Positions 1 to 64,000 of a stretch of 64,000 nucleotides of DNA are shown one piece after another; positions within the stretch are counted from its first letter, which is position 1, and each line of letters opens with the position of its first letter. Made by a program: the position numbers and the translations under genes. The stretch comes from Candidatus Methanoperedens sp. (GTDB lineage: Archaea > Halobacteriota > Methanosarcinia > Methanosarcinales > Methanoperedenaceae). The notes under the pieces are model-generated. The model was given only the letters and a program-made list of their open reading frames with translations, made no database searches and was not told where the DNA came from. The DNA is taken from the NCBI GenBank assembly GCA_027460525.1, contig JAPZAS010000015.1, forward strand, positions 62,001-126,000, given 5' to 3'.

Positions 1-1040
1 TCCCAGATGATCCGATAGCCACCACCTTCAAGGCCTATCGGGATCGGGGTCATGTGTCCTGTGGTGAAAACCATGTTCAACTTGTTTTCTCCGGAATTTG
101 CGTTCAGAACAGTAACTAACGGGAAAGGGGCATCTGGCAGTATTGGTACAGTATTCATTATTTCATGTCGGATCTGTATTTCGTTATCTTTAAACCCGGC
201 TATTATTTTTTTGTTCTTCCAGAATTCAAGGACTGTACTCTTTGATCCTGTGTGGTTCATATTGGTGATGTTGCCAAAGGAGAATGTGTATGTCCCGGTC
301 TCGTCTCCACCTTTCACCTGGGTTGCCTGCCCCCAGTCCCATCCCAGGTCATCCTGCCAGAGCCAGTAACCCCAGTTGTGGTCATGATACCCTCTTACGT
401 TTTTAAATGTGTATGTCTTTTCCTCTGCAGTCCCTCTATTGACGGTGAATTTACCGTTCACTTTCATCTTTGGCGATGCTGAAAGCCAGTTGATTATCCT
501 GCCTTCCCCAAGAGGAACACTGAAAACAGGGGCATGCTCAGCCTCTGGTTTGAATATCGCATCAAAAACCGACCGGGTATCTGCAGATACAACATGCAGG
601 TGATATCCTTCTTTGGTCAGTCTTACACTACTTCCAGCTATCCTCATGTCAGGCGTCATGTCCGACCATTCTGCAAGGGTAACAGGATATACATCCGCGG
701 TAAGATTCTCCTTGACTAGGGTGAAGTAACTCATAAGGACTACGGCAGCGCTCATCCCCGGGTCTGAAACATTTCCATTCAGGGTCAATGTTGTTATGAA
801 TGAAAGGTTTTGCTCATCATCAAGGATATTGAAATAGTGCCATTCTTTATACATGAGGACCCCTGGATAGCCTCTGGTTGGGGGATGGAAAGCGTCTATT
901 TCAGATAATTTATTTTTAAGGCTTCCACTTTCCATTGCAGCTCCTGTTCCATATTCAGCAATTACAGGCGATGCAACAGATAGAAATCCGGCGCATGTTA
1001 ATGCTATTACGCAAAGCAAATTGATTGTTCTCTTGTTCAT
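1..1040 (-). CDS. Exported CrtC/AttH-like (lipocalin-type) protein, partial
   Basis: The minus strand is open from an ATG at 1040 to the left edge, giving at least 346 residues with no stop, so the 3' end lies outside the window. An AGAGGAG ribosome site sits 8 bases upstream of the ATG. The first ~28 residues form a signal peptide (Lys/Arg, hydrophobic stretch, Ala-rich end), so the protein is exported. The motif GYHDHNWGYW followed by a Trp-rich segment (DLGWDWGQ) resembles carotenoid 1,2-hydratase/AttH-type proteins, which have paired lipocalin-like barrels. The substrate cannot be inferred. The gene is certain; the family assignment rests on one motif. Confidence 0.7.
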   Translation of the reverse strand, partial: MNKRTINLLCVIALTCAGFLSVASPVIAEYGTGAAMESGSLKNKLSEIDAFHPPTRGYPGVLMYKEWHYFNILDDEQNLSFITTLTLNGNVSDPGMSAAVVLMSYFTLVKENLTADVYPVTLAEWSDMTPDMRIAGSSVRLTKEGYHLHVVSADTRSVFDAIFKPEAEHAPVFSVPLGEGRIINWLSASPKMKVNGKFTVNRGTAEEKTYTFKNVRGYHDHNWGYWLWQDDLGWDWGQATQVKGGDETGTYTFSFGNITNMNHTGSKSTVLEFWKNKKIIAGFKDNEIQIRHEIMNTVPILPDAPFPLVTVLNANSGENKLNMVFTTGHMTPIPIGLEGGGYRIIW

Positions 1041-1202
1041 GTTTTAGACTCCTCTTTATATTTTATTTTTCAGGCCAATTGGCTGTATCTTTGTTCTGAG
1101 ATGTTAAAATAAGATGAATAGCAGGAATACATTTTGCTGATTTTTCACCGTAATCCCTCATCTCCCGTTTATTATGACAAGACAGCAGTCTATAATAATA
1201 TC

Positions 1203-1217
1203 AATTATAAATTTAAA
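1203..1217 (+). promoter_or_regulatory. TATA-like element upstream of tyrS
   Basis: An A/T-only stretch (ATTATAAATTTAAAT) lies about 80 bases before the tyrS ATG at 1292, in the gap between two divergent genes. It resembles an archaeal TATA box. No BRE was scored. Confidence 0.35.
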
Positions 1218-1291
1218 TGTTTCGTTGCGCAGAGTTTATGTGCTTACCTGACATAGAACCGCTGGTTTTGAGGCAACAGGAGTCTTCCATT

Positions 1292-2251
1292 ATGGACAAA
1301 TTAGCGCTTATCACCAGAAATACCGAAGAGGTAGTTACAAAAGAGGAACTTGAAGCACTTGTCAATTCAGACAAACAATGTTCCGCTTACGTGGGCTACG
1401 AACCCAGCGGCAAGATCCACATGGGTCATGTGCTCACCGTTAACAAGCTCCTCGACCTCCAGCAGGCAGGCTTCAAAATCACCGTGCTGCTTGCGGATAT
1501 CCATGCCTATCTCAACGAAAAGGGAACCATGGATGAAGTGAAAAAGATTGCCGACTACAACAAGAGATGTTTCATAGCGCTCGGTCTTGATGAGAAAAAT
1601 ACCAATTTCGTGCTCGGCTCTTCGTACCAGTTGGAGCCTGATTACATGCTGGATGTGCTCAAACTGGCGCGCACCACCACGCTGAACCGCGCACGCCGCA
1701 GCATGGACGAGGTGAGCAGGGATGCAGAGAACCCCAAGGTCTCCCAGATGATTTACCCACTGATGCAGGCGCTGGATATCGCTCATCTGGGAGTTGACGT
1801 GGCTGTGGGAGGCATCGACCAGAGAAAGATTCATATGCTGGCGCGGGAAGGACTGCCCGAGTTCGGATACAGGGCGCCGATATGCATCCATACACCTATC
1901 CTTCTCGGGCTTGATGGCAAGAAGATGTCCTCAAGCAAGGGGAATTACATCTCTGTGGATGACACGCCTGAGGATATAAAAAAGAAACTGAAAGGGGCGT
2001 TCTGCATTGAGGGCGAGGTGAGGGATAATCCCGTTCTTTGCCTTTTCAAATTCCACATCATGCCGCACTATCCTGAAATAACCATCAAGCGCCCTGAAAA
2101 ATACGGCGGAGACTTGCATTACAACAGTTACGAAGCGCTTGAATCCGATTTTGCAGAAAAGGCGCTTCACCCGATGGATTTGAAAGCAGCGGCTGCTGAG
2201 TATATGAATATGATACTTGAACCTGTGAGGAAGTTGATGGTGGAGATATGA
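1292..2251 (+). CDS. tyrS: Tyrosyl-tRNA synthetase (archaeal type)
   Basis: Class I synthetase that charges tRNA-Tyr with tyrosine. From the ATG at 1292 it has 319 residues, the normal archaeal length. The HIGH-type motif is HMGH at residues 43-46. The KMSKS-type loop is KMSSSKGN near residue 210. The segment ending LARTTTLNRARRSMDEV is typical of TyrRS. AGGAG at 1278-1282 fixes the start at 1292; a longer reading from 1217 adds 25 residues outside the family. The stop overlaps the next gene by 4 bases, so the two are probably cotranscribed. Confidence 0.95.
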   Translation: MDKLALITRNTEEVVTKEELEALVNSDKQCSAYVGYEPSGKIHMGHVLTVNKLLDLQQAGFKITVLLADIHAYLNEKGTMDEVKKIADYNKRCFIALGLDEKNTNFVLGSSYQLEPDYMLDVLKLARTTTLNRARRSMDEVSRDAENPKVSQMIYPLMQALDIAHLGVDVAVGGIDQRKIHMLAREGLPEFGYRAPICIHTPILLGLDGKKMSSSKGNYISVDDTPEDIKKKLKGAFCIEGEVRDNPVLCLFKFHIMPHYPEITIKRPEKYGGDLHYNSYEALESDFAEKALHPMDLKAAAAEYMNMILEPVRKLMVEI

Positions 2252-2541
2252 TTACGCACATAGTTTTCTTTAAATTGAAAGACCGAAGCCCGCGAAGTGT
2301 TGAGAAGGCAAGAGATGTTCTGCTGGGTATGAAAGGCAAAATACCTCAGTTGCGTCATTTTGAGGTGGGGACAGATGTTCTTCATTCCGAGCGTTCGTAT
2401 GACATTGCTCTTGTGACGAAATTTGATTCGATGGATGACTTGCAGGCATATCAGGCGCATCCGCTGCATGTTGAAGTGGCAAAGTACATGACTTCGGTGA
2501 GAGAAGCAGCGCCTACAGTGGATTATGAATCGAAAAAGTAA
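2248..2541 (+). CDS. Dabb (stress-responsive A/B barrel) domain protein
   Basis: This 97-residue protein starts MITHIVFFKLKD and has the short beta-alpha-beta pattern and the late HPLH segment of Dabb domain proteins, which form dimeric ferredoxin-like barrels. Its start overlaps the tyrS stop by 4 bases (ATGA), indicating translational coupling. Members vary in role and the substrate here is unknown. Confidence 0.8.
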   Translation: MITHIVFFKLKDRSPRSVEKARDVLLGMKGKIPQLRHFEVGTDVLHSERSYDIALVTKFDSMDDLQAYQAHPLHVEVAKYMTSVREAAPTVDYESKK

Positions 2542-2565
2542 TGACATCTGCGTTTATTGCGGTTT

Positions 2566-3072
2566 TTATAATCCCAGATAATCTCCCTGTATCCTCACAA
2601 CTTCGGTGCTGTCCTTTGCATTGGAGTACCTTTCCAGAGGCTCTTGGTTTAGTTCCAAAAATATCGGTCCCCACTTGAACTTGTTCAATATAAGCGCCGC
2701 CTGCTCTTTCTCCCCAAGTATGTAGAGCGCCGCAGCAAAAGCCTCAACCGTGCTCAGCTTGAAAGGCTTTCCGTAGTTCACAGCGTTGGCGGCAAGCAGG
2801 TACGGCAGGGCGCGGTGCCTGAGCCTGAGTTTCTGCAGTACCGGGAACACTCGCTCAACCTCCTCCCATGAGCAGTCAAGCACCACGATGCCCCTGCCTG
2901 CATCATCAGCAGGAGAAAGCGCCTGCTCGGAAAATGGGTCAAGGAATAGCGCTTCGCGGGGAAGGTCTTTTGGGGAATCATGCAGCGTTGCCAGATTGAA
3001 CCTGGCAAGTTTTTTCCCTGTGCACTTTTTGGGGTCGCACTGGCGGGCATGGTAGAGGTGGAGGGGAATCAT
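2566..3072 (-). CDS. tsr3: rRNA aminocarboxypropyltransferase Tsr3 (DUF367)
   Basis: Tsr3 transfers the aminocarboxypropyl group of S-adenosylmethionine to a modified uridine in small-subunit rRNA. The signature [14 protein letters not shown] lies near the N-terminus and a conserved [20 protein letters not shown] segment follows. From the chosen ATG at 3072 it has 168 residues, about the archaeal norm. A longer reading to 3129 adds 19 hydrophobic residues that the family lacks. It is transcribed divergently from hdrC. Confidence 0.9.
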
Positions 3073-3105
3073 ACACTTTAATTGATATTGCGGCTTTATT
3101 ATTAT

Positions 3106-3117
3106 ATCCTTAAATAC
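3106..3117 (+). promoter_or_regulatory. Probable TATA box for hdrC-hdrB
   Basis: The stretch TCCTTAAATACA lies about 25-30 bases before the hdrC ATG at 3140, the usual archaeal spacing for a nearly leaderless transcript. Confidence 0.4.
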
Positions 3118-3139
3118 AAGTTTCCACATTATTCACTCA

Positions 3140-3583
3140 ATGAAAAGCTCCGAGATACTCACCTGTTTCCAGTGCGGCACATGCACGGGAAGCTGCCCCT
3201 CAGGCAGGTACACAAGCCTGAACGTCAGGAGGATTATCAAAGATTCCCTACAGAAAGACATCTCAGATGAACTTGACCTCTGGATGTGCACCACCTGCTA
3301 CAACTGCCAGGAAAGATGCCCGCGCGGAATAAAAATAACCGACGAGATACTCAAACTCCGAAGCGAAGCCGTGAAAAAAGGAAAAGTGCTCCCGGCGCAC
3401 AGAGCTGTATGCAGATATCTTATCGAAACAGGGCATGCCATACCGATCGATGAAATGCACATATCCATCAGGAAACAAATAGGGCTTGCTGAGCCAGAAA
3501 CTGTCCATAAGTATCCAAAAGCCCGGAAGGAAGTAAAAACTCTCCTCAAATCTACCGGATTCGATGAGCTGATAAAAAAATGA
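3140..3583 (+). CDS. hdrC: Heterodisulfide reductase subunit C
   Basis: Iron-sulfur electron carrier of heterodisulfide reductase, which reduces CoM-S-S-CoB or a related disulfide. The 147 residues hold two complete [4Fe-4S] motifs: Cys 9, 12, 15, 19 and Cys 50, 53, 56, 60, each ending CP. Length fits soluble HdrC; there are no membrane helices. The stop overlaps the hdrB ATG by 4 bases, so the pair is translationally coupled. No hdrA lies nearby. Confidence 0.93.
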   Translation: MKSSEILTCFQCGTCTGSCPSGRYTSLNVRRIIKDSLQKDISDELDLWMCTTCYNCQERCPRGIKITDEILKLRSEAVKKGKVLPAHRAVCRYLIETGHAIPIDEMHISIRKQIGLAEPETVHKYPKARKEVKTLLKSTGFDELIKK

Positions 3584-4485
3584 AGGAACTGTCTCTTTTT
3601 CTGGGATGCCTCATCCCTAACCGCTATCCTGGTATTGAAAAAGCCACAAGACTCGTTCTTGACAGGCTTGATATTAAATGGAGCGAACTGAAAGAGGCTT
3701 CATGCTGTCCCGCACCGGGAGTATTCCGTTCATTTGACAGAACAACCTGGCTTGCTATCGCATCAAGGAATCTTGCGCTTGCAGAGGATAAGAACACGGA
3801 TTTGCTCACGATCTGCAACGGTTGTTTCAGCTCGCTGATGGATGCCAATAATACCCTGAAAAACGATAGTATTCTCAGGAATGAAGTGAACACGCACCTT
3901 AAAAAAATAGGCAGGGAATACCTCGGTACCATAGAGGTCAGGCACATAATAGAATTCCTCTACAGAGATATCGGCGCGAAGAATCTGGGCAAGTTTATAG
4001 AGAAACCTCTTGAGGTCAGGGCTGCTGTGCATTACGGATGCCATTTACTGAAACCCACAAAGGACAGAAAGCTTGGGACGGCACAATGCCCCGTGTTTTT
4101 TGATGAGCTTGTTGAGGCTACGGGTGCTGTGAGCGTGCCATACGAAGGCAAAACAAGCTGCTGCGGTGCTGGCGGAGGTGTGCGGTCTGCAATGCCTGAG
4201 ACTTCCTTAAAGATGACAGAATACAAACTTGAACGGATGAAAAAAGCAGGCGTTGACTGTATAGTGAATGCCTGTCCCTTCTGCCATCTGCAATACGATG
4301 CAGGACAGGTAGAACTTGCGAAAGCCGGAAAAATCTATAGCCTGCCTGTGGTTCACTACAGCCAGTTGCTCGGGCTTGTATTTGGGTATACGCCAGAGGA
4401 GGTAGGACTGCGCCTGAATGCAATTATAAACCCTGATTTTGAAGAAAAAATAGCACAGATACAAAAAAGAAATAACAGGGATTAG
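3580..4485 (+). CDS. hdrB: Heterodisulfide reductase subunit B
   Basis: Catalytic subunit. Two CCG-type cysteine-rich motifs are complete: LGC, SCCPAP and CNGC in the first half; GCHLLKP, SCCGAGGG and CPFC in the second. These hold the non-cubane iron-sulfur clusters where the disulfide is cleaved. The 301 residues match the family. The start overlaps hdrC. The partner HdrA must be encoded elsewhere, or the pair serves a different electron-bifurcating complex. Confidence 0.93.
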   Translation: MKELSLFLGCLIPNRYPGIEKATRLVLDRLDIKWSELKEASCCPAPGVFRSFDRTTWLAIASRNLALAEDKNTDLLTICNGCFSSLMDANNTLKNDSILRNEVNTHLKKIGREYLGTIEVRHIIEFLYRDIGAKNLGKFIEKPLEVRAAVHYGCHLLKPTKDRKLGTAQCPVFFDELVEATGAVSVPYEGKTSCCGAGGGVRSAMPETSLKMTEYKLERMKKAGVDCIVNACPFCHLQYDAGQVELAKAGKIYSLPVVHYSQLLGLVFGYTPEEVGLRLNAIINPDFEEKIAQIQKRNNRD

Positions 4486-4641
4486 TGGGCAGATGGGGGT
4501 TTGATGGTGGTGGTAAAAAAGTTTATTTTTCTGCCCACTATAATTCGTATATATGCGAACATAATATTTATAGTTTACGCATGTGCCTTTAAATATAAAG
4601 AAAAAAATTGTGCAAATCCTTCGTTGGCGGATTAAAAACGT

Positions 4642-5610
4642 ATGAACATCGGAAAGTTGCGATTGGATGGGAATCTCATATTAGCCCCCATGTCTGATGT
4701 TACAAACCTGCCATTCAGGCTGCTTTGCAAAAAATACGGGGCATCGTTGGTTTATTCAGAGATGAAATGTTCTGAGGCAATTGTGCGGCAAAACCAAAAA
4801 AGCACAGCAAGATGTTTTATATGCAAGGATGAGAGACCCTCGGGAATACAGTTATTGGGTTCGGATCCGGTTATTCTGGTTAACTCAGCACTTATATTGC
4901 AAGAAATATTCAATCCCGATGTTTTTGACATGAACCTCGGATGCCCTGCACAGAGCGTTATTAAAAATGGGTTTGGGTCAGCGCTCCTGGAAAAACACGA
5001 ATTAATCAGGGAAATCATAAAACAACTTCGTGATTCCTTGAATGTGCCGCTCACCGCGAAAATCAGGATACTGAACAGGTTTGAGGAAACCCTTAAAATC
5101 GCGAGGATTATTGAGAACGCTGGCGCAGATGCGATTACAGTTCATGGAAGGACGCAAAAGCAGGGGTATTCAGGAAAATCTAATCTTGAGGTCATTAAAG
5201 GTATCAAAAGTGAGCTGTCAATTCCAGTAATTGCAAACGGGGACATCGTTGATGAAAAAACTGCGAAGCATGTGCTTGAATATACGCAGTGTGACGGGCT
5301 AATGATAGGACGGGCTGCCATCGGCAACCCTTATATTTTCCGCAGACTCAAGCATTACATGGATCATGGAGAACTTTTATCGCAGCAGACGACTGAGGAG
5401 CGACTGGATGACTTTTTTGAATACGAGGCTACGTGCCGCAGGTATGGTTTGTTCTCGTTCAGGGATTTGAATGTAAAAGCTATGTGGTTCACCAAAGGCA
5501 TGAAAAATATCAAGCCAACGCGCATGGAAATAAATCAAACAAAGGATATTGGGTCGTTACTGGAAATCATGCATGGATTGAAGGTTACCAATATTAACCA
5601 TACCCTTTAA
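4642..5610 (+). CDS. tRNA-dihydrouridine synthase (Dus family)
   Basis: FMN enzyme that reduces uridines in the tRNA D-loop. The N-terminus LAPMSDVTNLPFR is the usual Dus barrel start, and MNLGCPAQSVIKNGFGSAL carries the catalytic-Cys region. AITVHGRTQKQGYSGKS and VIANGDIVD are further Dus motifs. The C-terminal helical domain is present. 322 residues is normal. It stands alone behind a 155-base AT-rich gap with TATA-like sequence near 4565-4595. Confidence 0.9.
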   Translation: MNIGKLRLDGNLILAPMSDVTNLPFRLLCKKYGASLVYSEMKCSEAIVRQNQKSTARCFICKDERPSGIQLLGSDPVILVNSALILQEIFNPDVFDMNLGCPAQSVIKNGFGSALLEKHELIREIIKQLRDSLNVPLTAKIRILNRFEETLKIARIIENAGADAITVHGRTQKQGYSGKSNLEVIKGIKSELSIPVIANGDIVDEKTAKHVLEYTQCDGLMIGRAAIGNPYIFRRLKHYMDHGELLSQQTTEERLDDFFEYEATCRRYGLFSFRDLNVKAMWFTKGMKNIKPTRMEINQTKDIGSLLEIMHGLKVTNINHTL

Positions 5611-5636
5611 TACAAAAAACCCTTATTCTAAATCCC

Positions 5637-7346
5637 ATGCACGGCTGGACAGGTAAAACCGTAACCATTGATTTGACTGACAGCGAAATAAAGGATTCAA
5701 AGAGCAATTCCAATAATCTTCGTTCCTTTATCGGGGGAAGGGGGCTTGGAATAAAATTATATTACGATGCCATAGACCCGAATATCGGGCCGCTAACGCC
5801 TGACAATATTCTCATCTTCGCAACAGGTCCGCTTACGGGGACAGCAGCCCCGATGTCAGGCAGGCATGTCATGGTATCCAAATCCCCCCTTACAGGCACG
5901 ATATTTGATTCAAGCAGTGGCGGGTTTTTCGGGAAAGAGCTAAAGTTCGCAGGAATCGATGCATTGGTAATAAAAGGCAAAGCTGAAGAACCAGTTTACA
6001 TCGCTGTCAAAAACGATGAAATCGAAATACGAAGAGCAGATGAGTTATGGGGGGAAAACGTCAGGGCATGCACCCAGAAACTGTCATCAAGTGGGCGCGT
6101 GGCGTGCATAGGTCGCGCGGGCGAGAAGCTTGTTCCGATAGCCAATGTCATGAACGACTATTTCCATGCCTGCGGGCGGGGAGGGCTTGGCGCGGTCATG
6201 GGGTCAAAGAAGCTGAAAGCGGTTGTGGTAAAAGGAGAGAGGAAACCTGAGATTGCGGATGAGGAGGCATTTGGGAAAGCGCTCCTGGATGCGCTGAACC
6301 TCGCAAAAAATGACGCATCAAAAGGACTTTCAATGTACGGGACTTCAGCAATGGCAAACCTGATGAACTATATGAAGCTCCTGCCTGCACAGAACTTCAG
6401 GAAAAGCGGGTTTGCAGGTATGGATAAAGTCTCTGGTGAATTCATCAAGGAGCATTACGACATCAGAGGTCATGCCTGCTATAACTGCACCATCGCATGC
6501 AAGCACGTCATTAAAAGCGGCGCATTTGAGGGGCATGAAGTCCCGGAATATGAGACCTTGTGGGCGTACGGACCAGACAATAACAATGCGGATATGGATG
6601 CCATTATCAAGGTCAACCGCCTCTGCAATGACTACGGTTTAGACACAATCTCTTCAGGTTCTACAATTGCGGCTTATGCTGAAATAATTGGCGAAGACAT
6701 AAAAGAATTGGCAGGGAATGTTGAGAAGATAGGCGAAAAGGAGGGAATTGGGGAAGAGCTCGGTAAGGGGTCAAAGGCTCTTTCAAAATTGCGAGGAAAA
6801 GATGCTGCGATGCAGGTCAAGGGGCTTGAGCTTCCTGGCTATGACCCGCGCGGCGCCTTCGGGATGGCGCTTGCCTATGCAACCTCGAACCGCGGGGGAT
6901 GTCATCTGCGCGCCTACATGATTGCGCCTGAGATTCTGGGAAAGCCCATGAAGGTTGAGCCAAAGACATTTTCAGGAAAGGCAGAGCTTGTCAGCATATT
7001 CCAGAATGCGACGGCAGCCCTTGATTCGCTTGTGCTGTGCATTTTCTCTTCGTTTGCGATATCGGAAGTGGAGTTTGCGAACATGCTGAGCGCGGCGACA
7101 GGTATGGATTATTCGACTGAGGAGTTCCGCAAAGTCGGCGAGAGAATCTGGAACCTTGAGCGGCTGTTTAATATCGGGGCAGGATTCTCGCGAAAGGATG
7201 ATACTCTGCCTGAGAGGTTCTTCGGGAGCGGCGGGATTAATAAGGCTGAGTTTGAGAAGGCGCTGGATGAGTATTATGCTCTCAGGGGATGGGATGAGAA
7301 CGGGGTGCCGACGAGGGAGAAGCTGAAAGAATTGGGTCTTCTCTAA
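5637..7346 (+). CDS. Aldehyde:ferredoxin oxidoreductase (tungsten type)
   Basis: Oxidises aldehydes to acids with ferredoxin as acceptor, using a tungsten (or molybdenum) pterin and one [4Fe-4S] cluster. It begins GWTGKTVTIDLT and has the GGRGLGIKLYYD and GPLTGTAAPMSGRH motifs of the pterin-binding N-terminal domain. Cluster ligands C281, C284 and C288 (CYNCTIAC) are visible, with a late Cys (LVLCIF) as the likely fourth. Length (569) is slightly below the ~600 typical of AOR. It follows dus by 26 bases on the same strand. Substrate range is not predictable. Confidence 0.88.
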   Translation: MHGWTGKTVTIDLTDSEIKDSKSNSNNLRSFIGGRGLGIKLYYDAIDPNIGPLTPDNILIFATGPLTGTAAPMSGRHVMVSKSPLTGTIFDSSSGGFFGKELKFAGIDALVIKGKAEEPVYIAVKNDEIEIRRADELWGENVRACTQKLSSSGRVACIGRAGEKLVPIANVMNDYFHACGRGGLGAVMGSKKLKAVVVKGERKPEIADEEAFGKALLDALNLAKNDASKGLSMYGTSAMANLMNYMKLLPAQNFRKSGFAGMDKVSGEFIKEHYDIRGHACYNCTIACKHVIKSGAFEGHEVPEYETLWAYGPDNNNADMDAIIKVNRLCNDYGLDTISSGSTIAAYAEIIGEDIKELAGNVEKIGEKEGIGEELGKGSKALSKLRGKDAAMQVKGLELPGYDPRGAFGMALAYATSNRGGCHLRAYMIAPEILGKPMKVEPKTFSGKAELVSIFQNATAALDSLVLCIFSSFAISEVEFANMLSAATGMDYSTEEFRKVGERIWNLERLFNIGAGFSRKDDTLPERFFGSGGINKAEFEKALDEYYALRGWDENGVPTREKLKELGLL

Positions 7347-7465
7347 AAATCGCAAAGTCCACCGAAGGCGGATTTGGGTGAAGTGAGGCGCTACCGACCG
7401 AAACTGCGTGTTATATTAGTCGGAACATAGGAGACCGAGCCAAGTGCAAGGGATTTTGCGAAGAG

Positions 7466-7849
7466 TTGAATTGTGGGCTTAAATAAATTTTATATCAACG
7501 CCTTCATCATTGGAAGTATTAACCAATAATCTTTCTATCTTAATAGATCTCATTTTATATTCTTCAATAATTGATATTTCATCTAATGAGTCAATTATCG
7601 GCTTTAAGAAATTATCTAAATCGTTCTTGTCTTTCCCAACTCTTGATTTCTCTAGAAATAATTTAATTTCAATCCCAAACTCTGAATTTATTTTCTGATA
7701 ATCTTTGAAAGATTCTTTTATGTCGTTCTTAAACTTCCAATAAGGGCTTCCTTCTTTAGTTGGGCCACCAAAAGTAACTGGCTTGGTAAATATTCTTGAC
7801 ATGATATTATTTAATTGGTTGATGTTTTGTTTTCTAGCCCACAATTCAA
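7466..7849. repeat. 14-bp perfect inverted repeats flanking the RusA-like ORF
   Basis: TTGAATTGTGGGCT at 7466-7479 is the exact reverse complement of AGCCCACAATTCAA at 7836-7849. The two arms bracket a single AT-rich ORF, with the left arm ending at its stop codon. This could be a small mobile cassette or the trace of an insertion. No target-site duplication was found. Confidence 0.6.
7479..7802 (-). CDS. RusA-like Holliday junction resolvase family protein
   Basis: From the ATG at 7802 this encodes 107 residues. The segment GKDKNDLDNFLKPIIDSLDE is the acidic signature of RusA-type resolvases (DLDN...KP..D.L), which are normally found in prophages. An upstream in-frame ATG at 7844 lies inside the right inverted-repeat arm and is less likely. 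It is much richer in AT than its neighbours, consistent with transfer. No other phage gene is near. Whether it is active or a relic is open. Confidence 0.6.
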   Translation of the reverse strand: MSRIFTKPVTFGGPTKEGSPYWKFKNDIKESFKDYQKINSEFGIEIKLFLEKSRVGKDKNDLDNFLKPIIDSLDEISIIEEYKMRSIKIERLLVNTSNDEGVDIKFI

Positions 7850-7996
7850 TTGAATATAACGTTCACAGATTTACAATGTTTCGCCTATAATCCCATTCAT
7901 ACACGACTGCTGCCAGGTGCGAAGCGAACATAGCCGCTGTTATCCGAGTGCGGTACCATCGAAGCGAGCGACAACGAGCGGAGAGTTGTTGGTGTA

Positions 7997-8803
7997 TTAT
8001 TTCTTCCTCCTTGGAGGAGTTTGCGGTGGAAGTTGTGAGACAATTTGATTTTTTACATCTTGTAACCATAGAATTGAATTTTCATATTTCTGTTGGTCTT
8101 TCTGTTTCTTTGAAATCAGTTTTAGGCCAGTTAGATTTTTAATGCTCTCATCAATAGTAAGTAATATCACAGCGCCTGCTTCACTATGACCACCTAAAGG
8201 CAACAAAGCTAAACCATCAAGAAAAGTTCCATCTTTGAATGGGATTTTATGGCATCTCTTTATACGTATATTTTTTTCTAATCCGAATTCAATATTAAAA
8301 ATACCAAAATTTCGTTCAATTGCTAATGGTGATATCATAATACCTATCCAATTTAAATCGTTTTCGTAATTATGAGCATCTATAATTGGCGGCCCATATA
8401 TCGTAGTTGGTACAACTTCATTATGGAATAATCCATTATAAATTATATAATCACCATATGAAATGCAACCTTTTATCGGAAATTCCCATCTAATATACTT
8501 AAATAATAAATATGAACACGCATAAGTAATATCTCTAAAACTTTCTTCGGAATCATCATCAGTAGCGATAAATATAGTATCGGATGCAAGTATAAATTGA
8601 AGATTTTTTTTATATTTATTGTTAACTTCCACAAGTAGATTATAAAATCGTGTTATAAAGTCAATTATCCGATCTTCTTTCAAAGATAATTCTGAAAAAC
8701 CCAATACATCAATTACTGCTACGTACCCTTGTTTCTTCATGATTGGATGACATTCAATACATTTCTCTGATTCATCCGATTTTATATCTTTACTGGGGCA
8801 CAT
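7997..8803 (-). CDS. Protein with class III nucleotide-cyclase homology domain
   Basis: 268 residues from ATG 8803; an internal ATG at 8740 (residue 22) would start directly at the domain. VIDVLGFS (Asp32) and ASDTIF (Asp75) match the two metal-binding aspartates of class III cyclases in sequence and spacing (43 residues), and IKGCISYGD matches the next beta-hairpin. GPPIIDAHNYE aligns with the GxxVNxAARLE segment, but the catalytic Asn and Arg appear replaced, so activity is doubtful. The N-terminal leader has a CIECH motif. The gene is AT-rich and lies next to the RusA-like ORF, suggesting an accessory island. Confidence 0.55.
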   Translation of the reverse strand: MCPSKDIKSDESEKCIECHPIMKKQGYVAVIDVLGFSELSLKEDRIIDFITRFYNLLVEVNNKYKKNLQFILASDTIFIATDDDSEESFRDITYACSYLLFKYIRWEFPIKGCISYGDYIIYNGLFHNEVVPTTIYGPPIIDAHNYENDLNWIGIMISPLAIERNFGIFNIEFGLEKNIRIKRCHKIPFKDGTFLDGLALLPLGGHSEAGAVILLTIDESIKNLTGLKLISKKQKDQQKYENSILWLQDVKNQIVSQLPPQTPPRRKK

Positions 8804-9051
8804 TATTTACTTCCTTCTCGTTTCCCACTGCACCAACCAATTTCGAACAACTTCTCCATATACGACATCCGTGTCATAAATCCTTCCATTTTGGTATTAT
8901 GTCTCGCATTTATATCGTCTATGCCACCTTTTGCCTGAACTTCATTCATTTTTCTTTTACTCTGGATTTAATATAAAATCCAGTGGACTTTTTTATCCTA
9001 CCTATATACTTACATTGAGCAATAAGGCAGAACAAGTATTAAAAAATCCAT

Positions 9052-10509
9052 TTAAAGCACCGTACTCTTCCTCAGCCAGTCGATATCGCTCTGGTAAAGC
9101 TCCCGCAAATCCTTTAATCCAAGGCGCAGCATTGCCACCCTGCTCACGCCAAGCCCCCATGCCAGCACAGGATACTTGATTCCAAGCGGCAGCGTGACCT
9201 CTTTCCGAAACACCCCGGCGCCGCCAAGCTCAACCCACCTGCCCATGCTTTCGATATACACCTCAGGTTCCACGCTCGGCTCTGTATATGGGAAATACCC
9301 TGGCCTGAAGCGCACTTCATCAAAACCCATCCTGTGATAGAACTCGGTGAGACAGCCAAGAAGGTTCTTGAAACTCACGCCTTTATCCATCACCACGCCT
9401 TCAAGCTGTTCGAACTCAGGTGTATGTGTGGGGTCGATTGCTTCTCGCCTGTATGCTCTGTCTATGCAGAAGGCTTTAACAGGCGGCTCGGGATGGTCTG
9501 CGAGATATTTTATCGTGACTGCAGTGGTATGAGTCCTCAGCACTTGCTTTCGCGCCACATCCTCGCTCCACTCACCGCCCCAGCCCCTTGATATTCCGCC
9601 GCCTTTTTCATGCATTTCTTTTACAGGCGCTATGTATTCTTCCGGTATGTCGCATTCGGTAGCAAGGTGGAAAGTGTCCTGCATCTCCCGCGCAGGGTGG
9701 TCCTGCGGCTGGAAGAGGGCATCGAAATTCCAGAACGAGCTCTGTACTATATCGCCTTTAATCTCTGTGAAACCCATCTCGAGGAAGATTGAGCGCATCT
9801 CGTTGATGAGGCGCTGGTATGGATGGAGCTTTGCGCCGTACACTGGTTTTACGGGGGTGCGGATGTTGTACTGGCGAATCTTAGCGGTCTTCCATGCGCC
9901 GGTTGTAATAATGGTCGGAGTGAGCTGGGCTATTTCCTCTTCTATGATCAAGCCTGCGGCTGCCAGAGCTTTTCCTTTCTCTGTGATTGCTACGATGCGG
10001 GTTTTTTTCTCTGTTTTTCCCACCAGATTTCTTTTTATTAGCTCTCTGACTTCGTCTCCAATCTCCGAAGATGGAGCTTTTTTGAGTTTTGCAAGTATAT
10101 TCTCATCGTCCCCCGTCTCTGCTGCACCTTCCGGAATGAGCATTTCCCCTTCTATCCTTGCCCAGTTTTTCCTGCGCAGCCATCCGAGGGCGATTCCTGC
10201 CATCTGGGGCGGGAATTTTTTCTTAAACTCGGAAATCGAGATAGTCGCCGTGATTGAGTTGATTACCTGGCGCTCAGGCAAACCTTTTTGTGCGTATTCT
10301 TCGCCTTCTTTTGTGAGAGTGAATATATCCGTCAGCGTCTCTTTAATCTCACAGAAACCTTTTTCTGCGAGAAGGAAAGCGGACTGCATTGCAGCTTCGA
10401 TGCTCAGTCCAGATGTGGCTGCCAGTTCTTCAGGAGAAAAATTATCTTTTCTTACAAGTATCTGTAAAACTCGCTTCTCGTTATTTGTGAGGTCAATCGA
10501 TAGCGCCAT
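9052..10509 (-). CDS. pheS: Phenylalanyl-tRNA synthetase alpha subunit
   Basis: Class II catalytic subunit of PheRS. Residues 1-200 contain the winged-helix DNA/tRNA-binding repeats of the archaeal/eukaryal type. [19 protein letters not shown] starts the catalytic domain; [18 protein letters not shown] is motif 1/2 sequence, and [21 protein letters not shown] is motif 3. The 485 residues fit. The partner pheT is not adjacent on this side. Confidence 0.95.
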
Positions 10510-10655
10510 AACGCCATTACAATGTACAGCACAATATTTAATGATTTGCGCCTCAGCACCACAGCAGCTATTGTAATCCTAAATTGCAGCAGCTTAACGC
10601 CCTAAAAACACAGCGGCATTAAGGGCAAGAAATACTTGTTTACCGATCCCGTATC

Positions 10656-11099
10656 TTATTTTTTAGCCTTTGGTCTTTCTTTCTTACCCTCAGCTTTTGC
10701 TTCCTCGCCCTTCTCCTCTCTCTTGGGGAAGATTTCACCCAGAGGCTTCTGACCGTATTCAACAATAACGGTATTGATCTGGGCGATATCGGATGAAATT
10801 TCACGCCCACGCATGGATTTTCTTCTCTTGACACCATCAGCCTTTGGTCTGTAACCCACCCCGCCGGCAACCAATATTTTCCTTCTCACAGGTCCGGGCA
10901 GATCACTCCTCATGGCAAAACCATCTTTGTCTGTCCCGCCTGTTATCTTCAGGGTATACCCTGCCAGCCCTACCACATCTCCGCTCACCGTGTCGCCGAT
11001 ATTCTTGCCTATTAATTTGTTGACCGCTGCGCCTGTTACCACTGCCTGATAAGCCTGTGTACTCTTGCTGTCCGAAACCACTACTCTGAAATCTGCCAT
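10656..11099 (-). CDS. rps6e: Small ribosomal subunit protein eS6
   Basis: Archaeal/eukaryal ribosomal protein. MADFRVVVSDSKSTQAYQ and the GKNIGDTVSGDVVGLAGYTLKITGGTDKDGFAMR core are diagnostic. The RKSMRGREIS segment follows. The last ~25 residues are a Lys/Glu tail that is longer than usual, like the tails of uS13 in this window. Total 147 residues. Confidence 0.95.
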   Translation of the reverse strand: MADFRVVVSDSKSTQAYQAVVTGAAVNKLIGKNIGDTVSGDVVGLAGYTLKITGGTDKDGFAMRSDLPGPVRRKILVAGGVGYRPKADGVKRRKSMRGREISSDIAQINTVIVEYGQKPLGEIFPKREEKGEEAKAEGKKERPKAKK

Positions 11100-11280
11100 T
11101 CTTTACATTCTCCTTTATTAATAATAATTATCTATCTGTAAACCAGAACTCTTGACTTTACTTGCAGTTAATATACTTAAATATATTGTAAATCAACAGG
11201 AATTGAAACGGTCACGAATAAGTTGGAGAAAGTAGCTTACCAAACCATTAAATATGGTTGTGTGATATTAAGCCTACTGC

Positions 11281-11385
11281 GCTCCGATAGTGTAGCAGGC
11301 CAATCATTCTGGCCTTTCAAATTTTAAGCACAACAAAGCTAAAATAAAGACAGCCAGAGACTCGGGTTCAAATCCCGATCGGAGC
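11281..11385 (+). tRNA. tRNA-Glu (TTC) with a 32-nt bulge-helix-bulge intron
   Basis: The acceptor arms GCTCCGA and TCGGAGC pair, and the T arm is TCGGG-TTCAAAT-CCCGA. The anticodon stem TCTGGC/GCCAGA encloses the loop CTTTCA|A, so the anticodon is TTC. The intron occupies 11320-11351, between positions 37 and 38. Its folding is a textbook BHB: CTTT pairs with AAAG, the flanking 3-nt bulges are CAA and ACA, and the intron helix is ATTTTA/TAAAAT. CCA is not encoded; the discriminator A is at 11386. Confidence 0.93.
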
Positions 11386-11438
11386 ATTTTGTAATCAGTA
11401 CGAATCTTACTACCTTCACTTACATCTGCAGGGCGTTT

Positions 11439-11918
11439 ATGGAAATAATAAAGATTCCTAAAATGGAGAAAAAGGAATACGATCGATTAATCGGGGAAGA
11501 ATACATCGCTCGAGTTGTCTTTAAAGGCGAAAAATATCCATATATTGCGCCATTTTTATATGTTTTTGATGGAAATTTCATGTATTTTCTCCCGACAAAA
11601 TACGGTAAAAAAATCAAATACTTCCAGCAAAACCCATATATTTCCGTAGAGGTGGAAAAATATAGCCGTGACCTTTCGAATTACGTCTTTGTAACCCTCA
11701 CAGGGCGCCTTGTGGAAGTGAAGGATGCCATCAAGAAAAAAGCTATTCGGGAAAAGTTTGTTCGTACAATTAGGGACAAAAATCTTTCGAAAAATATCAT
11801 GATCGCCCTCGGGTACTTACCTGAAGAACCGCTTGAAACCATCGTCAGCGAAGAGAGGACGCTTATATGGAAGCTCATTGACGTCAAAGACATCATAGGT
11901 TTTAAAAATGGAACTTGA
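11439..11918 (+). CDS. Pyridoxamine 5'-phosphate oxidase-like flavin-binding protein
   Basis: 159 residues with the split-barrel layout of PNPOx/NimA-like proteins: IGEEYIARVVFKGEKYPYIAPFLYVFDGNFMYFLP and KIKYFQQNPYISVEVEK are typical. Family members bind FMN or F420 and act as reductases or heme/flavin storage proteins. It lies 53 bases after tRNA-Glu. The substrate is unknown. Confidence 0.75.
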   Translation: MEIIKIPKMEKKEYDRLIGEEYIARVVFKGEKYPYIAPFLYVFDGNFMYFLPTKYGKKIKYFQQNPYISVEVEKYSRDLSNYVFVTLTGRLVEVKDAIKKKAIREKFVRTIRDKNLSKNIMIALGYLPEEPLETIVSEERTLIWKLIDVKDIIGFKNGT

Positions 11919-12057
11919 CAGGCATTTGTTAAACGCTATTTTGTTTGTTATCTTTCTGGAATGAATGGGAGCTTGAGCGGTTCTGAGAAAGGCGCTGCAT
12001 GTTTCAAAGACAATATCTTTTTTATGTCACACTTCATTTAAGGGCCTGAGATATACT

Positions 12058-12903
12058 ATGCCGTTTAAGATTTTAGAAAAAAAGGAGCTTGTCCCCACGA
12101 TCCATTTAATGGAGATCAGCGCGCCGCATATAGCTAAAAAAGCAATGCCTGGACAATTTGCAATGCTCAGGATAGACGACAGAGGGGAAAGGATACCGCT
12201 GACCATCGCGGACTTTGACAGGGAAAAAGGTACAATCACGATGATTTTCCAGGTAGCCGGGAAGACAACGATGCAGCTATCATACCTTAAAGCAGGAGAC
12301 CAACTCCTGGATTTTATCGGACCGCTCGGGAATCCTGCACACATCGAAAAAGTAGGAACCGTGGTACTGGTCGGGGGCGGCGTGGGCGTGGCTCCTGTTT
12401 ACCCGCAGGCACGTGCTTTCAGGGAAGCAGGAAACAATGTGATCTCTATTATAGGGGCGCGCAGCTCTGATCTTCTGCTCTGGGAAGACAGGATGCGGGG
12501 GGTAAGCGATGAACTTCATATCACCACGGACGACGGGACAAAAGGGCACCATGGTTTCGTGACAGATATTGTGAAAAAGCTCCTTGAAAGCGGGACAAAG
12601 GTGGACAGGGTTGTTGCAATAGGCCCGCCTGTGATGATGAGGGCTGTTGCAGGCGTAACAAGGCCTTTTAATGTTAAAACCATAGTCAGCCTGAATTCCA
12701 TCATGGTGGACGGCACAGGAATGTGCGGGGCGTGCAGGGTGCTTGTGGGCAACGAGACAAAGTTCGCCTGCGTCGACGGTCCTGAATTCGATGCCCACCT
12801 TGTAGATTTCACCCTGCTGATGAATCGTCTGTCCATGTACCAGCCCGAGGAAAAGGTCGCGCTTGAAAAGTACAAATGCGAGAGGGAGGGCTGCTCATGT
12901 TAG
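12058..12903 (+). CDS. NfnA-like FAD/NAD-binding reductase subunit
   Basis: Ferredoxin-NADP reductase fold: FAD-binding barrel (residues ~1-100), GGGVGVAP nucleotide motif, and a C-terminal cysteine set (CGACRVLV, then FACVDGPEFD) typical of [2Fe-2S] sites in the DHOD-K/SudB/NfnA family. The extreme C-terminus adds CEREGCSC. With the next gene it forms the two-subunit unit known as NADH-dependent ferredoxin:NADP oxidoreductase (or sulfide dehydrogenase). The stop overlaps the next start by 7 bases. Confidence 0.85.
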   Translation: MPFKILEKKELVPTIHLMEISAPHIAKKAMPGQFAMLRIDDRGERIPLTIADFDREKGTITMIFQVAGKTTMQLSYLKAGDQLLDFIGPLGNPAHIEKVGTVVLVGGGVGVAPVYPQARAFREAGNNVISIIGARSSDLLLWEDRMRGVSDELHITTDDGTKGHHGFVTDIVKKLLESGTKVDRVVAIGPPVMMRAVAGVTRPFNVKTIVSLNSIMVDGTGMCGACRVLVGNETKFACVDGPEFDAHLVDFTLLMNRLSMYQPEEKVALEKYKCEREGCSC

Positions 12904-14270
12904 AACGCCAGAAGATGCAAAAACAGGACGCAAAAAACCGCATCACAAATTTTAACGAGGTCGCGCTGGGTCTTGAGAAACAGCAGGCAATCGAGGAGGC
13001 AAAGAGATGCCTTCAGTGCAAGAAGCCGAAGTGCATCACGGGCTGTCCTGTTGAAGTAAAGATACCGGATTTCCTGAAGTACATTTCAGAAGGGGATTTT
13101 GATAATGCGATAAAGGAAATAAAGACGAGCAACGCGCTTCCCGCCATCTGCGGACGGGTATGCCCTCAGGAGACGCAGTGCGAGGAATGCTGCATATTGA
13201 GCAAAAAAGGAGCATCGGTTTCGATAGGCTACCTTGAGCGCTTCGTTTCAGATTACGAACGCAGTAAAGGCGTGGAAGTTCCACCGCCCCCCCAGAATAC
13301 GGGAAAGAAAATTGCTGTCGTAGGTTCGGGACCCGCCGGGCTTACAGCCGCCTCAGACCTTGCGAAAATGGGCCATTCTGTTACGATTTTTGAAGCGCTT
13401 CACGAAGCCGGGGGCGTTCTGACCTACGGCATTCCGGAATTCCGGCTTCCCAAGGAGGTCGTCCGCGCCGAGGTCGAGTATGTAGAGAAACTAGGCGTAA
13501 CCATTCTTCTTGATTCTGTGATTGGCAAGCTTGAGACCGTGGATGGGCTACTTCACGAATTTGACGCAGTTTTCCTCGGAACGGGTGCAGGACTGCCTTC
13601 TTTCCTGGATATCGATGGTGAAAACTTAAACGGGGTTTATTCTGCGAATGAGTTTTTGACCCGTGTGAACCTCATGAAATCCTATAAATTCCCTGATTAC
13701 GATACGCCCATCAAGAAAGGAAAACGTGTGGTTGTCGTCGGGGGAGGCAATGTAGCAATGGACTCGGCTAGGTGTGCCCTCCGCCTCGGCGCTCTGGAGG
13801 TTACGATTGTTTACAGGCGCGGGGAAGAGGAGATGCCGGCAAGAGCCGAGGAGATTGAGCATGCAAAAGAGGAGGGCATTATATTCCGGCTTCTCACGAA
13901 CCCCGTGAGAATAATCGGCGATGGGAAGAACTGGGTCACCCATATCGAATGTATCAACATGTACCTGTGCGAGCCTGACGAGTCTGGCAGATGCAAGCCC
14001 ATGCCTCTTGCGGGAACAGAGCATAAGATCGAAGCAGACGTGGTGATAATTGCTGTCGGAACATCCCCGAATCCGCTTGTGCCGCGCACAACCCAGGGAC
14101 TTGATATCACAAAACACGGCACGATCATCGCAAAAGAGGATGGCGCCACTACCAAAAAAGGCGTATATGCCGGCGGCGATGCAGTTACTGGCTCAGCTAC
14201 TGTAATAAGTGCTATGGGCGCAGGGAAAAAGGCTGCGCGGGCGATAGACTGGTATTTACGATTGAAATGA
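12897..14270 (+). CDS. NfnB-like (glutamate-synthase small-subunit family) oxidoreductase
   Basis: 457 residues from ATG 12897, which overlaps the stop of the preceding gene. The N-terminal double cysteine cluster (CLQCKKPKCITGCP; CGRVCPQETQCEECC) binds [4Fe-4S] centres. Two Rossmann folds follow (VVGSGPAGLTAA; VVVGGGNVAMDSA), and a C-terminal GGDAVTGSATV closes the FAD site. It likely bifurcates electrons between NAD(P)H and ferredoxin with its partner. No large glutamate-synthase subunit is adjacent, which favours Nfn over GltBD. Confidence 0.88.
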   Translation: MLERQKMQKQDAKNRITNFNEVALGLEKQQAIEEAKRCLQCKKPKCITGCPVEVKIPDFLKYISEGDFDNAIKEIKTSNALPAICGRVCPQETQCEECCILSKKGASVSIGYLERFVSDYERSKGVEVPPPPQNTGKKIAVVGSGPAGLTAASDLAKMGHSVTIFEALHEAGGVLTYGIPEFRLPKEVVRAEVEYVEKLGVTILLDSVIGKLETVDGLLHEFDAVFLGTGAGLPSFLDIDGENLNGVYSANEFLTRVNLMKSYKFPDYDTPIKKGKRVVVVGGGNVAMDSARCALRLGALEVTIVYRRGEEEMPARAEEIEHAKEEGIIFRLLTNPVRIIGDGKNWVTHIECINMYLCEPDESGRCKPMPLAGTEHKIEADVVIIAVGTSPNPLVPRTTQGLDITKHGTIIAKEDGATTKKGVYAGGDAVTGSATVISAMGAGKKAARAIDWYLRLK

Positions 14271-14342
14271 TCTGCCAATCAAGAAAAATCGTGCTGCAGA
14301 TTATCGGGGAATTTTAAAAGAGCTTTGCTTCTTTCATCTTCG

Positions 14343-14822
14343 TTATCCTCCCAGGCTGCGGAGAATATCAGATGAGATCGCAGTTCCCATGCAATTGCTC
14401 AGCATCACCGAGGAAATAAGCCCTATTACCTTCCCTGCTTGCAGGATAGGGGAACCGCTATCCCCGGGTTGCGGCATATCAAAGCAGGGGAAGCCCAGAT
14501 AAAGCAATGAAGCTCCAGCACTAACCACCCTGCATGTGATAACATGCATATCATTGGCAAGCACAGCATCTTCCAATACAGCTGCGCTTCCAAATTCGGT
14601 GAATTCAACCATGCAGTCAGGAGGAAGCTCTATCAGGGCTAAATCAAAATCTTTCAAAATGCTCGTAACAACGACTCCCATTCCATCCACTTTCACATGG
14701 TCTCCTGCCCCATGAAATATATGGGAAGCTGCGACTATGTAAGGCAATCCTTTTAATGAGATAACAGCGCCGATAATACAGCGTTTTCCCTTATAGAAAA
14801 AAGAACCGCCTGATTTTATCAT
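14343..14822 (-). CDS. Trypsin-like serine peptidase, cytoplasmic-looking
   Basis: 159 residues with all three catalytic landmarks of chymotrypsin-fold peptidases in order: His in AASHIF, Asp in DFDLALIEL, Ser in QPGDSGSPIL. There is no signal peptide and no obvious membrane segment. The protein is shorter than most S1 peptidases, so it may be a minimal domain. It is transcribed convergently with the nfnB-like gene. Substrate unknown. Confidence 0.7.
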   Translation of the reverse strand: MIKSGGSFFYKGKRCIIGAVISLKGLPYIVAASHIFHGAGDHVKVDGMGVVVTSILKDFDLALIELPPDCMVEFTEFGSAAVLEDAVLANDMHVITCRVVSAGASLLYLGFPCFDMPQPGDSGSPILQAGKVIGLISSVMLSNCMGTAISSDILRSLGG

Positions 14823-14979
14823 AAACTTTTCATCAATCCGCTGATTTCACTTAGACCTGTTTTATGGTATTTCTGGTATTTATGTTAATTATATAGCATG
14901 GTTTGTGCTGGGCACTACGTCAATTCTAAATGATTAATCGATATCGAGAGATTAATTTTATGTTATTTCCCTCACAAAG

Positions 14980-14988
14980 CTTATATAT
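14980..14988 (+). promoter_or_regulatory. Probable TATA box for kdpABC
   Basis: CTTATATAT lies about 80 bases before the kdpA ATG, in a 247-base gap that holds nothing else recognisable. No kdpD/kdpE regulator pair is in the window. Confidence 0.4.
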
Positions 14989-15069
14989 CACATATCCCTA
15001 CGTTAGAGACTCAAAGTGACATAGTAGTACTAAGTTGGAGTTATTAAATTAACATTAAACGAGTGCATT

Positions 15070-16803
15070 ATGACAGATATGGAAATCTTTTTTGATATCG
15101 GTGGGATGTTATTTTTCCTGATAGTGTTGACACTGCTTGTTAAGCCTGTAGGGACGTATATGACGAACGTATTCCAGGGCAAGCGGACTTTTTTAAGTCC
15201 CGTCCTGGCGCCTCTTGAGAATCTGATCTACAAAGCGGCAGGTGTAAAGCACGACGAAGAGATGGACTGGAAAGATTATGCAAAGGCAATGCTCTTATTT
15301 AACGGTCTTGGAATAATCGTTCTGTTCCTGATACTGCTGTTACAGGGCATGCTTCCTCTCAATCCCCAGGGGTTCCCGGGCTTTTCCCTTGATCTTGCAC
15401 TCAATACAGCCGTCAGTTTTGTTACAAATACCAACTGGCAGGCATATAGCGGTGAGTCGGCAGCAAGTTACCTCACCCAGATGTCTGGCCTTGCAGTACA
15501 GAACTTTCTTTCGGCTGCTACAGGTTTGTGTATAGCGCTCGCCTTGATTCGCGGCTTTACCAGACATACATCCCAGACCATTGGAAATTTCTGGCAGGAT
15601 ATGACTAAAAGTGTATTATACATTCTCCTGCCCATTGCAATCATTGCAGCCCTGCTACTGGTCTCCCAGGGCGTTATTCAGAATTTTGATCCTTATGCAA
15701 ATAGTACGCTTGTCCAATCCTTCCAAACACCGGACGGACAGAACATTAGCAATCAGATGCTCCCCATGGGACCGATTGCATCCCAGGAAGCGATAAAAGA
15801 ACTGGGGACAAACGGCGGTGGTCCTTTCAATGCCAACTCCGCACATCCTTTTGAGAATCCTAATCCGTTAACCAATTTTTTGGAAATATTTCTTATCCTT
15901 CTTATCCCTTTTGCTCTTACTTACACATTCGGGCGCTTTGCAGGCAATACCAGACAGGGATGGGCTTTATATGCTGCGATAATGATACTGTTCATATTAT
16001 TCCTTGGAGTGATGTACTGGTCTGAGTATAGTGGCAATCCGCTTGTGCAGCCCGGTGTCAACGGTTCGTATATGGAAGGCAAAGAGGTCAGGTTCGGGAT
16101 CGGCGGCACGGTTCTCTTTGCCGTCAGTACAACAGCCACCTCCACCGGCGCTGTGAACGCAATGCATGACTCATTAACGCCCATAGGTGGAATGGTCCCG
16201 ATGCTGCTTATACTGTTAAGTGAAGATATTCCCGGCGGGGTAGGGTCAGGGCTTTACACTATCCTTGCCTTTGCAATCATAGCGGTTTTCATTGCAGGTC
16301 TCATGATAGGCAGAACGCCGGAATATCTTGGCAAAAAAATAGAGGTCTTTGAGATGTGGACATCGGTGTTGATTGTCCTTACCTCGGGTATTCTTGTGCT
16401 AATTTTTGTTTCTGTTGCACTGGTAACATATGCGGGAGTTTCCTCGATTTTTAACCCAGGTCCCCACGGTTTAAGTGAAGTGCTCTATGCTTTTGCTTCT
16501 GTATCCAATAACAATGGCAGCGCATTTGCAGGACTTAATGCCAATACTCTTTTTTATAATCTGTCGACAGCCATTGCAATGCTTATCGGCAGGTTTGTTC
16601 CGGCTATAGCAGCACTTGCCATGGCAGGGTCTCTTGCAAGGAAAAAATATATCCCGCCGAGCATCGGCACGCTCCCGACACATCAGGTTTCATTCGTCTT
16701 ATGGCTTGCCGCTGTTATTCTGATTGTCGGAGCCCTGACGTTCTTTCCTGCCCTGTCGCTGGGACCGATCGTGGAGCATATGATCATGCATGCAGGTCAA
16801 TAA
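15070..16803 (+). CDS. kdpA: Potassium-transporting ATPase subunit KdpA
   Basis: Potassium-selective membrane channel subunit of the Kdp P-type pump. 577 residues with about ten membrane helices. Selectivity-loop sequences are visible ([57 protein letters not shown]). It overlaps the kdpB ORF slightly. No kdpF-like peptide is seen upstream. Confidence 0.96.
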
Positions 16804-16804
16804 T

Positions 16805-18868
16805 ATGACTGAGACAAAAAATATAACAATCTTCGAACCCGAACTCTTACGTCAGGCATTGCTGGATTCGTTAAAAAAACTTAACCCCCTCAGCCTCTGG
16901 CGAAACCCTGTCATGTTCCTCGTGGAGATCGGAAGCATCATTACAACTATAAGTTTCTTTGCAGGCTTATTTTTTAAATCTGGCGAACCTTCCTGGTTTA
17001 TCGGAACTGTATCCTTATGGCTCTGGCTGACAGTGATCTTTTCAACCTTTGCAGAATCGCTTGCAGAAGGGCGGGGAAAAGCCCGTGCCGAATCGCTTCG
17101 TAAAACACGCACAGAAGTAATGGCAAAAAGGCTCGGCGATCCGGGGTCAAAGGAAAAATACGAGCTTGTCCCTTCTGGAAATCTCCATAAAGGGGATTAT
17201 ATACTCGTGGAAGCAGGGGAGATAATCCCAGGCGATGGTGAAGTGGTTGAAGGTGCAGCCCTCGTGAACGAATCGTCTGTCACCGGCGAGTCAGCCCCGG
17301 TCGTGCGGGAATCAGGCGGAGACCGGAGCGCTGTAACAGGCGGGACAAAGGTCATTTCCAACCAGATCATCGTGCGCATAACAGCGAATCCGGGAGAGGC
17401 ATTCCTGGACAGGATGATTGCCATGGTGGAAGGTGCAAAGCGCCGTAAAACCCCGAACGAGATTGCGCTGGAAGTACTGCTGATATCGTTAACAGCGGTC
17501 TTCCTGCTTGTGGTTATCAATTTCAGTTCCTTATCCATATACAGCGTCCGGGCTGCTGGACATGGTACTCAGGTTTCGATTACCGTGCTTATAGCACTTT
17601 TTGTTTGTCTGGCGCCGACAACGATTGCAGCGCTCCTGCCTGCTATCGGGATCGCGGGCATGGACAGGCTCTTTGCGAAAAACGTGATAGCCCTTTCGGG
17701 GAGGGCAATCGAGGCGTCCGGAGATGTAGATATCCTTCTCCTCGATAAGACAGGAACAATTACACTGGGTGACAGGCAGGCAGTGGAATTTATTCCGCTG
17801 ACGGGACGTTCCGAGCAGGATGTTGCCAATGCAGCACTATTTGCATCCCTGACTGATGAGACGCCCGAAGGAAGGAGCGTAGTTGTACTTGCAAAAAAGA
17901 AATACCAGATGCGACTAAGAGAATTACCCCACACTTCGAAATCAATTCCATTTACAGCCCAGACACGCATGAGCGGAGTTGATATTGACGGGCAATCATA
18001 TCGAAAAGGCGCATCCGATGCGATCACGGAGTATGTTAAAAGCAAAGGAGGAAATGTACCCTCCGAGCTTGAACCGAAGGTGGAAAGTATCGCAAAATCA
18101 GGTGGAACACCTCTTGTTGTATGTCATAATGCGCAAATCCTGGGCGTGATACATCTCAAGGATATCTTAAAAGGCGGCATCCGTGAACGATTTGCGCAGT
18201 TGCGGAAAATGGGTATCAAGACTGTTATGATAACTGGCGATAACCATCTTACAGCAACGGCAATTGCAGCAGAAGCAGGCGTGGATGACTTTCTTTCAGA
18301 AGCAAAACCTGAAGATAAGCTTCGCCTGATTCGCGAAAATCAGCAACAGGGCCACATGGTAGCCATGACAGGGGACGGCACGAACGATGCGCCCGCACTG
18401 GCGCAGGCGGATGTGGCTGTAGCAATGAACACGGGAACCCAGCCTGCGAGGGAAGCGGCAAATATAATAGACCTGGACAGTAACCCGACCAAGTTAATGG
18501 ATATAGTCGAGATCGGAAAGCAAATACTCATAACACGGGGAACCCTGACGACCTTCAGCATTGCCAACGACATTGCAAAATATTTTGCCATCATACCTGC
18601 AGCAATGGTCTCCATCTATCCCCAACTGGATATTCTCAATATCATGCATCTCGCGAACCCGTACAGCGCAATCCTGTCGGCTGTTATTTTTAATGCCATC
18701 ATCATCCCTCTGCTGATACCCCTTGCACTGAAAGGCGTAAAATACCGCCCGATGCCTGCTGAAAAACTATTAATGTACAACCTTCTCATCTATGGGCTCG
18801 GCGGAATAATAGCGCCGTTTATAGGGATAAAAATTATTGATATTGTAATAAGCGCGTTTATGCGCTAA
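16805..18868 (+). CDS. kdpB: Potassium-transporting ATPase subunit KdpB
   Basis: ATP-hydrolysing P-type subunit. The phosphorylated Asp314 is in [10 protein letters not shown]. The actuator TGES, the hinge [20 protein letters not shown] and the nucleotide-binding region are intact. About seven membrane helices. The ATG at 16805 follows the kdpA stop by one base; an ATG at 16790 would overlap kdpA by 14 bases. 687 residues from 16805, matching the family. Confidence 0.96.
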
Positions 18869-18880
18869 AGAGGACAGGTA

Positions 18881-19447
18881 ATGAAAAACATGAAGACCAC
18901 GCTAAAACTCTTTGCAATCCTGATGGTGCTTGTCGGTGTTATCTACCCCGTTGCAGTAACCGTACTTGCGCAGTTATTTTTCCCAAAAGAAGCAGGTGGA
19001 AGCCTCCTCTATGATCCTGACGGCAATCTCACAGGTTCAGCCCTGATCGGGCAGCCTTTTTCAGACCCGAAATACTTCTGGTCGCGTCCTTCAGCCACTT
19101 CAGGTTATCCATATAATCCCATGGCTTCCGGAGGCTCAAATCTCGGACCCACAAATAAGGATTTGATAGACCAAATTTCCAATAGAACAGAGCTACTGAA
19201 GTCATCCGGTATCCAGACTCCTGTACCATCAGACCTTGTAGAGGCTTCAGCAAGCGGTTTAGATCCTCACATCAGTATGCAATCCGCCCTCGTACAAATA
19301 CCCCGTGTTGCCAGGGCACGTAATCTCAGCGAAGATACGTTAAATAAACTGGTGCTTGAACACGTTGAGGAAAGGCAGTTCGGGTTTTTGGGTGAGCAAC
19401 GTATTAATGTCTTAGAATTGAATCTTGCTCTGGACGGTATGAAGTAG
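18881..19447 (+). CDS. kdpC: Potassium-transporting ATPase subunit KdpC
   Basis: Single-span accessory subunit that stabilises the pump. One N-terminal membrane helix, then GSALIGQPFSDPKYFWSRPSA and the C-terminal ASGLDPHIS segment, which are family signatures. 188 residues. GAGGACAGG (18868-18877 region) provides its ribosome site. Confidence 0.95.
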   Translation: MKNMKTTLKLFAILMVLVGVIYPVAVTVLAQLFFPKEAGGSLLYDPDGNLTGSALIGQPFSDPKYFWSRPSATSGYPYNPMASGGSNLGPTNKDLIDQISNRTELLKSSGIQTPVPSDLVEASASGLDPHISMQSALVQIPRVARARNLSEDTLNKLVLEHVEERQFGFLGEQRINVLELNLALDGMK

Positions 19448-19517
19448 ATTTTAATGACAGATACAGGAGAAAGAAGACCGGAACCAGATCTCTTATGGCA
19501 TGAACATGCTAAACACA

Positions 19518-19533
19518 TACATAAAATATAAAT
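19518..19533 (+). promoter_or_regulatory. Probable promoter of the uS13 operon
   Basis: TACATAAAATATAAAT is the only TATA-like run in the 165-base gap ahead of the ribosomal operon. Downstream, CCGGA-AAA-TCCGG at 19576-19588 can form a hairpin in a leader RNA. GGAGGT at 19602-19607 is a strong ribosome site for the ATG at 19613. Confidence 0.45.
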
Positions 19534-19612
19534 GCTATGCCCCACTATTTACCCTGCCCACATGCGAGGGCTGCGCCGGAAAATCCGGGGCTAAAGCCAT
19601 TGGAGGTATAAG

Positions 19613-20359
19613 ATGGCAAAAAAAGAAGAACCAAAAGAAGTAAAAGAAACCAAGAAAGAGGCTCCCAAGAAGGAAGTACCCAAAGAAGAGCCTAAAGAAG
19701 CAAAGAAAGAGAAAAAAGAAGAAAAGAAACACGAAAGGCATGAGTGGAAAGAGGAGGGGAAAGAGCATCCCAAGAAAGAGCGAAAAGGCGCTCCAAAAGA
19801 GGCAAAAAAAGAAGCTCCCAAGCCCAAAGAGGGCGAACCTGAGATAAGGCACATCGTACGCATCGCAGGCACAGACCTTGAAGGCAAAAAAAGCGTATCC
19901 TATGCGCTCACAGCAATAAAAGGCATCAGCCGACGCATCGCAAAAATCCTTTCAGTCAATGCAGGACTTGACCCATATGCAACGCTGGGGTATCTCAAGG
20001 ATGCGGAGATAGAGAAATTACAATCATCTGTAGATAGCATAACCATGATTATTCCTTCATGGATGGCGAACAAACAAAACGATATAATGTCAGGCGAAGA
20101 CAGGCATCTCATCGGAACGGATGTATTACTGGGACTCAACGAAGACCTGAACCTGATGAAGAAGATGCGTTCATACAAAGGCATAAGGCATGAGCGCGGT
20201 CTCAGGGTGCGTGGTCAGCGCACGCGTTCGACGGGCAGGAAAGGCAGGACTGTCGGTGTTACACGGGCTCTTATTGCAGCAAAACAAAAAGAGGCTAAAA
20301 AGGAAGGGGAAAAGAAAGCAGAACCAAAAGCGGCTGAGCCGAAAGGGGTTGTTAAATAA
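19613..20359 (+). CDS. rps13: Small ribosomal subunit protein uS13 with long charged extensions
   Basis: The S13 core runs from about residue 78 ([18 protein letters not shown]) to about 223 ([17 protein letters not shown]). The first ~76 residues are almost entirely Lys, Glu, Pro and Ala, and the last ~25 are similar, so the protein is 248 residues instead of ~150. The extension is not a separate ORF: it shares the single strong ribosome site. The extension's job is unknown; similar charged tails occur on eS6 here. First gene of uS13-uS4-uS11-rpoD. Confidence 0.93.
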
Positions 20360-20961
20360 TGGGATATCCTGGAAAAAATAGAAAATCGTACGATACTCCA
20401 AAGCATCCCTGGCAGGCAGCCAGGATGGAACCCGAGGTCGAACTTGTAAAGAGATATGGTCTGAGGAACAAAAGGGAGGTCTGGAAAGCCCACAGCGCAC
20501 TTAAAAAATACAGGGAGCTTGCAAGAAAACTGCTTGCAGAGAGCACAAAAGGAAAGCTTTCCGGTCATGTGAAAACGGATGCCGACAATATCCTTAACAG
20601 ATTGAAACGATACGGTCTTTTGAAAACAGAAGCAGGGCTTGACGATATCCTGTCTCTGGACGTGAATAATTTCCTTGAGAGAAGGCTTCAGACCCAGGTT
20701 CACAAACAGGGGCTTGCCAACACGGTAAGACAGGCGAGGCAGTTCATTGTGCATGGGCACATCGCTGTGGCTGGTAAGAAGGTCACAATACCAGGTTATC
20801 TGGTTCCAGCAAATGAGGAATTGTCCCTGGGCTATTACGGCGGTTCCGCATTATCAAGCGAATCCCATGTCTCAAGACCAGCCCAGGTTGCCAAAGGCAT
20901 GATGGCAGGAACAGTAAAACCTATAGAAACTGAAGCAAAAAATGAACCAGTGGAGGCTTAA
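20359..20961 (+). CDS. rps4: Small ribosomal subunit protein uS4
   Basis: Archaeal uS4, an early assembly protein. The S4 RNA-binding domain [39 protein letters not shown] is intact. 200 residues; start overlaps the uS13 stop by one base. Confidence 0.96.
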
Positions 20962-20963
20962 CA

Positions 20964-21344
20964 ATGGCAACTGAGAAATGGGGCGTAGCCCATATATATT
21001 CCTCGTTCAACAATACCCTGATAACCGTTACTGATTTAACAGGGGCTGAGACTATAGCGAAGATAAGCGGGGGTATGGTTACAAAAGCCGACAGGGAGGA
21101 GAGTTCCCCCTATACCGCAATGCAGATGGCTACCCAGCTTGCAGACAAGATAAGGGATAAAGGTGTGACCGGCATCCATATAAAAGTAAGGGCACCTGGA
21201 GGTAATATGCAGCGAAGCCCTGGACCAGGAGCGCAGGCGGCTATTCGTGCATTCGCCCGTGCAGGTATAAAGATAGGACGAATCGAAGACGTGACGCCAA
21301 TACCTCATGACGGCACCAAGCCCAAGAAAGGCAGGCGCGTGTAA
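20964..21344 (+). CDS. rps11: Small ribosomal subunit protein uS11
   Basis: 126 residues; [27 protein letters not shown] and the C-terminal [15 protein letters not shown] are diagnostic. Two bases separate it from uS4, and one base from rpoD. Confidence 0.97.
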
Positions 21345-21345
21345 A

Positions 21346-22131
21346 ATGGATATAGACATAATCGAATTATCAGAGCGTAAAGCCAGATTTGTTTTATCAG
21401 GCGTTTCCGCATCATTTGCCAATGCATTAAGGAGAAGTATTCTCGCAGAGGTGCCTGTACTTGCTATTGATGATGTTAATATCTATGAAAATACCTCTGT
21501 TCTTTTTGATGAACAGCTTGCTCTGAGACTGGGAATGATTCCGCTGAAAACAGATATTAAATCGTTCAACCTTCCTCTTGAATGCACCTGCAATGGTGCG
21601 GGATGTCCTTCATGCCAGGTCTCATTGACCCTGAGCGCCGAAGGTCCGAGGGTTGTATATTCAGGTGATATGGTGCCCACGGATCCGAAAGTCGTGCCGG
21701 CAGATGCAACTGTACCCATCGTGGAACTCAAGGAGAAGCATAAGGTTGTGGTTGAGGCAATCGCCAGGCTCGGGACAGGCAGAAACCACAGCAGATGGCA
21801 GGCAGGAGTGGCAAGCGGCTACAAGAACATGCCTGTCGTGACAATCGGGAACTGCGATGAGTGCGGCAAATGCGTGGAAGTTTGCCCCAGAGAAATCCTG
21901 AAATTGAACGGGAGCAAAGTAAAGGTTAAGGACGTAATCGAATGTTCGATGTGCAGGTTATGCGAGGAAGCCTGCGAAATGGATTCTATCAAGGTGAGTT
22001 CAGACCCAGAATCCTTTGTGATGACCTTTGAAACAACAGGAGCGCTTGCGGCTTCTGAACTTGCACTTCTGGCTGCAGACAGTATCAAGAAAAGAGCAGA
22101 CAAATTAAGTGAGATAATCGGTGCGCTTTGA
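21346..22131 (+). CDS. rpoD: DNA-directed RNA polymerase subunit D with two ferredoxin-type clusters
   Basis: Archaeal counterpart of bacterial alpha, needed for polymerase assembly. SASFANALRRSILAEVP is the dimer motif. The inserted domain carries complete cysteine sets at C170, C173, C176, C180 and C200, C203, C206, C210, as expected for a subunit D with two [4Fe-4S] clusters. The ATG at 21346 directly follows rps11; the reading from 21307 overlaps it and adds non-family residues. 261 residues. Confidence 0.96.
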   Translation: MDIDIIELSERKARFVLSGVSASFANALRRSILAEVPVLAIDDVNIYENTSVLFDEQLALRLGMIPLKTDIKSFNLPLECTCNGAGCPSCQVSLTLSAEGPRVVYSGDMVPTDPKVVPADATVPIVELKEKHKVVVEAIARLGTGRNHSRWQAGVASGYKNMPVVTIGNCDECGKCVEVCPREILKLNGSKVKVKDVIECSMCRLCEEACEMDSIKVSSDPESFVMTFETTGALAASELALLAADSIKKRADKLSEIIGAL

Positions 22132-22215
22132 TAAAAGACAAACTCTTTTATCACAAAAATATATCACAGGGCTCTAATATTAAGAAGTACACATTCGAAT
22201 AACCGAATGCGTTTT

Positions 22216-22299
22216 GCGGAGGTTGCCCAGACCGGTCAAAGGCGCCAGCTTGAGGGGCTGGTTTCGTAGGAATTCGTGGGTTCAAATCCCATCCTCCGC
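22216..22299 (+). tRNA. tRNA-Leu (GAG)
   Basis: Acceptor arms GCGGAGG and CCTCCGC pair. The D stem is GCC/GGC, the anticodon stem CCAGC/GCTGG encloses TTGAGGG (anticodon GAG), a long variable arm follows, and the T arm is GTGGG-TTCAAAT-CCCAT. No intron. CCA is not encoded. Confidence 0.95.
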
Positions 22300-22308
22300 A
22301 TTACTATT

Positions 22309-22821
22309 TCAAACATTTTCTTTCTGATAAATTCCTGAATAGCCTTTCTTGACTTCTTCAGAAAGCCTGAAAAACAAGAGCTGAAGAATGCGCGCATTTT
22401 TTTGGACTTTAAAACCGTTTTCATTGTATACAACAAGAAGGCTTTCACTCCTGCCGCTGTAACCCGCATCCCATACAGCGGTTTCGATTGTCGCGCCGCA
22501 CCGCAGCAGGCTTGAGCGTGGTTTTGCTATTGCGGCAATATTCTTTGGGATGTTCACGATTTCGTTGAAAACTATTTTGTAACTGCCTTTAGGTAAGTGA
22601 ATCCATCCATCGCCGTCGAAATCCAGGTTTTTCGTTTGCGGGAGCTTTCTTTCCGAGTTATCAAAGGCTATCGAGCCTGAGCTTTCATGAATTTCGATGC
22701 GATGGAGCGTTAATTCGATACCGTTTGGCTGGACCTGTATTTTGGGGTCTATCATTTGGTCGACGAGCGGCGGTTTTTTATTGATGAGAAAAATCAATTC
22801 GTCATGGGAAAGCATGGACAT
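22309..22821 (-). CDS. dut: dUTPase of the archaeal DCD/DUT family
   Basis: Converts dUTP to dUMP and diphosphate, keeping uracil out of DNA. KPRSSLLRCGA, ETAVWDAGYSGRSE and VQKNARILQLLFF match the conserved motifs of the family. Starts at 22821 (or ATG 22815, two codons later) give about 168-170 residues; the reading to 22914 adds a hydrophobic stretch absent from the family. A TATA-like element (plus-strand CAGTATAAATC, 22843-22853) lies upstream, and the phased array at 22877-22939 lies just beyond it. Confidence 0.85.
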   Translation of the reverse strand: MSMLSHDELIFLINKKPPLVDQMIDPKIQVQPNGIELTLHRIEIHESSGSIAFDNSERKLPQTKNLDFDGDGWIHLPKGSYKIVFNEIVNIPKNIAAIAKPRSSLLRCGATIETAVWDAGYSGRSESLLVVYNENGFKVQKNARILQLLFFRLSEEVKKGYSGIYQKENV

Positions 22822-22876
22822 AGGTTCACAATTAGAAGATAACAGTATAAATCTTATCACAATTCGAATCCAGATT

Positions 22877-22939
22877 CCGTAACGTAATATAATTCCATAT
22901 ATCCCGTTACGCAATTATACGATAATAACTCCGTTACGG
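22877..22939. repeat. Phased palindrome array A (3 x CCGTWACGG, 27-bp period)
   Basis: CCGTAACG at 22877, CCGTTACG at 22904 and CCGTTACGG at 22931: spacings 27 and 27. The core CGTWACG is exact in each. The array lies between the divergent dut and small membrane protein genes. The 18-nt spacers are unrelated to each other. Confidence 0.9.
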
Positions 22940-22995
22940 AGAAGCTACATTAAAATTCATCGAATTTATTACCCTGTATTTCTAATAATTCATAC

Positions 22996-23334
22996 ATGTA
23001 CTACGATATCTTAATCAGATTTGGGATAGGCGGTGCGGTTATCGCAGGAACAACATGGATAGCAGAATTTTTCGACCCTAAACTTGGAGGAATAATTGCA
23101 ACCCTTCCTTCTGCAACCATAGTAAGTCTTCTCATTGTTGGCAATGCCGTTGGTGAGAAGGCGGCTATTGACTTTGCCAAAGGGATTGTTCTGGGAAACA
23201 TTCCATGGTTTGCCTATATTTTTGCAGTGATCCTGCTCACGCAGCGAATCGGCCTTGCAAAGAGTCTTGCAGTTGGGTTGTTAATATGGTTTTTGCTTGT
23301 GCCTGTAGCATCCAGACTTTCACATCTGATTTAA
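22996..23334 (+). CDS. Small four-helix membrane protein (DUF3147-like)
   Basis: 112 residues with about four hydrophobic segments and a GGIIATLPSATIVSLL loop resembling the small GlpM/DUF3147 membrane proteins. No catalytic residues are visible. It stands between arrays A and B. Confidence 0.6.
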   Translation: MYYDILIRFGIGGAVIAGTTWIAEFFDPKLGGIIATLPSATIVSLLIVGNAVGEKAAIDFAKGIVLGNIPWFAYIFAVILLTQRIGLAKSLAVGLLIWFLLVPVASRLSHLI

Positions 23335-23352
23335 ACTATGATGTAATGTATT

Positions 23353-23441
23353 CCGTAACGGGACTAAACATAATAAAACCCGTTACGGTATATCGTTGCA
23401 ACAATACCGTTACGCAGTTTAAGGAAATTGATTCCGTAACG
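23353..23441. repeat. Phased palindrome array B (4 x CCGTWACGG, 27-bp period)
   Basis: Units begin at 23353, 23380, 23407 and 23434, each interval exactly 27. Units 1 and 2 are full CCGTWACGG; units 3 and 4 differ only in the last base. Confidence 0.92.
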
Positions 23442-23582
23442 TAAATAGCATTTTTATTCAAACCTCTTATTTTAATTTATAGCGCATCTTCTTTACCTGT
23501 CCTTACTTCACATATCCCAGATTTCCTGAATTTTAAGTAAAAACTGGCTTTTTTCCTGGTTCATAGGTCAAAACCCACAAAA

Positions 23583-23610
23583 ACTGCGTATAAGATACAT
23601 TATACGCAGT
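23583..23610 (+). other. dif: Candidate dif site for XerA
   Basis: Two 11-bp arms, ACTGCGTATAA and TTATACGCAGT, are perfect inverted copies separated by the 6-nt centre GATACA, exactly the 11-6-11 layout of Xer recombination sites. The left inner sequence TGCGTATAA differs by one base from the XerC-side TGCGCATAA of E. coli dif. The symmetry continues to 15 bp per arm (23579-23614). It ends 37 bases before the xerA ATG. Full symmetry fits an archaeal system that uses only one recombinase. It could instead be an operator for xerA. Confidence 0.7.
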
Positions 23611-23611
23611 T

Positions 23612-23619
23612 TTTATATA
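23612..23619 (+). promoter_or_regulatory. TATA-like element for xerA, overlapping the dif-like repeat
   Basis: TTTATATA lies about 30 bases before the xerA ATG at 23648 and abuts the right arm of the inverted repeat, so protein bound at the site could block initiation. Confidence 0.5.
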
Positions 23620-23647
23620 CCCCAGGATGCAATTAAAAGATGGGATT

Positions 23648-24484
23648 ATGAAAACTGAAAATGCATCGTCTTTAAAAAAACTCGAGACAGAATTAAAACT
23701 TCGAGGTTTTTCCAGGCAAACCTCCAAAATGTACCTTTTCTATAACACCAAGTTCCTTGGATACATTAAGAAATCTCCCGAAGATGTCACAGATGATGAC
23801 ATTAAGGAGTTCCTTGCCCATAAGATGTCAGATCATGCGCTGTCAAATACATCGATAGCCCTGATAAAAGCATCACTAAAATTTTTCTACACCGACATGC
23901 TTGGAAAAAACCTGTCGCTGATAAAGACTCCGAAAGCATCAAAAAAGTTACCTGTTGTGCTCAGCCGCAAAGAGATTAAGGATATTCTGGACAATACGCA
24001 GAACTTAAAGCACAGGCTGATGGTCGAATTACTCTACTCAACGGGCTTGAGACTTTCAGAATGCATCAACCTGAAATACTCGGACATGGATCTGAACGAC
24101 GGCATCGGGTGGGTGCGCCTGGGCAAAGGCGCAAAGGACAGGATATTCATAGTTTCCGAGATGTTCAGGAAAGACCTTCTTGAATATATTGAAAAGACAG
24201 GCGCCGATGGCAAAGGGCTCATTTTTTCGGTTAACGGCAGGAAAATGTCGCCGCGCGGCATCCAGCACGCTATAAAAGTCTCAGCCGAGCGCGCCGGTAT
24301 TGAGAAGGACGTGCATGTGCACACCTTGCGGCATTCGTTCGCCACGCATCTTCTTGAGAACGGCGTGGATATCAGGAAAATCCAGAAGCTGCTGGGTCAT
24401 TCGAATTTGCAGACCACGCAGATATACACGCAGGTTTCATCTGAGGAGATTAAGAAGATTAAAAGCCCGCTGGATGCGCTGTAA
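23648..24484 (+). CDS. xerA: Tyrosine recombinase XerA
   Basis: Site-specific recombinase, presumably resolving chromosome dimers at dif. 278 residues: N-terminal SAM-like core-binding domain (~1-95), then the catalytic domain with Arg in STGLRLSE, HTLRHSFATHLL, LGHSNLQTTQIYTQV with the nucleophilic Tyr. All catalytic residues are visible, unlike the integrase remnant at 25.9 kb. The ATG at 23648 is preceded by GGGAT; the ATG at 23627 is less likely. Array C begins 3 bases after the stop. Confidence 0.92.
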   Translation: MKTENASSLKKLETELKLRGFSRQTSKMYLFYNTKFLGYIKKSPEDVTDDDIKEFLAHKMSDHALSNTSIALIKASLKFFYTDMLGKNLSLIKTPKASKKLPVVLSRKEIKDILDNTQNLKHRLMVELLYSTGLRLSECINLKYSDMDLNDGIGWVRLGKGAKDRIFIVSEMFRKDLLEYIEKTGADGKGLIFSVNGRKMSPRGIQHAIKVSAERAGIEKDVHVHTLRHSFATHLLENGVDIRKIQKLLGHSNLQTTQIYTQVSSEEIKKIKSPLDAL

Positions 24485-24487
24485 ATT

Positions 24488-24550
24488 ACGTAACGGGAAT
24501 CTCGATATATATTTCCGTAACGGGTTTTTGAATGCTGGTTACCGTAACGG
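24488..24550. repeat. Phased palindrome array C (3 x CCGTWACGG, 27-bp period)
   Basis: ACGTAACGG at 24488, CCGTAACGG at 24515 and CCGTAACGG at 24542, all 27 apart, immediately downstream of xerA. Confidence 0.92.
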
Positions 24551-24628
24551 TAAATCGCAGCGAAACTCAGCATACACGCCTCAACCTGGAACTGTTTTTG
24601 ACTATGAAAGGCGCAAGTATCATAACAC

Positions 24629-24640
24629 ATCCTTATATCT
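24629..24640 (+). promoter_or_regulatory. TATA-like element for the permuted GTPase
   Basis: TCCTTATATCTT lies 22-33 bases before the ATG at 24662. Confidence 0.4.
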
Positions 24641-24661
24641 TTATGAACCATAGCGCAGAGC

Positions 24662-25426
24662 ATGGCAAGCTACCAGATGATGGTGAAGGATGTCATAAAA
24701 AAAGCTGATATCCTTCTTGAGGTAATCGATGCACGGTTTCCGGATGAGACCCGGAACAGCGAGGTTGAGCGTGATGTGGCGCGTTCAAAGAAGCCGTTCA
24801 TAATAGTCCTTAACAAATGCGATCTTGTATCAAAGGAAATCCTTGAGAAAACCAAATCCCGCCTGTCAAAAATTGCTCCCACGGTCTTTGTTTCCAGTAA
24901 GACCAGGTTCGGGACAACGATGTTAAGACACATGATTCTTGTAACCGCAGGCATAAAAGGCCGCGATATACTGGTCGGCTCTCTTGGCTATCCCAACACA
25001 GGCAAATCGTCGGTGATCAATGGCGTGGCCGGGAGGCACAAAGCCAGCACATCATCAATATCCGGTCACACAAAAGGAGTGCAGCTTGTGAATGCGGGTT
25101 CGCGCATTTTGTTCCTGGATACACCCGGTGTAATTCCGTTTGGCGAGAACGACGAGTATATACAGGGCATTCTCTCAGTGAAGGATGCAACACACCTTAA
25201 GGACCCGGTCGGTGTTGCCATGAAGATAATAGAGAGATTTTGCGCTGAAAACAAAACTGCCCTGGAATCTTTCTATCATGTCACAATAGAGGGACAGGAT
25301 TCTTATGATGCGCTTCTACTCATAGGCAGGGAGAGCAACTGCCTGAAGAAGAAGGGTGAGGTGGATGATACGAGGGCGGCTGTCAGGATAATCAATGACT
25401 GGCAAAAAGGGCTGCTTATGATTTAG
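24662..25426 (+). CDS. Circularly permuted GTPase (YlqF/MTG1 type)
   Basis: The G4 motif NKCD (VLNKCDLVS) and SSKT precede the P-loop GYPNTGKSSVIN, and DTPGV follows: the permuted order of ribosome-assembly GTPases. 254 residues. It likely acts in large-subunit maturation, by analogy. The ATG at 24662 follows a TATA-like element at the usual distance. Confidence 0.88.
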   Translation: MASYQMMVKDVIKKADILLEVIDARFPDETRNSEVERDVARSKKPFIIVLNKCDLVSKEILEKTKSRLSKIAPTVFVSSKTRFGTTMLRHMILVTAGIKGRDILVGSLGYPNTGKSSVINGVAGRHKASTSSISGHTKGVQLVNAGSRILFLDTPGVIPFGENDEYIQGILSVKDATHLKDPVGVAMKIIERFCAENKTALESFYHVTIEGQDSYDALLLIGRESNCLKKKGEVDDTRAAVRIINDWQKGLLMI

Positions 25427-25444
25427 GTGTAAAAGTCTATGGCT

Positions 25445-25645
25445 TTATTTTGAATAAATTTCCTTAACTCTTCCAACCCTGCCATCTTCTAATTGAACCT
25501 TTATTCCATGTGGATGAAATGAAGAATTAGTTAAAATTTTCTTTACAATACCCTGGGTTATTTTCCCGCTCCTCTGATCTTGCTTTAAAACAATCCCTAC
25601 ACTTAATCCCTGTTTAATATTTTCTCTGGAAGTACCTATGTTCAT
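25445..25645 (-). CDS. ywbE: YwbE family protein (DUF2196)
   Basis: Short conserved protein whose segment VGIVLKQDQRSGKITQGIVKKILTNSSFHPHGIKVQLEDGRVGRVKEI is nearly the family consensus. Function unknown; predicted small beta-rich fold. ATG 25645 (66 residues) is preferred over 25663. Convergent with the GTPase gene. Confidence 0.85.
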   Translation of the reverse strand: MNIGTSRENIKQGLSVGIVLKQDQRSGKITQGIVKKILTNSSFHPHGIKVQLEDGRVGRVKEIYSK

Positions 25646-25874
25646 ATTAAAATGTAAATTCATATTTTATTATATAAACATATACATTCTTAAAAAATTC
25701 AAGTGCAAAAGTTAGAGTTTCAAAAGCTTATTAAAGACAATTTGGTGTTTAATTGCTTATAAACTAATATTTTGTAATAATATACGTATAAATTATTTTT
25801 ATTTTAAAAAACGACATTATGGGGATTTGTTTTAGATAATGGCTTTATTGCTTAGTAATTACATATATAGTAAT

Positions 25875-26138
25875 ATGATTAGAATAATCGATCAATTCCT
25901 TCAGGAACTCAAAATTAATGGCACGGCAGAGAAAACTATCACGGATTATAGTAAATTTTTAAAGAACATCAATAGGCTTAAGTCGCTTGAAAAGTGGGAT
26001 AAAGTCGATGTGAATAGGTACATTATGGAAAAGCATAACGAATGTTTAATCGGAACAGTTGAAATTTGCAAAGTCAAGCTAAAGCGGTTTTTTACATGGG
26101 CGGACAAATCTGAAATCGTGAGCCATCTTAATACTTAA
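25875..26138 (+). pseudogene. Truncated tyrosine recombinase (core-binding domain only)
   Basis: 87 residues (or 99 from ATG 25839) matching only the N-terminal SAM-like domain: IDQFLQELKINGTAEKTITDYSKFLKNI and LKRFFTWADKSE. No Arg/HxxR/Tyr catalytic domain follows in any frame to 26365. AT-rich surroundings suggest a relic of an integrated element near the xerA/dif-like locus. Confidence 0.6.
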
Positions 26139-26204
26139 ATAATGCTTTATAGTCAAGAACCTAATTTTCGATACAAATTCTAGAATACTTTGGTTCTTGG
26201 TGTG

Positions 26205-26254
26205 CTTTGCGGTGTTTGGTTTTATTCACCGCAGAGAGCGAAAAGGTCGCAAAG
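26205..26254. repeat. CACCGCAGAG-type inverted repeat element
   Basis: CTTTGCGGTG (26205-26214) and CACCGCAGAG (26227-26236) face each other, followed by a GCGAAAAGGTCGCAAAG tail. A related element is at 45101-45171. Elements of this look are dispersed hairpin repeats. Confidence 0.55.
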
Positions 26255-26295
26255 ATAGGTTTAAAACGTTTAATTTTTAACTATAATCGTAATTT

Positions 26296-26331
26296 GCGTA
26301 ACGGAATCCTTCTCCAGATTTTCCGTAACGG
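26296..26331. repeat. Phased palindrome array D (2 x CCGTWACGG, 27-bp period)
   Basis: GCGTAACGG at 26296 and CCGTAACGG at 26323, 27 apart. A degenerate CCTTAACG at 26347 breaks the period (24). A TATA-like CTTTATATG at 26335-26343 sits directly after unit 2 and ~25 bases before the ATG at 26366. Confidence 0.85.
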
Positions 26332-26365
26332 AATCTTTATATGTTCCCTTAACGCAATACAGCTC

Positions 26366-26566
26366 ATGACCGAAAGAAAATACACCCGCTGGAAAAAATG
26401 CCTGCTCTGCGACGATTTCGTTAAACTGATGTTCCCCGAGGATGCCAAAAACATGCTTATTGTTTACGAGCCTGTAGAAGGCATGAGCAACGAGTCCAAA
26501 AACTGGAAGAAGAAACAGCTTGGATATATTCACAGGGACTGCCTTGAAAAAGCTAAGCTAAAATAA
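26366..26566 (+). CDS. Small Cys-rich protein upstream of ubiD
   Basis: 66 residues: MTERKYTRWKKCLLCDDFV, ending GYIHRDCLEKAKLK. A CxxC pair and a late HRDC could bind one zinc. Not recognised. It ends six bases before ubiD, so the two are likely cotranscribed from the promoter next to array D. The longer reading from 26207 crosses that promoter and the array and is rejected. Confidence 0.65.
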   Translation: MTERKYTRWKKCLLCDDFVKLMFPEDAKNMLIVYEPVEGMSNESKNWKKKQLGYIHRDCLEKAKLK

Positions 26567-26572
26567 GGTTTT

Positions 26573-28018
26573 ATGGCATATAAAGATTTACGGGAATTTA
26601 TCGAAGTTCTTGAAAAAAAAGGGATGCTGCGGCGGGTAAAAACAGAGGTCAGCGCCGAGCTTGAAATCACTGAAATCCTGGACAGAGTAGTGAAAAGCGG
26701 AGGACCTGCACTGTTATTTGAAAACGTTAAAGGCTATAAGCTCCCTGTATTCGCCAATGCCTTCGGGACAATGGAGCGCATGTGTCTTGCCCTGGGCGTC
26801 AATTCCCTTGATGAAATCGGGATGCGAATCCAGAAGCTCCTTGAACTTGAAGCGCCGTCCAGCTTATGGGAAGGGATCAAGATGCTCCCCAGGCTCGGTG
26901 AACTCACGTCCTTCGCCCCGAAACACGTAAGCACAGGCCCGTGCAAGGAGATCATGCTCAAACAGGGCTTTACGCTTACCGAATTCCCTATACTCAAATG
27001 CTGGCCAGCAGATGCCGGGCGCTTCATAACCCTACCCCTTGTATTCACAAAAAACCCGGAGACCGGGAAGCAGAACGTGGGGATGTACAGGATGCAGGTC
27101 TTTGATGGAAAGACGACTGGCATGCACTGGCACATCCATAAGCACGGCGCACGGGATTATGCCGATGCGAGCGACAGCGGAAAAATAGAAGTTGCAGTGG
27201 CAATAGGTGCTGACCCTGCCGTTGTTTATTCTGCGACTGCGCCGCTTCCCGATAATATCGATGAGATGATGTTCGCAGGGTTCCTGCGCAAAAAGAACGT
27301 TGAGCTTGTCAAATGCGAGACCGTTGACCTTTCCGTGCCTGCGCATGCCGAGATCATACTTGAAGGGTATGTGGATGCAAAGGAGCGCCGCCTCGAAGGA
27401 CCTTTCGGAGACCATACGGGATATTATTCACTGGCAGACGAATTCCCTGTGTTCCACATCACCTGCATCACCCATCGCAAAAACCCGATATACCATGCTA
27501 CCGTTGTGGGTATTCCCCCTATGGAAGATGCCTATCTTGGAAAAGCCACAGAAAGGATTTTCCTTCCACTCATGAAGACCCAGCTGCCTGAGATTGAGGA
27601 TATCAACCTGCCAGTTGAAGCTGTTTTCCATAACCTGTGCATCGTTTCCATAAAAAAACGATATCCTGGGCATGCCAGGAAGGTCATGTTCGCTCTCTGG
27701 GGCATGGGGCAGATGATGTTTGCGAAAACGATAATCGTGCTTGACGATGACGTGAATGTTCAGGATATGAGGGAAGTGCTGTGGGCAACCACCACCCGCA
27801 TGGACCCGGCAAGTGATGTCATAATAATCGACAAAACTCCGACCGATACGCTCGACCATGCCTCGCCCCTGCCCAATCTTGGCTCCAAGATGGGGATCGA
27901 TGCCACACGAAAAGGACCTGACGAGGGGTTCAAGAGAGAATGGCCTGATGTTTTAAGAATGGACAGCGGAGTAAAAGCGCGGATAGACAGGATATGGAAA
28001 GAGCTTGGACTGGATTAG
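26573..28018 (+). CDS. ubiD: UbiD family decarboxylase
   Basis: Prenylated-FMN-dependent decarboxylase. AYKDLREFIEVLEKKGMLRRV, KNPETGKQNVGMYRMQVF, HWHIHKHGARDYADA, GPFGDHTGYY and the C-terminal GIDATRKGPDEGF are family signatures. 481 residues. In archaea with menaquinone, UbiD acts on a polyprenylated aromatic acid made by UbiA-like enzymes; a ubiA is 1.1 kb downstream on the same strand. It could alternatively act on another aromatic acid. Confidence 0.88.
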   Translation: MAYKDLREFIEVLEKKGMLRRVKTEVSAELEITEILDRVVKSGGPALLFENVKGYKLPVFANAFGTMERMCLALGVNSLDEIGMRIQKLLELEAPSSLWEGIKMLPRLGELTSFAPKHVSTGPCKEIMLKQGFTLTEFPILKCWPADAGRFITLPLVFTKNPETGKQNVGMYRMQVFDGKTTGMHWHIHKHGARDYADASDSGKIEVAVAIGADPAVVYSATAPLPDNIDEMMFAGFLRKKNVELVKCETVDLSVPAHAEIILEGYVDAKERRLEGPFGDHTGYYSLADEFPVFHITCITHRKNPIYHATVVGIPPMEDAYLGKATERIFLPLMKTQLPEIEDINLPVEAVFHNLCIVSIKKRYPGHARKVMFALWGMGQMMFAKTIIVLDDDVNVQDMREVLWATTTRMDPASDVIIIDKTPTDTLDHASPLPNLGSKMGIDATRKGPDEGFKREWPDVLRMDSGVKARIDRIWKELGLD

Positions 28019-28233
28019 ACCTCAGCCCTTAATCTTTGCAGGATTTTTCCTCTCAATGTTCCAAGCCTGCCCTCAACAAACTTTATGTAAATATAAGGGA
28101 TGACAAGAAAGAGCGCAATCGCCAGAAATATTTCTAATAACGGCAGGAGAGGATGGGTCTTGGGTTCCCACTCTGGATACATATTCCTTAAAAGCTCATA
28201 GTTTACTGACATCAAAATTAATTTGCTTTCCAT
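28015..28233 (-). CDS. Small single-span membrane protein, unknown
   Basis: From ATG 28233, 72 residues with one clear membrane helix (LLPLLEIFLAIALFLVIPYIYI) and a basic C-terminal tail. Its stop overlaps that of ubiD by 4 bases, tail to tail. Not recognised. An alternative start is 28212. Confidence 0.45.
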   Translation of the reverse strand: MESKLILMSVNYELLRNMYPEWEPKTHPLLPLLEIFLAIALFLVIPYIYIKFVEGRLGTLRGKILQRLRAEV

Positions 28234-28271
28234 GTTTAAATAGTTCACTATAAGCTATTGTAATGTTAACC

Positions 28272-29036
28272 TCAACCCCTGCTCAGGTCTTCTCCACCAT
28301 GGAAAACCTGCTGTGCGATAGTATAAATGTCCTCCATGCCAGAGCCGTAGGTTGATGAGACCGGAACAATATTTTGACTTGCGCCAAATGATTTTAGCGC
28401 CAATAAGAACTCGATACTTAACTGGCTTCGCAAGGTGGGAATCTCGCTATTAATAGCCTCGTCAAGTTCCATCAAATCCCTGCTCCAGTTTAATATTTTT
28501 TCACGTTCATCGTCTGCAAGGAGATCGGACTTGGCAAGAATACTTAGAAAAGGAATATTGAACCTGACCTGCACCGATGCAGCCTGCAGCATCAATGTAA
28601 TAAAGCCTGAGGGAGTTCTTGAAATTACCGGGTCGTAAAGGAAACCGATTATGGACTGCCCGGCGCCGAAAGCATCGATTAGGAATTTCCCGGACTGCCG
28701 CAGGACGAATAACTCCATTTGCCCGGGCGTATCGAAAATAACGTATTCGGTTTCAAAGCTCTGGATTGTCTCTTTCATCTCATTAATATTCAGGGCAAGC
28801 ATATCTGCTGCAATAATCTGCGCACCATTTGGACCCACGCCGTACTCTTCCATCACATCACGCAATTTTATCCAATCACGAATATCCACGTCAGGAACAT
28901 AAGGGGCGTTTTCAATACCCGGATCGAGGTTCACAGTTATTGAATCGTATCCACGATGCTGCATCCATCCGGCAAACGCGCCTGTGAGAGAGGACTTGCC
29001 GCTTCCTGCCGAGCCGATAAAATAAAGGTTAATCAT
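28272..29036 (-). CDS. GPN-loop GTPase
   Basis: P-loop GSAGSGKS, DTPGQMELF and the family hallmark GPNGA near residue 68 identify the GPN GTPases, dimeric NTPases linked in eukaryotes to RNA polymerase assembly. 254 residues, normal for archaea. Divergent from ubiA. Confidence 0.93.
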   Translation of the reverse strand: MINLYFIGSAGSGKSSLTGAFAGWMQHRGYDSITVNLDPGIENAPYVPDVDIRDWIKLRDVMEEYGVGPNGAQIIAADMLALNINEMKETIQSFETEYVIFDTPGQMELFVLRQSGKFLIDAFGAGQSIIGFLYDPVISRTPSGFITLMLQAASVQVRFNIPFLSILAKSDLLADDEREKILNWSRDLMELDEAINSEIPTLRSQLSIEFLLALKSFGASQNIVPVSSTYGSGMEDIYTIAQQVFHGGEDLSRG

Positions 29037-29080
29037 TTCTATCAGGGGGTTAATATCGGTGATTGGAGAAAAGATTTGTG

Positions 29081-29974
29081 ATGCTCTCTAAACTAAAATT
29101 ATACACGGATTTTGTGGTGCTCAAACATAGCCTCTTCGCCATCCCGTTCGCTTACCTTGGCGCTTTTCTTGCAAGCAGGGGTATGCCTGAACTCCGTATC
29201 CTGTTCTGGGTAGGGCTTGCTTTCCTCGGGGCAAGGAGTGCGGCAATGGCGCTTAATAATCTTGTTGATAGGGATATCGACGCCAAAAATCCCAGGACCG
29301 CCAGCCGGGAACTGCCATCGGGGAGGATAACATTATCCGAAGTATGGGGAATTATACTGGTTTCGTATTTCCTGTTGTTCTATTCCGCTTACAAATTAGA
29401 CCCACTCAACCTGCTGCTGCTGAAACTTGCGCCCATTATTCCGCTAACGTCAATCATCTATCCCTATCTTAAGAGGCTCACACCTGTATCGCATTTCGTT
29501 CTCGGGCTCAACCTTGCCTTTGCGCCTGTTGGAGGCTGGCTTGCGGTAACTCGCGCCTTCAATATCCCATTCGGCACGCCTGAGATTGCGATGCTGCTGC
29601 TGTTGTTTGCGGTCACTTTCTGGGTTGCGGGGTTTGATATGATATATTCGCTGCAGGACCTTGATTTTGACCGGGAGAACGGACTCTATTCAGTTCCGAC
29701 TGTGTTTGGTGTCAGGGCGGCGCTTGTTTTCTCTTTTGCAGCGCATGTTTTGATGCTGGCGCTGCTGGCCGGTTTGATGCTTGTGCTGGGGCTTGGGGTT
29801 ATTTTTAAGCTGGGGCTGGTGATAATTGCGCTGCAGATAGGGTATGAGCATACGCTTGTGAAGGCTGATAATTTTACGAATATTCCTGTGGCTTTCTTTA
29901 ATGTGAATGCGGCGGTGAGTCTGTGCTTGCTGGCTTTTACGGTGGCGGATGTGCTGATATCAGTGTCTTACTAA
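29081..29974 (+). CDS. ubiA: UbiA family prenyltransferase
   Basis: Membrane enzyme joining a polyprenyl chain to an aromatic acid. Two Asp-rich motifs are complete: NNLVDRDIDAKN and DLDFDRENG, with about nine helices and 297 residues. ATG 29081 is preceded by GGAGAA; TTG 29063 and GTG 29078 are possible starts in the same frame. With ubiD it suggests a menaquinone-type route. Confidence 0.88.
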   Translation: MLSKLKLYTDFVVLKHSLFAIPFAYLGAFLASRGMPELRILFWVGLAFLGARSAAMALNNLVDRDIDAKNPRTASRELPSGRITLSEVWGIILVSYFLLFYSAYKLDPLNLLLLKLAPIIPLTSIIYPYLKRLTPVSHFVLGLNLAFAPVGGWLAVTRAFNIPFGTPEIAMLLLLFAVTFWVAGFDMIYSLQDLDFDRENGLYSVPTVFGVRAALVFSFAAHVLMLALLAGLMLVLGLGVIFKLGLVIIALQIGYEHTLVKADNFTNIPVAFFNVNAAVSLCLLAFTVADVLISVSY

Positions 29975-30066
29975 ACAAAATGCGTAATAAAAAAAGATTA
30001 AATCTATTCATTCGTTTTAGTTTCATATTTGGATAATGATGGAATGTCCTAAACCTTAAATACATC

Positions 30067-30104
30067 TGTTCACATAAATGAACATATGTTCGAAATAATG
30101 AACA
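30067..30104. promoter_or_regulatory. Tandem operator of the MNT-HEPN pair
   Basis: Two inverted repeats of form TGTTC-N8-GAACA start at 30067 and 30087, exactly 20 bp apart, forming a central palindrome GAACATATGTTC (30080-30091). A TATA-like CTTAAATAC (30055-30063) lies just upstream and the ATG at 30098 is inside the second repeat. This is a strong layout for autoregulation by the HTH domain. Confidence 0.75.
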
Positions 30105-30640
30105 TATTCTCAAAACCCGCCTTACAGATACTCCAGTATCTCGGCAGGAGATACCGCGAGGGTTACTATGTTCGCGAACTCTCAAGAAATCTCGGCATAG
30201 GTCTGGGAACCGCAAGCCAGAGCCTTAGAGCTCTTGAAAATGCAGGACTTATTGTAAAAGAAAAGAAGGGCAGGCTTGTAATATACAGGGCAAACATGGA
30301 AAATCGACTGCTCAGGGAGTTCAAGGTGCTTCTCACACTGATGGAAATAAACACTCTAATCCAGCGCCTGAAAGATACTTCTTCAAGAATAATCCTGTTC
30401 GGAAGCTGCGCCACAGGAGAAGATACAACAGACAGCGATATTGATATTTTCATAGAGACTCAGGACAAAAAGATGACTTTAGATTTGATCGAAAATAACC
30501 AGAAAAAAATCGAACGAAAGCTCTCGCCGATTATCATGAGTCCTTTTGAGTTCGAACAACTCAAAACAAAGGACAAACCGCTATACGAAAGGATTAACAT
30601 GGGAAAAATAATCTTTGAGGCGCATGAGATATCAATTTGA
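30098..30640 (+). CDS. HTH-nucleotidyltransferase fusion (MNT antitoxin-like)
   Basis: N-terminal winged helix (residues ~1-70; YVRELSRNLGIGLGTASQSLRALENAGLI) joined to a minimal nucleotidyltransferase with GSCATGEDTTDSDIDIFIE, carrying the catalytic Asp pair. It is probably the antitoxin that modifies or binds the HEPN protein encoded next. ATG 30098 is preferred over 30086 because it leaves the operator upstream. It overlaps the HEPN start by 17 bases. Confidence 0.8.
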   Translation: MNIFSKPALQILQYLGRRYREGYYVRELSRNLGIGLGTASQSLRALENAGLIVKEKKGRLVIYRANMENRLLREFKVLLTLMEINTLIQRLKDTSSRIILFGSCATGEDTTDSDIDIFIETQDKKMTLDLIENNQKKIERKLSPIIMSPFEFEQLKTKDKPLYERINMGKIIFEAHEISI

Positions 30641-31052
30641 ACAATGCATAAGCAAGGGAAAAATCGTAAAAATAAATATCGACCCTGACCTCATTTCAAA
30701 AGAGACGCGAGAGGCAGGAAATGACCTTGGCGCATGTGAGAAATCATTGAAAGAGAGCAATTTCAAATGGGCTATCATACAGGCATACTATTCCATGTTC
30801 CATTCTTTCAGGGCACTTATATTCAGCAAAGGCTTTAGAGAAAAAAGCCACATCTGCTTAAAATACGCAATCGAATCTCTTTTTGTGGATAACGGATTGC
30901 TGGATAATCAACTTCTACAGGATTTTGACTATGCAATGAAAATGCGTGAAGGGGCTGATTACGGGCATATTTATAGCGCGGAAACTGCACTGGAACTTGT
31001 AAACTCCACAAGCAAAATCTATGAAAACTCCAAAGAGCTGCTGAAACAGTAG
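30624..31052 (+). CDS. HEPN domain protein (toxin-like)
   Basis: 142 residues, all-helical, with the HEPN opening EAGNDLGACEKSL...WAIIQAYYSMFHSFRALI and an Rx6H motif (REGADYGH) near the C-terminus, the usual RNase active site. It overlaps the MNT gene, as in MNT/HEPN toxin-antitoxin modules. Confidence 0.8.
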   Translation: MRYQFEQCISKGKIVKINIDPDLISKETREAGNDLGACEKSLKESNFKWAIIQAYYSMFHSFRALIFSKGFREKSHICLKYAIESLFVDNGLLDNQLLQDFDYAMKMREGADYGHIYSAETALELVNSTSKIYENSKELLKQ

Positions 31053-31171
31053 TAAAGCCTCTTACGTTTCTCAAACTTGTATTAGCGCCTCAATTCATGC
31101 CTCTAACAGTCTCTCAATATGCCCCAACGTATTTCTGCTGCTGCTTCAGCGCCATTTTCCGGGATTCCATG

Positions 31172-32242
31172 CTATGTAAGCACTGTTTCTGCATTAAGAG
31201 CCTTAATTTCTTCCGAGGTCCTCATATGGTCGTAAAGGCATCTTTCCAGCGAGATTTCTATGGCTTTTTCATGACCAAATTCTGAAAGTACTGCCCTGCA
31301 ATCTTCTCTCGTAAGGATTTCGCTGCATAAGTGGCAATTGTTAACATACTGTTTTCGAAAAGGGATATCTGGGTTTTTCTTGAGAATAAATTTCATAAGC
31401 CCATAAGGCCCCTCAAGCGCAAGCCAGTTAACGATAAGGTCTTTATGCGCCATGATTATCAGTTCTTCTAATTTATATTCATCAAGGGTGCCAAAAACAA
31501 TCTCCTCAACTTTTCTCGGAACCATTCCACAACAAATAGAAAGTTCTTTGCGCGGAGTTATTACAATTCGTTTAAGGATGGACGAACACGGAGCTTTCCA
31601 GTGATTCTCGCATGGAGGATAGAGTATTTCCTCGTCGGGAATCAGGTGCATGTTCTCGGCTATAGGTACTGTATATCCTGTATCGACCAGATTGTTGTCT
31701 GGATTTTTCTTCTTGGGATCGAAACGAGAAAGCTTGTATCCCAAAAATTTTTCAAGATGTTCAAGCGAAATAGTGCAGTTTTTCATAATCTTATGCCCGA
31801 TAAGGCAGGGAAGCCCAACTTCTATGCAGGCATCATTTGCATATTTTATCCTTTCAAGAGGGATAAACTCCTGATGATAATCGTCACAGCTGAGGTTTAT
31901 TTCCTTTAGCCCTGCTTCTTTGTATGCCTTCATGGTGTCTCTTGCTACTTCAGCAGTTCTTGCCCAAAACGCATTTGTTACGATTCTTGTTAAGAGTCCC
32001 TTTTTGGCACAATATTCTACACTATTGAGAAGATCGTCCCCAAGAAGAAAAGGCTCGCCTCCAGTAAAGACGACCAGTTCCAGTTTTCCAAAAGAATATA
32101 CCTCATCAACTATTTCGATCATATCCTTTAGAGAAAGACGTTCTGTATGCTCTGGACCGCACTCTGCCCCGCAGTACCGGCAGCTTATCGGACACTGGTA
32201 TGTAGTGGAAAAGACAAGGCTTGAAAGCATATCATCTCCCAC
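31172..32242 (-). CDS. Radical SAM protein with C-terminal auxiliary cysteines
   Basis: 356 residues. CPISCRYC near the N-terminus is the CxxxCxxC cluster motif, and VVFTGGEPFLL follows, binding S-adenosylmethionine. The C-terminal half has many Cys (CENHWKAPCSS, SICCGM, NNCHLCSEI, REDC) that may hold auxiliary clusters as in SPASM-like enzymes. No leader-binding (RRE) domain is visible. It follows the 232-residue gene by 27 bases on the same strand, so that protein is the likely partner or substrate. Confidence 0.75.
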   Translation of the reverse strand: MGDDMLSSLVFSTTYQCPISCRYCGAECGPEHTERLSLKDMIEIVDEVYSFGKLELVVFTGGEPFLLGDDLLNSVEYCAKKGLLTRIVTNAFWARTAEVARDTMKAYKEAGLKEINLSCDDYHQEFIPLERIKYANDACIEVGLPCLIGHKIMKNCTISLEHLEKFLGYKLSRFDPKKKNPDNNLVDTGYTVPIAENMHLIPDEEILYPPCENHWKAPCSSILKRIVITPRKELSICCGMVPRKVEEIVFGTLDEYKLEELIIMAHKDLIVNWLALEGPYGLMKFILKKNPDIPFRKQYVNNCHLCSEILTREDCRAVLSEFGHEKAIEISLERCLYDHMRTSEEIKALNAETVLT

Positions 32243-32269
32243 TGAACATCTTTTTAATACCTGTAATCA

Positions 32270-32959
32270 TTATTCAACTTCTTCGGCAATTTCCGTAAAA
32301 GTCTCTATTCTTGCAGCAAGGGCTGCCAGGTCTCCGGGATTGATCAGAGGACCTCCAAAAATATCTCCCAAGCCAGCTTTGTCAAAATTCTTGTTCCAGC
32401 CATTAGTACTTTCTCTGTTTCTGATAGCATCCTGTTTGTCCCATTGCTTATCCGAACCCGAACTTGTCTCTTTACTGGGATCTGCAAATGTATTTCCTAT
32501 AATTTCTATCATCAATTCTGCTTCCTGTTGCTGTAAGATGCCCTTTATACCTATGCGGTTTCTATCAATCTCGAAATATTTATCACTGGTTGAAAGAACC
32601 TGTTTTTGAGAATACGCATTTATATCCCAATCTTTATAAAATCCCCTTGTCGTCTCAGCCACCAGATATGTCCCACGTATCTCCGCTGCCTGACCGAATA
32701 CGCCTTCGAAGGTTAAGTTCTTTATATTTTTCTTCTTGACCATTTCCTTAACTCCTGATAAAGCCCCAAAGAAAGCAGCAAAGTCTTCAGGAACAAATGA
32801 TAAAACATCAAGTTTAACGCCGCATTCCTTCATGGCTCCAAGAGGGTTCTCAAGGGCAAACAAGAAAAATTCATCATTTTTAATTGCCTTTTCAACAAAG
32901 CGCTTCAATCCAATAGATCGCACAGGGATGGTTATGCTGATCCTTTTTTGTTTATCCAT
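32270..32959 (-). CDS. Leader-like protein upstream of the radical SAM gene
   Basis: From ATG 32959, 229 residues. The segment NDEFFLFALENPLGAMKECGVKLDVLS resembles nitrile-hydratase-type leader peptides (F..AL.NP..A....G). A middle region of unknown fold follows, then a Gly/Asn-rich tail including GWNKNFDKAGLGDIFGGPL before an acidic C-terminus. It may be a RiPP-type substrate or a partner of the radical SAM enzyme. Not recognised as a known family. Confidence 0.45.
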   Translation of the reverse strand: MDKQKRISITIPVRSIGLKRFVEKAIKNDEFFLFALENPLGAMKECGVKLDVLSFVPEDFAAFFGALSGVKEMVKKKNIKNLTFEGVFGQAAEIRGTYLVAETTRGFYKDWDINAYSQKQVLSTSDKYFEIDRNRIGIKGILQQQEAELMIEIIGNTFADPSKETSSGSDKQWDKQDAIRNRESTNGWNKNFDKAGLGDIFGGPLINPGDLAALAARIETFTEIAEEVE

Positions 32960-33653
32960 ACTTATCACTCCTCTCTCATCGGGATTCTTTCACCTTGCCA
33001 TTGGTGATTATTCTTGACATTACCACCATATAATGGACTTTAAATCCCGCTCAACTATAAATTGTCATGAGCATGTAAATATCTTTCGGTAATATATTAT
33101 ATTATTATTAGAAATTTTTATTTCATTGCTATTATACAAAAGCCACAAGTCCCTCATGCTTCAATCTCAAGCAATTCTATCCAATGAAAATTTGGGCATC
33201 TAAGACCTTAATTTCACCCGTATCTATTTGTAATTCCACATTCATTAAACCCCCACGCGCAAAAAATAGAAAGACTGGGCAAAGGACATGGCGCAGCGCA
33301 CCAATCGGATTTTCAAGCCATCAGGCTAATAGCGAACATATCAAATTTCAATGCGCATGAAATCCTCAAATTCAAATAGCACTGGCAAGTCTATATCAAC
33401 AGGATCCAATTCCAAAGTGAACCCAACATATATAAATAATAAAAAACAGTACTAATCTATGGGATGCTCGTGGGTCCAGCAGCTTTCACAGACATGCTAA
33501 AATTCACCAAGACATGGGTTACTTAGGATGTCACAAAAACGAGACCGATGGAGTGTCCTGATTAAGTGACGTTGCTGGCACTTGGCAGCGATTATTCGTT
33601 CAACCGGCAACGAGTGAATATATCCGTTAAAAAATTAAAAGGAGAAAATGTAT
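32960..33653. other. 694-base gene-free stretch with duplicated remnant
   Basis: No intact gene. The only recognisable content is a broken copy of the region upstream and at the start of rnp4 (see 33257-33300) and promoter-like AT runs such as TATATAAATAATAAAA near 33431-33446. The 160 bases directly before the peptidase gene show no feature beyond its ribosome site. Confidence 0.6.
33257..33300 (+). pseudogene. Broken duplicate of the rnp4 5' end
   Basis: GAAAGACTGGGCAAAGGACA and the next 5 bases (33271-33295) are identical to 34912-34936 inside rnp4. The similarity extends upstream to about 33180. In the reading frame of rnp4 this copy lacks a start codon, has an early TAG (33269-33271) and diverges after 33295. 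Confidence 0.6.
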
Positions 33654-34439
33654 ATGCCAGAACCAAAGAAAGTTACCTCAACAAAGAAAAAATCCGGTTA
33701 CGGCTGGATTCCAGATTTGCCCGACCATCGGGACTTTGTGTACAGCGCAGTGCGTAAGCCTGCTAAATTGCCATCTGCTGTCGATTTGCGTCCCATGTGC
33801 TCAAAAGTAGAAGACCAGGGACAACTTGGCAGTTGTACGGGCAATGCCCTCGCGGGTGCACTGGAATTCCTGGAAATGAAGGACAAAGTTACATATATCG
33901 ATTTGAGCAGATTGTTTATATATTACGATGAACGCGACTTTGAACATACAGTAGCGTCGGATTCAGGAGCCCAGATCCGTGACGGAATCAAAACTCTTGC
34001 CAAAAAGGGAGTGTGCTCAGAAAAATGCTGGCCTTATGACATCTCGAAGTTTACTGTAAAGCCACCTGCACCCTGTTACAAAGAAGCAGCAACCCATAAA
34101 ATAACATCGTACCAGCGCATCCAGACAGTTGATGATATGAGAACCTGTCTTGCCGAAGGATATCCGTTCGTATTTGGTTTTTCGGTGTATGAGAGTTTCG
34201 AGTCCCAACAAGTTGCACAGACTGGAGTAGTTCCGATGCCGCAGCCCGGCGAGAAGCAGTTAGGCGGTCATGCCGTGGTCGGAGTGGGTTATGACGATTC
34301 CCAGAAAAGATTTACCGTGCGCAATTCATGGGGCGATGGTTGGGGTATGAAAGGTTATTTCACAATACCCTACGACTATCTTGGGAACAGAAATCTATCC
34401 GACGATTTCTGGACAATCCGGCGGGGAGGAAATATATAG
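33654..34439 (+). CDS. Papain-like (C1A) cysteine peptidase
   Basis: Peptidase domain: KVEDQGQLGSCTGNALAGALEF with the oxyanion Gln and nucleophilic Cys, His in GGHAVVGVGYDD and Asn in RNSWGDGWGMKGYF. 261 residues, no signal peptide and little propeptide. An ATG at 33654 is set by GGAGAA. The next ORF is a chagasin-like inhibitor in the -1 frame (see there). Confidence 0.85.
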   Translation: MPEPKKVTSTKKKSGYGWIPDLPDHRDFVYSAVRKPAKLPSAVDLRPMCSKVEDQGQLGSCTGNALAGALEFLEMKDKVTYIDLSRLFIYYDERDFEHTVASDSGAQIRDGIKTLAKKGVCSEKCWPYDISKFTVKPPAPCYKEAATHKITSYQRIQTVDDMRTCLAEGYPFVFGFSVYESFESQQVAQTGVVPMPQPGEKQLGGHAVVGVGYDDSQKRFTVRNSWGDGWGMKGYFTIPYDYLGNRNLSDDFWTIRRGGNI

Positions 34440-34768
34440 AATCTATTGAATCCGTTGAAGTTCCGGATAAGATTAAACTCAAGGTCGGAGAAAAGTACAC
34501 ATTCCGACTAAAAGGATTAGGTGCAGCAGGCTACAATTGGGAGTACAATATTGAAGAAACCGGGAAAGTAGTATCCATATCATCAGAATTTGTAGATGAT
34601 GGGAAAAAGACTGGACCGCTTCCTCCCGGTTATAGCCTGGATGTGTTGATTACTGTACAGGCTCGGGAACCGGGTCATGCAACCATTCACTTTGCACAGC
34701 GGCGGTCATGGGAAAAAGACAAACCACCTGTGAAGGAACATGTTCTTGAAATCTTTGTTAAGAGTTGA
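34437..34768 (+). CDS. Chagasin-like (I42) cysteine-peptidase inhibitor, no clear start
   Basis: The residues after about 34437 (VPDKIKLKVGEKYTFRLKGLGAAGYNWEY, then FAQRRSWEKDKPP) match the chagasin fold: the GYxW and RxW loops that plug papain-like active sites. In its frame there is no ATG, GTG or TTG close to the domain; the nearest ATG is at 34328, inside the peptidase gene. A -1 shift near the peptidase stop would fuse inhibitor to peptidase. It may also start from a non-standard codon, or the site could carry a sequencing error. Confidence 0.65.
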
Positions 34769-34897
34769 GCAACTTCACAGGTGAAGTCGCGGGCAAAAGA
34801 GTTTCCGTATCAGTTGTGCTCATCAACCAGAAACTTGGACATTGTGCATCGGGTAATTCCCTTAATCTATTTGTATTCATTCGCCAATTAAACCCTC

Positions 34898-35197
34898 ATG
34901 CGCAAAAAGCAGAAAGACTGGGCAAAGGACATGGCGTTTCAACGTATTCAGAGGCTCTTCGAGCTTGCAAGCAGCGAATTCAAGACCTGCCCTGAACGCA
35001 GCAACCGTTATGTACTGCTTGCAAGGCGCCTCAGCATGAGATACCGCGTAAGGATGCCAAAGGAGCTAAGGCGCCGGATATGCAAACACTGCTGTGCTTA
35101 CCTTGTAGAGGGGGCAAACGCGCGCACGAGGCTTCAGGGAACGCATATAACCACGACATGCCTTGTATGCGGAAAACAGATGAGGCTGCCGTATTAA
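34898..35197 (+). CDS. rnp4: Ribonuclease P protein component 4 (Rpp21)
   Basis: Protein cofactor of archaeal RNase P. 99 residues; RYVLLARRLSMRYRVRMPKELRRRICKHCCAYL, then TCLVCGKQMRLPY. The zinc ligands CKHC and CLVC are in place. Directly before yyaL on the same strand. Confidence 0.92.
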   Translation: MRKKQKDWAKDMAFQRIQRLFELASSEFKTCPERSNRYVLLARRLSMRYRVRMPKELRRRICKHCCAYLVEGANARTRLQGTHITTTCLVCGKQMRLPY

Positions 35198-35223
35198 TAT
35201 AGTAAAACGCCAGATAATGATCG

Positions 35224-37305
35224 ATGGCAAAAAAGCGCCCGAACCGTCTCATCTCTGAAAAAAGCCCCTACCTGCTCCAGCATGCATACAATCCTGTGGA
35301 CTGGTATCCCTGGGGGAAAGATGCCTTTGAGAAGGCGAAGAAGGAGGACAAACCCGTTTTCCTGTCCATCGGATACTCCACCTGCCACTGGTGCCATGTG
35401 ATGGAGAAGGAATCCTTCGAGGACGATGCAGTGGCAACACTGATGAACGAGGCCTTTGTGAGCATAAAGGTTGACCGGGAGGAGCGCCCGGATATAGACA
35501 GCATCTATATGAAAATTTGCCAGAGAATGACGGGCAGCGGGGGCTGGCCTCTTAACATGATACTAACACCCGACAAAAAACCCTTTTATGCAGCCACATA
35601 CATCCCGAAGGAAAGCAAATTCGGGAGGGCAGGGATGCTGGAGATGATCCCGCGCATAAAAAACCTCTGGAGCTTGCAGAGGAGCGAAGTGGAACAACTT
35701 GCGGCGCAGAACCTTTCTGCACTCAAAGAAGTATCCGCGTCAGGAGTGGAACTGGATGAAGACGTTCTGCATGCAGCCTATGAGCAGCTTCTTGGGATGT
35801 TTGATGAGCAGCACGGGGGTTTTGGCGATGTGCCCAAGTTCCCAACTCCCCACAACTTCATGTTCCTTCTTCGTTACTGGAGGCGCACTGGGGATACAAT
35901 GGCTCTTTTCATGGTGGAAAAGACGCTCTATGCCATGCGCAAAGGCGGTATCTACGACCACATAGGCTTTGGCTTCCACCGCTACTCCGTGGATTCAGGA
36001 TGGCTTGTCCCGCACTTTGAAAAAATGCTCTACGACCAGGCGATGCTGGCTCTTGCCTATGTGGAGGCTTATCAGGCAACAGGGAAAGAGGAGTATGGAA
36101 AAACATGTCGTGAAATCTTTACCTATGTTCTAAGAGATATGACCTCTCCTGAGGGCGGTTTTTATTCAGGCGAAGATGCAGACAGCGAAGGGGAGGAGGG
36201 AAAGTTCTATTTGTGGACTGAGGATGAAATCCGTTCGGTTCTTTCAGGGGAGGAAGCTCTTCTTATAAAAAAAGTATTCAATATTACTCATGAAGGCAAT
36301 TTCCCTGAGGGAAAAAGCACAGGAAGAAATATCTTTTACTTATCAAAATCCCTTTATGAGAAGGCCTCTTTTCTTAAGCTTTCTATGGAAGAGCTACAGA
36401 ATCGCATCGTGACTGCCCGGCGCAAGCTCTTCGATGTACGGGAAAAACGCATCCACCCGGGTAAGGATGATAAGATACTGACAGACTGGAACGGGCTGAT
36501 GATAGCTGCACTGGCAAAGGGAGCGGCGGTGTTTGATGAGCCTGCATATGCAGGGGCCGCAAAGCAGGCTCTGGATTTTATTCTTTTAAAAATGAGCGAT
36601 AAAGAAGGCAGGCTTTATCATCGCTATAGAGGTGGCGAAGCTGCCGTTCCGGGTTTTCTGGATGACTATGCATTTCTTATCTGGGGATTGATAGAACTCT
36701 ATGAAACCACTTTTGAGATACGTTATCTTAAAAAAGTCCATGAACTTTGCAATGACATGATCAGGCATTTCTGGGACGAAGAAAACCGGGGGTTTCATCT
36801 GACTGCGGATGATGCTGAGAAGGTACTTGTTCGCAGAAAAGAGCTCTACGACGGCGCTTTGCCCGCAGGCAACTCGGTGGCAATGCTGAACCTGATTCGC
36901 CTGGGTAAAATGACAGCCAATCCCGAATTTGAAAAGAAGGGGGTGCAGATTGGAAGGGCATTCTCAAAAAGCATTTCACAGGCGCCGGCAGCATATACAA
37001 TGCTCATGGCGGCGCTTGACTTTGCAATCGGTCCTTCTAGCGAAGTGGTTGTTGCCGGGGATATGGAGGCTGCGGATACGAAGAATATGCTCGCCGCTTT
37101 GCGAAGGGAGTTTATACCTGAAAAGGTGGTGATTTTCCGTCCCCTCGGCGAGGCAGCGGAGATTATACATCTCGCAGGTTATACGAGAAACATGCTAGGC
37201 ATGGAAGGCAAAGCCACTGCCTATGTATGCCGGGATTTTAGCTGCAGGCTTCCGACAACCGATATCGGGGAAATGCTGAAGTTACTGAAGGTGCCTCTTG
37301 ATTAA
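35224..37305 (+). CDS. yyaL: Thioredoxin-domain protein YyaL (DUF255, SPATA20-like)
   Basis: 693 residues. [25 protein letters not shown] and [16 protein letters not shown] identify the N-terminal thioredoxin-like domain (CHWC). [11 protein letters not shown] follows, then a glycoside-hydrolase-like helical barrel ([28 protein letters not shown]). Biochemical role unknown. Confidence 0.92.
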
Positions 37306-37311
37306 GAATAA

Positions 37312-39834
37312 TCATATCGATTCCACCTTCGCATCCATCCATTGCTCTTCAAAAAGATGCTTCAGCAGCTCGATAATACTGAATCTCGAACCTGTCTCTA
37401 TCTCCAAGGAAATATCACCATTCTCCTGACTCAACTCCGCATAGTTCAGGAGCTTCTTCTTCCTATCCTTTGCAGCCACTTCAAATTTAATAAATCCATT
37501 CGATTTCCTTATCTCAAACCCCATTCCGTTAAGAAGCAAGAAATCCTGTAACCTGTTCTGGAAGCTGTACCTGTATGTATCCTTCCATTGCGATGTTATA
37601 CGGAAATTGTTTCCAATCTCTTTCTCGGAAACGCTTGAAATACTCAAAAGCTGAGTATCTATCCTGTTTTCTTTTAGAAACTCCAGAAAGACCTCCGAGC
37701 TGCCCTGGAATTCAAAATCGTACACGAAGCGCCCGAAAAGGAACCCGTATCCTTTCGAGGCGGGCATGTTCTGCACCTGCCTGCAGGAGAGATAATCCTT
37801 AACCAGGGATGGTATTTGCCCGAGAATAGCCCTGCCTGTGAAGGCGCACTTTGCTTCAGGAGTGAGGAACCTGCCGTCTTCTTTTATTGTCACAACAGCC
37901 TGTACGACCTGGGGCTTTTTCTTTCTCTCCACGGTCTTCTTGAGTTTTTTTATATCTTCCTGGGAAACCTCAGGCAGATTTGAGAGCCTACGGTCATCGC
38001 ATCCCTGGCATCCAATGCATCCTCCCTTTCCTTCAAAGCAATATCCGCTGTCCTGGAAATTCCTGGCTTCATTATACATCCTCCACAGAAAAGATTTTTC
38101 AGGGGTTCCTTTTACAGTCTCGAGCGGAAAAGCATAATTTTCGTCTTTATGACCATATAATCCATCGCCAGATGCCCCTCTCAGTGATGAAATAAGCACA
38201 TTTTTATCCCCGATTATGTATTCCCCGTCAAAGTATCCTCCATTTTTTGCAAAACCGGAAATAACATCAAAACATTCAAAACCGGCAAGCGCGATGTGCT
38301 GCGAAATAAGGAATTCTTCCATTTCCTGCGCCATCCTGAATTCAAAGCCGTTGGTTTCGCAATCCCTTTTCAGGTCGCCCTTGATCTTTTTTATGCTTGC
38401 AGGGTCTTTTATAGGGGAACTGAACTGCATCGGGGTAAAAGGAAGGTTAACAAGAGGGCTGAAACTCATGATTGTTCTGGCGCCGGGCGATGCCCTGCTC
38501 CTCAGTTGTTTGAGTTTCTTTATGAAATCCCTGAATTCCCCCAGATCCGCCTCGTTTTCGATGCCTGTTATTATAAAGAATAATTTTAACTGTCTGGGTT
38601 TTTTTGCATATATGTGTTCAAGAGATGAAATGAGTTCCTGCTCGGTCAGGCTCTTATGCAGATAGCGCCTCATCCTGTCGCTGATTCCTTCCACGCCGAT
38701 GGTGTAGCTGCGTTTGCCTGAAAGAATCTCGAGGTCAACAAGCTCAGGGCGCAGCGAGATTATATCGGCTCGCTGGCTCTTGAAATTCACAAACTTCACT
38801 ATATCGTTTAGATCTGCGATTATTTTTGATATGCCGCTGTGCATGTTGAAATTAAAACTCAGGAAATCAAGTTCCACCGGGGCATGCTTCAATTTCACAA
38901 GATGCGCCTTTTCCATTATATCCTGCGGAGAACATTCCCTGAAAGGTTTTCTTGTATACCCTTCAAAGCAGAAAGAGCAGAAGCAAGAGCAGCCCTGCGT
39001 AATCTGGAGTTTCGCCGTGTTCTCGATGTCAGTGTTCAGTATCGGATAATCGGTTAATATATACGAAGCTAGCGGCGCTTTCGGAGGGGAAATGCATACG
39101 CTATCCGGGATTGGCATCCTGATATCAAAGAAACCCTTTACCTCATTCTCAAGGCTCCTGAGAACTTTTGATTTTTCAAGATTTTTATTCTGATGCACAA
39201 TAGAAACAATATCACCCACTGCACTTTCACCTTCCCCAAAAAAGAGAGCATCGATAAACGAGTCGCCTTCAGGCGATACGGCGCACTGAGCCATGAGCGC
39301 ATTTGAGCCTCCCATGATCACGATAGGCTTGCTTGAATGCCTTTCTGATTTCAGGGCTGGAATTCCTGTATTTAAAAAAAGGTAGGGCAGGTTGATTAGC
39401 TCAAGAGTGAAAGAATTGGATACCAGCACAAGATCAAAATCAGATATCGAGCGAAGTGATTGGATACCTATGAAAAACGGTATTTTGTTGATTATAAAAA
39501 GCGGGATGTTCTTTGGGTTCGGGAAAAACGCATAATCGATGTATGCGGAAGCAAGAGACCGTCTGACTTCCTGGAACAGGAAATGATGCGTTATGGATTC
39601 ACGCATATTTTGCAAAGGTGAGAGCCTGATTATAAGCACCCGCAGTTTTGCGTCTTCAAACTTTGGATTTTCAAAAGTGGGGTTGTTTCGCGGAAAGTAT
39701 GCGCGAAAACCTTCCAGTCGATTGAGGTTTTTCGATACGAATTCTGTATAGTCCGCCATGTTGAGTGTAGATAGTATATCGCCGTATTTTATTCCATTAT
39801 GAAAACTAAAAGAATTTAACGATTCTCTTTGCAT
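37312..39834 (-). CDS. Large radical SAM protein (B12-domain-like architecture)
   Basis: 840 residues. The N-terminal ~200 residues resemble a cobalamin-binding-type Rossmann domain. QGCSCFCSFCFEGYTRKPF carries the CxxxCxxC cluster motif near residue 280, and the barrel continues to ~450. A later cysteine group (CFEGKGGCIGCQGCD) may bind another cluster or zinc, followed by an ~220-residue extension of unknown fold. No convincing assignment to a named enzyme. Confidence 0.65.
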   Translation of the reverse strand: MQRESLNSFSFHNGIKYGDILSTLNMADYTEFVSKNLNRLEGFRAYFPRNNPTFENPKFEDAKLRVLIIRLSPLQNMRESITHHFLFQEVRRSLASAYIDYAFFPNPKNIPLFIINKIPFFIGIQSLRSISDFDLVLVSNSFTLELINLPYLFLNTGIPALKSERHSSKPIVIMGGSNALMAQCAVSPEGDSFIDALFFGEGESAVGDIVSIVHQNKNLEKSKVLRSLENEVKGFFDIRMPIPDSVCISPPKAPLASYILTDYPILNTDIENTAKLQITQGCSCFCSFCFEGYTRKPFRECSPQDIMEKAHLVKLKHAPVELDFLSFNFNMHSGISKIIADLNDIVKFVNFKSQRADIISLRPELVDLEILSGKRSYTIGVEGISDRMRRYLHKSLTEQELISSLEHIYAKKPRQLKLFFIITGIENEADLGEFRDFIKKLKQLRSRASPGARTIMSFSPLVNLPFTPMQFSSPIKDPASIKKIKGDLKRDCETNGFEFRMAQEMEEFLISQHIALAGFECFDVISGFAKNGGYFDGEYIIGDKNVLISSLRGASGDGLYGHKDENYAFPLETVKGTPEKSFLWRMYNEARNFQDSGYCFEGKGGCIGCQGCDDRRLSNLPEVSQEDIKKLKKTVERKKKPQVVQAVVTIKEDGRFLTPEAKCAFTGRAILGQIPSLVKDYLSCRQVQNMPASKGYGFLFGRFVYDFEFQGSSEVFLEFLKENRIDTQLLSISSVSEKEIGNNFRITSQWKDTYRYSFQNRLQDFLLLNGMGFEIRKSNGFIKFEVAAKDRKKKLLNYAELSQENGDISLEIETGSRFSIIELLKHLFEEQWMDAKVESI

Positions 39835-40038
39835 AAGGGCTCTTATATTATAAGCATATTATTGGAGCTATAAATTTTGAATTCTGAGTAAGATTTATTA
39901 ATGAGTTCGTTTATATCAGGTTTATAGTGAAGGATTTGTATAGGTTATAACGACTAACATTAGATTTGATGGAATGTATAGACATTAAATACTAAAAACT
40001 TTTATGATATTTTTTTATAACAGCCTGGAGGATGAAAC

Positions 40039-40185
40039 TTGAAGTATTGTGTCGACTGCAGATACTTCACAACAAAGGTAAAAGGTAGCAATAGAGAACA
40101 GTACGACGGTTCATGCACGCTTTTCAAGAAAAACGTGTATGAAACCAATCTCGGCTGCAAGGAATTCACAGAAGAACGAATCTAG
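40039..40185 (+). CDS. 48-residue Cys-rich protein
   Basis: Starts at TTG 40039, seven bases after a strong GGAGG site at 40027-40031. It reads MKYCVDCRYFTTKVKG, then SCTLFKK and LGCKEFTEERI: four Cys in CxxC...C...C spacing suit a small metal site. It stops at 40185, 6 bases before the transporter TTG, so it is likely cotranscribed. Confidence 0.7.
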   Translation: MKYCVDCRYFTTKVKGSNREQYDGSCTLFKKNVYETNLGCKEFTEERI

Positions 40186-40191
40186 GCACAA

Positions 40192-41484
40192 TTGAGTCAG
40201 ATTCTGGCTATTGCTGTTTTTGTATTCACCTACGCACTCATAGTCCTGAAGCCGAAAAGAATCAACGAAGCACATGCGGCTTTAATCGGCGCTGCACTCA
40301 CCATTGTTTTTTTGCTAAAGCCCGATAATGTGCTTGAGGCGCTCGGTATTTCGACCCCTGAAAATCCCCTGCCTCTTGTAACTACATGGAATGTTGTTGT
40401 AATTCTTGCAACCCTGATGGTTATATCAAGTCTCCTCGATGACTACGGGTTCTTTGAGTACTGCGCAACAAGGGCTGTACATGCTTCAAGAAACAGCGGT
40501 ATGAGGCTTTTTTTATACACGTACCTTGTGGTTTCAGCCATATCCCTTTTTGCAGGGAACGATGTGGTTATTCTTACCACGACTCCCATTATCCTGATTT
40601 TCTGCAGGAATGCAAAGATAAACCCAAAACCCTACATGTTCGCATCTTTTTTTGCTGCCAACACTTTTTCGATGCCTCTGTATATCGGGAATCTCACCAA
40701 CATACTGATTGGCGATAGCCTGCGCCTTGACTATTTCGGTTTCACAAAATACATGCTTCTTCCCACCCTTGCAGCCGCTCTTGTAAACTATCATTTATTG
40801 AAATACATCTTCAGGAAGCAGATACCAGAGAGCTTCGGCTCGCATGATAATGGCAGGATTCCCATAAGGAATAAATCTCTTGTAGCTCTTGGGCTTGCGG
40901 TTCTGCTCGGGGTAATTGTGCTTGGCGGCGCAGCAAACTATATGAAAATACCTCTCTCTGTGGTAACGTTGGGGGGTGCTGTAATCCTTATGATATTCGA
41001 GCGGCGAATAGTTCACAGGCTTAAAAGAGTCTCATGGAATGTCGTACTTTTTGTGATCGGGCTTTTTATCGTGGTAAAGGGACTCGAAGTGAGCGGCGTG
41101 GCAGGCGCAGCAGGCGAGATTATGTTTTCACATATAAGCGGTAATCTGACGGTTGCCATGTTTTCAGTTTCGCTCTTGTCTGCGTTCATGTGCAATCTTG
41201 TGAATAATATACCCATGACAGCCATGATGCTCTCCATAATCCACCATGCTTCGCTTGCGCAGCAGATGAATACAGCAATGGGGTACGCACTGGTCATAGG
41301 CTCCAATCTCGGTGCCAATTTCACTACCTTTGGCGCGCTTGCAGGTATTCTCTGGCTTGAAAGCGCAAAAAGATACGGCTGGAGCACGACAATGACCGAC
41401 CTTTTGAAAATAGGGCTGTTCGTCACTCCCATAGCAATCCTAGGTGCAAGTATCATGCTGGCGCTTGAGATGTGGCTTCTATGA
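40192..41484 (+). CDS. ArsB/NhaD-type ion transporter
   Basis: 430 residues with ~11-12 membrane helices. SLFAGNDVVILTTTPIILIF and SAFMCNLVNNIPMTAMMLSI are the paired hairpin motifs of the ion transporter superfamily (ArsB, NhaD, CitM). ANTFSMPLYIGNLTNILIGD is also typical. Ion not predictable. Start is TTG at 40192. Confidence 0.85.
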   Translation: MSQILAIAVFVFTYALIVLKPKRINEAHAALIGAALTIVFLLKPDNVLEALGISTPENPLPLVTTWNVVVILATLMVISSLLDDYGFFEYCATRAVHASRNSGMRLFLYTYLVVSAISLFAGNDVVILTTTPIILIFCRNAKINPKPYMFASFFAANTFSMPLYIGNLTNILIGDSLRLDYFGFTKYMLLPTLAAALVNYHLLKYIFRKQIPESFGSHDNGRIPIRNKSLVALGLAVLLGVIVLGGAANYMKIPLSVVTLGGAVILMIFERRIVHRLKRVSWNVVLFVIGLFIVVKGLEVSGVAGAAGEIMFSHISGNLTVAMFSVSLLSAFMCNLVNNIPMTAMMLSIIHHASLAQQMNTAMGYALVIGSNLGANFTTFGALAGILWLESAKRYGWSTTMTDLLKIGLFVTPIAILGASIMLALEMWLL

Positions 41485-41546
41485 GTCGATTAACAGTAGA
41501 TATATATCCGATTGAGTACAACACAAACCCTCATCCAGGTGATATG

Positions 41547-41726
41547 ATGAATTTTATCGTGACAGGAACCTTCAAAGCCGGACAAAAATGGGAACGGTTT
41601 ACAAAAAAAATAACGAGCCCTACTAAAAATAATGCAACCGAGAAAACATATTCCTTGATCGGAAGTGAACACGGCTTAAGGCGCAGCCTGATAAAAATTG
41701 AATCCATAGAAGAGGCGAAAGAATGA
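41547..41726 (+). CDS. rplX: Large ribosomal subunit protein LX (L18a/eL20)
   Basis: MNFIVTGTFKAGQKWERFTKKI followed by TEKTYSLIGSEHGLRRSLIKIESIEE is the LX family. From ATG 41547, 59 residues. AGGTGA at 41537-41542 supports 41544 or 41547; the ORF from 41472/41481 adds an unrelated N-terminus. First gene of the LX-pfdA-ftsY cluster, widely conserved in archaea. Confidence 0.9.
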   Translation: MNFIVTGTFKAGQKWERFTKKITSPTKNNATEKTYSLIGSEHGLRRSLIKIESIEEAKE

Positions 41727-42181
41727 ACGATGTATTGACGCAGCAGCAGCTTGCTGAATTATCAGAAAAACATCAGGTTTACCAGTATCAGGCGGAGGCA
41801 TTAGCCCAGCAGATGAATATGGTACAACTTACCATTAAAGACGTGGAAACAGCGCTTATCACAATAACAGCCTTAAAAGATGAGCCAGTTGGAAGAGAGA
41901 CGCTTGTACCCCTCGGATTTGGTTCTTTCGCCAAAGCCACACTTGTTGATACCGAAAAGATAGTGGTGGGAATCGGCGCCGGGGTGAGTGTGGAAAAGAA
42001 AATAGATTATGCAACAGCATTCCTTGAAAAACGCAAAGATGAACTCACCAAGTATCATGAACAACTGAATCATTCCATTGCAAAACTTGCCCAGGAGCTG
42101 CAGAATATCCAGAAAATTGTGCAAAAACATCAGCAATCACTGCAATCCCAGCAATCCAGACAGCCCATGCGCGCCCAGTAA
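41723..42181 (+). CDS. pfdA: Prefoldin alpha subunit
   Basis: Subunit of the jellyfish-shaped co-chaperone. 152 residues: two long coiled coils around a beta hairpin region (VPLGFGSFAKATLVDTEKIVVGIGAGVSVEK). Overlaps the LX stop by 4 bases. Confidence 0.93.
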   Translation: MNDVLTQQQLAELSEKHQVYQYQAEALAQQMNMVQLTIKDVETALITITALKDEPVGRETLVPLGFGSFAKATLVDTEKIVVGIGAGVSVEKKIDYATAFLEKRKDELTKYHEQLNHSIAKLAQELQNIQKIVQKHQQSLQSQQSRQPMRAQ

Positions 42182-42183
42182 GT

Positions 42184-43239
42184 ATGTTTGAAAAACTTAA
42201 AGAAAAGCTTGGCAGTTTTAAAGCAGTACTTGGCGGGGCGATAGAGGAAAAAGAGAAAGAAGCCATAAAAACGCTCCCCGTAAAAACAGAAGCTGTTAAG
42301 GAAGAGGCACCTGCAGCCCCCGAACTTGCAGCAATACAAAAAGCGCCTGAAAAAATCGGTATATTCGGCAAAATAAAAGCTGCTGTTCTTGAACAGGAGT
42401 TCATAATCGAGGAGAAAAGCCTGCAAGACCATCTCTGGGAGCTTGAAATGGCGCTCCTTGAGAGCGATGTAGCGCTGCCTGTTGCTGAAAAAATAGTAGA
42501 ATCCGTGAAGAACGAGCTTGTGGGCACGCGGAGAAAAATCGGCTCTGATACCGGGAAGATTGTAGAAACAGCAATAAAAAATGCAATCTCGAAAGTAATT
42601 TCGGTTGATTCTTTTGATTTTGATGAGTTTGTTAAGAAAGCAAGTAAACCTGTAAGTATTGTTTTCGTGGGTGTGAACGGGACAGGAAAGACCACTACAA
42701 TAGCGAAAATGGCTGAGCGCTTTAAGTTCAAGGGTTATTCCGTGGTAATTGCGGCAGGCGATACTTTCCGCGCAGGGGCTATCGAGCAGATCGACAAACA
42801 TGCCGAAGCCCTGGGAATAAAGCTCATAAAACATCAGGAAGGCGCTGACCCGGCTGCTGTCATATACGATGCGATACAGTTTGCAAGGGCAAAACACAAA
42901 GATATTGTGCTGGCTGATACTGCTGGGAGAATGCACACCAATATCAACCTGATGGATCAGTTAAGGAAGGTGTGCAGGGTAAACAAGCCCGACCTTGTTA
43001 TCTTCGTGGACGAGGCTGTGGCTGGAAACGACGCCGTGGAGCGCGCCAAGCTCTTCAACAGCGCAGTGCCTTTTAACGGCAGCATTCTGACAAAGGCTGA
43101 TGCCGATGCAAAAGGCGGCGCTGCTATCTCCATATCCTACACAACAGGCAAGCCCATACTTTTTCTCGGTGTGGGGCAAAGTTATAAAGACCTTGTGAAG
43201 TTCGAGCCTCAATGGCTGCTGGCAAGGTTGTTTGAATAA
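42184..43239 (+). CDS. ftsY: Signal recognition particle receptor FtsY
   Basis: GTPase at the membrane for co-translational targeting. 351 residues: short acidic/basic N-domain, then GVNGTGKTTTIAK, DTFRAGAIEQ, DTAGRMHT and TKADADAKGGAA motifs. Two bases after pfdA. Confidence 0.96.
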   Translation: MFEKLKEKLGSFKAVLGGAIEEKEKEAIKTLPVKTEAVKEEAPAAPELAAIQKAPEKIGIFGKIKAAVLEQEFIIEEKSLQDHLWELEMALLESDVALPVAEKIVESVKNELVGTRRKIGSDTGKIVETAIKNAISKVISVDSFDFDEFVKKASKPVSIVFVGVNGTGKTTTIAKMAERFKFKGYSVVIAAGDTFRAGAIEQIDKHAEALGIKLIKHQEGADPAAVIYDAIQFARAKHKDIVLADTAGRMHTNINLMDQLRKVCRVNKPDLVIFVDEAVAGNDAVERAKLFNSAVPFNGSILTKADADAKGGAAISISYTTGKPILFLGVGQSYKDLVKFEPQWLLARLFE

Positions 43240-43370
43240 GCTGTCTATATGAAAACCCAGTTTTAGCATGCACATAACCCCATCGTCTGAGTTGAATAAC
43301 TTATTTATGCGAACAGGTCAATCTGAATAGTGGGAGTCAGCGGATAAGGCAAAAAGCCGCAGGTGAAAAT

Positions 43371-43883
43371 ATGATATACACCTTTGAAGACAAAAAACCA
43401 CTTATAGCGAAAAATGCTTTCATAGCAGATACTGCATGCATCATCGGAAATGTAACAATCGGCGAGCGATCAAGCGTCTGGTTTAATTCTGTCATCCGCG
43501 GCGACAGGGCAAAAATCAGTATAGGTAAGGGCTGCAACATCCAGGACAATGTGGTCGTACATTCGGACGAGAGGGATGTTGAAATCGGCGATAAAGTTAC
43601 CATAGGGCATGGAAGCGTTATGCACGGCTGCATTGTAAAAAATAATGCACTCATAGGTATGAATGCCACGGTACTGCACGGCGCCGAAATCGGGGAATTT
43701 TCTATAGTCGGAGCAGGAGCTTTGGTGCCGCCCGGTCATAAAATCCCCGCGAACAGCCTGGTTTTCGGAATACCCTGCAAACACGCAAGGACAACAACAG
43801 ACAAGGATATAGAACTCATTAACAATACCTTAAAGAATTATGAGGATTTGACTGCAAGATACCTGAAACTGAAAGGCAAATAA
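43371..43883 (+). CDS. Gamma-carbonic-anhydrase-like left-handed beta-helix protein
   Basis: 170 residues of hexapeptide repeats (NVTIGERSSVWFNSVIRGDRAKISIG). The three zinc-ligand His are in place: VVHSDE and GHGSVMHGC. Members include archaeal Cam-type carbonic anhydrases and CaiE-like proteins. One base before the AdoMet synthetase gene. Confidence 0.85.
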   Translation: MIYTFEDKKPLIAKNAFIADTACIIGNVTIGERSSVWFNSVIRGDRAKISIGKGCNIQDNVVVHSDERDVEIGDKVTIGHGSVMHGCIVKNNALIGMNATVLHGAEIGEFSIVGAGALVPPGHKIPANSLVFGIPCKHARTTTDKDIELINNTLKNYEDLTARYLKLKGK

Positions 43884-43884
43884 A

Positions 43885-45084
43885 ATGCGGAATATAGAAC
43901 TGGAAGAACTTGGCGCCACCCCGATAACCGAGCGCAAAGTGGAAGTAGTTGAAAGGAAAGGACTCGGGCATCCCGACTATATATGCGATTCCATAATGAA
44001 CCAGGTCTCGGTGGAACTCTGCAAGGAATACATGAACAGATTCGGCGCCATCATGCACCACAATATAGATAAGGGGATGCTTGTGGCAGGGGAGGTAAAA
44101 ACAAAATTCGGGGGCGGGGTAATCCTCAAGCCCATGCGCCTTATTTTCGGGGATAGGGCTACGTTTGAAGTGGAAGGGGAATTCATCGATGTTAATAATA
44201 TCGCAATAGATGCTGCAAAGCAATGGATAAAGGATAACCTGCGGTTCGTGAATGCGGATTCAATCCAGTACCAGGTCGAACTTGCAAAAGGTTCGGCAGA
44301 ACTCACCGATATCTTCAAAAGAAAGGACGCGATACTAGGAGCAAATGATACCTCGGCTGCGGTTGGATATGCTCCAATGACGCCCACAGAAACATTGGTG
44401 CTTGAGACCGAGCGGTACCTGAATTCCCCTGATTTTAAGAAAAGGTTTCCCGAATCGGGCGAGGATATTAAAGTCATGGGCCTGCGTGAGAAGAGCGAGC
44501 TTCATTTAACCATCGCTGACCCCCTTGTGGACAGGTTCATCGAATCTGAAAGCACCTATTTCAGGAAAAAGGATGAACTTCTTGAGGAGATAAAAAACTA
44601 TGCGGCAGAAAGAACAGAGCTTGAAACTTCAGTTTATTTGAATACGCTGGACAGGGAAGGAAGAGGCATGGGCGGGATATATCTCACTGTCACAGGCACT
44701 TCTGCTGAGGATGCGGATTCTGGGCAGGTTGGCAGGGGTAACCGGGTGAACGGCATCATTCCGCTGAACCGCCCGGTGAGCAGCGAAGCCGCCGCGGGGA
44801 AAAACCCGGTGAGCCATGTTGGGAAGATATACAACGTGCTCAGCCACAGGATTGCGAATGAGATTTATGTTAATGTCCCGGACATCAAGGAAGTTTATGT
44901 GTGGCTTTTGAGCCAGATAGGGGAACCCATAGACCAGCCCAAGATAGCGGCGGCGCAGGTGATTATGGAGCGCGGGTCTTTTGAGGATGTGGAAACAGAG
45001 GTAAATGAGGTTATTGATAGCGAGCTTGCGAACATACAGGAGTTCTGCATGGAGCTGGCGTATGGGAAAATACCGGTGTGTTAG
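43885..45084 (+). CDS. mat: S-adenosylmethionine synthetase, archaeal type
   Basis: Makes S-adenosylmethionine from methionine and ATP. MRNIELEELGATPITERKVEVVERKGLGHPDYICDSIM and NPVSHVGKIYNVLSHRIA mark the archaeal family. 399 residues. The radical-SAM enzymes in this window depend on its product. Confidence 0.95.
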   Translation: MRNIELEELGATPITERKVEVVERKGLGHPDYICDSIMNQVSVELCKEYMNRFGAIMHHNIDKGMLVAGEVKTKFGGGVILKPMRLIFGDRATFEVEGEFIDVNNIAIDAAKQWIKDNLRFVNADSIQYQVELAKGSAELTDIFKRKDAILGANDTSAAVGYAPMTPTETLVLETERYLNSPDFKKRFPESGEDIKVMGLREKSELHLTIADPLVDRFIESESTYFRKKDELLEEIKNYAAERTELETSVYLNTLDREGRGMGGIYLTVTGTSAEDADSGQVGRGNRVNGIIPLNRPVSSEAAAGKNPVSHVGKIYNVLSHRIANEIYVNVPDIKEVYVWLLSQIGEPIDQPKIAAAQVIMERGSFEDVETEVNEVIDSELANIQEFCMELAYGKIPVC

Positions 45085-45100
45085 GTTCGAGGATAAGTCG

Positions 45101-45171
45101 CACCGCAAAGGCGCAGAGTACGCAAAAGATTTATCTGTGCCACGCTCTGCGCTCTTTGCGTCTTCGCGGTG
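45101..45171. repeat. CACCGCAAAG/CGCGGTG inverted repeat element
   Basis: CACCGCAAAGGCGCAGAG at 45101-45118 opposes TTTGCGTCTTCGCGGTG ending at 45171, with mismatches, between the AdoMet synthetase stop and a convergent gene. A relative lies at 26205-26254. It may act as a bidirectional terminator-like hairpin. Confidence 0.55.
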
Positions 45172-45173
45172 AT

Positions 45174-45485
45174 TTATTTATTAAGCTCTTTAGCTTTTCC
45201 AGGCAACCTCTTCTCTATTACTTCAAACATGGCATCGAAATCCCCTTCAGCCAGCGAGCGAACATCCTCTTCGCCTTTTAAAATCAGCTCAACAAGGTAA
45301 TTTAACTCCTCGTCGGTCAATTTATTAACCCTGTTTGCGAAATCTTCCGGGGATTCCGAGAATTTATGCGATACCGGAAGCAGGATGAATTTATAGTCAT
45401 GCCCCGGCGCAGGACCCGTGGCGCCTTCAAGCTCTGGCGCGAGTTTTGCGAGGAGCTTTTTGTCAAGGTCGGTGAGGGTTCTCAT
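45174..45485 (-). CDS. Conserved-looking helical protein, unknown
   Basis: 103 residues, soluble, mostly helical by residue pattern (ESPEDFANRVNKLTDEELNYLVELILKGEEDV). Not recognised. It lies beyond the repeat element, upstream end near the VapC stop (17 bases away). Confidence 0.55.
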   Translation of the reverse strand: MRTLTDLDKKLLAKLAPELEGATGPAPGHDYKFILLPVSHKFSESPEDFANRVNKLTDEELNYLVELILKGEEDVRSLAEGDFDAMFEVIEKRLPGKAKELNK

Positions 45486-45502
45486 GATGACTTTCAGATA
45501 TT

Positions 45503-45901
45503 TTAGGAAATGTTCTGCAAAAATATGACACTTAAATCGGTTATCCTTTCAAAGTCAGTGTCCATTGTCACTATCTTCAAATCATGCTCTTTGGCAATCT
45601 TGTACTGGTATGCATCATCAAAATCCAATCCTAATTTTCTCTTAATATCAACCAAGCCCTCATATGACCATTTCGATAGGGTGACAATTTCTACGTTAGG
45701 AAAGATATCGCTTACGAATTTTTGGAAAACATCTTCTCTACTGTTTCTGAATAGAATTACTCCAATCGAGTGTAAAGAAAAATCTGAAATGTAGAGATTT
45801 CCGATGTTGTCATCGAGAAACTTCTTGCAGTTTTCTCTTTTTTTCTGGGTTAGTAGCACCTCTAAAAAGACATTAGTATCGATGAGGTACATTACCTCCA
45901 C
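45503..45901 (-). CDS. PIN-domain toxin (VapC-like)
   Basis: RNase of the PIN family. MYLIDTNVFLEVLL, GLDFDDAYQYKIAKEHDLKIVTMDTDFERI hold the acidic metal ligands. An ATG at 45892 is the alternative start. It overlaps the antitoxin gene. Confidence 0.8.
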   Translation of the reverse strand: MEVMYLIDTNVFLEVLLTQKKRENCKKFLDDNIGNLYISDFSLHSIGVILFRNSREDVFQKFVSDIFPNVEIVTLSKWSYEGLVDIKRKLGLDFDDAYQYKIAKEHDLKIVTMDTDFERITDLSVIFLQNIS

Positions 45902-46104
45902 TCCAATGCTTTATGTTGAAGTTCTACGGAGGTGTATTTCTTTTTCAAATTTGATAACCCTCCTTCCCAATCAAATCTGAATTTTCCTTTTTTAACTCCA
46001 CCTGCCCCATGTTTTTGTAATAAAAAATCTATGAAATCGTAAACCTCTCTTTTTAAATCCTCAGGCAGTTCTTCCAATTTGGATTTGATTACTTGGATTT
46101 CCAT
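45892..46104 (-). CDS. DUF2281-like antitoxin
   Basis: MEIQVIKSKLEELPEDLKREVYDFIDFLLQKH is the family's helix pattern, with a charged tail. 70 residues from ATG 46104; ATG 46134 gives 80. It overlaps the toxin start, as in VapBC-type modules. Confidence 0.75.
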   Translation of the reverse strand: MEIQVIKSKLEELPEDLKREVYDFIDFLLQKHGAGGVKKGKFRFDWEGGLSNLKKKYTSVELQHKALEWR

Positions 46105-46168
46105 TTTTACTGTATTCCCCTGAATTGTTTCCATTACAGTATATTAAATAATCTTAGTTTATATAACG

Positions 46169-48442
46169 CTATCCTTTTTTCTCCCTCGCTGCCCTCAGCA
46201 TCAACTGCAGCTCAGTCCTCGCCACCATCTCCCTCACAGCCTCCACAGCATCAATATTCGCAGAGATGCTCGTTATCCCAAGCTCCACCAACCTCTTCGC
46301 CACCTTCGGATTGCTACCCGCCTGCCCGCATATGCTCGTTTTCACACCAGCCTTATTGCACTCGGTAATCACGTACTCGATGAGCTTCATTATGGCAGGA
46401 TGCATCTCATTATACAGATGCGCCACATGCTCGTTATTCCTGTCAACGGCAAGCGTGTACTGCGTCAGGTCGTTGGTGCCGAAACTCACGAAATCCAATC
46501 CTTCGGCTATGAACTGGTCTATTATAAGAGCAGCAGCAGGTATCTCAACCATTATCCCGATATCTATTTTATCGATATCCAGACCCTTTTCGCGCATGAA
46601 CTCCTTAGCGCGGCGTAGCTCCGAAGGATGCTGCACAAGCGGGATCATGATGCCCATGTTATTATAGCCGCGCTTTATTAGCTCCTTGAATGCCTTTACC
46701 TCAAGTTCGAAGTGTTCCGTATCCATCAGGTCGCGCCTGATGCCCCGGTATCCAAGCATCGGGTTCGGTTCGATGGGCTCACCCTCCCCCCCTTCCATCG
46801 CCCTGAATTCATCGGTGGGCGCATCCAGCGTCCTGACCCACACAGGCTTTGGATAAAAAGCATCCACCACAGTTTGAATACGTGAAACAAGTTCATTAAC
46901 GTACTCATCCGCCTTTCCTTCCTTGACGTACTGCCTGGGATGTTTCGGAAGACCCAGTATAATATGTTCAATCCTGAGAAGCCCAACGCCGTCTGCCTGC
47001 GTCTCAACAGCGCGCGCAGTGGCTTCAGGAATCGAGATGTTCACCTTTATTTCGGTTGCGGTCACAGGTTTTGACTTTGCAAAAGAAGGCTTCTCAGGCT
47101 GCACAGCAGGCGCTGCAACCTCCTTTTTCCCTTCGAACACAAGCCCCTTCTCGCCGTCCACTGTTATTTTCATGCCGTCTGTCAGTAATTGCGTGGCTTT
47201 TCGCGTTCCCACCACTGCAGGGCAGCCAAGCTCACGCGACACGATGGCAGCATGGCACGTCAGACCACCCTCATCAGTCACGATGGCTGCGGCGCGTTTC
47301 ATGGCAGGAACCATATCAGGCGTGGTCATGACCGCCACAAGTATATCGCCGTTCTTGACTTTTCCAAGTTCACTGGCATCAGAAACGAGCTTTGCTTCGC
47401 CGTATGCGATACCCGGCGAGGCTCCCAGCCCTTCCAGTATGGCGGAAGTTGCTACTTTTTCCTTTGTTTCTTTTTTCTTCTTTATCGTAGTTATGGGTCT
47501 TGATTGGAGCATGAATATTTCTTTGTTCTTTATCGCCCATTCCACATCCTGGGGCGTGCCGTAGAGCTCTTCCACCACTTCCCCGAGCTCAACCAGTTTT
47601 AAAATCTCATCATCATCCAGAACCTTGGCGTTTTTCTTATCCTCAGGCACAGGAATCTCAATGGTTTTCCCGGTCCTGGGGTCTTTGGCATGCATCACGT
47701 TTTTAATGGCAACCTTTCTCTCGGTTATCTTTTTTGTCAGTTTGTCAACCACGTAATAGTCAGGGGAAACTGCCCCGGAAACAACGGTTTCACCAAGCCC
47801 CCATGCACCTTCGATGATGGTGAGCGGCTCTCCTGTCGAGGGATGGGATGAGAACAGAACACCGGCTTTTTCCGCATCCACCATTATCTGCACTACGGCA
47901 CAGAGGTTGACCTTGCTGTGGTCAAATCCCTGTTTTACACGGTAATAGATAGCCCGAGCGCCGTAAAGGGATGCCCAGCATTTTTTCACAGCTTCGATTA
48001 CATTTTGCTCTCCTTTGATGTTAAGGAAGGTATCCTGCTGGCCTGCAAAACTTGCGTCTGGCAAATCCTCGGCAGTGGCGCTTGAACGCACAGCCACGAA
48101 AGCCTGATTTCCCTCTCTTTTGCACAGCTCTTTATATTTTGACCTTATGCTCTTTTCAATATCCTCAGGTATTTTTGCCCCCATGATAATTTTTTTTGCC
48201 TTTTTCTCCGCCTCTCTCAATTCATTTGCGTCATCAACATCCACTTCAAGGGAGCTGAAAAGCTCATCACTTATCCCATTCTCATCTATGAACCTTCGGA
48301 AAGCCTGCGCTGTCACAGCAAACCCGGTCGGAACAGGCAGTTCAGCCCTGAGCATCTCGCCCAGACTTGCTCCTTTCCCGCCAACTATTGCTATATCTTC
48401 TTTTCCAACCTCTTCAAGCCAGATAACGGAATCCTCTGTCAT
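46169..48442 (-). CDS. ppsA: Phosphoenolpyruvate synthase
   Basis: Converts pyruvate, ATP and water to PEP, AMP and phosphate for gluconeogenesis. 757 residues: N-terminal ATP-grasp (GGKGASLGEMLRAELPVPTGFAVTA), mobile phosphohistidine domain (GGLTCHAAIVSRELGCPAVVG) and PEP-binding barrel (GFVSFGTNDLTQYTLAVDRN-type). The start overlaps the regulator gene by 4 bases. Confidence 0.95.
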   Translation of the reverse strand: MTEDSVIWLEEVGKEDIAIVGGKGASLGEMLRAELPVPTGFAVTAQAFRRFIDENGISDELFSSLEVDVDDANELREAEKKAKKIIMGAKIPEDIEKSIRSKYKELCKREGNQAFVAVRSSATAEDLPDASFAGQQDTFLNIKGEQNVIEAVKKCWASLYGARAIYYRVKQGFDHSKVNLCAVVQIMVDAEKAGVLFSSHPSTGEPLTIIEGAWGLGETVVSGAVSPDYYVVDKLTKKITERKVAIKNVMHAKDPRTGKTIEIPVPEDKKNAKVLDDDEILKLVELGEVVEELYGTPQDVEWAIKNKEIFMLQSRPITTIKKKKETKEKVATSAILEGLGASPGIAYGEAKLVSDASELGKVKNGDILVAVMTTPDMVPAMKRAAAIVTDEGGLTCHAAIVSRELGCPAVVGTRKATQLLTDGMKITVDGEKGLVFEGKKEVAAPAVQPEKPSFAKSKPVTATEIKVNISIPEATARAVETQADGVGLLRIEHIILGLPKHPRQYVKEGKADEYVNELVSRIQTVVDAFYPKPVWVRTLDAPTDEFRAMEGGEGEPIEPNPMLGYRGIRRDLMDTEHFELEVKAFKELIKRGYNNMGIMIPLVQHPSELRRAKEFMREKGLDIDKIDIGIMVEIPAAALIIDQFIAEGLDFVSFGTNDLTQYTLAVDRNNEHVAHLYNEMHPAIMKLIEYVITECNKAGVKTSICGQAGSNPKVAKRLVELGITSISANIDAVEAVREMVARTELQLMLRAAREKKG

Positions 48443-48876
48443 AATTTTTTCTCCTTTAAAGATTTTTGAATTTTAACGAGTTTTTTATCATAACTTTCCA
48501 CTGCAACTTTCAGCATAACCATGAGTTTTTCACGAGAAAAACCAAGTTCTTTTGCGAGATTTTCAAGAAAATAAAGGTCAATTTCCTTATGCTGTGCCCT
48601 CTCGACACGGATTGCTTCAATCAAAGCCATTGCATTGATGAATTTTTTCACAAATTCAAACGTGGGAGTTACACTTCCATTCTCGATGCGGGATATGGAT
48701 TCGCGTCGAAGTTCCATCAGTTCCCCGAGTTCTTCCTGGGTCATGCCGTATCTCTTCCTGTAATCGCATATCACTCCCCCATGATCCTGACTCAGAACAA
48801 TCTCTCCAGCAGCTTCCTTTTCAAAAGAAACAAGCCAGTCAGGCGTGTACAGCAAGGGCTTTGAATTTATGTTCAA
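48439..48876 (-). CDS. XRE-type transcriptional regulator upstream of ppsA
   Basis: 145 residues. HTH: YRKRYGMTQEELGELMELRRESISRIENGSVTPTFEFVKKF near residues 38-80, then a coiled helical tail. It overlaps ppsA, so it probably controls that gene. TATA-like sequence in the gap and repeated ATGTCACAT boxes (48907, 48989) suggest a bound operator. Confidence 0.8.
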   Translation of the reverse strand: MNINSKPLLYTPDWLVSFEKEAAGEIVLSQDHGGVICDYRKRYGMTQEELGELMELRRESISRIENGSVTPTFEFVKKFINAMALIEAIRVERAQHKEIDLYFLENLAKELGFSREKLMVMLKVAVESYDKKLVKIQKSLKEKKL

Positions 48877-48906
48877 GCAATTCCTCCTAAATAAATGTTG
48901 GATATT

Positions 48907-48997
48907 ATGTCACATTTATTGATGTCTAAGATGTGATGGTGTCGATATTTATAGTTTTCTAACAATTGTCAAAATAACATGATTTATCATGTCACAT
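48907..48997. promoter_or_regulatory. Candidate operators of the XRE-ppsA operon
   Basis: ATGTCACAT occurs at 48907-48915 and 48989-48997; an inverted partial copy ATGTGAT is at 48931-48937. Between them a minus-strand TATA-like CTATAAATATC spans 48945-48955. Confidence 0.5.
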
Positions 48998-49049
48998 ATT
49001 CGATTTTGTGTACGAATATTTCAATCCAAAATAATAAGGCTCCTTCAAC

Positions 49050-50225
49050 TCAACCGATACTATCCAGCGCCTGCCCCATGTCCCATATAATATCCTCAAC
49101 GTCCTCAAGCCCCACAGACAGGCGCACAAGCTCATCGCCAATCCCGTATTGAATCCTCTTCTCCTGAGGGACCACAGCATGGGTCATAGTTGCAGGATGC
49201 TGGATCAGCGTCTCGGCATCGCCAAGGCTCACAGCAAGTGTGCACATCGAAAGTGCATCGAGAAATACAGGCACTTCTTTTGCATTTTTCAGCAAAAATG
49301 AAATCATCCCGCCTGCGCCACTCATCTGTTTTCTTGCAAGCTTGTACTGGGGATGGTCTTTTAGCCCTGGATAAATGACTTTAGCTACTTTTTCATGCCC
49401 GTGCAAGAATCCTGCCACAGCCATTGCATTCTCATTATGCCTGTCCATTCGTACCGAGAGCGTTTTCATCCCCCGGATGATGAGCCATGCCGAGAGAGGG
49501 CTCATTGCCCCTCCCATGTTCTTTGCTGTGTGCCTTGCTGCTTTTATAAACTCAGAAGAGCCCACAATAATCCCGCCGAGTGTGTCCCCGTGACCGTTTA
49601 GGTATTTTGTGGCGCTGTGCACAACCACATCGGCGCCAAGTAACAGGGGCTGCTGGAAATAAGGGGTCATGAAGGTGTTGTCCACCATTACGCTTGCGCC
49701 TCTTTCATGCGCCATTTCAGATACAGCTTTTATATCGGTAAGTTTCATCGTAGGATTGGCGGGTGTCTCAAAAAAAACAAGTTTTGTATTCTGGCGGAAG
49801 GCAGCTTCGACATTCCTGACATCCGAAGTATCAGCAAAACTCACCTTTATGTTGAACTTCTGTAGCTCCACAAAAAGGTCGTATGTGCTACCGTATATCA
49901 CTTCATCGGCAATCACATGGTCGCCTGCCGATATTTCCGTGAAAACTGCTGTGGTGATTGCCGCCATTCCCGATGCCTGCGCCAACGCTGCCTCGCCTTC
50001 CTCGAGATTTGCTATTTTTTCTTCAAGCACTTCTGTGGTGGGATTCAAGCCCCGTGAGTACACGTAACCCTTTTCCTTCCCAGCCATTACGTTTGCTGCA
50101 TGGGCTGCGCTCTTGAATTCGAATGGCGCTGTCTGGTAAATTGGCGCACTTACTGCGCCTGTTTCGTTCTCTTTCTCGCCTGCATGGATGGCACGGGTGG
50201 AAAAGCCGGGTTTTTTGGGGTTCAT
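49050..50225 (-). CDS. Trans-sulfuration PLP enzyme (Cys/Met metabolism family)
   Basis: 391 residues from ATG 50225. YSRGLNPTTEVLEEKIANLEEG, VVHSATKYLNGHGDTLGG (PLP Lys), and the C-terminal MTHAVVPQEKR are family signatures of cystathionine gamma-synthase, gamma-lyase and methionine gamma-lyase. Which reaction it runs cannot be told. Confidence 0.9.
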   Translation of the reverse strand: MNPKKPGFSTRAIHAGEKENETGAVSAPIYQTAPFEFKSAAHAANVMAGKEKGYVYSRGLNPTTEVLEEKIANLEEGEAALAQASGMAAITTAVFTEISAGDHVIADEVIYGSTYDLFVELQKFNIKVSFADTSDVRNVEAAFRQNTKLVFFETPANPTMKLTDIKAVSEMAHERGASVMVDNTFMTPYFQQPLLLGADVVVHSATKYLNGHGDTLGGIIVGSSEFIKAARHTAKNMGGAMSPLSAWLIIRGMKTLSVRMDRHNENAMAVAGFLHGHEKVAKVIYPGLKDHPQYKLARKQMSGAGGMISFLLKNAKEVPVFLDALSMCTLAVSLGDAETLIQHPATMTHAVVPQEKRIQYGIGDELVRLSVGLEDVEDIIWDMGQALDSIG

Positions 50226-50278
50226 GATGATCATTTAAACTATCTCTTCTTTTCAAGGACTTAAATGATAGTATATTT

Positions 50279-51454
50279 TCAAGTCGTATACATCGCATTA
50301 ATCTTCACATAATCATACGTCAAATCGCATCCCCATGCAATTGCCTCATAATCACCCAAACCAAGAGCTACCTCGATAACAATCTCCTTACTCTCCATGA
50401 TACTCTTCAACGCCTCAAGCTTTCCCACCACAATCCTGCCAGAAGTTACAAGTGCAACCTCATTTTTATTATCCGAGAACTTCAGGGAAATCCTCTCCTG
50501 CTCAACCTCGGCGCCTGAATAACCCACGGCAGCCACAACCCTCCCCCAGTTCGGGTCTTTTCCGAATATTGCGGTCTTCACAAGCGGCGAGCGCACAATC
50601 GCCCTGGCAGCCTTCCGTGCATCATCTTCGGATAGCGCGCCCTTTACTCTTGCTTCAATCAATCTGGTTGCGCCCTCGCCATCCTTTGCTATCATTTTTG
50701 CAAGACTGATACATACAAAGTCAAGCCCTTCCTGGAATACATCTTCTTCGCATTCCCCATACCCCGTGGCTGTAAGGAGCGCCATGTCACTGGTACTCGT
50801 GTCCCCATCCACCACTACCATGTTAAAACTTCTGTCAACAGCCTTTTTCAGGCAGGAGTTGAGAGTTTCCCTGGATAAAGCCGCATCGGTATATAAAAAA
50901 GCAAGCATCGTACCCATATCGGGTGCAATCATTCCCGAACCCTTGGAAATCCCGCCTATCCGCACGCCATTATCAAGCTCCACTGCCGCTTCTTTCACAA
51001 AAGTGTCGGTCGTCATGATAGCACGGGCGCAGGCTTTGCTGGCTTCTTTAGAATCTGACAGCCCGTTTAATACCTCATCAAGGTGCTCCTTTATCCAATC
51101 TTTATCAAGGTAGCGCCCGATTACGCCTGTAGAGGCAACACCTATTTCATTCTGGGCGCAATTCAGTTTTTCTGCCAGTATTCCTGCCATCCACCTGGCA
51201 TCGAGTTTGCCTTTTTCACCTGTAAACGCATTTGCACATCCGCTGTTCGCAATTACCGCTTTTAATTCCCCGCTCACCAGTGCTTCCTGCGTGATAACAA
51301 GGGGAGCTGCTATCACTTTGTTCCGCGTGAAAGCGCCGGCAGACGTTCGCTTTCGCGCTTCGGAGATGATTACCGCAAGACCGTTCTTTCCCTGCTTGAT
51401 GCCGTTTGCCTTCACCCCTCGTACTGCACAGATACCGCCCTCGATGTGCTTCAT
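50279..51454 (-). CDS. argJ: Glutamate N-acetyltransferase ArgJ
   Basis: Acetyl cycle enzyme of arginine synthesis. 391 residues. The autocleavage site KGSGMIAPDMGTMLAF retains the Thr nucleophile, and ANSGCANAFTG and GKDPNWGRVVAAVGYSG are present. argC lies upstream in the same direction, with a CBS gene between. Confidence 0.93.
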   Translation of the reverse strand: MKHIEGGICAVRGVKANGIKQGKNGLAVIISEARKRTSAGAFTRNKVIAAPLVITQEALVSGELKAVIANSGCANAFTGEKGKLDARWMAGILAEKLNCAQNEIGVASTGVIGRYLDKDWIKEHLDEVLNGLSDSKEASKACARAIMTTDTFVKEAAVELDNGVRIGGISKGSGMIAPDMGTMLAFLYTDAALSRETLNSCLKKAVDRSFNMVVVDGDTSTSDMALLTATGYGECEEDVFQEGLDFVCISLAKMIAKDGEGATRLIEARVKGALSEDDARKAARAIVRSPLVKTAIFGKDPNWGRVVAAVGYSGAEVEQERISLKFSDNKNEVALVTSGRIVVGKLEALKSIMESKEIVIEVALGLGDYEAIAWGCDLTYDYVKINAMYTT

Positions 51455-51456
51455 AA

Positions 51457-51927
51457 TTATTCCGTTGCGGAAAGGCCCCTTATTATATCGCTTCGCGCTA
51501 CGATTCCCACCAGCTTTGACTTTTCGATGACAGGCAGCCTGTTTACCTTGTGTTTAACCATAATGCTCGATGCTTCTTCCAGACTGTCATCGGGAGAAAT
51601 GGCATGAACTGTTTTATTCATAATGTCCCTCACAGGCTTCATCTTCAAATCTTCAAGGGCTTTTTTAAACTCTTCAAGCCTGACAAGGTTTCGTATAGGA
51701 ACCTCAATTACCTCAAACGGGCTGGGAAGCCATAATTCGCCTGAGAATTGCGGTATTTCAAATAACTTGAGGAGATCTGTTTCAGATACGATTCCCACTA
51801 CTTTCCCTTTTTCAACTACAGGCAAGCCGCTTATATGGTACTCTTTTAATAGTTTCGCAAGAATACTTACAGGGTCATCAGGCTTGCATGTAATTACATC
51901 TTTATTCATCACATCTTTTATTTTCAT
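51457..51927 (-). CDS. CBS-pair protein
   Basis: 156 residues made of two CBS motifs: DVITCKPDDPVSILAKLLKEYHISGLPVVEKGKVVGIVSETDLL and HAISPDDSLEEASSIMVKHKVNRLPVIEKSKLVGIVARSDI. It likely senses an adenosyl ligand. Two bases before argJ and 7 after argC, so it is probably cotranscribed with the arginine genes. Confidence 0.9.
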   Translation of the reverse strand: MKIKDVMNKDVITCKPDDPVSILAKLLKEYHISGLPVVEKGKVVGIVSETDLLKLFEIPQFSGELWLPSPFEVIEVPIRNLVRLEEFKKALEDLKMKPVRDIMNKTVHAISPDDSLEEASSIMVKHKVNRLPVIEKSKLVGIVARSDIIRGLSATE

Positions 51928-51934
51928 ATTTACC

Positions 51935-52945
51935 TCACGGAGCGGTACCGGGCGTCCAGAGACCGGTCGTCTCGGGAAGCCCGAACATCAGGTTCATGTT
52001 CTGGATTGCCTGCCCTGACGCCCCTTTCACAAGGTTGTCTATCGCTGATATTACAACTATCCTGTCGCTGTCTTTTTCAATCTCAAAACCTATATCGCAG
52101 AAATTAGAGCCGCGTACACTGGTCAGCATCGGGATTCCTTTTATAAGCCTTATAAATGGCTTATCCTGATAAAAATTCCGGTATATATCGCTAACTTCCT
52201 CTTCGCTCAATTCCTTTTTCACAAAAATATGCGCCGTGGTCAGTATTCCGCGCACCGAAGGAATGACATGCGGAGTAAAGCTGATGCTTTTTAAACCGCC
52301 GTCGAGCAGTGAAAGCTCCTGCACAATCTCGGCGCGGTGGCGGTGGGACGTAAGTTTATAAGCCTGTATGTTCTCAGCCATGTTGGGATAATGGGACGTG
52401 GCAGTCGGCTCTGCACCTGCGCCTGAAATTCCGCTTTTTGAATCAAAAACCACCCGCTCGATAACGCCTGCAGCAGCAAGAGGCGCAGCAGCAAGAGACG
52501 CTCCGGTAGGATAGCACCCGGGATTTGCCACCAGGTTCTGCTCTGTAACCTCTGGATGGAGTTCGGGTATGCCGTATACGGCTTTGCGCGGGTCTGTATG
52601 TTTTATTTTGTAAATTTTTTCAAATACTTCACTCTTTAAACGATAATCTGCGCTCAGGTCAATAACTTTCACGCCTACGTCAAGAAGTGCGGGGACAACC
52701 GCCATTGCAGTGCCGTGTGGAACCGCTGTGAAGACGATATCGGAGCGGGATGCCACTTCTTTGGCACTTGGGTCTTCGAATTCCAGGTCGCATATTTTCC
52801 GAAGGTGGGTGTGCGTATCGCTAACTTTCTGCCCTTTCCTGCTGCGCGAAGTGACTGCCGTGATCTTTGCCTCAGGGTGCGATGCAAGCAAGCGGAGAAG
52901 CTCGCCTCCGGTGTATCCTGAACCTCCGATGATGCCGATGTCCAT
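51935..52945 (-). CDS. argC: N-acetyl-gamma-glutamyl-phosphate reductase
   Basis: NADPH enzyme of arginine synthesis. MDIGIIGGSGYTGGELLRLLASHPEA and the catalytic Cys in NPGCYPTGASLA. ATG 52945 gives 336 residues; the reading to 52999 overlaps the DUF123 gene. Confidence 0.94.
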   Translation of the reverse strand: MDIGIIGGSGYTGGELLRLLASHPEAKITAVTSRSRKGQKVSDTHTHLRKICDLEFEDPSAKEVASRSDIVFTAVPHGTAMAVVPALLDVGVKVIDLSADYRLKSEVFEKIYKIKHTDPRKAVYGIPELHPEVTEQNLVANPGCYPTGASLAAAPLAAAGVIERVVFDSKSGISGAGAEPTATSHYPNMAENIQAYKLTSHRHRAEIVQELSLLDGGLKSISFTPHVIPSVRGILTTAHIFVKKELSEEEVSDIYRNFYQDKPFIRLIKGIPMLTSVRGSNFCDIGFEIEKDSDRIVVISAIDNLVKGASGQAIQNMNLMFGLPETTGLWTPGTAP

Positions 52946-52952
52946 ATAGTCC

Positions 52953-53390
52953 CTACATGTTCGGGTAAATAATGATACTTTCGTTTCCCGAAACGCCATG
53001 GCAGGCGCCTGATGCCACGTCAGTTATATTTCCGCCTGTAAAGAAAAGATGCGATTCACACGAGCAGTCGCTGCACCCGAAGCCCTGCAAAGCTATTGAG
53101 TTTTCACCGAGGATTTTCGCAATGACGCATTCGAGCGCCTCATCGGTGGGCGAAAATACCGCGCATATAACTTCAGAATGAGGGAGAAGATAATCGATAT
53201 GCCATTTTCTCGTGGTGTTTTTGCGCTGCGCCACGCTGAAATGCCTCGTTACTCTCTTGATTCCTCCGCCGCCCTGGGCTGAACCCACGTAAGCGTAGTA
53301 TCCTCTTTTGAAATTAAACTTACCGAGTTTTCCTACGCGAATATCCCTGGTCTCATCCAGCCTGAGAACCAGAACATATACTCCTTTCAC
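52953..53390 (-). CDS. DUF123 (GIY-YIG-like) domain protein
   Basis: 145 residues. KGVYVLVLRLDETRDIRVGKLGKFNFKRGYYAYVGSAQGGGGIKRVTRHF and WHIDYLLPHSEV are the domain's core, elsewhere fused to endonuclease III-like enzymes. Seven bases before argC, so possibly cotranscribed. Confidence 0.88.
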   Translation of the reverse strand: MKGVYVLVLRLDETRDIRVGKLGKFNFKRGYYAYVGSAQGGGGIKRVTRHFSVAQRKNTTRKWHIDYLLPHSEVICAVFSPTDEALECVIAKILGENSIALQGFGCSDCSCESHLFFTGGNITDVASGACHGVSGNESIIIYPNM

Positions 53391-53453
53391 AGGTTGCTGT
53401 ATAGGAAATTACAACATCAAAGCTTTATGCTTTAAGAATGTATTGGCGCAGGT

Positions 53454-53537
53454 GCGGAGGTCGCCCAGACAGGTCAAAGGCGACAGCTTTAGGGGCTGTT
53501 CTCGCAGGAGTTCATGGGTTCGAATCCCATCCTCCGC
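53454..53537 (+). tRNA. tRNA-Leu (TAG)
   Basis: Acceptor arms GCGGAGG and CCTCCGC, anticodon stem ACAGC/GCTGT around TTTAGGG (anticodon TAG), long variable arm, T arm ATGGG-TTCGAAT-CCCAT. No intron and no encoded CCA. Confidence 0.95.
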
Positions 53538-53694
53538 ATGCTTTTTGGTCTTCCTGACACCAATTTATCCATGTTGGGCTAAATTTGGTCAAGAAATTTA
53601 AAAATAAGGCAATCGCACGCAAAAAAAGGTTTGCGGGCGGTGATATTCTTAATATCTATAATTTTGCAGTTTAAATTTATAGCACGATATAAAT

Positions 53695-53862
53695 CTAGTA
53701 TCTCTTTGGTTTGTGTTTCGGGTAGCATTCCTGGCAGTATACAGGTCTGTCGCCAGATGGCTGGAAGGGTACTTCGGTTTCCTTACCGCAATCTGCGCAA
53801 GTTGCTTTGTGCATCTCTCTCGGACCGCGCGGTCTAAAGCCGCCTCTTCTTTCGTCGCTCAT
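53695..53862 (-). CDS. 55-residue zinc-ribbon protein
   Basis: MSDERRGGFRPRGPREMHKA, then CADCGKETEVPFQPSGDR and YCQECYPKHKPKRY: two CxxC pairs of a zinc ribbon. GGAG precedes the ATG at 53862 by 8 bases. Typical of small basic archaeal zinc-ribbon proteins of unknown function. Confidence 0.8.
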   Translation of the reverse strand: MSDERRGGFRPRGPREMHKATCADCGKETEVPFQPSGDRPVYCQECYPKHKPKRY

Positions 53863-54017
53863 TTGTTAATCTCCTCTGTTTGGTTTTTCTTAGTTTCTAA
53901 AGGTTGAGATGGCGAATTTTCGCATGTTCCGCTCGCTCTCAATTTTGTATAATTAACCTTAATGGCATTTATAAATATTGGTTATCAAGCTTTGCACTTA
54001 ATTTCTATTTTTGAGCA

Positions 54018-54060
54018 ACTTTAGGTGCTAACAATAGACTTTAGGTGCAAACTTTAAGTG
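54018..54060. repeat. Three short direct repeats ACTTTARGTG
   Basis: ACTTTAGGTGC at 54018 and 54038, and ACTTTAAGTG at 54051, in the gap before the DUF504 gene. Spacings are 20 and 13. They may be regulator half-sites. Confidence 0.4.
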
Positions 54061-54099
54061 ACTCCTTCCTTTAAATATCATGCAGTAAGACATTATTCC

Positions 54100-54405
54100 A
54101 TGTTCAGGTCGAAACGTCCGAGGGACATACTCAACGAGATTAAATGGAGGTTCGATCTCAGCAGGTGCAGGGTGTACTACATCCACAGGGGCGCCCCAGG
54201 TGACATCAAGATAGTAGAGGGGAGAGCCATCAAGAATATCGACAGGTCATTTTTGATCCTTGAGGGTGCTGTGCAGGATGTGAATATCCCCTACCACAGG
54301 ATAGTCAGGATAGATTATGACGACACGCCTGTTTATTTGCGGAAATCCCCTAAAAATCCCGGTATTCAGGATACTGCAATGCAAAATAAAAACCAAAACA
54401 TTTAA
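54100..54405 (+). CDS. DUF504 (UPF0248) family protein
   Basis: 101 residues from ATG 54100: RPRDILNEIKWRFDLSRCRVYYIHRGAPGDIKIVEGRAI and IPYHRIVRIDYDDTPVYLR are family signatures. RNA-related function is suspected in the family but not shown here. The GTG reading at 54058 adds 14 unrelated residues. Confidence 0.85.
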   Translation: MFRSKRPRDILNEIKWRFDLSRCRVYYIHRGAPGDIKIVEGRAIKNIDRSFLILEGAVQDVNIPYHRIVRIDYDDTPVYLRKSPKNPGIQDTAMQNKNQNI

Positions 54406-54442
54406 AGCGATACAGAACCCTATTTAGTCTGGTGATTACGTA

Positions 54443-55045
54443 ATGGACGCTAAAGATTCAAAAGTTCCTATTTATATTGCAATTCTGGTTGCAGTCATAC
54501 TTATTGCAGCAGGCGGTTACTTTGTTCTGGGCGGGCCTTCAAAACCATCCAAAGGAACGCCAGCTCCGGCACCTGAAAAAACATCAACAGCTACTGTGAC
54601 AGCCACTACCACAACAACAACAGCCACTGCTCCTGCGGCAACCACATCTGTTGCAACCGCACCGACACAGGTTGCAACTATCAAGTGCGAATTATGTCAT
54701 ACAGACCCGCAAAATCTCCCGCCGCACGTTAACGGTGGAAAACTCTGCATTAACTGCCATGGAAGCCAGGTGCATAATATTCACATCGGACCCGGCACCG
54801 TAGGTCTGCAATGCGACACCTGCCACGGCTTCCCGCCAACAATCCCGACCGTGGAGAATGGAACAGGGCCTGGCCATTATTCAGTTTGTGAGAAGTGCCA
54901 TGCTCCGCCGCCGGACTCACTTAAACCAAGCAATGGTAACCTGATCGTGGTGCATCTGTCAAGAGGCAAATACTGTACAAACTGCCATGGAACCGATATC
55001 GCCGCCATTCATGCAGCAGCACTTGCCAATATGACTAAAAAATAA
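54443..55045 (+). CDS. Small pentaheme cytochrome c
   Basis: 200 residues: an N-terminal membrane anchor (IYIAILVAVILIAAGGYFVLGG), a Thr/Ala/Pro linker, then five CxxCH heme sites (CELCH, CINCH, CDTCH, CEKCH, CTNCH) with extra His for axial ligation. It is likely held outside the cell membrane and carries electrons. Small multiheme cytochromes of this kind are typical of ANME-2d relatives. No large S-layer cytochrome is nearby. Confidence 0.88.
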   Translation: MDAKDSKVPIYIAILVAVILIAAGGYFVLGGPSKPSKGTPAPAPEKTSTATVTATTTTTTATAPAATTSVATAPTQVATIKCELCHTDPQNLPPHVNGGKLCINCHGSQVHNIHIGPGTVGLQCDTCHGFPPTIPTVENGTGPGHYSVCEKCHAPPPDSLKPSNGNLIVVHLSRGKYCTNCHGTDIAAIHAAALANMTKK

Positions 55046-55067
55046 GTAAAAGGGTCAACACCCTTAC

Positions 55068-56732
55068 ATGACTTTTTTTGAGGAGTTTGCAAAAGTCTGC
55101 AGCAGGATCGAAGGCATTTCAGGTTCGCTTGAAATGACCTCTGTTGTTGCCGGATTTCTTAAAGAAGTGAGTGATGGGGAACTTGAGATTGCAACCCGGT
55201 TTATTATGGGGCATGTGTTCCCTGTCTGGAGCAAAGAGGAGCTTGGTATCGGACCAAGCATGCTGTATTCTGCCATCTCTAAAACATCTTCGCTTCCTGT
55301 TAAGCGGATAGAAGAATTGGTCAAGGAAACCGGGGACGTAGGTCTTGCAGCAGAAAAAGCATTCGCATCAGGCAGAACCCAATTGAGCTTTTTTTCGCAG
55401 GAAGAGCTCACCATTAAAGATGTATATATACGATTTCAAACGATTGCAAAAATGACAGGAAAGGGGTCACAGGGTGCAAAAATAAAGAATCTCCAGTACC
55501 TCTTTGGTGCAGCGAAACCTCTTGAATCAGTGTATATTGCACGCTTATCGATTGAAGAGATGCGCATCGGCGTTGGTGAGGGAATCGTAAGAGATGCGAT
55601 ATCCCAGGCTTTTGACGTACCTTCGGAACTGGTCGAGCGCGGGTATATGCTTACGAATGATTTCGGGCTTGTTGCACATACGGCAAAAAAAGAAGGCGAG
55701 CAGGGACTTCTAAAGCTCGGCGTGGTGCTTAACAGACCATTGAAGATGATGCTTGCCCAGGTTGCTTCGGGTATTAATGAAGCAGTTGAAGAAATGGGAA
55801 CTGTAGCTGCTGAATGGAAATTTGATGGGGCGCGCGTCCAGATACACAAGAATAACGACGACATAACGGTATACTCACGCAGGCTTGAGGACGTTACATC
55901 CTCATTACCTGATATTGTGAAAGCTGTGAAATCATTTGTTTCTGCAAAAAGCGTCATTCTTGACGGTGAAGCGGTAGCTCTCGGAAAGAATAATAGACCG
56001 ATGGCATTTCAGGAGATACTCAGGCGTTTTCGGCGAAAATACGATATTTCTATCACAGCCCTTGAAATTCCCTTATTCTTAAACCTTTTTGATATACTGT
56101 ATTTGAATGGCGAAAGCCTTATTGATATGCCGTTAATCCAGCGCAGGAAAAGGCTTGAAGAGGTATGCGATAAGAGTATTGTAGCAAAACAGACCGTAAC
56201 GGGTGATGTTGCACGTGTGGAGGCGATTTACAAAGAGGCGCTTGCTGCAGGGCACGAGGGGGTAATGCTGAAAAATCCAGAATCTCTTTATACCCCAGGA
56301 AAGCGGGGAAAGAACTGGCTTAAATTTAAACCAGTTATGGAAACGCTTGACCTCGTGGTTATCGGAGGGAATTGGGGCGAGGGGAGAAGAGCCAACCTTA
56401 TCGGTTCCTATTTGCTGGCATGCCGTGACCCTGATACTGACAGATTTCTTTCCATCGGCAGGGTGGCAACCGGCATAACGGATGACCAGCTTGAAGAGCT
56501 GACCAAAATATTCAAGGAACTGGTGATTTCTGAAAGCGGTACCGAGGTCGAATTTGAGCCGAAAATAGTATTCGAGGTAGCCTTCGAGGAAATACAGAAA
56601 AGCCCTAACTATGATTCGGGATATGCGCTCCGTTTTCCAAGGCTTGTTAATGTGAGAAGCGATAAATCATCGCTGGATGCGGATTCCATCGAGCGGGTCG
56701 AGCAGCTTTATATCGGGCAAAAAGGAAGATAA
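55068..56732 (+). CDS. lig: ATP-dependent DNA ligase
   Basis: 554 residues: N-terminal DNA-binding helices, then the adenylation Lys251 in EWKFDGARVQIHK, motifs GEAVAL and GVMLKNPESLY, and the OB fold with DLVVIGGNWGEGRR. Joins Okazaki fragments. Contains a chance CCGTAACGG at 56194. Confidence 0.95.
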   Translation: MTFFEEFAKVCSRIEGISGSLEMTSVVAGFLKEVSDGELEIATRFIMGHVFPVWSKEELGIGPSMLYSAISKTSSLPVKRIEELVKETGDVGLAAEKAFASGRTQLSFFSQEELTIKDVYIRFQTIAKMTGKGSQGAKIKNLQYLFGAAKPLESVYIARLSIEEMRIGVGEGIVRDAISQAFDVPSELVERGYMLTNDFGLVAHTAKKEGEQGLLKLGVVLNRPLKMMLAQVASGINEAVEEMGTVAAEWKFDGARVQIHKNNDDITVYSRRLEDVTSSLPDIVKAVKSFVSAKSVILDGEAVALGKNNRPMAFQEILRRFRRKYDISITALEIPLFLNLFDILYLNGESLIDMPLIQRRKRLEEVCDKSIVAKQTVTGDVARVEAIYKEALAAGHEGVMLKNPESLYTPGKRGKNWLKFKPVMETLDLVVIGGNWGEGRRANLIGSYLLACRDPDTDRFLSIGRVATGITDDQLEELTKIFKELVISESGTEVEFEPKIVFEVAFEEIQKSPNYDSGYALRFPRLVNVRSDKSSLDADSIERVEQLYIGQKGR

Positions 56733-56742
56733 GAGCCTGACC

Positions 56743-57066
56743 CTACTGTTCAAGGCGGCAAACCCATTCCGAAAGCCTGATACATTGTTCAGGTATGCAT
56801 TCAAGAGCGCAGCCTGTGCATGGGGAGAACATATCATCAATCAGCAATAATTTGAAATTTTTAATTTTTTCCTTTTTCTCCTGAAGGTATTTAATAATGA
56901 AAGTTCTATCGGAAGGCTCCCTGCTTATTTTCCCTTCTTTTTCCAGTCTGGCAAGGATCCTGGAACATTTGCTGCTGTCTATTTTAGCCTTTTTCCAGAG
57001 TTCGTTCTGTAAAATTCCTTTTTTTTTGGATTTTATCAATTTAAGGAGCTTTTCTTCGATGTCCAT
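56743..57066 (-). CDS. Winged-helix protein with C-terminal Cys cluster
   Basis: 107 residues. Winged helix (~1-60: LQNELWKKAKIDSSKCSRILARLEKEGKISREPSDRTFIIKY), then MFSPCTGCALECIPEQCIRLSEWVC. The five cysteines (CxxC, C, C, C) could hold an Fe-S centre, making it a redox-sensing regulator. It ends 10 bases from the ligase stop, convergently, and is one base downstream of Lsm on the minus strand. Confidence 0.6.
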   Translation of the reverse strand: MDIEEKLLKLIKSKKKGILQNELWKKAKIDSSKCSRILARLEKEGKISREPSDRTFIIKYLQEKKEKIKNFKLLLIDDMFSPCTGCALECIPEQCIRLSEWVCRLEQ

Positions 57067-57067
57067 T

Positions 57068-57292
57068 CTATTCCCCTACCGGACATAATATGATTATGTT
57101 ATTGCCTCTTAAGATTACAGAACCCAGAGAACGCGCTTTGACGCCGTCTGCTATCTCATACGTGTCCACAAGATGCAGGTTCAAATACTCATCCGCGCTC
57201 TCAAGCCTGCCCTCAAGGGTATGTTTATCTCCTTTCATCTCAACCCGTACCACTGAACCTATCAATGACTGAACTTTTTTAGTTGGAAACAA
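57068..57292 (-). CDS. Sm-like RNA-binding protein (Lsm)
   Basis: 74 residues with Sm1 (VVRVEMKGDKHTLEGRLESADEYLNLHL) and Sm2 (RSLGSVILRGNNIIILCP). Start codon is TTG, supported by GAGG seven bases upstream; no ATG or GTG is in frame. Confidence 0.9.
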   Translation of the reverse strand: MFPTKKVQSLIGSVVRVEMKGDKHTLEGRLESADEYLNLHLVDTYEIADGVKARSLGSVILRGNNIIILCPVGE

Positions 57293-57368
57293 GATTTTTC
57301 CTCGGCTACCTTTTATTTTCTCTTCATTTATTTCCTTTAGTACTTCAATTTTTGGGTTCTCGCGTGCT

Positions 57369-58829
57369 CTAATAAGTTTTAGCCATTATTGCGATACTTG
57401 CCGTCACCTTTTTACATATCGGGCAATTCCCGCCACCCTTTCCAAGCTCGCCCTCTGGTATCCCGAGTATCCCTGCGCCGACAGCTTCCTCCATGGCAAG
57501 CCCGCATTCTCGCCCGCCGCACCAGGATATCCGTGCTATACCCTCTGAAATTTTTTCCTTAACTTCTTCTATCGTATTGCAGTCGAAGATGCGCTCTTCC
57601 ATTGATTTTTTGGCTTTTTCAAGCAGATTTTTATGAATACCTTCAAATCGCTTTTTGATTTCTTCTGCGATATTATCCAGTGGAACGTTTTCCTTGCTTC
57701 CGCTGTCCCTTCTTACGATGGTAGCTGCATTATTCTTTAGGTCGCGCGGACCTATCTCCACCCTTAAAGGTACGCCTTTCATCTCCCATTTGTAATACTT
57801 GGCTCCTGGGCGCTCGTCGCTCTCATCAAGAGCCACCCGCATGCCTTTTTCTTTTAATCGGTCTGCCGCATCCCGGCAAGCCTTTATTATCTCCTCGCTC
57901 TTCCCGAACAGAACCGGGATGACCGCGACCTGAACTGGCGCAATCTCAGGTGGGAATACAAGCCCCCTGTCGTCCCCGTGAATAGAAACAAGCGCTGCTA
58001 TGCACCGCTCTGATATCCCGTAGCATGTCTGCTGGGCATACTGCTGCTCGCCGTTTATGTCCTCATACTGTATATCGAACGTCTTTGCGAAGTTATTTCC
58101 CAGGTGGTGCGCGGTTCCTACCTGCAGGGTTTTGCTGTCAGGCATCAGGGTATCAACAGCCATTGTGTAATCCGCTCCCGGGAATTTATCCCACTCAGGT
58201 CTTTTGGAAACGATGGTGGGAATTGCAAGTCGTGCGTAGAATTCCTGATAAATGCGCGTAGCTTCCCTAACCTGCCCCGCCGCCTCATCCCATGTGGCAT
58301 GCACGGTATGGGCTTCCTTGAAGGATGTTATCTCCCGCAATCGAATGAGAGGACGTGTGTGCTTTGTCTCATACCTGAAGGTGTTCACAATCTGGTAAAT
58401 TTTAATTGGCAGGTCTGCATGCGAACGCACCCACACTTTATACATGGGATAAATGGCGGTCTCGCTTGTGGGGCGAAGCGCCAGCTTGACATCCAGTTCG
58501 TTTTTTCCGCCGTGGGTGACCCAGTAAACCTCGTTCTCAAAGCCCTTGATGTGCTCTGCTTCCTTCATGAACTCGGATTCGGGAATAAGGAGTGGAAACA
58601 GTGCTTCTTTGTGGTCTTTATCCAGCAGTTCTCTCATTATTGCGTATGTCCGCTTTCGCACCTCAAACCCGAACGGGAACCAGACATAAAGCCCTTTCAC
58701 GGGGTAGCGCACATCCATGATTTCCCCCGTGAGAAGAAGTTCATTATACCATTCGCTGAAATTTGATTTTGCCGGAAGTATGGCTTTCTTTTCGTCTGTT
58801 AGCGTTTCTTTTGTTTGCTTTTCTGCCAT
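57369..58829 (-). CDS. proS: Prolyl-tRNA synthetase
   Basis: Class II synthetase, archaeal/eukaryal form. 486 residues from ATG 58829. [37 protein letters not shown] (motif 2 region) and the C-terminal Cys set (CGGRECG, CPICK) of the zinc-binding tail are present. Confidence 0.95.
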
Positions 58830-58898
58830 TCTGGTCACCGTATCGGCTGCTACTATTGTCTTACTGGCTATAAAAGTTATCAGAACTTTATACTCAGT

Positions 58899-59936
58899 TC
58901 AGGATAATTGAAATCTCCTCGTGTAAATATAGAAAGGAAGCGCCAGAGCTGCATAAGGTGCCACATTCACCAGCGCCTCAATGCCGGCAGCGCCGGATGA
59001 TAGCCTTGTCACAATATTAAAAGGCGAATCTGCAAAGAGATATCCAAGTAGGAACAGCAGTATAAGGATAAGGGAATACATATACTGGGATATTGCCCTT
59101 TCCCTGTACTTGACGGCAACCACGGCTCCTATAAGGACAATGATAACTGCGATTATGCTTATCAATAAAAGGATAATCCCGATATTATAGACGACAACGC
59201 CGTTTAAACGCACGAGCATCAGCCATAACAACACCTGCATGGGGACGATGAGCACGGCAGTAAGCATCTTGCCGTTCAGTATTTCCTGAAAGGATACAGG
59301 TGAAACCAGCAGTAGTTCCATTGTTTTGCGTTCAAATTCCTCTGTGAACATATCTATGATTAAGCCGCCTGAGATAAAAACCGGCGTGAAAACAAGGAGA
59401 GGAATAAGTATCCCGTAAATGAATTCAAAGTATGTGGATGTTTTTTGGGGAAGAGATTCAACATGCAGTCTTACAGGCTCGAAACCTATTCTCGGGCTTC
59501 TCACATCCCTTACAAATGTTTCATAATCTTCCAGGGGTTTTTTCAGTTGCAGCGTAACAAGCGTGCCTTTTATGTCAGATTTTGGCAGATAAATTATAAC
59601 CTGAATAATCTCATTTCCACCGGATTCCTGGGACGGGATTACAACCACCGCATCTATCTTATTCTTGTTGAAATCCGAAAGTGCAGAGTTAATATCCTGG
59701 TAATAGTAAGGTTTTACACTGCCTTTTTCAATGAACTGCTTTAGCTCCCCCTCTCCTACGATTCCCACCTTTGCTTTCTGACCATCGTATTTACCGAGAG
59801 CCGAGGGGTCAAAAAAAGAAGCAAGACCTATAACCAGAAGCGACGAGAACGAAGCTATCAGCAGCTGTACGATAATCGCAAGTACAAGGGTCTTTTCATG
59901 GAGAAGAGAACCCATCTCCTTCTTTGCGATAATCAT
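58899..59936 (-). CDS. ABC-2 type permease (second)
   Basis: 345 residues from ATG 59936. One N-terminal helix, a ~150-residue extracytoplasmic loop, then five helices with VSPVSFQEILNGKMLTAVLIVPMQ. It reads MIIAKKEMGSLLHEKT at the start, as in NatB-type permeases. Five bases separate the ATG from the other permease's stop. Confidence 0.85.
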   Translation of the reverse strand: MIIAKKEMGSLLHEKTLVLAIIVQLLIASFSSLLVIGLASFFDPSALGKYDGQKAKVGIVGEGELKQFIEKGSVKPYYYQDINSALSDFNKNKIDAVVVIPSQESGGNEIIQVIIYLPKSDIKGTLVTLQLKKPLEDYETFVRDVRSPRIGFEPVRLHVESLPQKTSTYFEFIYGILIPLLVFTPVFISGGLIIDMFTEEFERKTMELLLVSPVSFQEILNGKMLTAVLIVPMQVLLWLMLVRLNGVVVYNIGIILLLISIIAVIIVLIGAVVAVKYRERAISQYMYSLILILLFLLGYLFADSPFNIVTRLSSGAAGIEALVNVAPYAALALPFYIYTRRFQLS

Positions 59937-59940
59937 GGTA

Positions 59941-61680
59941 TTACCCAAAAACAACCCCCCAGACAAGGTAAAGATTATATGCGGAATGAATAACCGTGGC
60001 GAGAATCACTGAAATGGGATAGTTCCCCGTTCCTTTTAAACTCAACGAGGCTGTGGTGGTAGAGCTGACGTGTAAGATCAATGGATATATGAGAAGACCG
60101 ATACCCATCGCAGACCCGAAGACTGAGCCCGTTATATCTGCGATAACCACCAGCAGTAAAAGCTTTTCTCCCAGGAAAAAAGCAGCACCTGACAGAATCC
60201 CGAATTTCAGGGCATTACCTGTGGTAACATCGGATAATTTCCTTGAAAAAACCGTATATATTCCCACTGATTTGACTACCTCTTCGATCAGTGCAGCAAT
60301 CAGGATAAAAACTATTATACCGAAGCGGATTGGAAGATTGAACATCAATACTATCAGCATCAACTGGAGAGAAAATACAAGCGGGAGCAGAACAATACTT
60401 AAAAAGAAAATCGGAGCTGGCACGCGGTTTATAAATTCCTGCACAGAATCCAATAGTTTACTCATTATCGGCTTCTGTGTGAAAAGATCCTCTTCCCTGT
60501 AAATGAAAATACCGAACATGAAAATCAAAAAGGAGACAAGATAGAACGGGGTGGTTGAAAAGATATATTCGCTTACGGAAACAGGCTCGTTCTCAAGAAG
60601 CTTGACCACAAGAGTGATGGGGGAAATGATGCTGATGGCATGAATATTTGCAAACATCGCAGGCAGGAAGATATATCCGGAGAGAAAAACCGAGAGGAAA
60701 ACAAGCACAAACGTAAGTTCCTTGAAACTGCGCGCTATTATTGCACCCATGAAGGCGGTTGAAAGAAATATTAGAGCAACAGGCAGCAGCATAAGAACTA
60801 TCCATGCGCTCCCTCCGAGATAAACAGTAATAGCAGCCACCAGTACCAGCGTGATTAAAAGATAGGGGAGTAATTTTCCTGTTACGATCTCGTATGGTTT
60901 TGCAGGCGATACAAGCAAAAGCTCCCCTTTTCGCTTCACTCTTTCTTCCATTATACTTGATGAGAAAAACTGCGCTATAAAATATATAGGAAAGATAAAA
61001 AGGAAACTCAGGACAACGGCTTTAAACGGAATTGGAGGATTGAAATGCGATGGTGTTGCAAGCTCCTGCTCTTTTATGGTAGAAACACTATTTATTTCAA
61101 CCAGTTCTTTTTTGGATGGCACCCGTGCTTCTTCGGATGGCTGTGAAACCGGTGTTTCTGCTGCTGGCGTCGAACCCGCTGTTTTCCCCACTTCAGGCAG
61201 TTTTTGTATGGACTGGGGCTGGAATACCTGCTCTCTATCGATATTTTTCACGGTTATCCATACCGGAAACGTATCGTTCAGATCATTATATTTCAAAAGC
61301 CTTGCCTCGTCGTATCTTTTAATGGCTTTATCCAGCGCATCGAGGGCTGAAATGGATTTTTCAGAATTGTGATGGATGACTTTATCCCCTATTATCAGGA
61401 TGTCAAAACCGCCCTGTTCAAAAAGATATCGTGCCTCAGGCTCGTTTGCACTGTAAACCTGGAATTTATCGTCTGTCTGCAGGATTGGAGCCAGAGCTGG
61501 GTCTGTGACGACCACCTTGTAGATATTATCGTTTATGTGAAGACCGGATTGGGATACAGAAAAAGAAACAGCCCCGATTAAAATTAAAAGTATGAATGAA
61601 AGAAGGAGGGTCTTTTTACTGAAGCTTAATCGTGTCCTTCTGAATTCCCATCTCGAGATGGTCAATAAATCCCTTATCAT
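59941..61680 (-). CDS. ABC-2 permease fused to a PrsW-like membrane protease
   Basis: From ATG 61680, 579 residues. The N-terminal ~370 residues are an ABC-2 permease with a large Pro/Ser-rich external loop. The C-terminal ~170 residues hold PrsW-type motifs: IEEVVKSVG (EExxK), GAAFFLGEKLL, LILHVSS and VIHSAYNL. So a possible glutamic intramembrane protease is attached to the exporter. Longer readings overlap the ATPase gene and are rejected. Confidence 0.75.
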   Translation of the reverse strand: MIRDLLTISRWEFRRTRLSFSKKTLLLSFILLILIGAVSFSVSQSGLHINDNIYKVVVTDPALAPILQTDDKFQVYSANEPEARYLFEQGGFDILIIGDKVIHHNSEKSISALDALDKAIKRYDEARLLKYNDLNDTFPVWITVKNIDREQVFQPQSIQKLPEVGKTAGSTPAAETPVSQPSEEARVPSKKELVEINSVSTIKEQELATPSHFNPPIPFKAVVLSFLFIFPIYFIAQFFSSSIMEERVKRKGELLLVSPAKPYEIVTGKLLPYLLITLVLVAAITVYLGGSAWIVLMLLPVALIFLSTAFMGAIIARSFKELTFVLVFLSVFLSGYIFLPAMFANIHAISIISPITLVVKLLENEPVSVSEYIFSTTPFYLVSFLIFMFGIFIYREEDLFTQKPIMSKLLDSVQEFINRVPAPIFFLSIVLLPLVFSLQLMLIVLMFNLPIRFGIIVFILIAALIEEVVKSVGIYTVFSRKLSDVTTGNALKFGILSGAAFFLGEKLLLLVVIADITGSVFGSAMGIGLLIYPLILHVSSTTTASLSLKGTGNYPISVILATVIHSAYNLYLVWGVVFG

Positions 61681-61717
61681 TATGTTTATTATACTCAGTA
61701 ACCAAATAAGTATTTCT

Positions 61718-62599
61718 ATGAGTGAAATTGCAGTCGTTGGGCTGAGAAAAGAATATGATGGCTCTATTGCTGTCGATTCCCTCAGTTTTGAAATTAATAA
61801 AGGCGAGATTTTCGGCATTGTGGGACCGAACGGCGCAGGCAAGACCACGACTCTGAAAATGTTAAGCGGATTGATTGCTCCTACGAAGGGAAGTATAAAA
61901 ATCCAGGGAATGGATATAAAAAAGGATGCACAGAGGATAAAACAGAAACTCGGTTTCCTGCCTGAGGAAAGCCCGCTGTATGAAGGCATGACAGCTCACG
62001 ATTACCTTATGTTTTTCGCACAAATTTACAAGGTTGAAAAGAAAACAGCATCCATGCGGATTGGCGATATCCTCAGCGCGCTTCGCCTCGATGCTTCAGG
62101 TAAAAAGATTGGAGAGATGTCAAAAGGGATGCAGCGCAAGGTTGTCATTGCGCGGGCGTTGATAAACGACCCGGAATACCTCATACTGGATGAAATGACA
62201 TCAGGTCTTGACCCCACAACTTCAAAATATCTTGTGGATTTTGTGTCAGAACTTAAAAAACAGGGGAAAACCATCGTGTTCAGCGCGCATAACCTCTACC
62301 AGGTCGAAAGCCTGTGCGACAGCGTGCTGATAATGAACAGGGGAAAGGAAATAGCGATCGGCACCATGCCGCAGATAAAGAAAATGTGCGGGGGTATTGT
62401 TTACACAATCGAGTTCAGTGTCGAAGCTGCGATTGATTTTGAGGCTGTGAAAAATAACGGGAATTTTATCGCACGCACAGACAGCATAGACGAGTTTAAC
62501 AGGATTACAGGCTGGGTGGCGAAGCATAATGGAAGGATAATTGATATTAAGACAACAGAAACATCGCTTGAGGAGATATTCCTCAAGTTGATGGATTAA
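61718..62599 (+). CDS. ABC transporter ATP-binding protein
   Basis: 293 residues: Walker A GPNGAGKTTT, signature MSKGMQRKV, Walker B LILDEMTSG. It starts at ATG 61718, 37 bases from and divergent to the permease ATG at 61680; a longer reading from 61592 overlaps the permease. NatA-like partner of the two permeases. Confidence 0.92.
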   Translation: MSEIAVVGLRKEYDGSIAVDSLSFEINKGEIFGIVGPNGAGKTTTLKMLSGLIAPTKGSIKIQGMDIKKDAQRIKQKLGFLPEESPLYEGMTAHDYLMFFAQIYKVEKKTASMRIGDILSALRLDASGKKIGEMSKGMQRKVVIARALINDPEYLILDEMTSGLDPTTSKYLVDFVSELKKQGKTIVFSAHNLYQVESLCDSVLIMNRGKEIAIGTMPQIKKMCGGIVYTIEFSVEAAIDFEAVKNNGNFIARTDSIDEFNRITGWVAKHNGRIIDIKTTETSLEEIFLKLMD

Positions 62600-62660
62600 C
62601 TAATGCCAGAATTCTTTGAGTTCATTTATGGAATTCCCTCATCATGCAAAGTATTATTGG

Positions 62661-63974
62661 TTAATTATTGTTTGTAAGATTGATCTCCTTAAATTTACTA
62701 ATTAGGTTATAAAAAGATAGTTCTTTGTTAAATTCACAAAAATAATCTTTAACCGGAAAATCATTATTTAGCCAAAACCCATTAGCCATACAGCCCCCTG
62801 CACAAATATAGCGTATATCACATTCCTTACAACCATCTATCTTATCAACTGTAAGTGTTCTGAATCTTTCTATGGTTCCCGAAGAATGGTATATATTTTC
62901 TAACGAATCATTTTTTATGTTTCCGCAGTGAAAATCCTGGTGATGCAACATTTGGCAGGGGAATACATCTCCATTGGGGGAAATACTCAGAATAGATGTT
63001 CCGGCGCCGCACATCTGGTTTTTTGTTCCGAATTCAGGAATATTTTTAGCAAAGAGAGCTTCCGAACCTTCGGGCAAACTAACTAAATGTTCAAGAAATT
63101 CATGTGGTGAGAACGCCAAATGAGACATTTCTTTCCCTTTTCCAATTTGGAGCATGGGGGTAAATTGAAAATCAATTTCCGGGAAATATTTTTTTATGTT
63201 TGAGATATCATTAAAATTCTTCTTTGTAATAGTAGCCGCCAACTTAATTTTTACATCATATTTACACAACATTGCTATAGCACGCTTTATGGTTTTGAAA
63301 TGTCCCCTTTTTCCTCTCAACCAGTCGTTTACTTCTTCATTGGTAGAATCCAAACTAATCTGGATTTTGTCGAATATTTCGGCATATAACGAGGCATTGT
63401 TTTCATTGATAAGCAAACCATTTGTTTGCAGCACGTTTTCAATATTATTTTTTTTAGCAAAATTTGCAATTTCAATCAACTCCGGAAACAAAGTCGGTTC
63501 ACCGCCTGTATAAACGATTTCAGGATTAGCGACTGCAATATTTCTGAAAGATAGGATAGCGTTATTTATCAAATTCTTATCTAATGTACTGTACCCGTCA
63601 ATTCTATTGGAAGCATTCAAATCACGAAAACAATATAAACAATTGGAGTTGCATTTATTTGTTAATGCCAGATACATTGTTGATAATGATGTTGTTTTAG
63701 GAAGCTCGATACATTTGGTGGGGTAATTCAATGCAATTTCTTCAATAAATTTAATGCATGCTCCTCGTAGAGATTCTGCGACATGGCCATTTATTTTGTT
63801 AAGCAATTTATCAACAGTTGACTCCCCATCTAACAGTTTAAACGCCAGGAACTGTTCTTTAGATAATTTAAACCAAAAATTTACTTCAGGATTAATGATA
63901 AAATAATCACTATTGTTTTTATATACATTGAAAGAAGAATATCGTGGTAATATTAAATTTCCATTAAGTTTCAT
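62661..63974 (-). CDS. Radical SAM/SPASM peptide maturase with PqqD-like domain
   Basis: 437 residues from ATG 63974, 26 bases from the window edge. The N-terminal ~80 residues (FKLSKEQFLAFKLLDGESTVDKLL) look like a PqqD/RRE leader-binding domain. CNSNCLYC and YTGGEPTLFP are the radical SAM core. MCGAG, DVFPCQMLHHQDFHCGNI and CKECDIRYICAGGCMA are the SPASM ligands. AT-rich. The substrate peptide is probably encoded beyond the right edge. Confidence 0.85.
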   Translation of the reverse strand: MKLNGNLILPRYSSFNVYKNNSDYFIINPEVNFWFKLSKEQFLAFKLLDGESTVDKLLNKINGHVAESLRGACIKFIEEIALNYPTKCIELPKTTSLSTMYLALTNKCNSNCLYCFRDLNASNRIDGYSTLDKNLINNAILSFRNIAVANPEIVYTGGEPTLFPELIEIANFAKKNNIENVLQTNGLLINENNASLYAEIFDKIQISLDSTNEEVNDWLRGKRGHFKTIKRAIAMLCKYDVKIKLAATITKKNFNDISNIKKYFPEIDFQFTPMLQIGKGKEMSHLAFSPHEFLEHLVSLPEGSEALFAKNIPEFGTKNQMCGAGTSILSISPNGDVFPCQMLHHQDFHCGNIKNDSLENIYHSSGTIERFRTLTVDKIDGCKECDIRYICAGGCMANGFWLNNDFPVKDYFCEFNKELSFYNLISKFKEINLTNNN

Positions 63975-64000
63975 AGCTTTCAATCTCTCACCAAATAGAA

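Follow-up and report, generated by a model that had tools for sequence, protein, structure and literature searches.

A probable chromosomal dif site beside xerA in Candidatus Methanoperedens, accompanied by phased palindromes and an AT-rich element

The window, the whole 64,000-nucleotide stretch of Candidatus Methanoperedens DNA that was analysed, carries a gene for the tyrosine recombinase XerA with a palindrome directly in front of it. Repeated 9-bp palindromes (CCGTWACGG) lie further out on both sides, and an AT-rich element lies between the left array and the palindrome. The features are as follows, in window positions.

22877–22939, no strand: outer left array, palindromes at 22877, 22904 and 22931, 27-bp period
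23353–23442, no strand: left phased array, palindromes at 23353, 23380, 23407 and 23434, 27-bp period, the last two with one mismatch
23451–23482, + strand: conserved 32-bp AT-rich element TTTTTATTCAAACCTCTTATTTTAATTTATAG, with weaker conservation to about 23496
23583–23610, + strand: almost certainly dif, 11-bp arm ACTGCGTATAA, 6-bp spacer GATACA, 11-bp arm TTATACGCAGT; the palindrome extends to 23579–23614
23612–23619, + strand: TTTATATA, likely TATA box of xerA by consensus, 1 bp from the right dif arm
23648–24484, + strand: xerA, tyrosine recombinase XerA, 278 aa from the conserved ATG (285 aa from the ATG at 23627)
24488–24550, no strand: right phased array, palindromes at 24488, 24515 and 24542, 27-bp period, just past the xerA stop
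26296–26331, no strand: outer right pair, palindromes at 26296 and 26323, 27-bp period

The xerA product scored 270.8 bits against the archaeal XerA model NF040815 (cut-off 220) and matched the solved Pyrococcus abyssi XerA (4a8e) at 9.8e-50. Alignment to 4a8e_A placed the catalytic R-K-HxxR-H-Y residues in GLRLSE, GKGAKDR, HTLRHS, LLGHSN and IYTQV. The frame closes at 24484 and has a second in-frame ATG at 23627; relatives align from residue 6-8 onward, which makes 23648 the likely start codon. With the putative TATA box at 23612–23619, this start would leave xerA a short leader or none.

Among the matches listed for 120 genomes of the order, all XerA matches above the curated cut-off came from Methanoperedenaceae or family f4 (G026, G038), and the other families gave weaker relatives only. 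The genome studied here encodes a second intact XerA-like recombinase (G000:C6:27280-28125; L075:9278-10321), 52 percent identical and also above the NF040815 cut-off. It lies about 34 kb from an orc1 gene on the same contig, with short CAGCTACCCAGGC-type repeats upstream; immediately in front of the gene for this recombinase, a dif-like palindrome was not seen. A 99-aa ORF at 25839–26138 of the window has similarity (E 3.6e-06) restricted to the XerA N-terminal part and is perhaps a decayed duplicate.

The palindrome in front of xerA has perfect 15-bp inverted arms around GATACA (AAAAACTGCGTATAA-GATACA-TTATACGCAGTTTTT, 23579–23614). An earlier sequence-only reading of this DNA had described these arms and their 11-6-11 layout, and both proved exact: the inner 28-mer (23583–23610) is made of two 11-bp inverted arms and a 6-bp spacer. 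One base separates its TGCGTATAA from E. coli TGCGCATAA. No other perfect 11-6-11 repeat occurs on the 244,776-bp contig, and a search of the 2.44-Mb genome at up to 3 mismatches found no second copy of the 28-mer. The same reading had proposed a chromosomal dif adjoining its recombinase gene, to be confirmed as occurring once per chromosome. In line with this, the site is single here, each of 29 genomes of the genus holds one dif-grade site, and the site (to 23610) adjoins xerA (from 23648). Symmetric arms, single copy, conservation and the recombinase next door lead us to read the site as dif, and this assignment is almost certain.

Of 31 Methanoperedens genomes, 29 carry the 11-6-11 site; the other two are 63 and 68 percent complete. 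Both sister-genus loci that were read carry ACTGCGTATAA-gatata-TTATACGCAGT before xerA. Arm and spacer sequences vary among relatives. The site lies within about 60 bp of xerA in 18 genomes, 200–580 bp away in eight and on another contig in G002; a contig end hides the relation in two. Five of the eight distant genomes, forming one subclade, have a small gene with an HNH-like motif between dif and xerA (L091:7748-8104; also G006, G010, G012 and G040), and its protein had no Pfam match.

Across the 29 Methanoperedens and two sister-genus sites, the arms fall into symmetric sets (ACTGCGTATAA, ATGTCGTATAA, AGTACGTATAA and ACTGTATATAA). Five arm positions change on both sides together and the inner TATAA is nearly invariant. 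This agrees with a single recombinase, as the sequence-only reading had argued from the full symmetry of the site. Four genomes (G004, G011, G040 and G043) carry a dif with two different arm types, which looks transitional or recombinant. The spacer is always 6 bp long and takes 18 sequence forms. Each of them matches KRTNNR when read one way but not the other; this consensus was itself derived from these spacers. Six reverse-complement pairs occur among the forms, against 0.66 expected and a maximum of 5 in 20,000 column shuffles. At least 10 switches of spacer orientation map onto the XerA tree, and between G015 and G040 the spacer is flipped between flanks of 91–95 percent identity. Such freedom to invert would suit a lone enzyme working on symmetric arms and suggests that dif orientation is free where the arms are symmetric. 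Hairpin template switching and XerA itself are candidate causes.

Nearly every species has its own gene order upstream of dif (L076-L098), while downstream the order from xerA to a ubiD-like gene is often kept. The variable upstream side may mean that dif marks a rearrangement boundary. In G040 an insert sits between array and dif, so foreign DNA has not entered at dif itself.

We also checked xerA loci elsewhere in the Halobacteriota. Of 70 such loci, 46 had a dif-like site in the 240 bases before xerA, compared with 7 of 350 background windows. The first of these sites had already been seen when the motif rule was drawn up; a motif-free count gave 33/70 against 23/350. Families f8 (11 loci) and f26 (6 loci) had such a site throughout, and some sites come near bacterial dif, e.g. 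ATTGCGCATAA-tgtcta-TTATGCGCAAT. The order dif, TATA box, xerA is not peculiar to this genome, and the geometry of right arm and TATA box is common to many genera. The wide linkage of xerA and dif offers a simple rule for locating dif in methanogens and their relatives.

GC skew was noisy and showed no switch at dif, both on the contig of the window (C15) and on C3 of G015. In 20 closed single-contig genomes, all from families other than Methanoperedenaceae, xerA/dif lay at a mean of 131 degrees from the main orc1 over 11 genera that are not fully independent (P=0.004 against uniform), and in two closed genomes it lay at 179 degrees. The distance from orc1 agrees with a terminus bias in those other families and says nothing direct on Methanoperedens, whose own orc1 genes are on contigs other than that of dif.

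Three other readings of the palindrome were weighed. A transcription terminator or RNA hairpin, in which a stem is followed by a T run, would account for the perfect stem and the TTTTT behind it. We find this scarcely credible: the arm symmetry runs into A/T tracts on both flanks, the site is kept in relatives despite differing upstream genes and orientations, and the inner TATAA-N6-TTATA matches dif. Rfam returned no family above its gathering score except the tRNA and thus lends the hairpin no support. It is also highly improbable that the site is the attachment scar of an integrated Xer-using (IMEX-like) element. The hybrid arms of the four genomes named above and the dif-like sites beside integrase genes on mobile-looking contigs would suit such an origin, but this genome has a single site, so that no dif-like pair surrounds foreign DNA, no element flanks it, and the site is ancestral to the family.

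Here the likely TATA box, assigned by consensus, directly adjoins the right arm, in keeping with the earlier view that dif overlaps the xerA promoter. In most Methanoperedens genomes TTTTATATA likewise stands behind the right arm, and several Halobacteriota families retain this position. The palindrome could thus be mainly an operator through which XerA or another dimeric regulator represses xerA, with recombination secondary. This appears very unlikely, since the eight distant genomes hold a near-perfect site that is not beside a TATA box and G002 has it on another contig. The fixed 6-bp spacer of variable sequence and the likeness to P. abyssi dif also suit a recombination site better. Judging from these same genomes, promoter coupling of dif is dispensable and autorepression cannot be its main function. 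XerA bound to dif may still damp its own transcription, as the right arm touches the TATA box; this would be an optional by-product.

Neither the phased palindromes nor the AT-rich element that go with dif had been noticed in the sequence-only reading. Seven copies of CCGTWACGG occur in the window against 0.11 expected, six of them within 3.5 kb of dif. On the examined contigs, 141 exact copies fell in the 167 kb within 3 kb of dif and 11 in 812 kb elsewhere, a 62-fold higher density. Spacing was 27 bp in 119 of 230 cases and 26 bp in 24. A paired-palindrome pattern was found in exactly the 29 dif-bearing genomes, with 0 matches for a reversed control, and among the matches listed it lay nearly always within a few kb of dif (exception: G007 C158). 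Tandem Repeats Finder did not detect the arrays, presumably since only 9 of 27 bases repeat. A published description of this dif site or of the arrays was not found.

The AT-rich element here stands 132 bp from dif and 13 bp from the last palindrome, measured to its centre. In 26 of the 29 Methanoperedens genomes, TTTTTATTCAAACCTCTTATTTTAATTTATRG has the array on one side and dif on the other (G013, G017 and G023 lack the element), and in a stricter search the strong copies came down to essentially a single one per genome, located at dif. The start of the element lies 17–20 bp from the last palindrome centre in 22 of 25 measured loci and 13 bp in two, including our own. Its distance to dif is about 150 bp (104–163 bp in 22 of the 25). 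The tight spacing to the array and the looser distance to dif indicate that array and element form a rigid block. The sister genus has the arrays and lacks the element, and neither was seen at Methanomicrobiales and Methanocella-like loci. XerA thus does not generally require array and element.

The left array (C61:49893-50137) and the element have both remained with dif (C61:49707) in G002. On C117, where xerA of this genome lies, neither is present, and its TATA box is preceded by no more than an eroded half-arm. This ties the block to dif and not to transcription of xerA. G002 is a single metagenome assembly in which misbinning is possible; dif and xerA both lie in contig interiors, and dif arm type and XerA tree position both group with the sister species G003 and G018.

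Secondary dif-like sites, e.g. ACTGCATATAA-N6-TTATATGCAGT, were observed in mobile-looking stretches: L301 (G018:C12:23764), L302 (G020:C57:4095), L303 (G007:C56:42298) and L306 (G021:C97:74235). They are weaker than dif grade; three adjoin XerA-like integrases and one a phage-type primase, and they are possibly Xer-exploiting elements. CCGTWACGG arrays were absent from these four sites. In IMG/VR, a loose dif core gave 43 matches, mostly unrelated by eye, with a full type-D site in L170; dif variants B and C gave none. Array pairs gave nine IMG/VR matches, mostly GC-rich or isolated and none beside a Methanoperedens-type dif. A plasmid search with the dif-array region returned no match.

In bacteria, FtsK controls the timing and topology of Xer recombination at such sites. 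Reviews describe its control in archaea, which lack FtsK, as open (PMC8371274, PMC5357621). We propose that XerA would bind each 11-bp dif arm and that the two dif sites of a chromosome dimer would synapse. Cleavage at the two ends of the 6-bp spacer and strand exchange would then give monomers. From the site, its single copy, the recombinase, conservation and symmetry we infer catalysis and dimer resolution at dif. The palindromes and the AT-rich element are predicted accessory sites, which would bind one or more DNA-bending or bridging proteins in a complex with XerA-dif, and this complex would decide when or in which topology recombination proceeds. Taken together, a chromosomal dif at which XerA resolves dimers, with array and element as sites for accessory proteins, is the best explanation of the locus as a whole, and we hold it to be very probable.

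What the accessory proteins would do is less settled. A composite dif, in which arrays and rigid element bind a dedicated protein that gates XerA or organises the terminus and so replaces FtsK in archaea, has in our estimate slightly less than an even chance. Somewhat doubtful, yet still to be reckoned with, is that array and element form a terminus-organising or centromere-like locus (with a MatP/matS- or ParB/parS-like role) or a fork-arrest region with which dif merely coincides. The arrays extend on both sides of dif over 1–3 kb, further than a compact synaptic complex would call for, and hardly occur outside the dif locus. That array and element are rigidly spaced and recur about 150 bp from dif points instead to one complex, and palindromes have no polarity, unlike a Tus-like fork trap. 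Operators for xerA or neighbouring genes would fit the intergenic placement of the arrays up- and downstream of xerA. They are nevertheless unlikely, as array and element stay with dif in G002 and are absent at its xerA locus, and as the block persists between genomes in which the upstream genes change.

A dif in the xerA promoter with two previously unnoticed flanking elements may show how archaea control recombination without an FtsK motor. Cis elements that travel with dif and are almost confined to it could serve as DNA bait for the missing protein and as a minimal construct in resolution assays.

Plasmid sites such as cer and psi combine a Xer core with a protein-binding sequence about 150-200 bp to one side, bound by ArgR/PepA or ArcA. 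Here the conserved array and element lie about 150 bp from a chromosomal dif, and arrays occur on both sides. A close system is XerA/dif of P. abyssi and other Thermococcales (PMC2958812, PMC3646895), which shares a single recombinase of the same family, the 11-6-11 layout and one copy per genome. The tested P. abyssi dif, ATTGGATATAATCGGCCTTATATCTAAA (PMC2958812), has TATAA-N6-TTATA in common with Methanoperedens dif. Thermococcales dif lies away from xerA, whereas Methanoperedens dif overlaps the xerA promoter and has perfectly symmetric arms, palindromes and an AT-rich element. In Sulfolobales, dif is predicted close to xerA, as here, and is flanked on one side by a short conserved 13-bp sequence; 27-bp phased palindromes are not mentioned (PMC2958812). 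XerS/difSL of streptococci and lactococci and XerH/difH of epsilonproteobacteria likewise pair one recombinase with a site beside its gene (PMC5357621). XerS and XerH are, however, about 355 aa long and work with FtsK, against 278 aa for Methanoperedens XerA, and difSL has an 11-bp centre and unequal arms where Methanoperedens dif has a 6-bp centre and equal arms (PMC5357621). That a single recombinase can be linked to its site was thus known before, from Sulfolobales (PMC2958812) and from XerS/difSL and XerH/difH (PMC5357621); the Methanoperedens locus is a XerA/dif system with a new cis layout.
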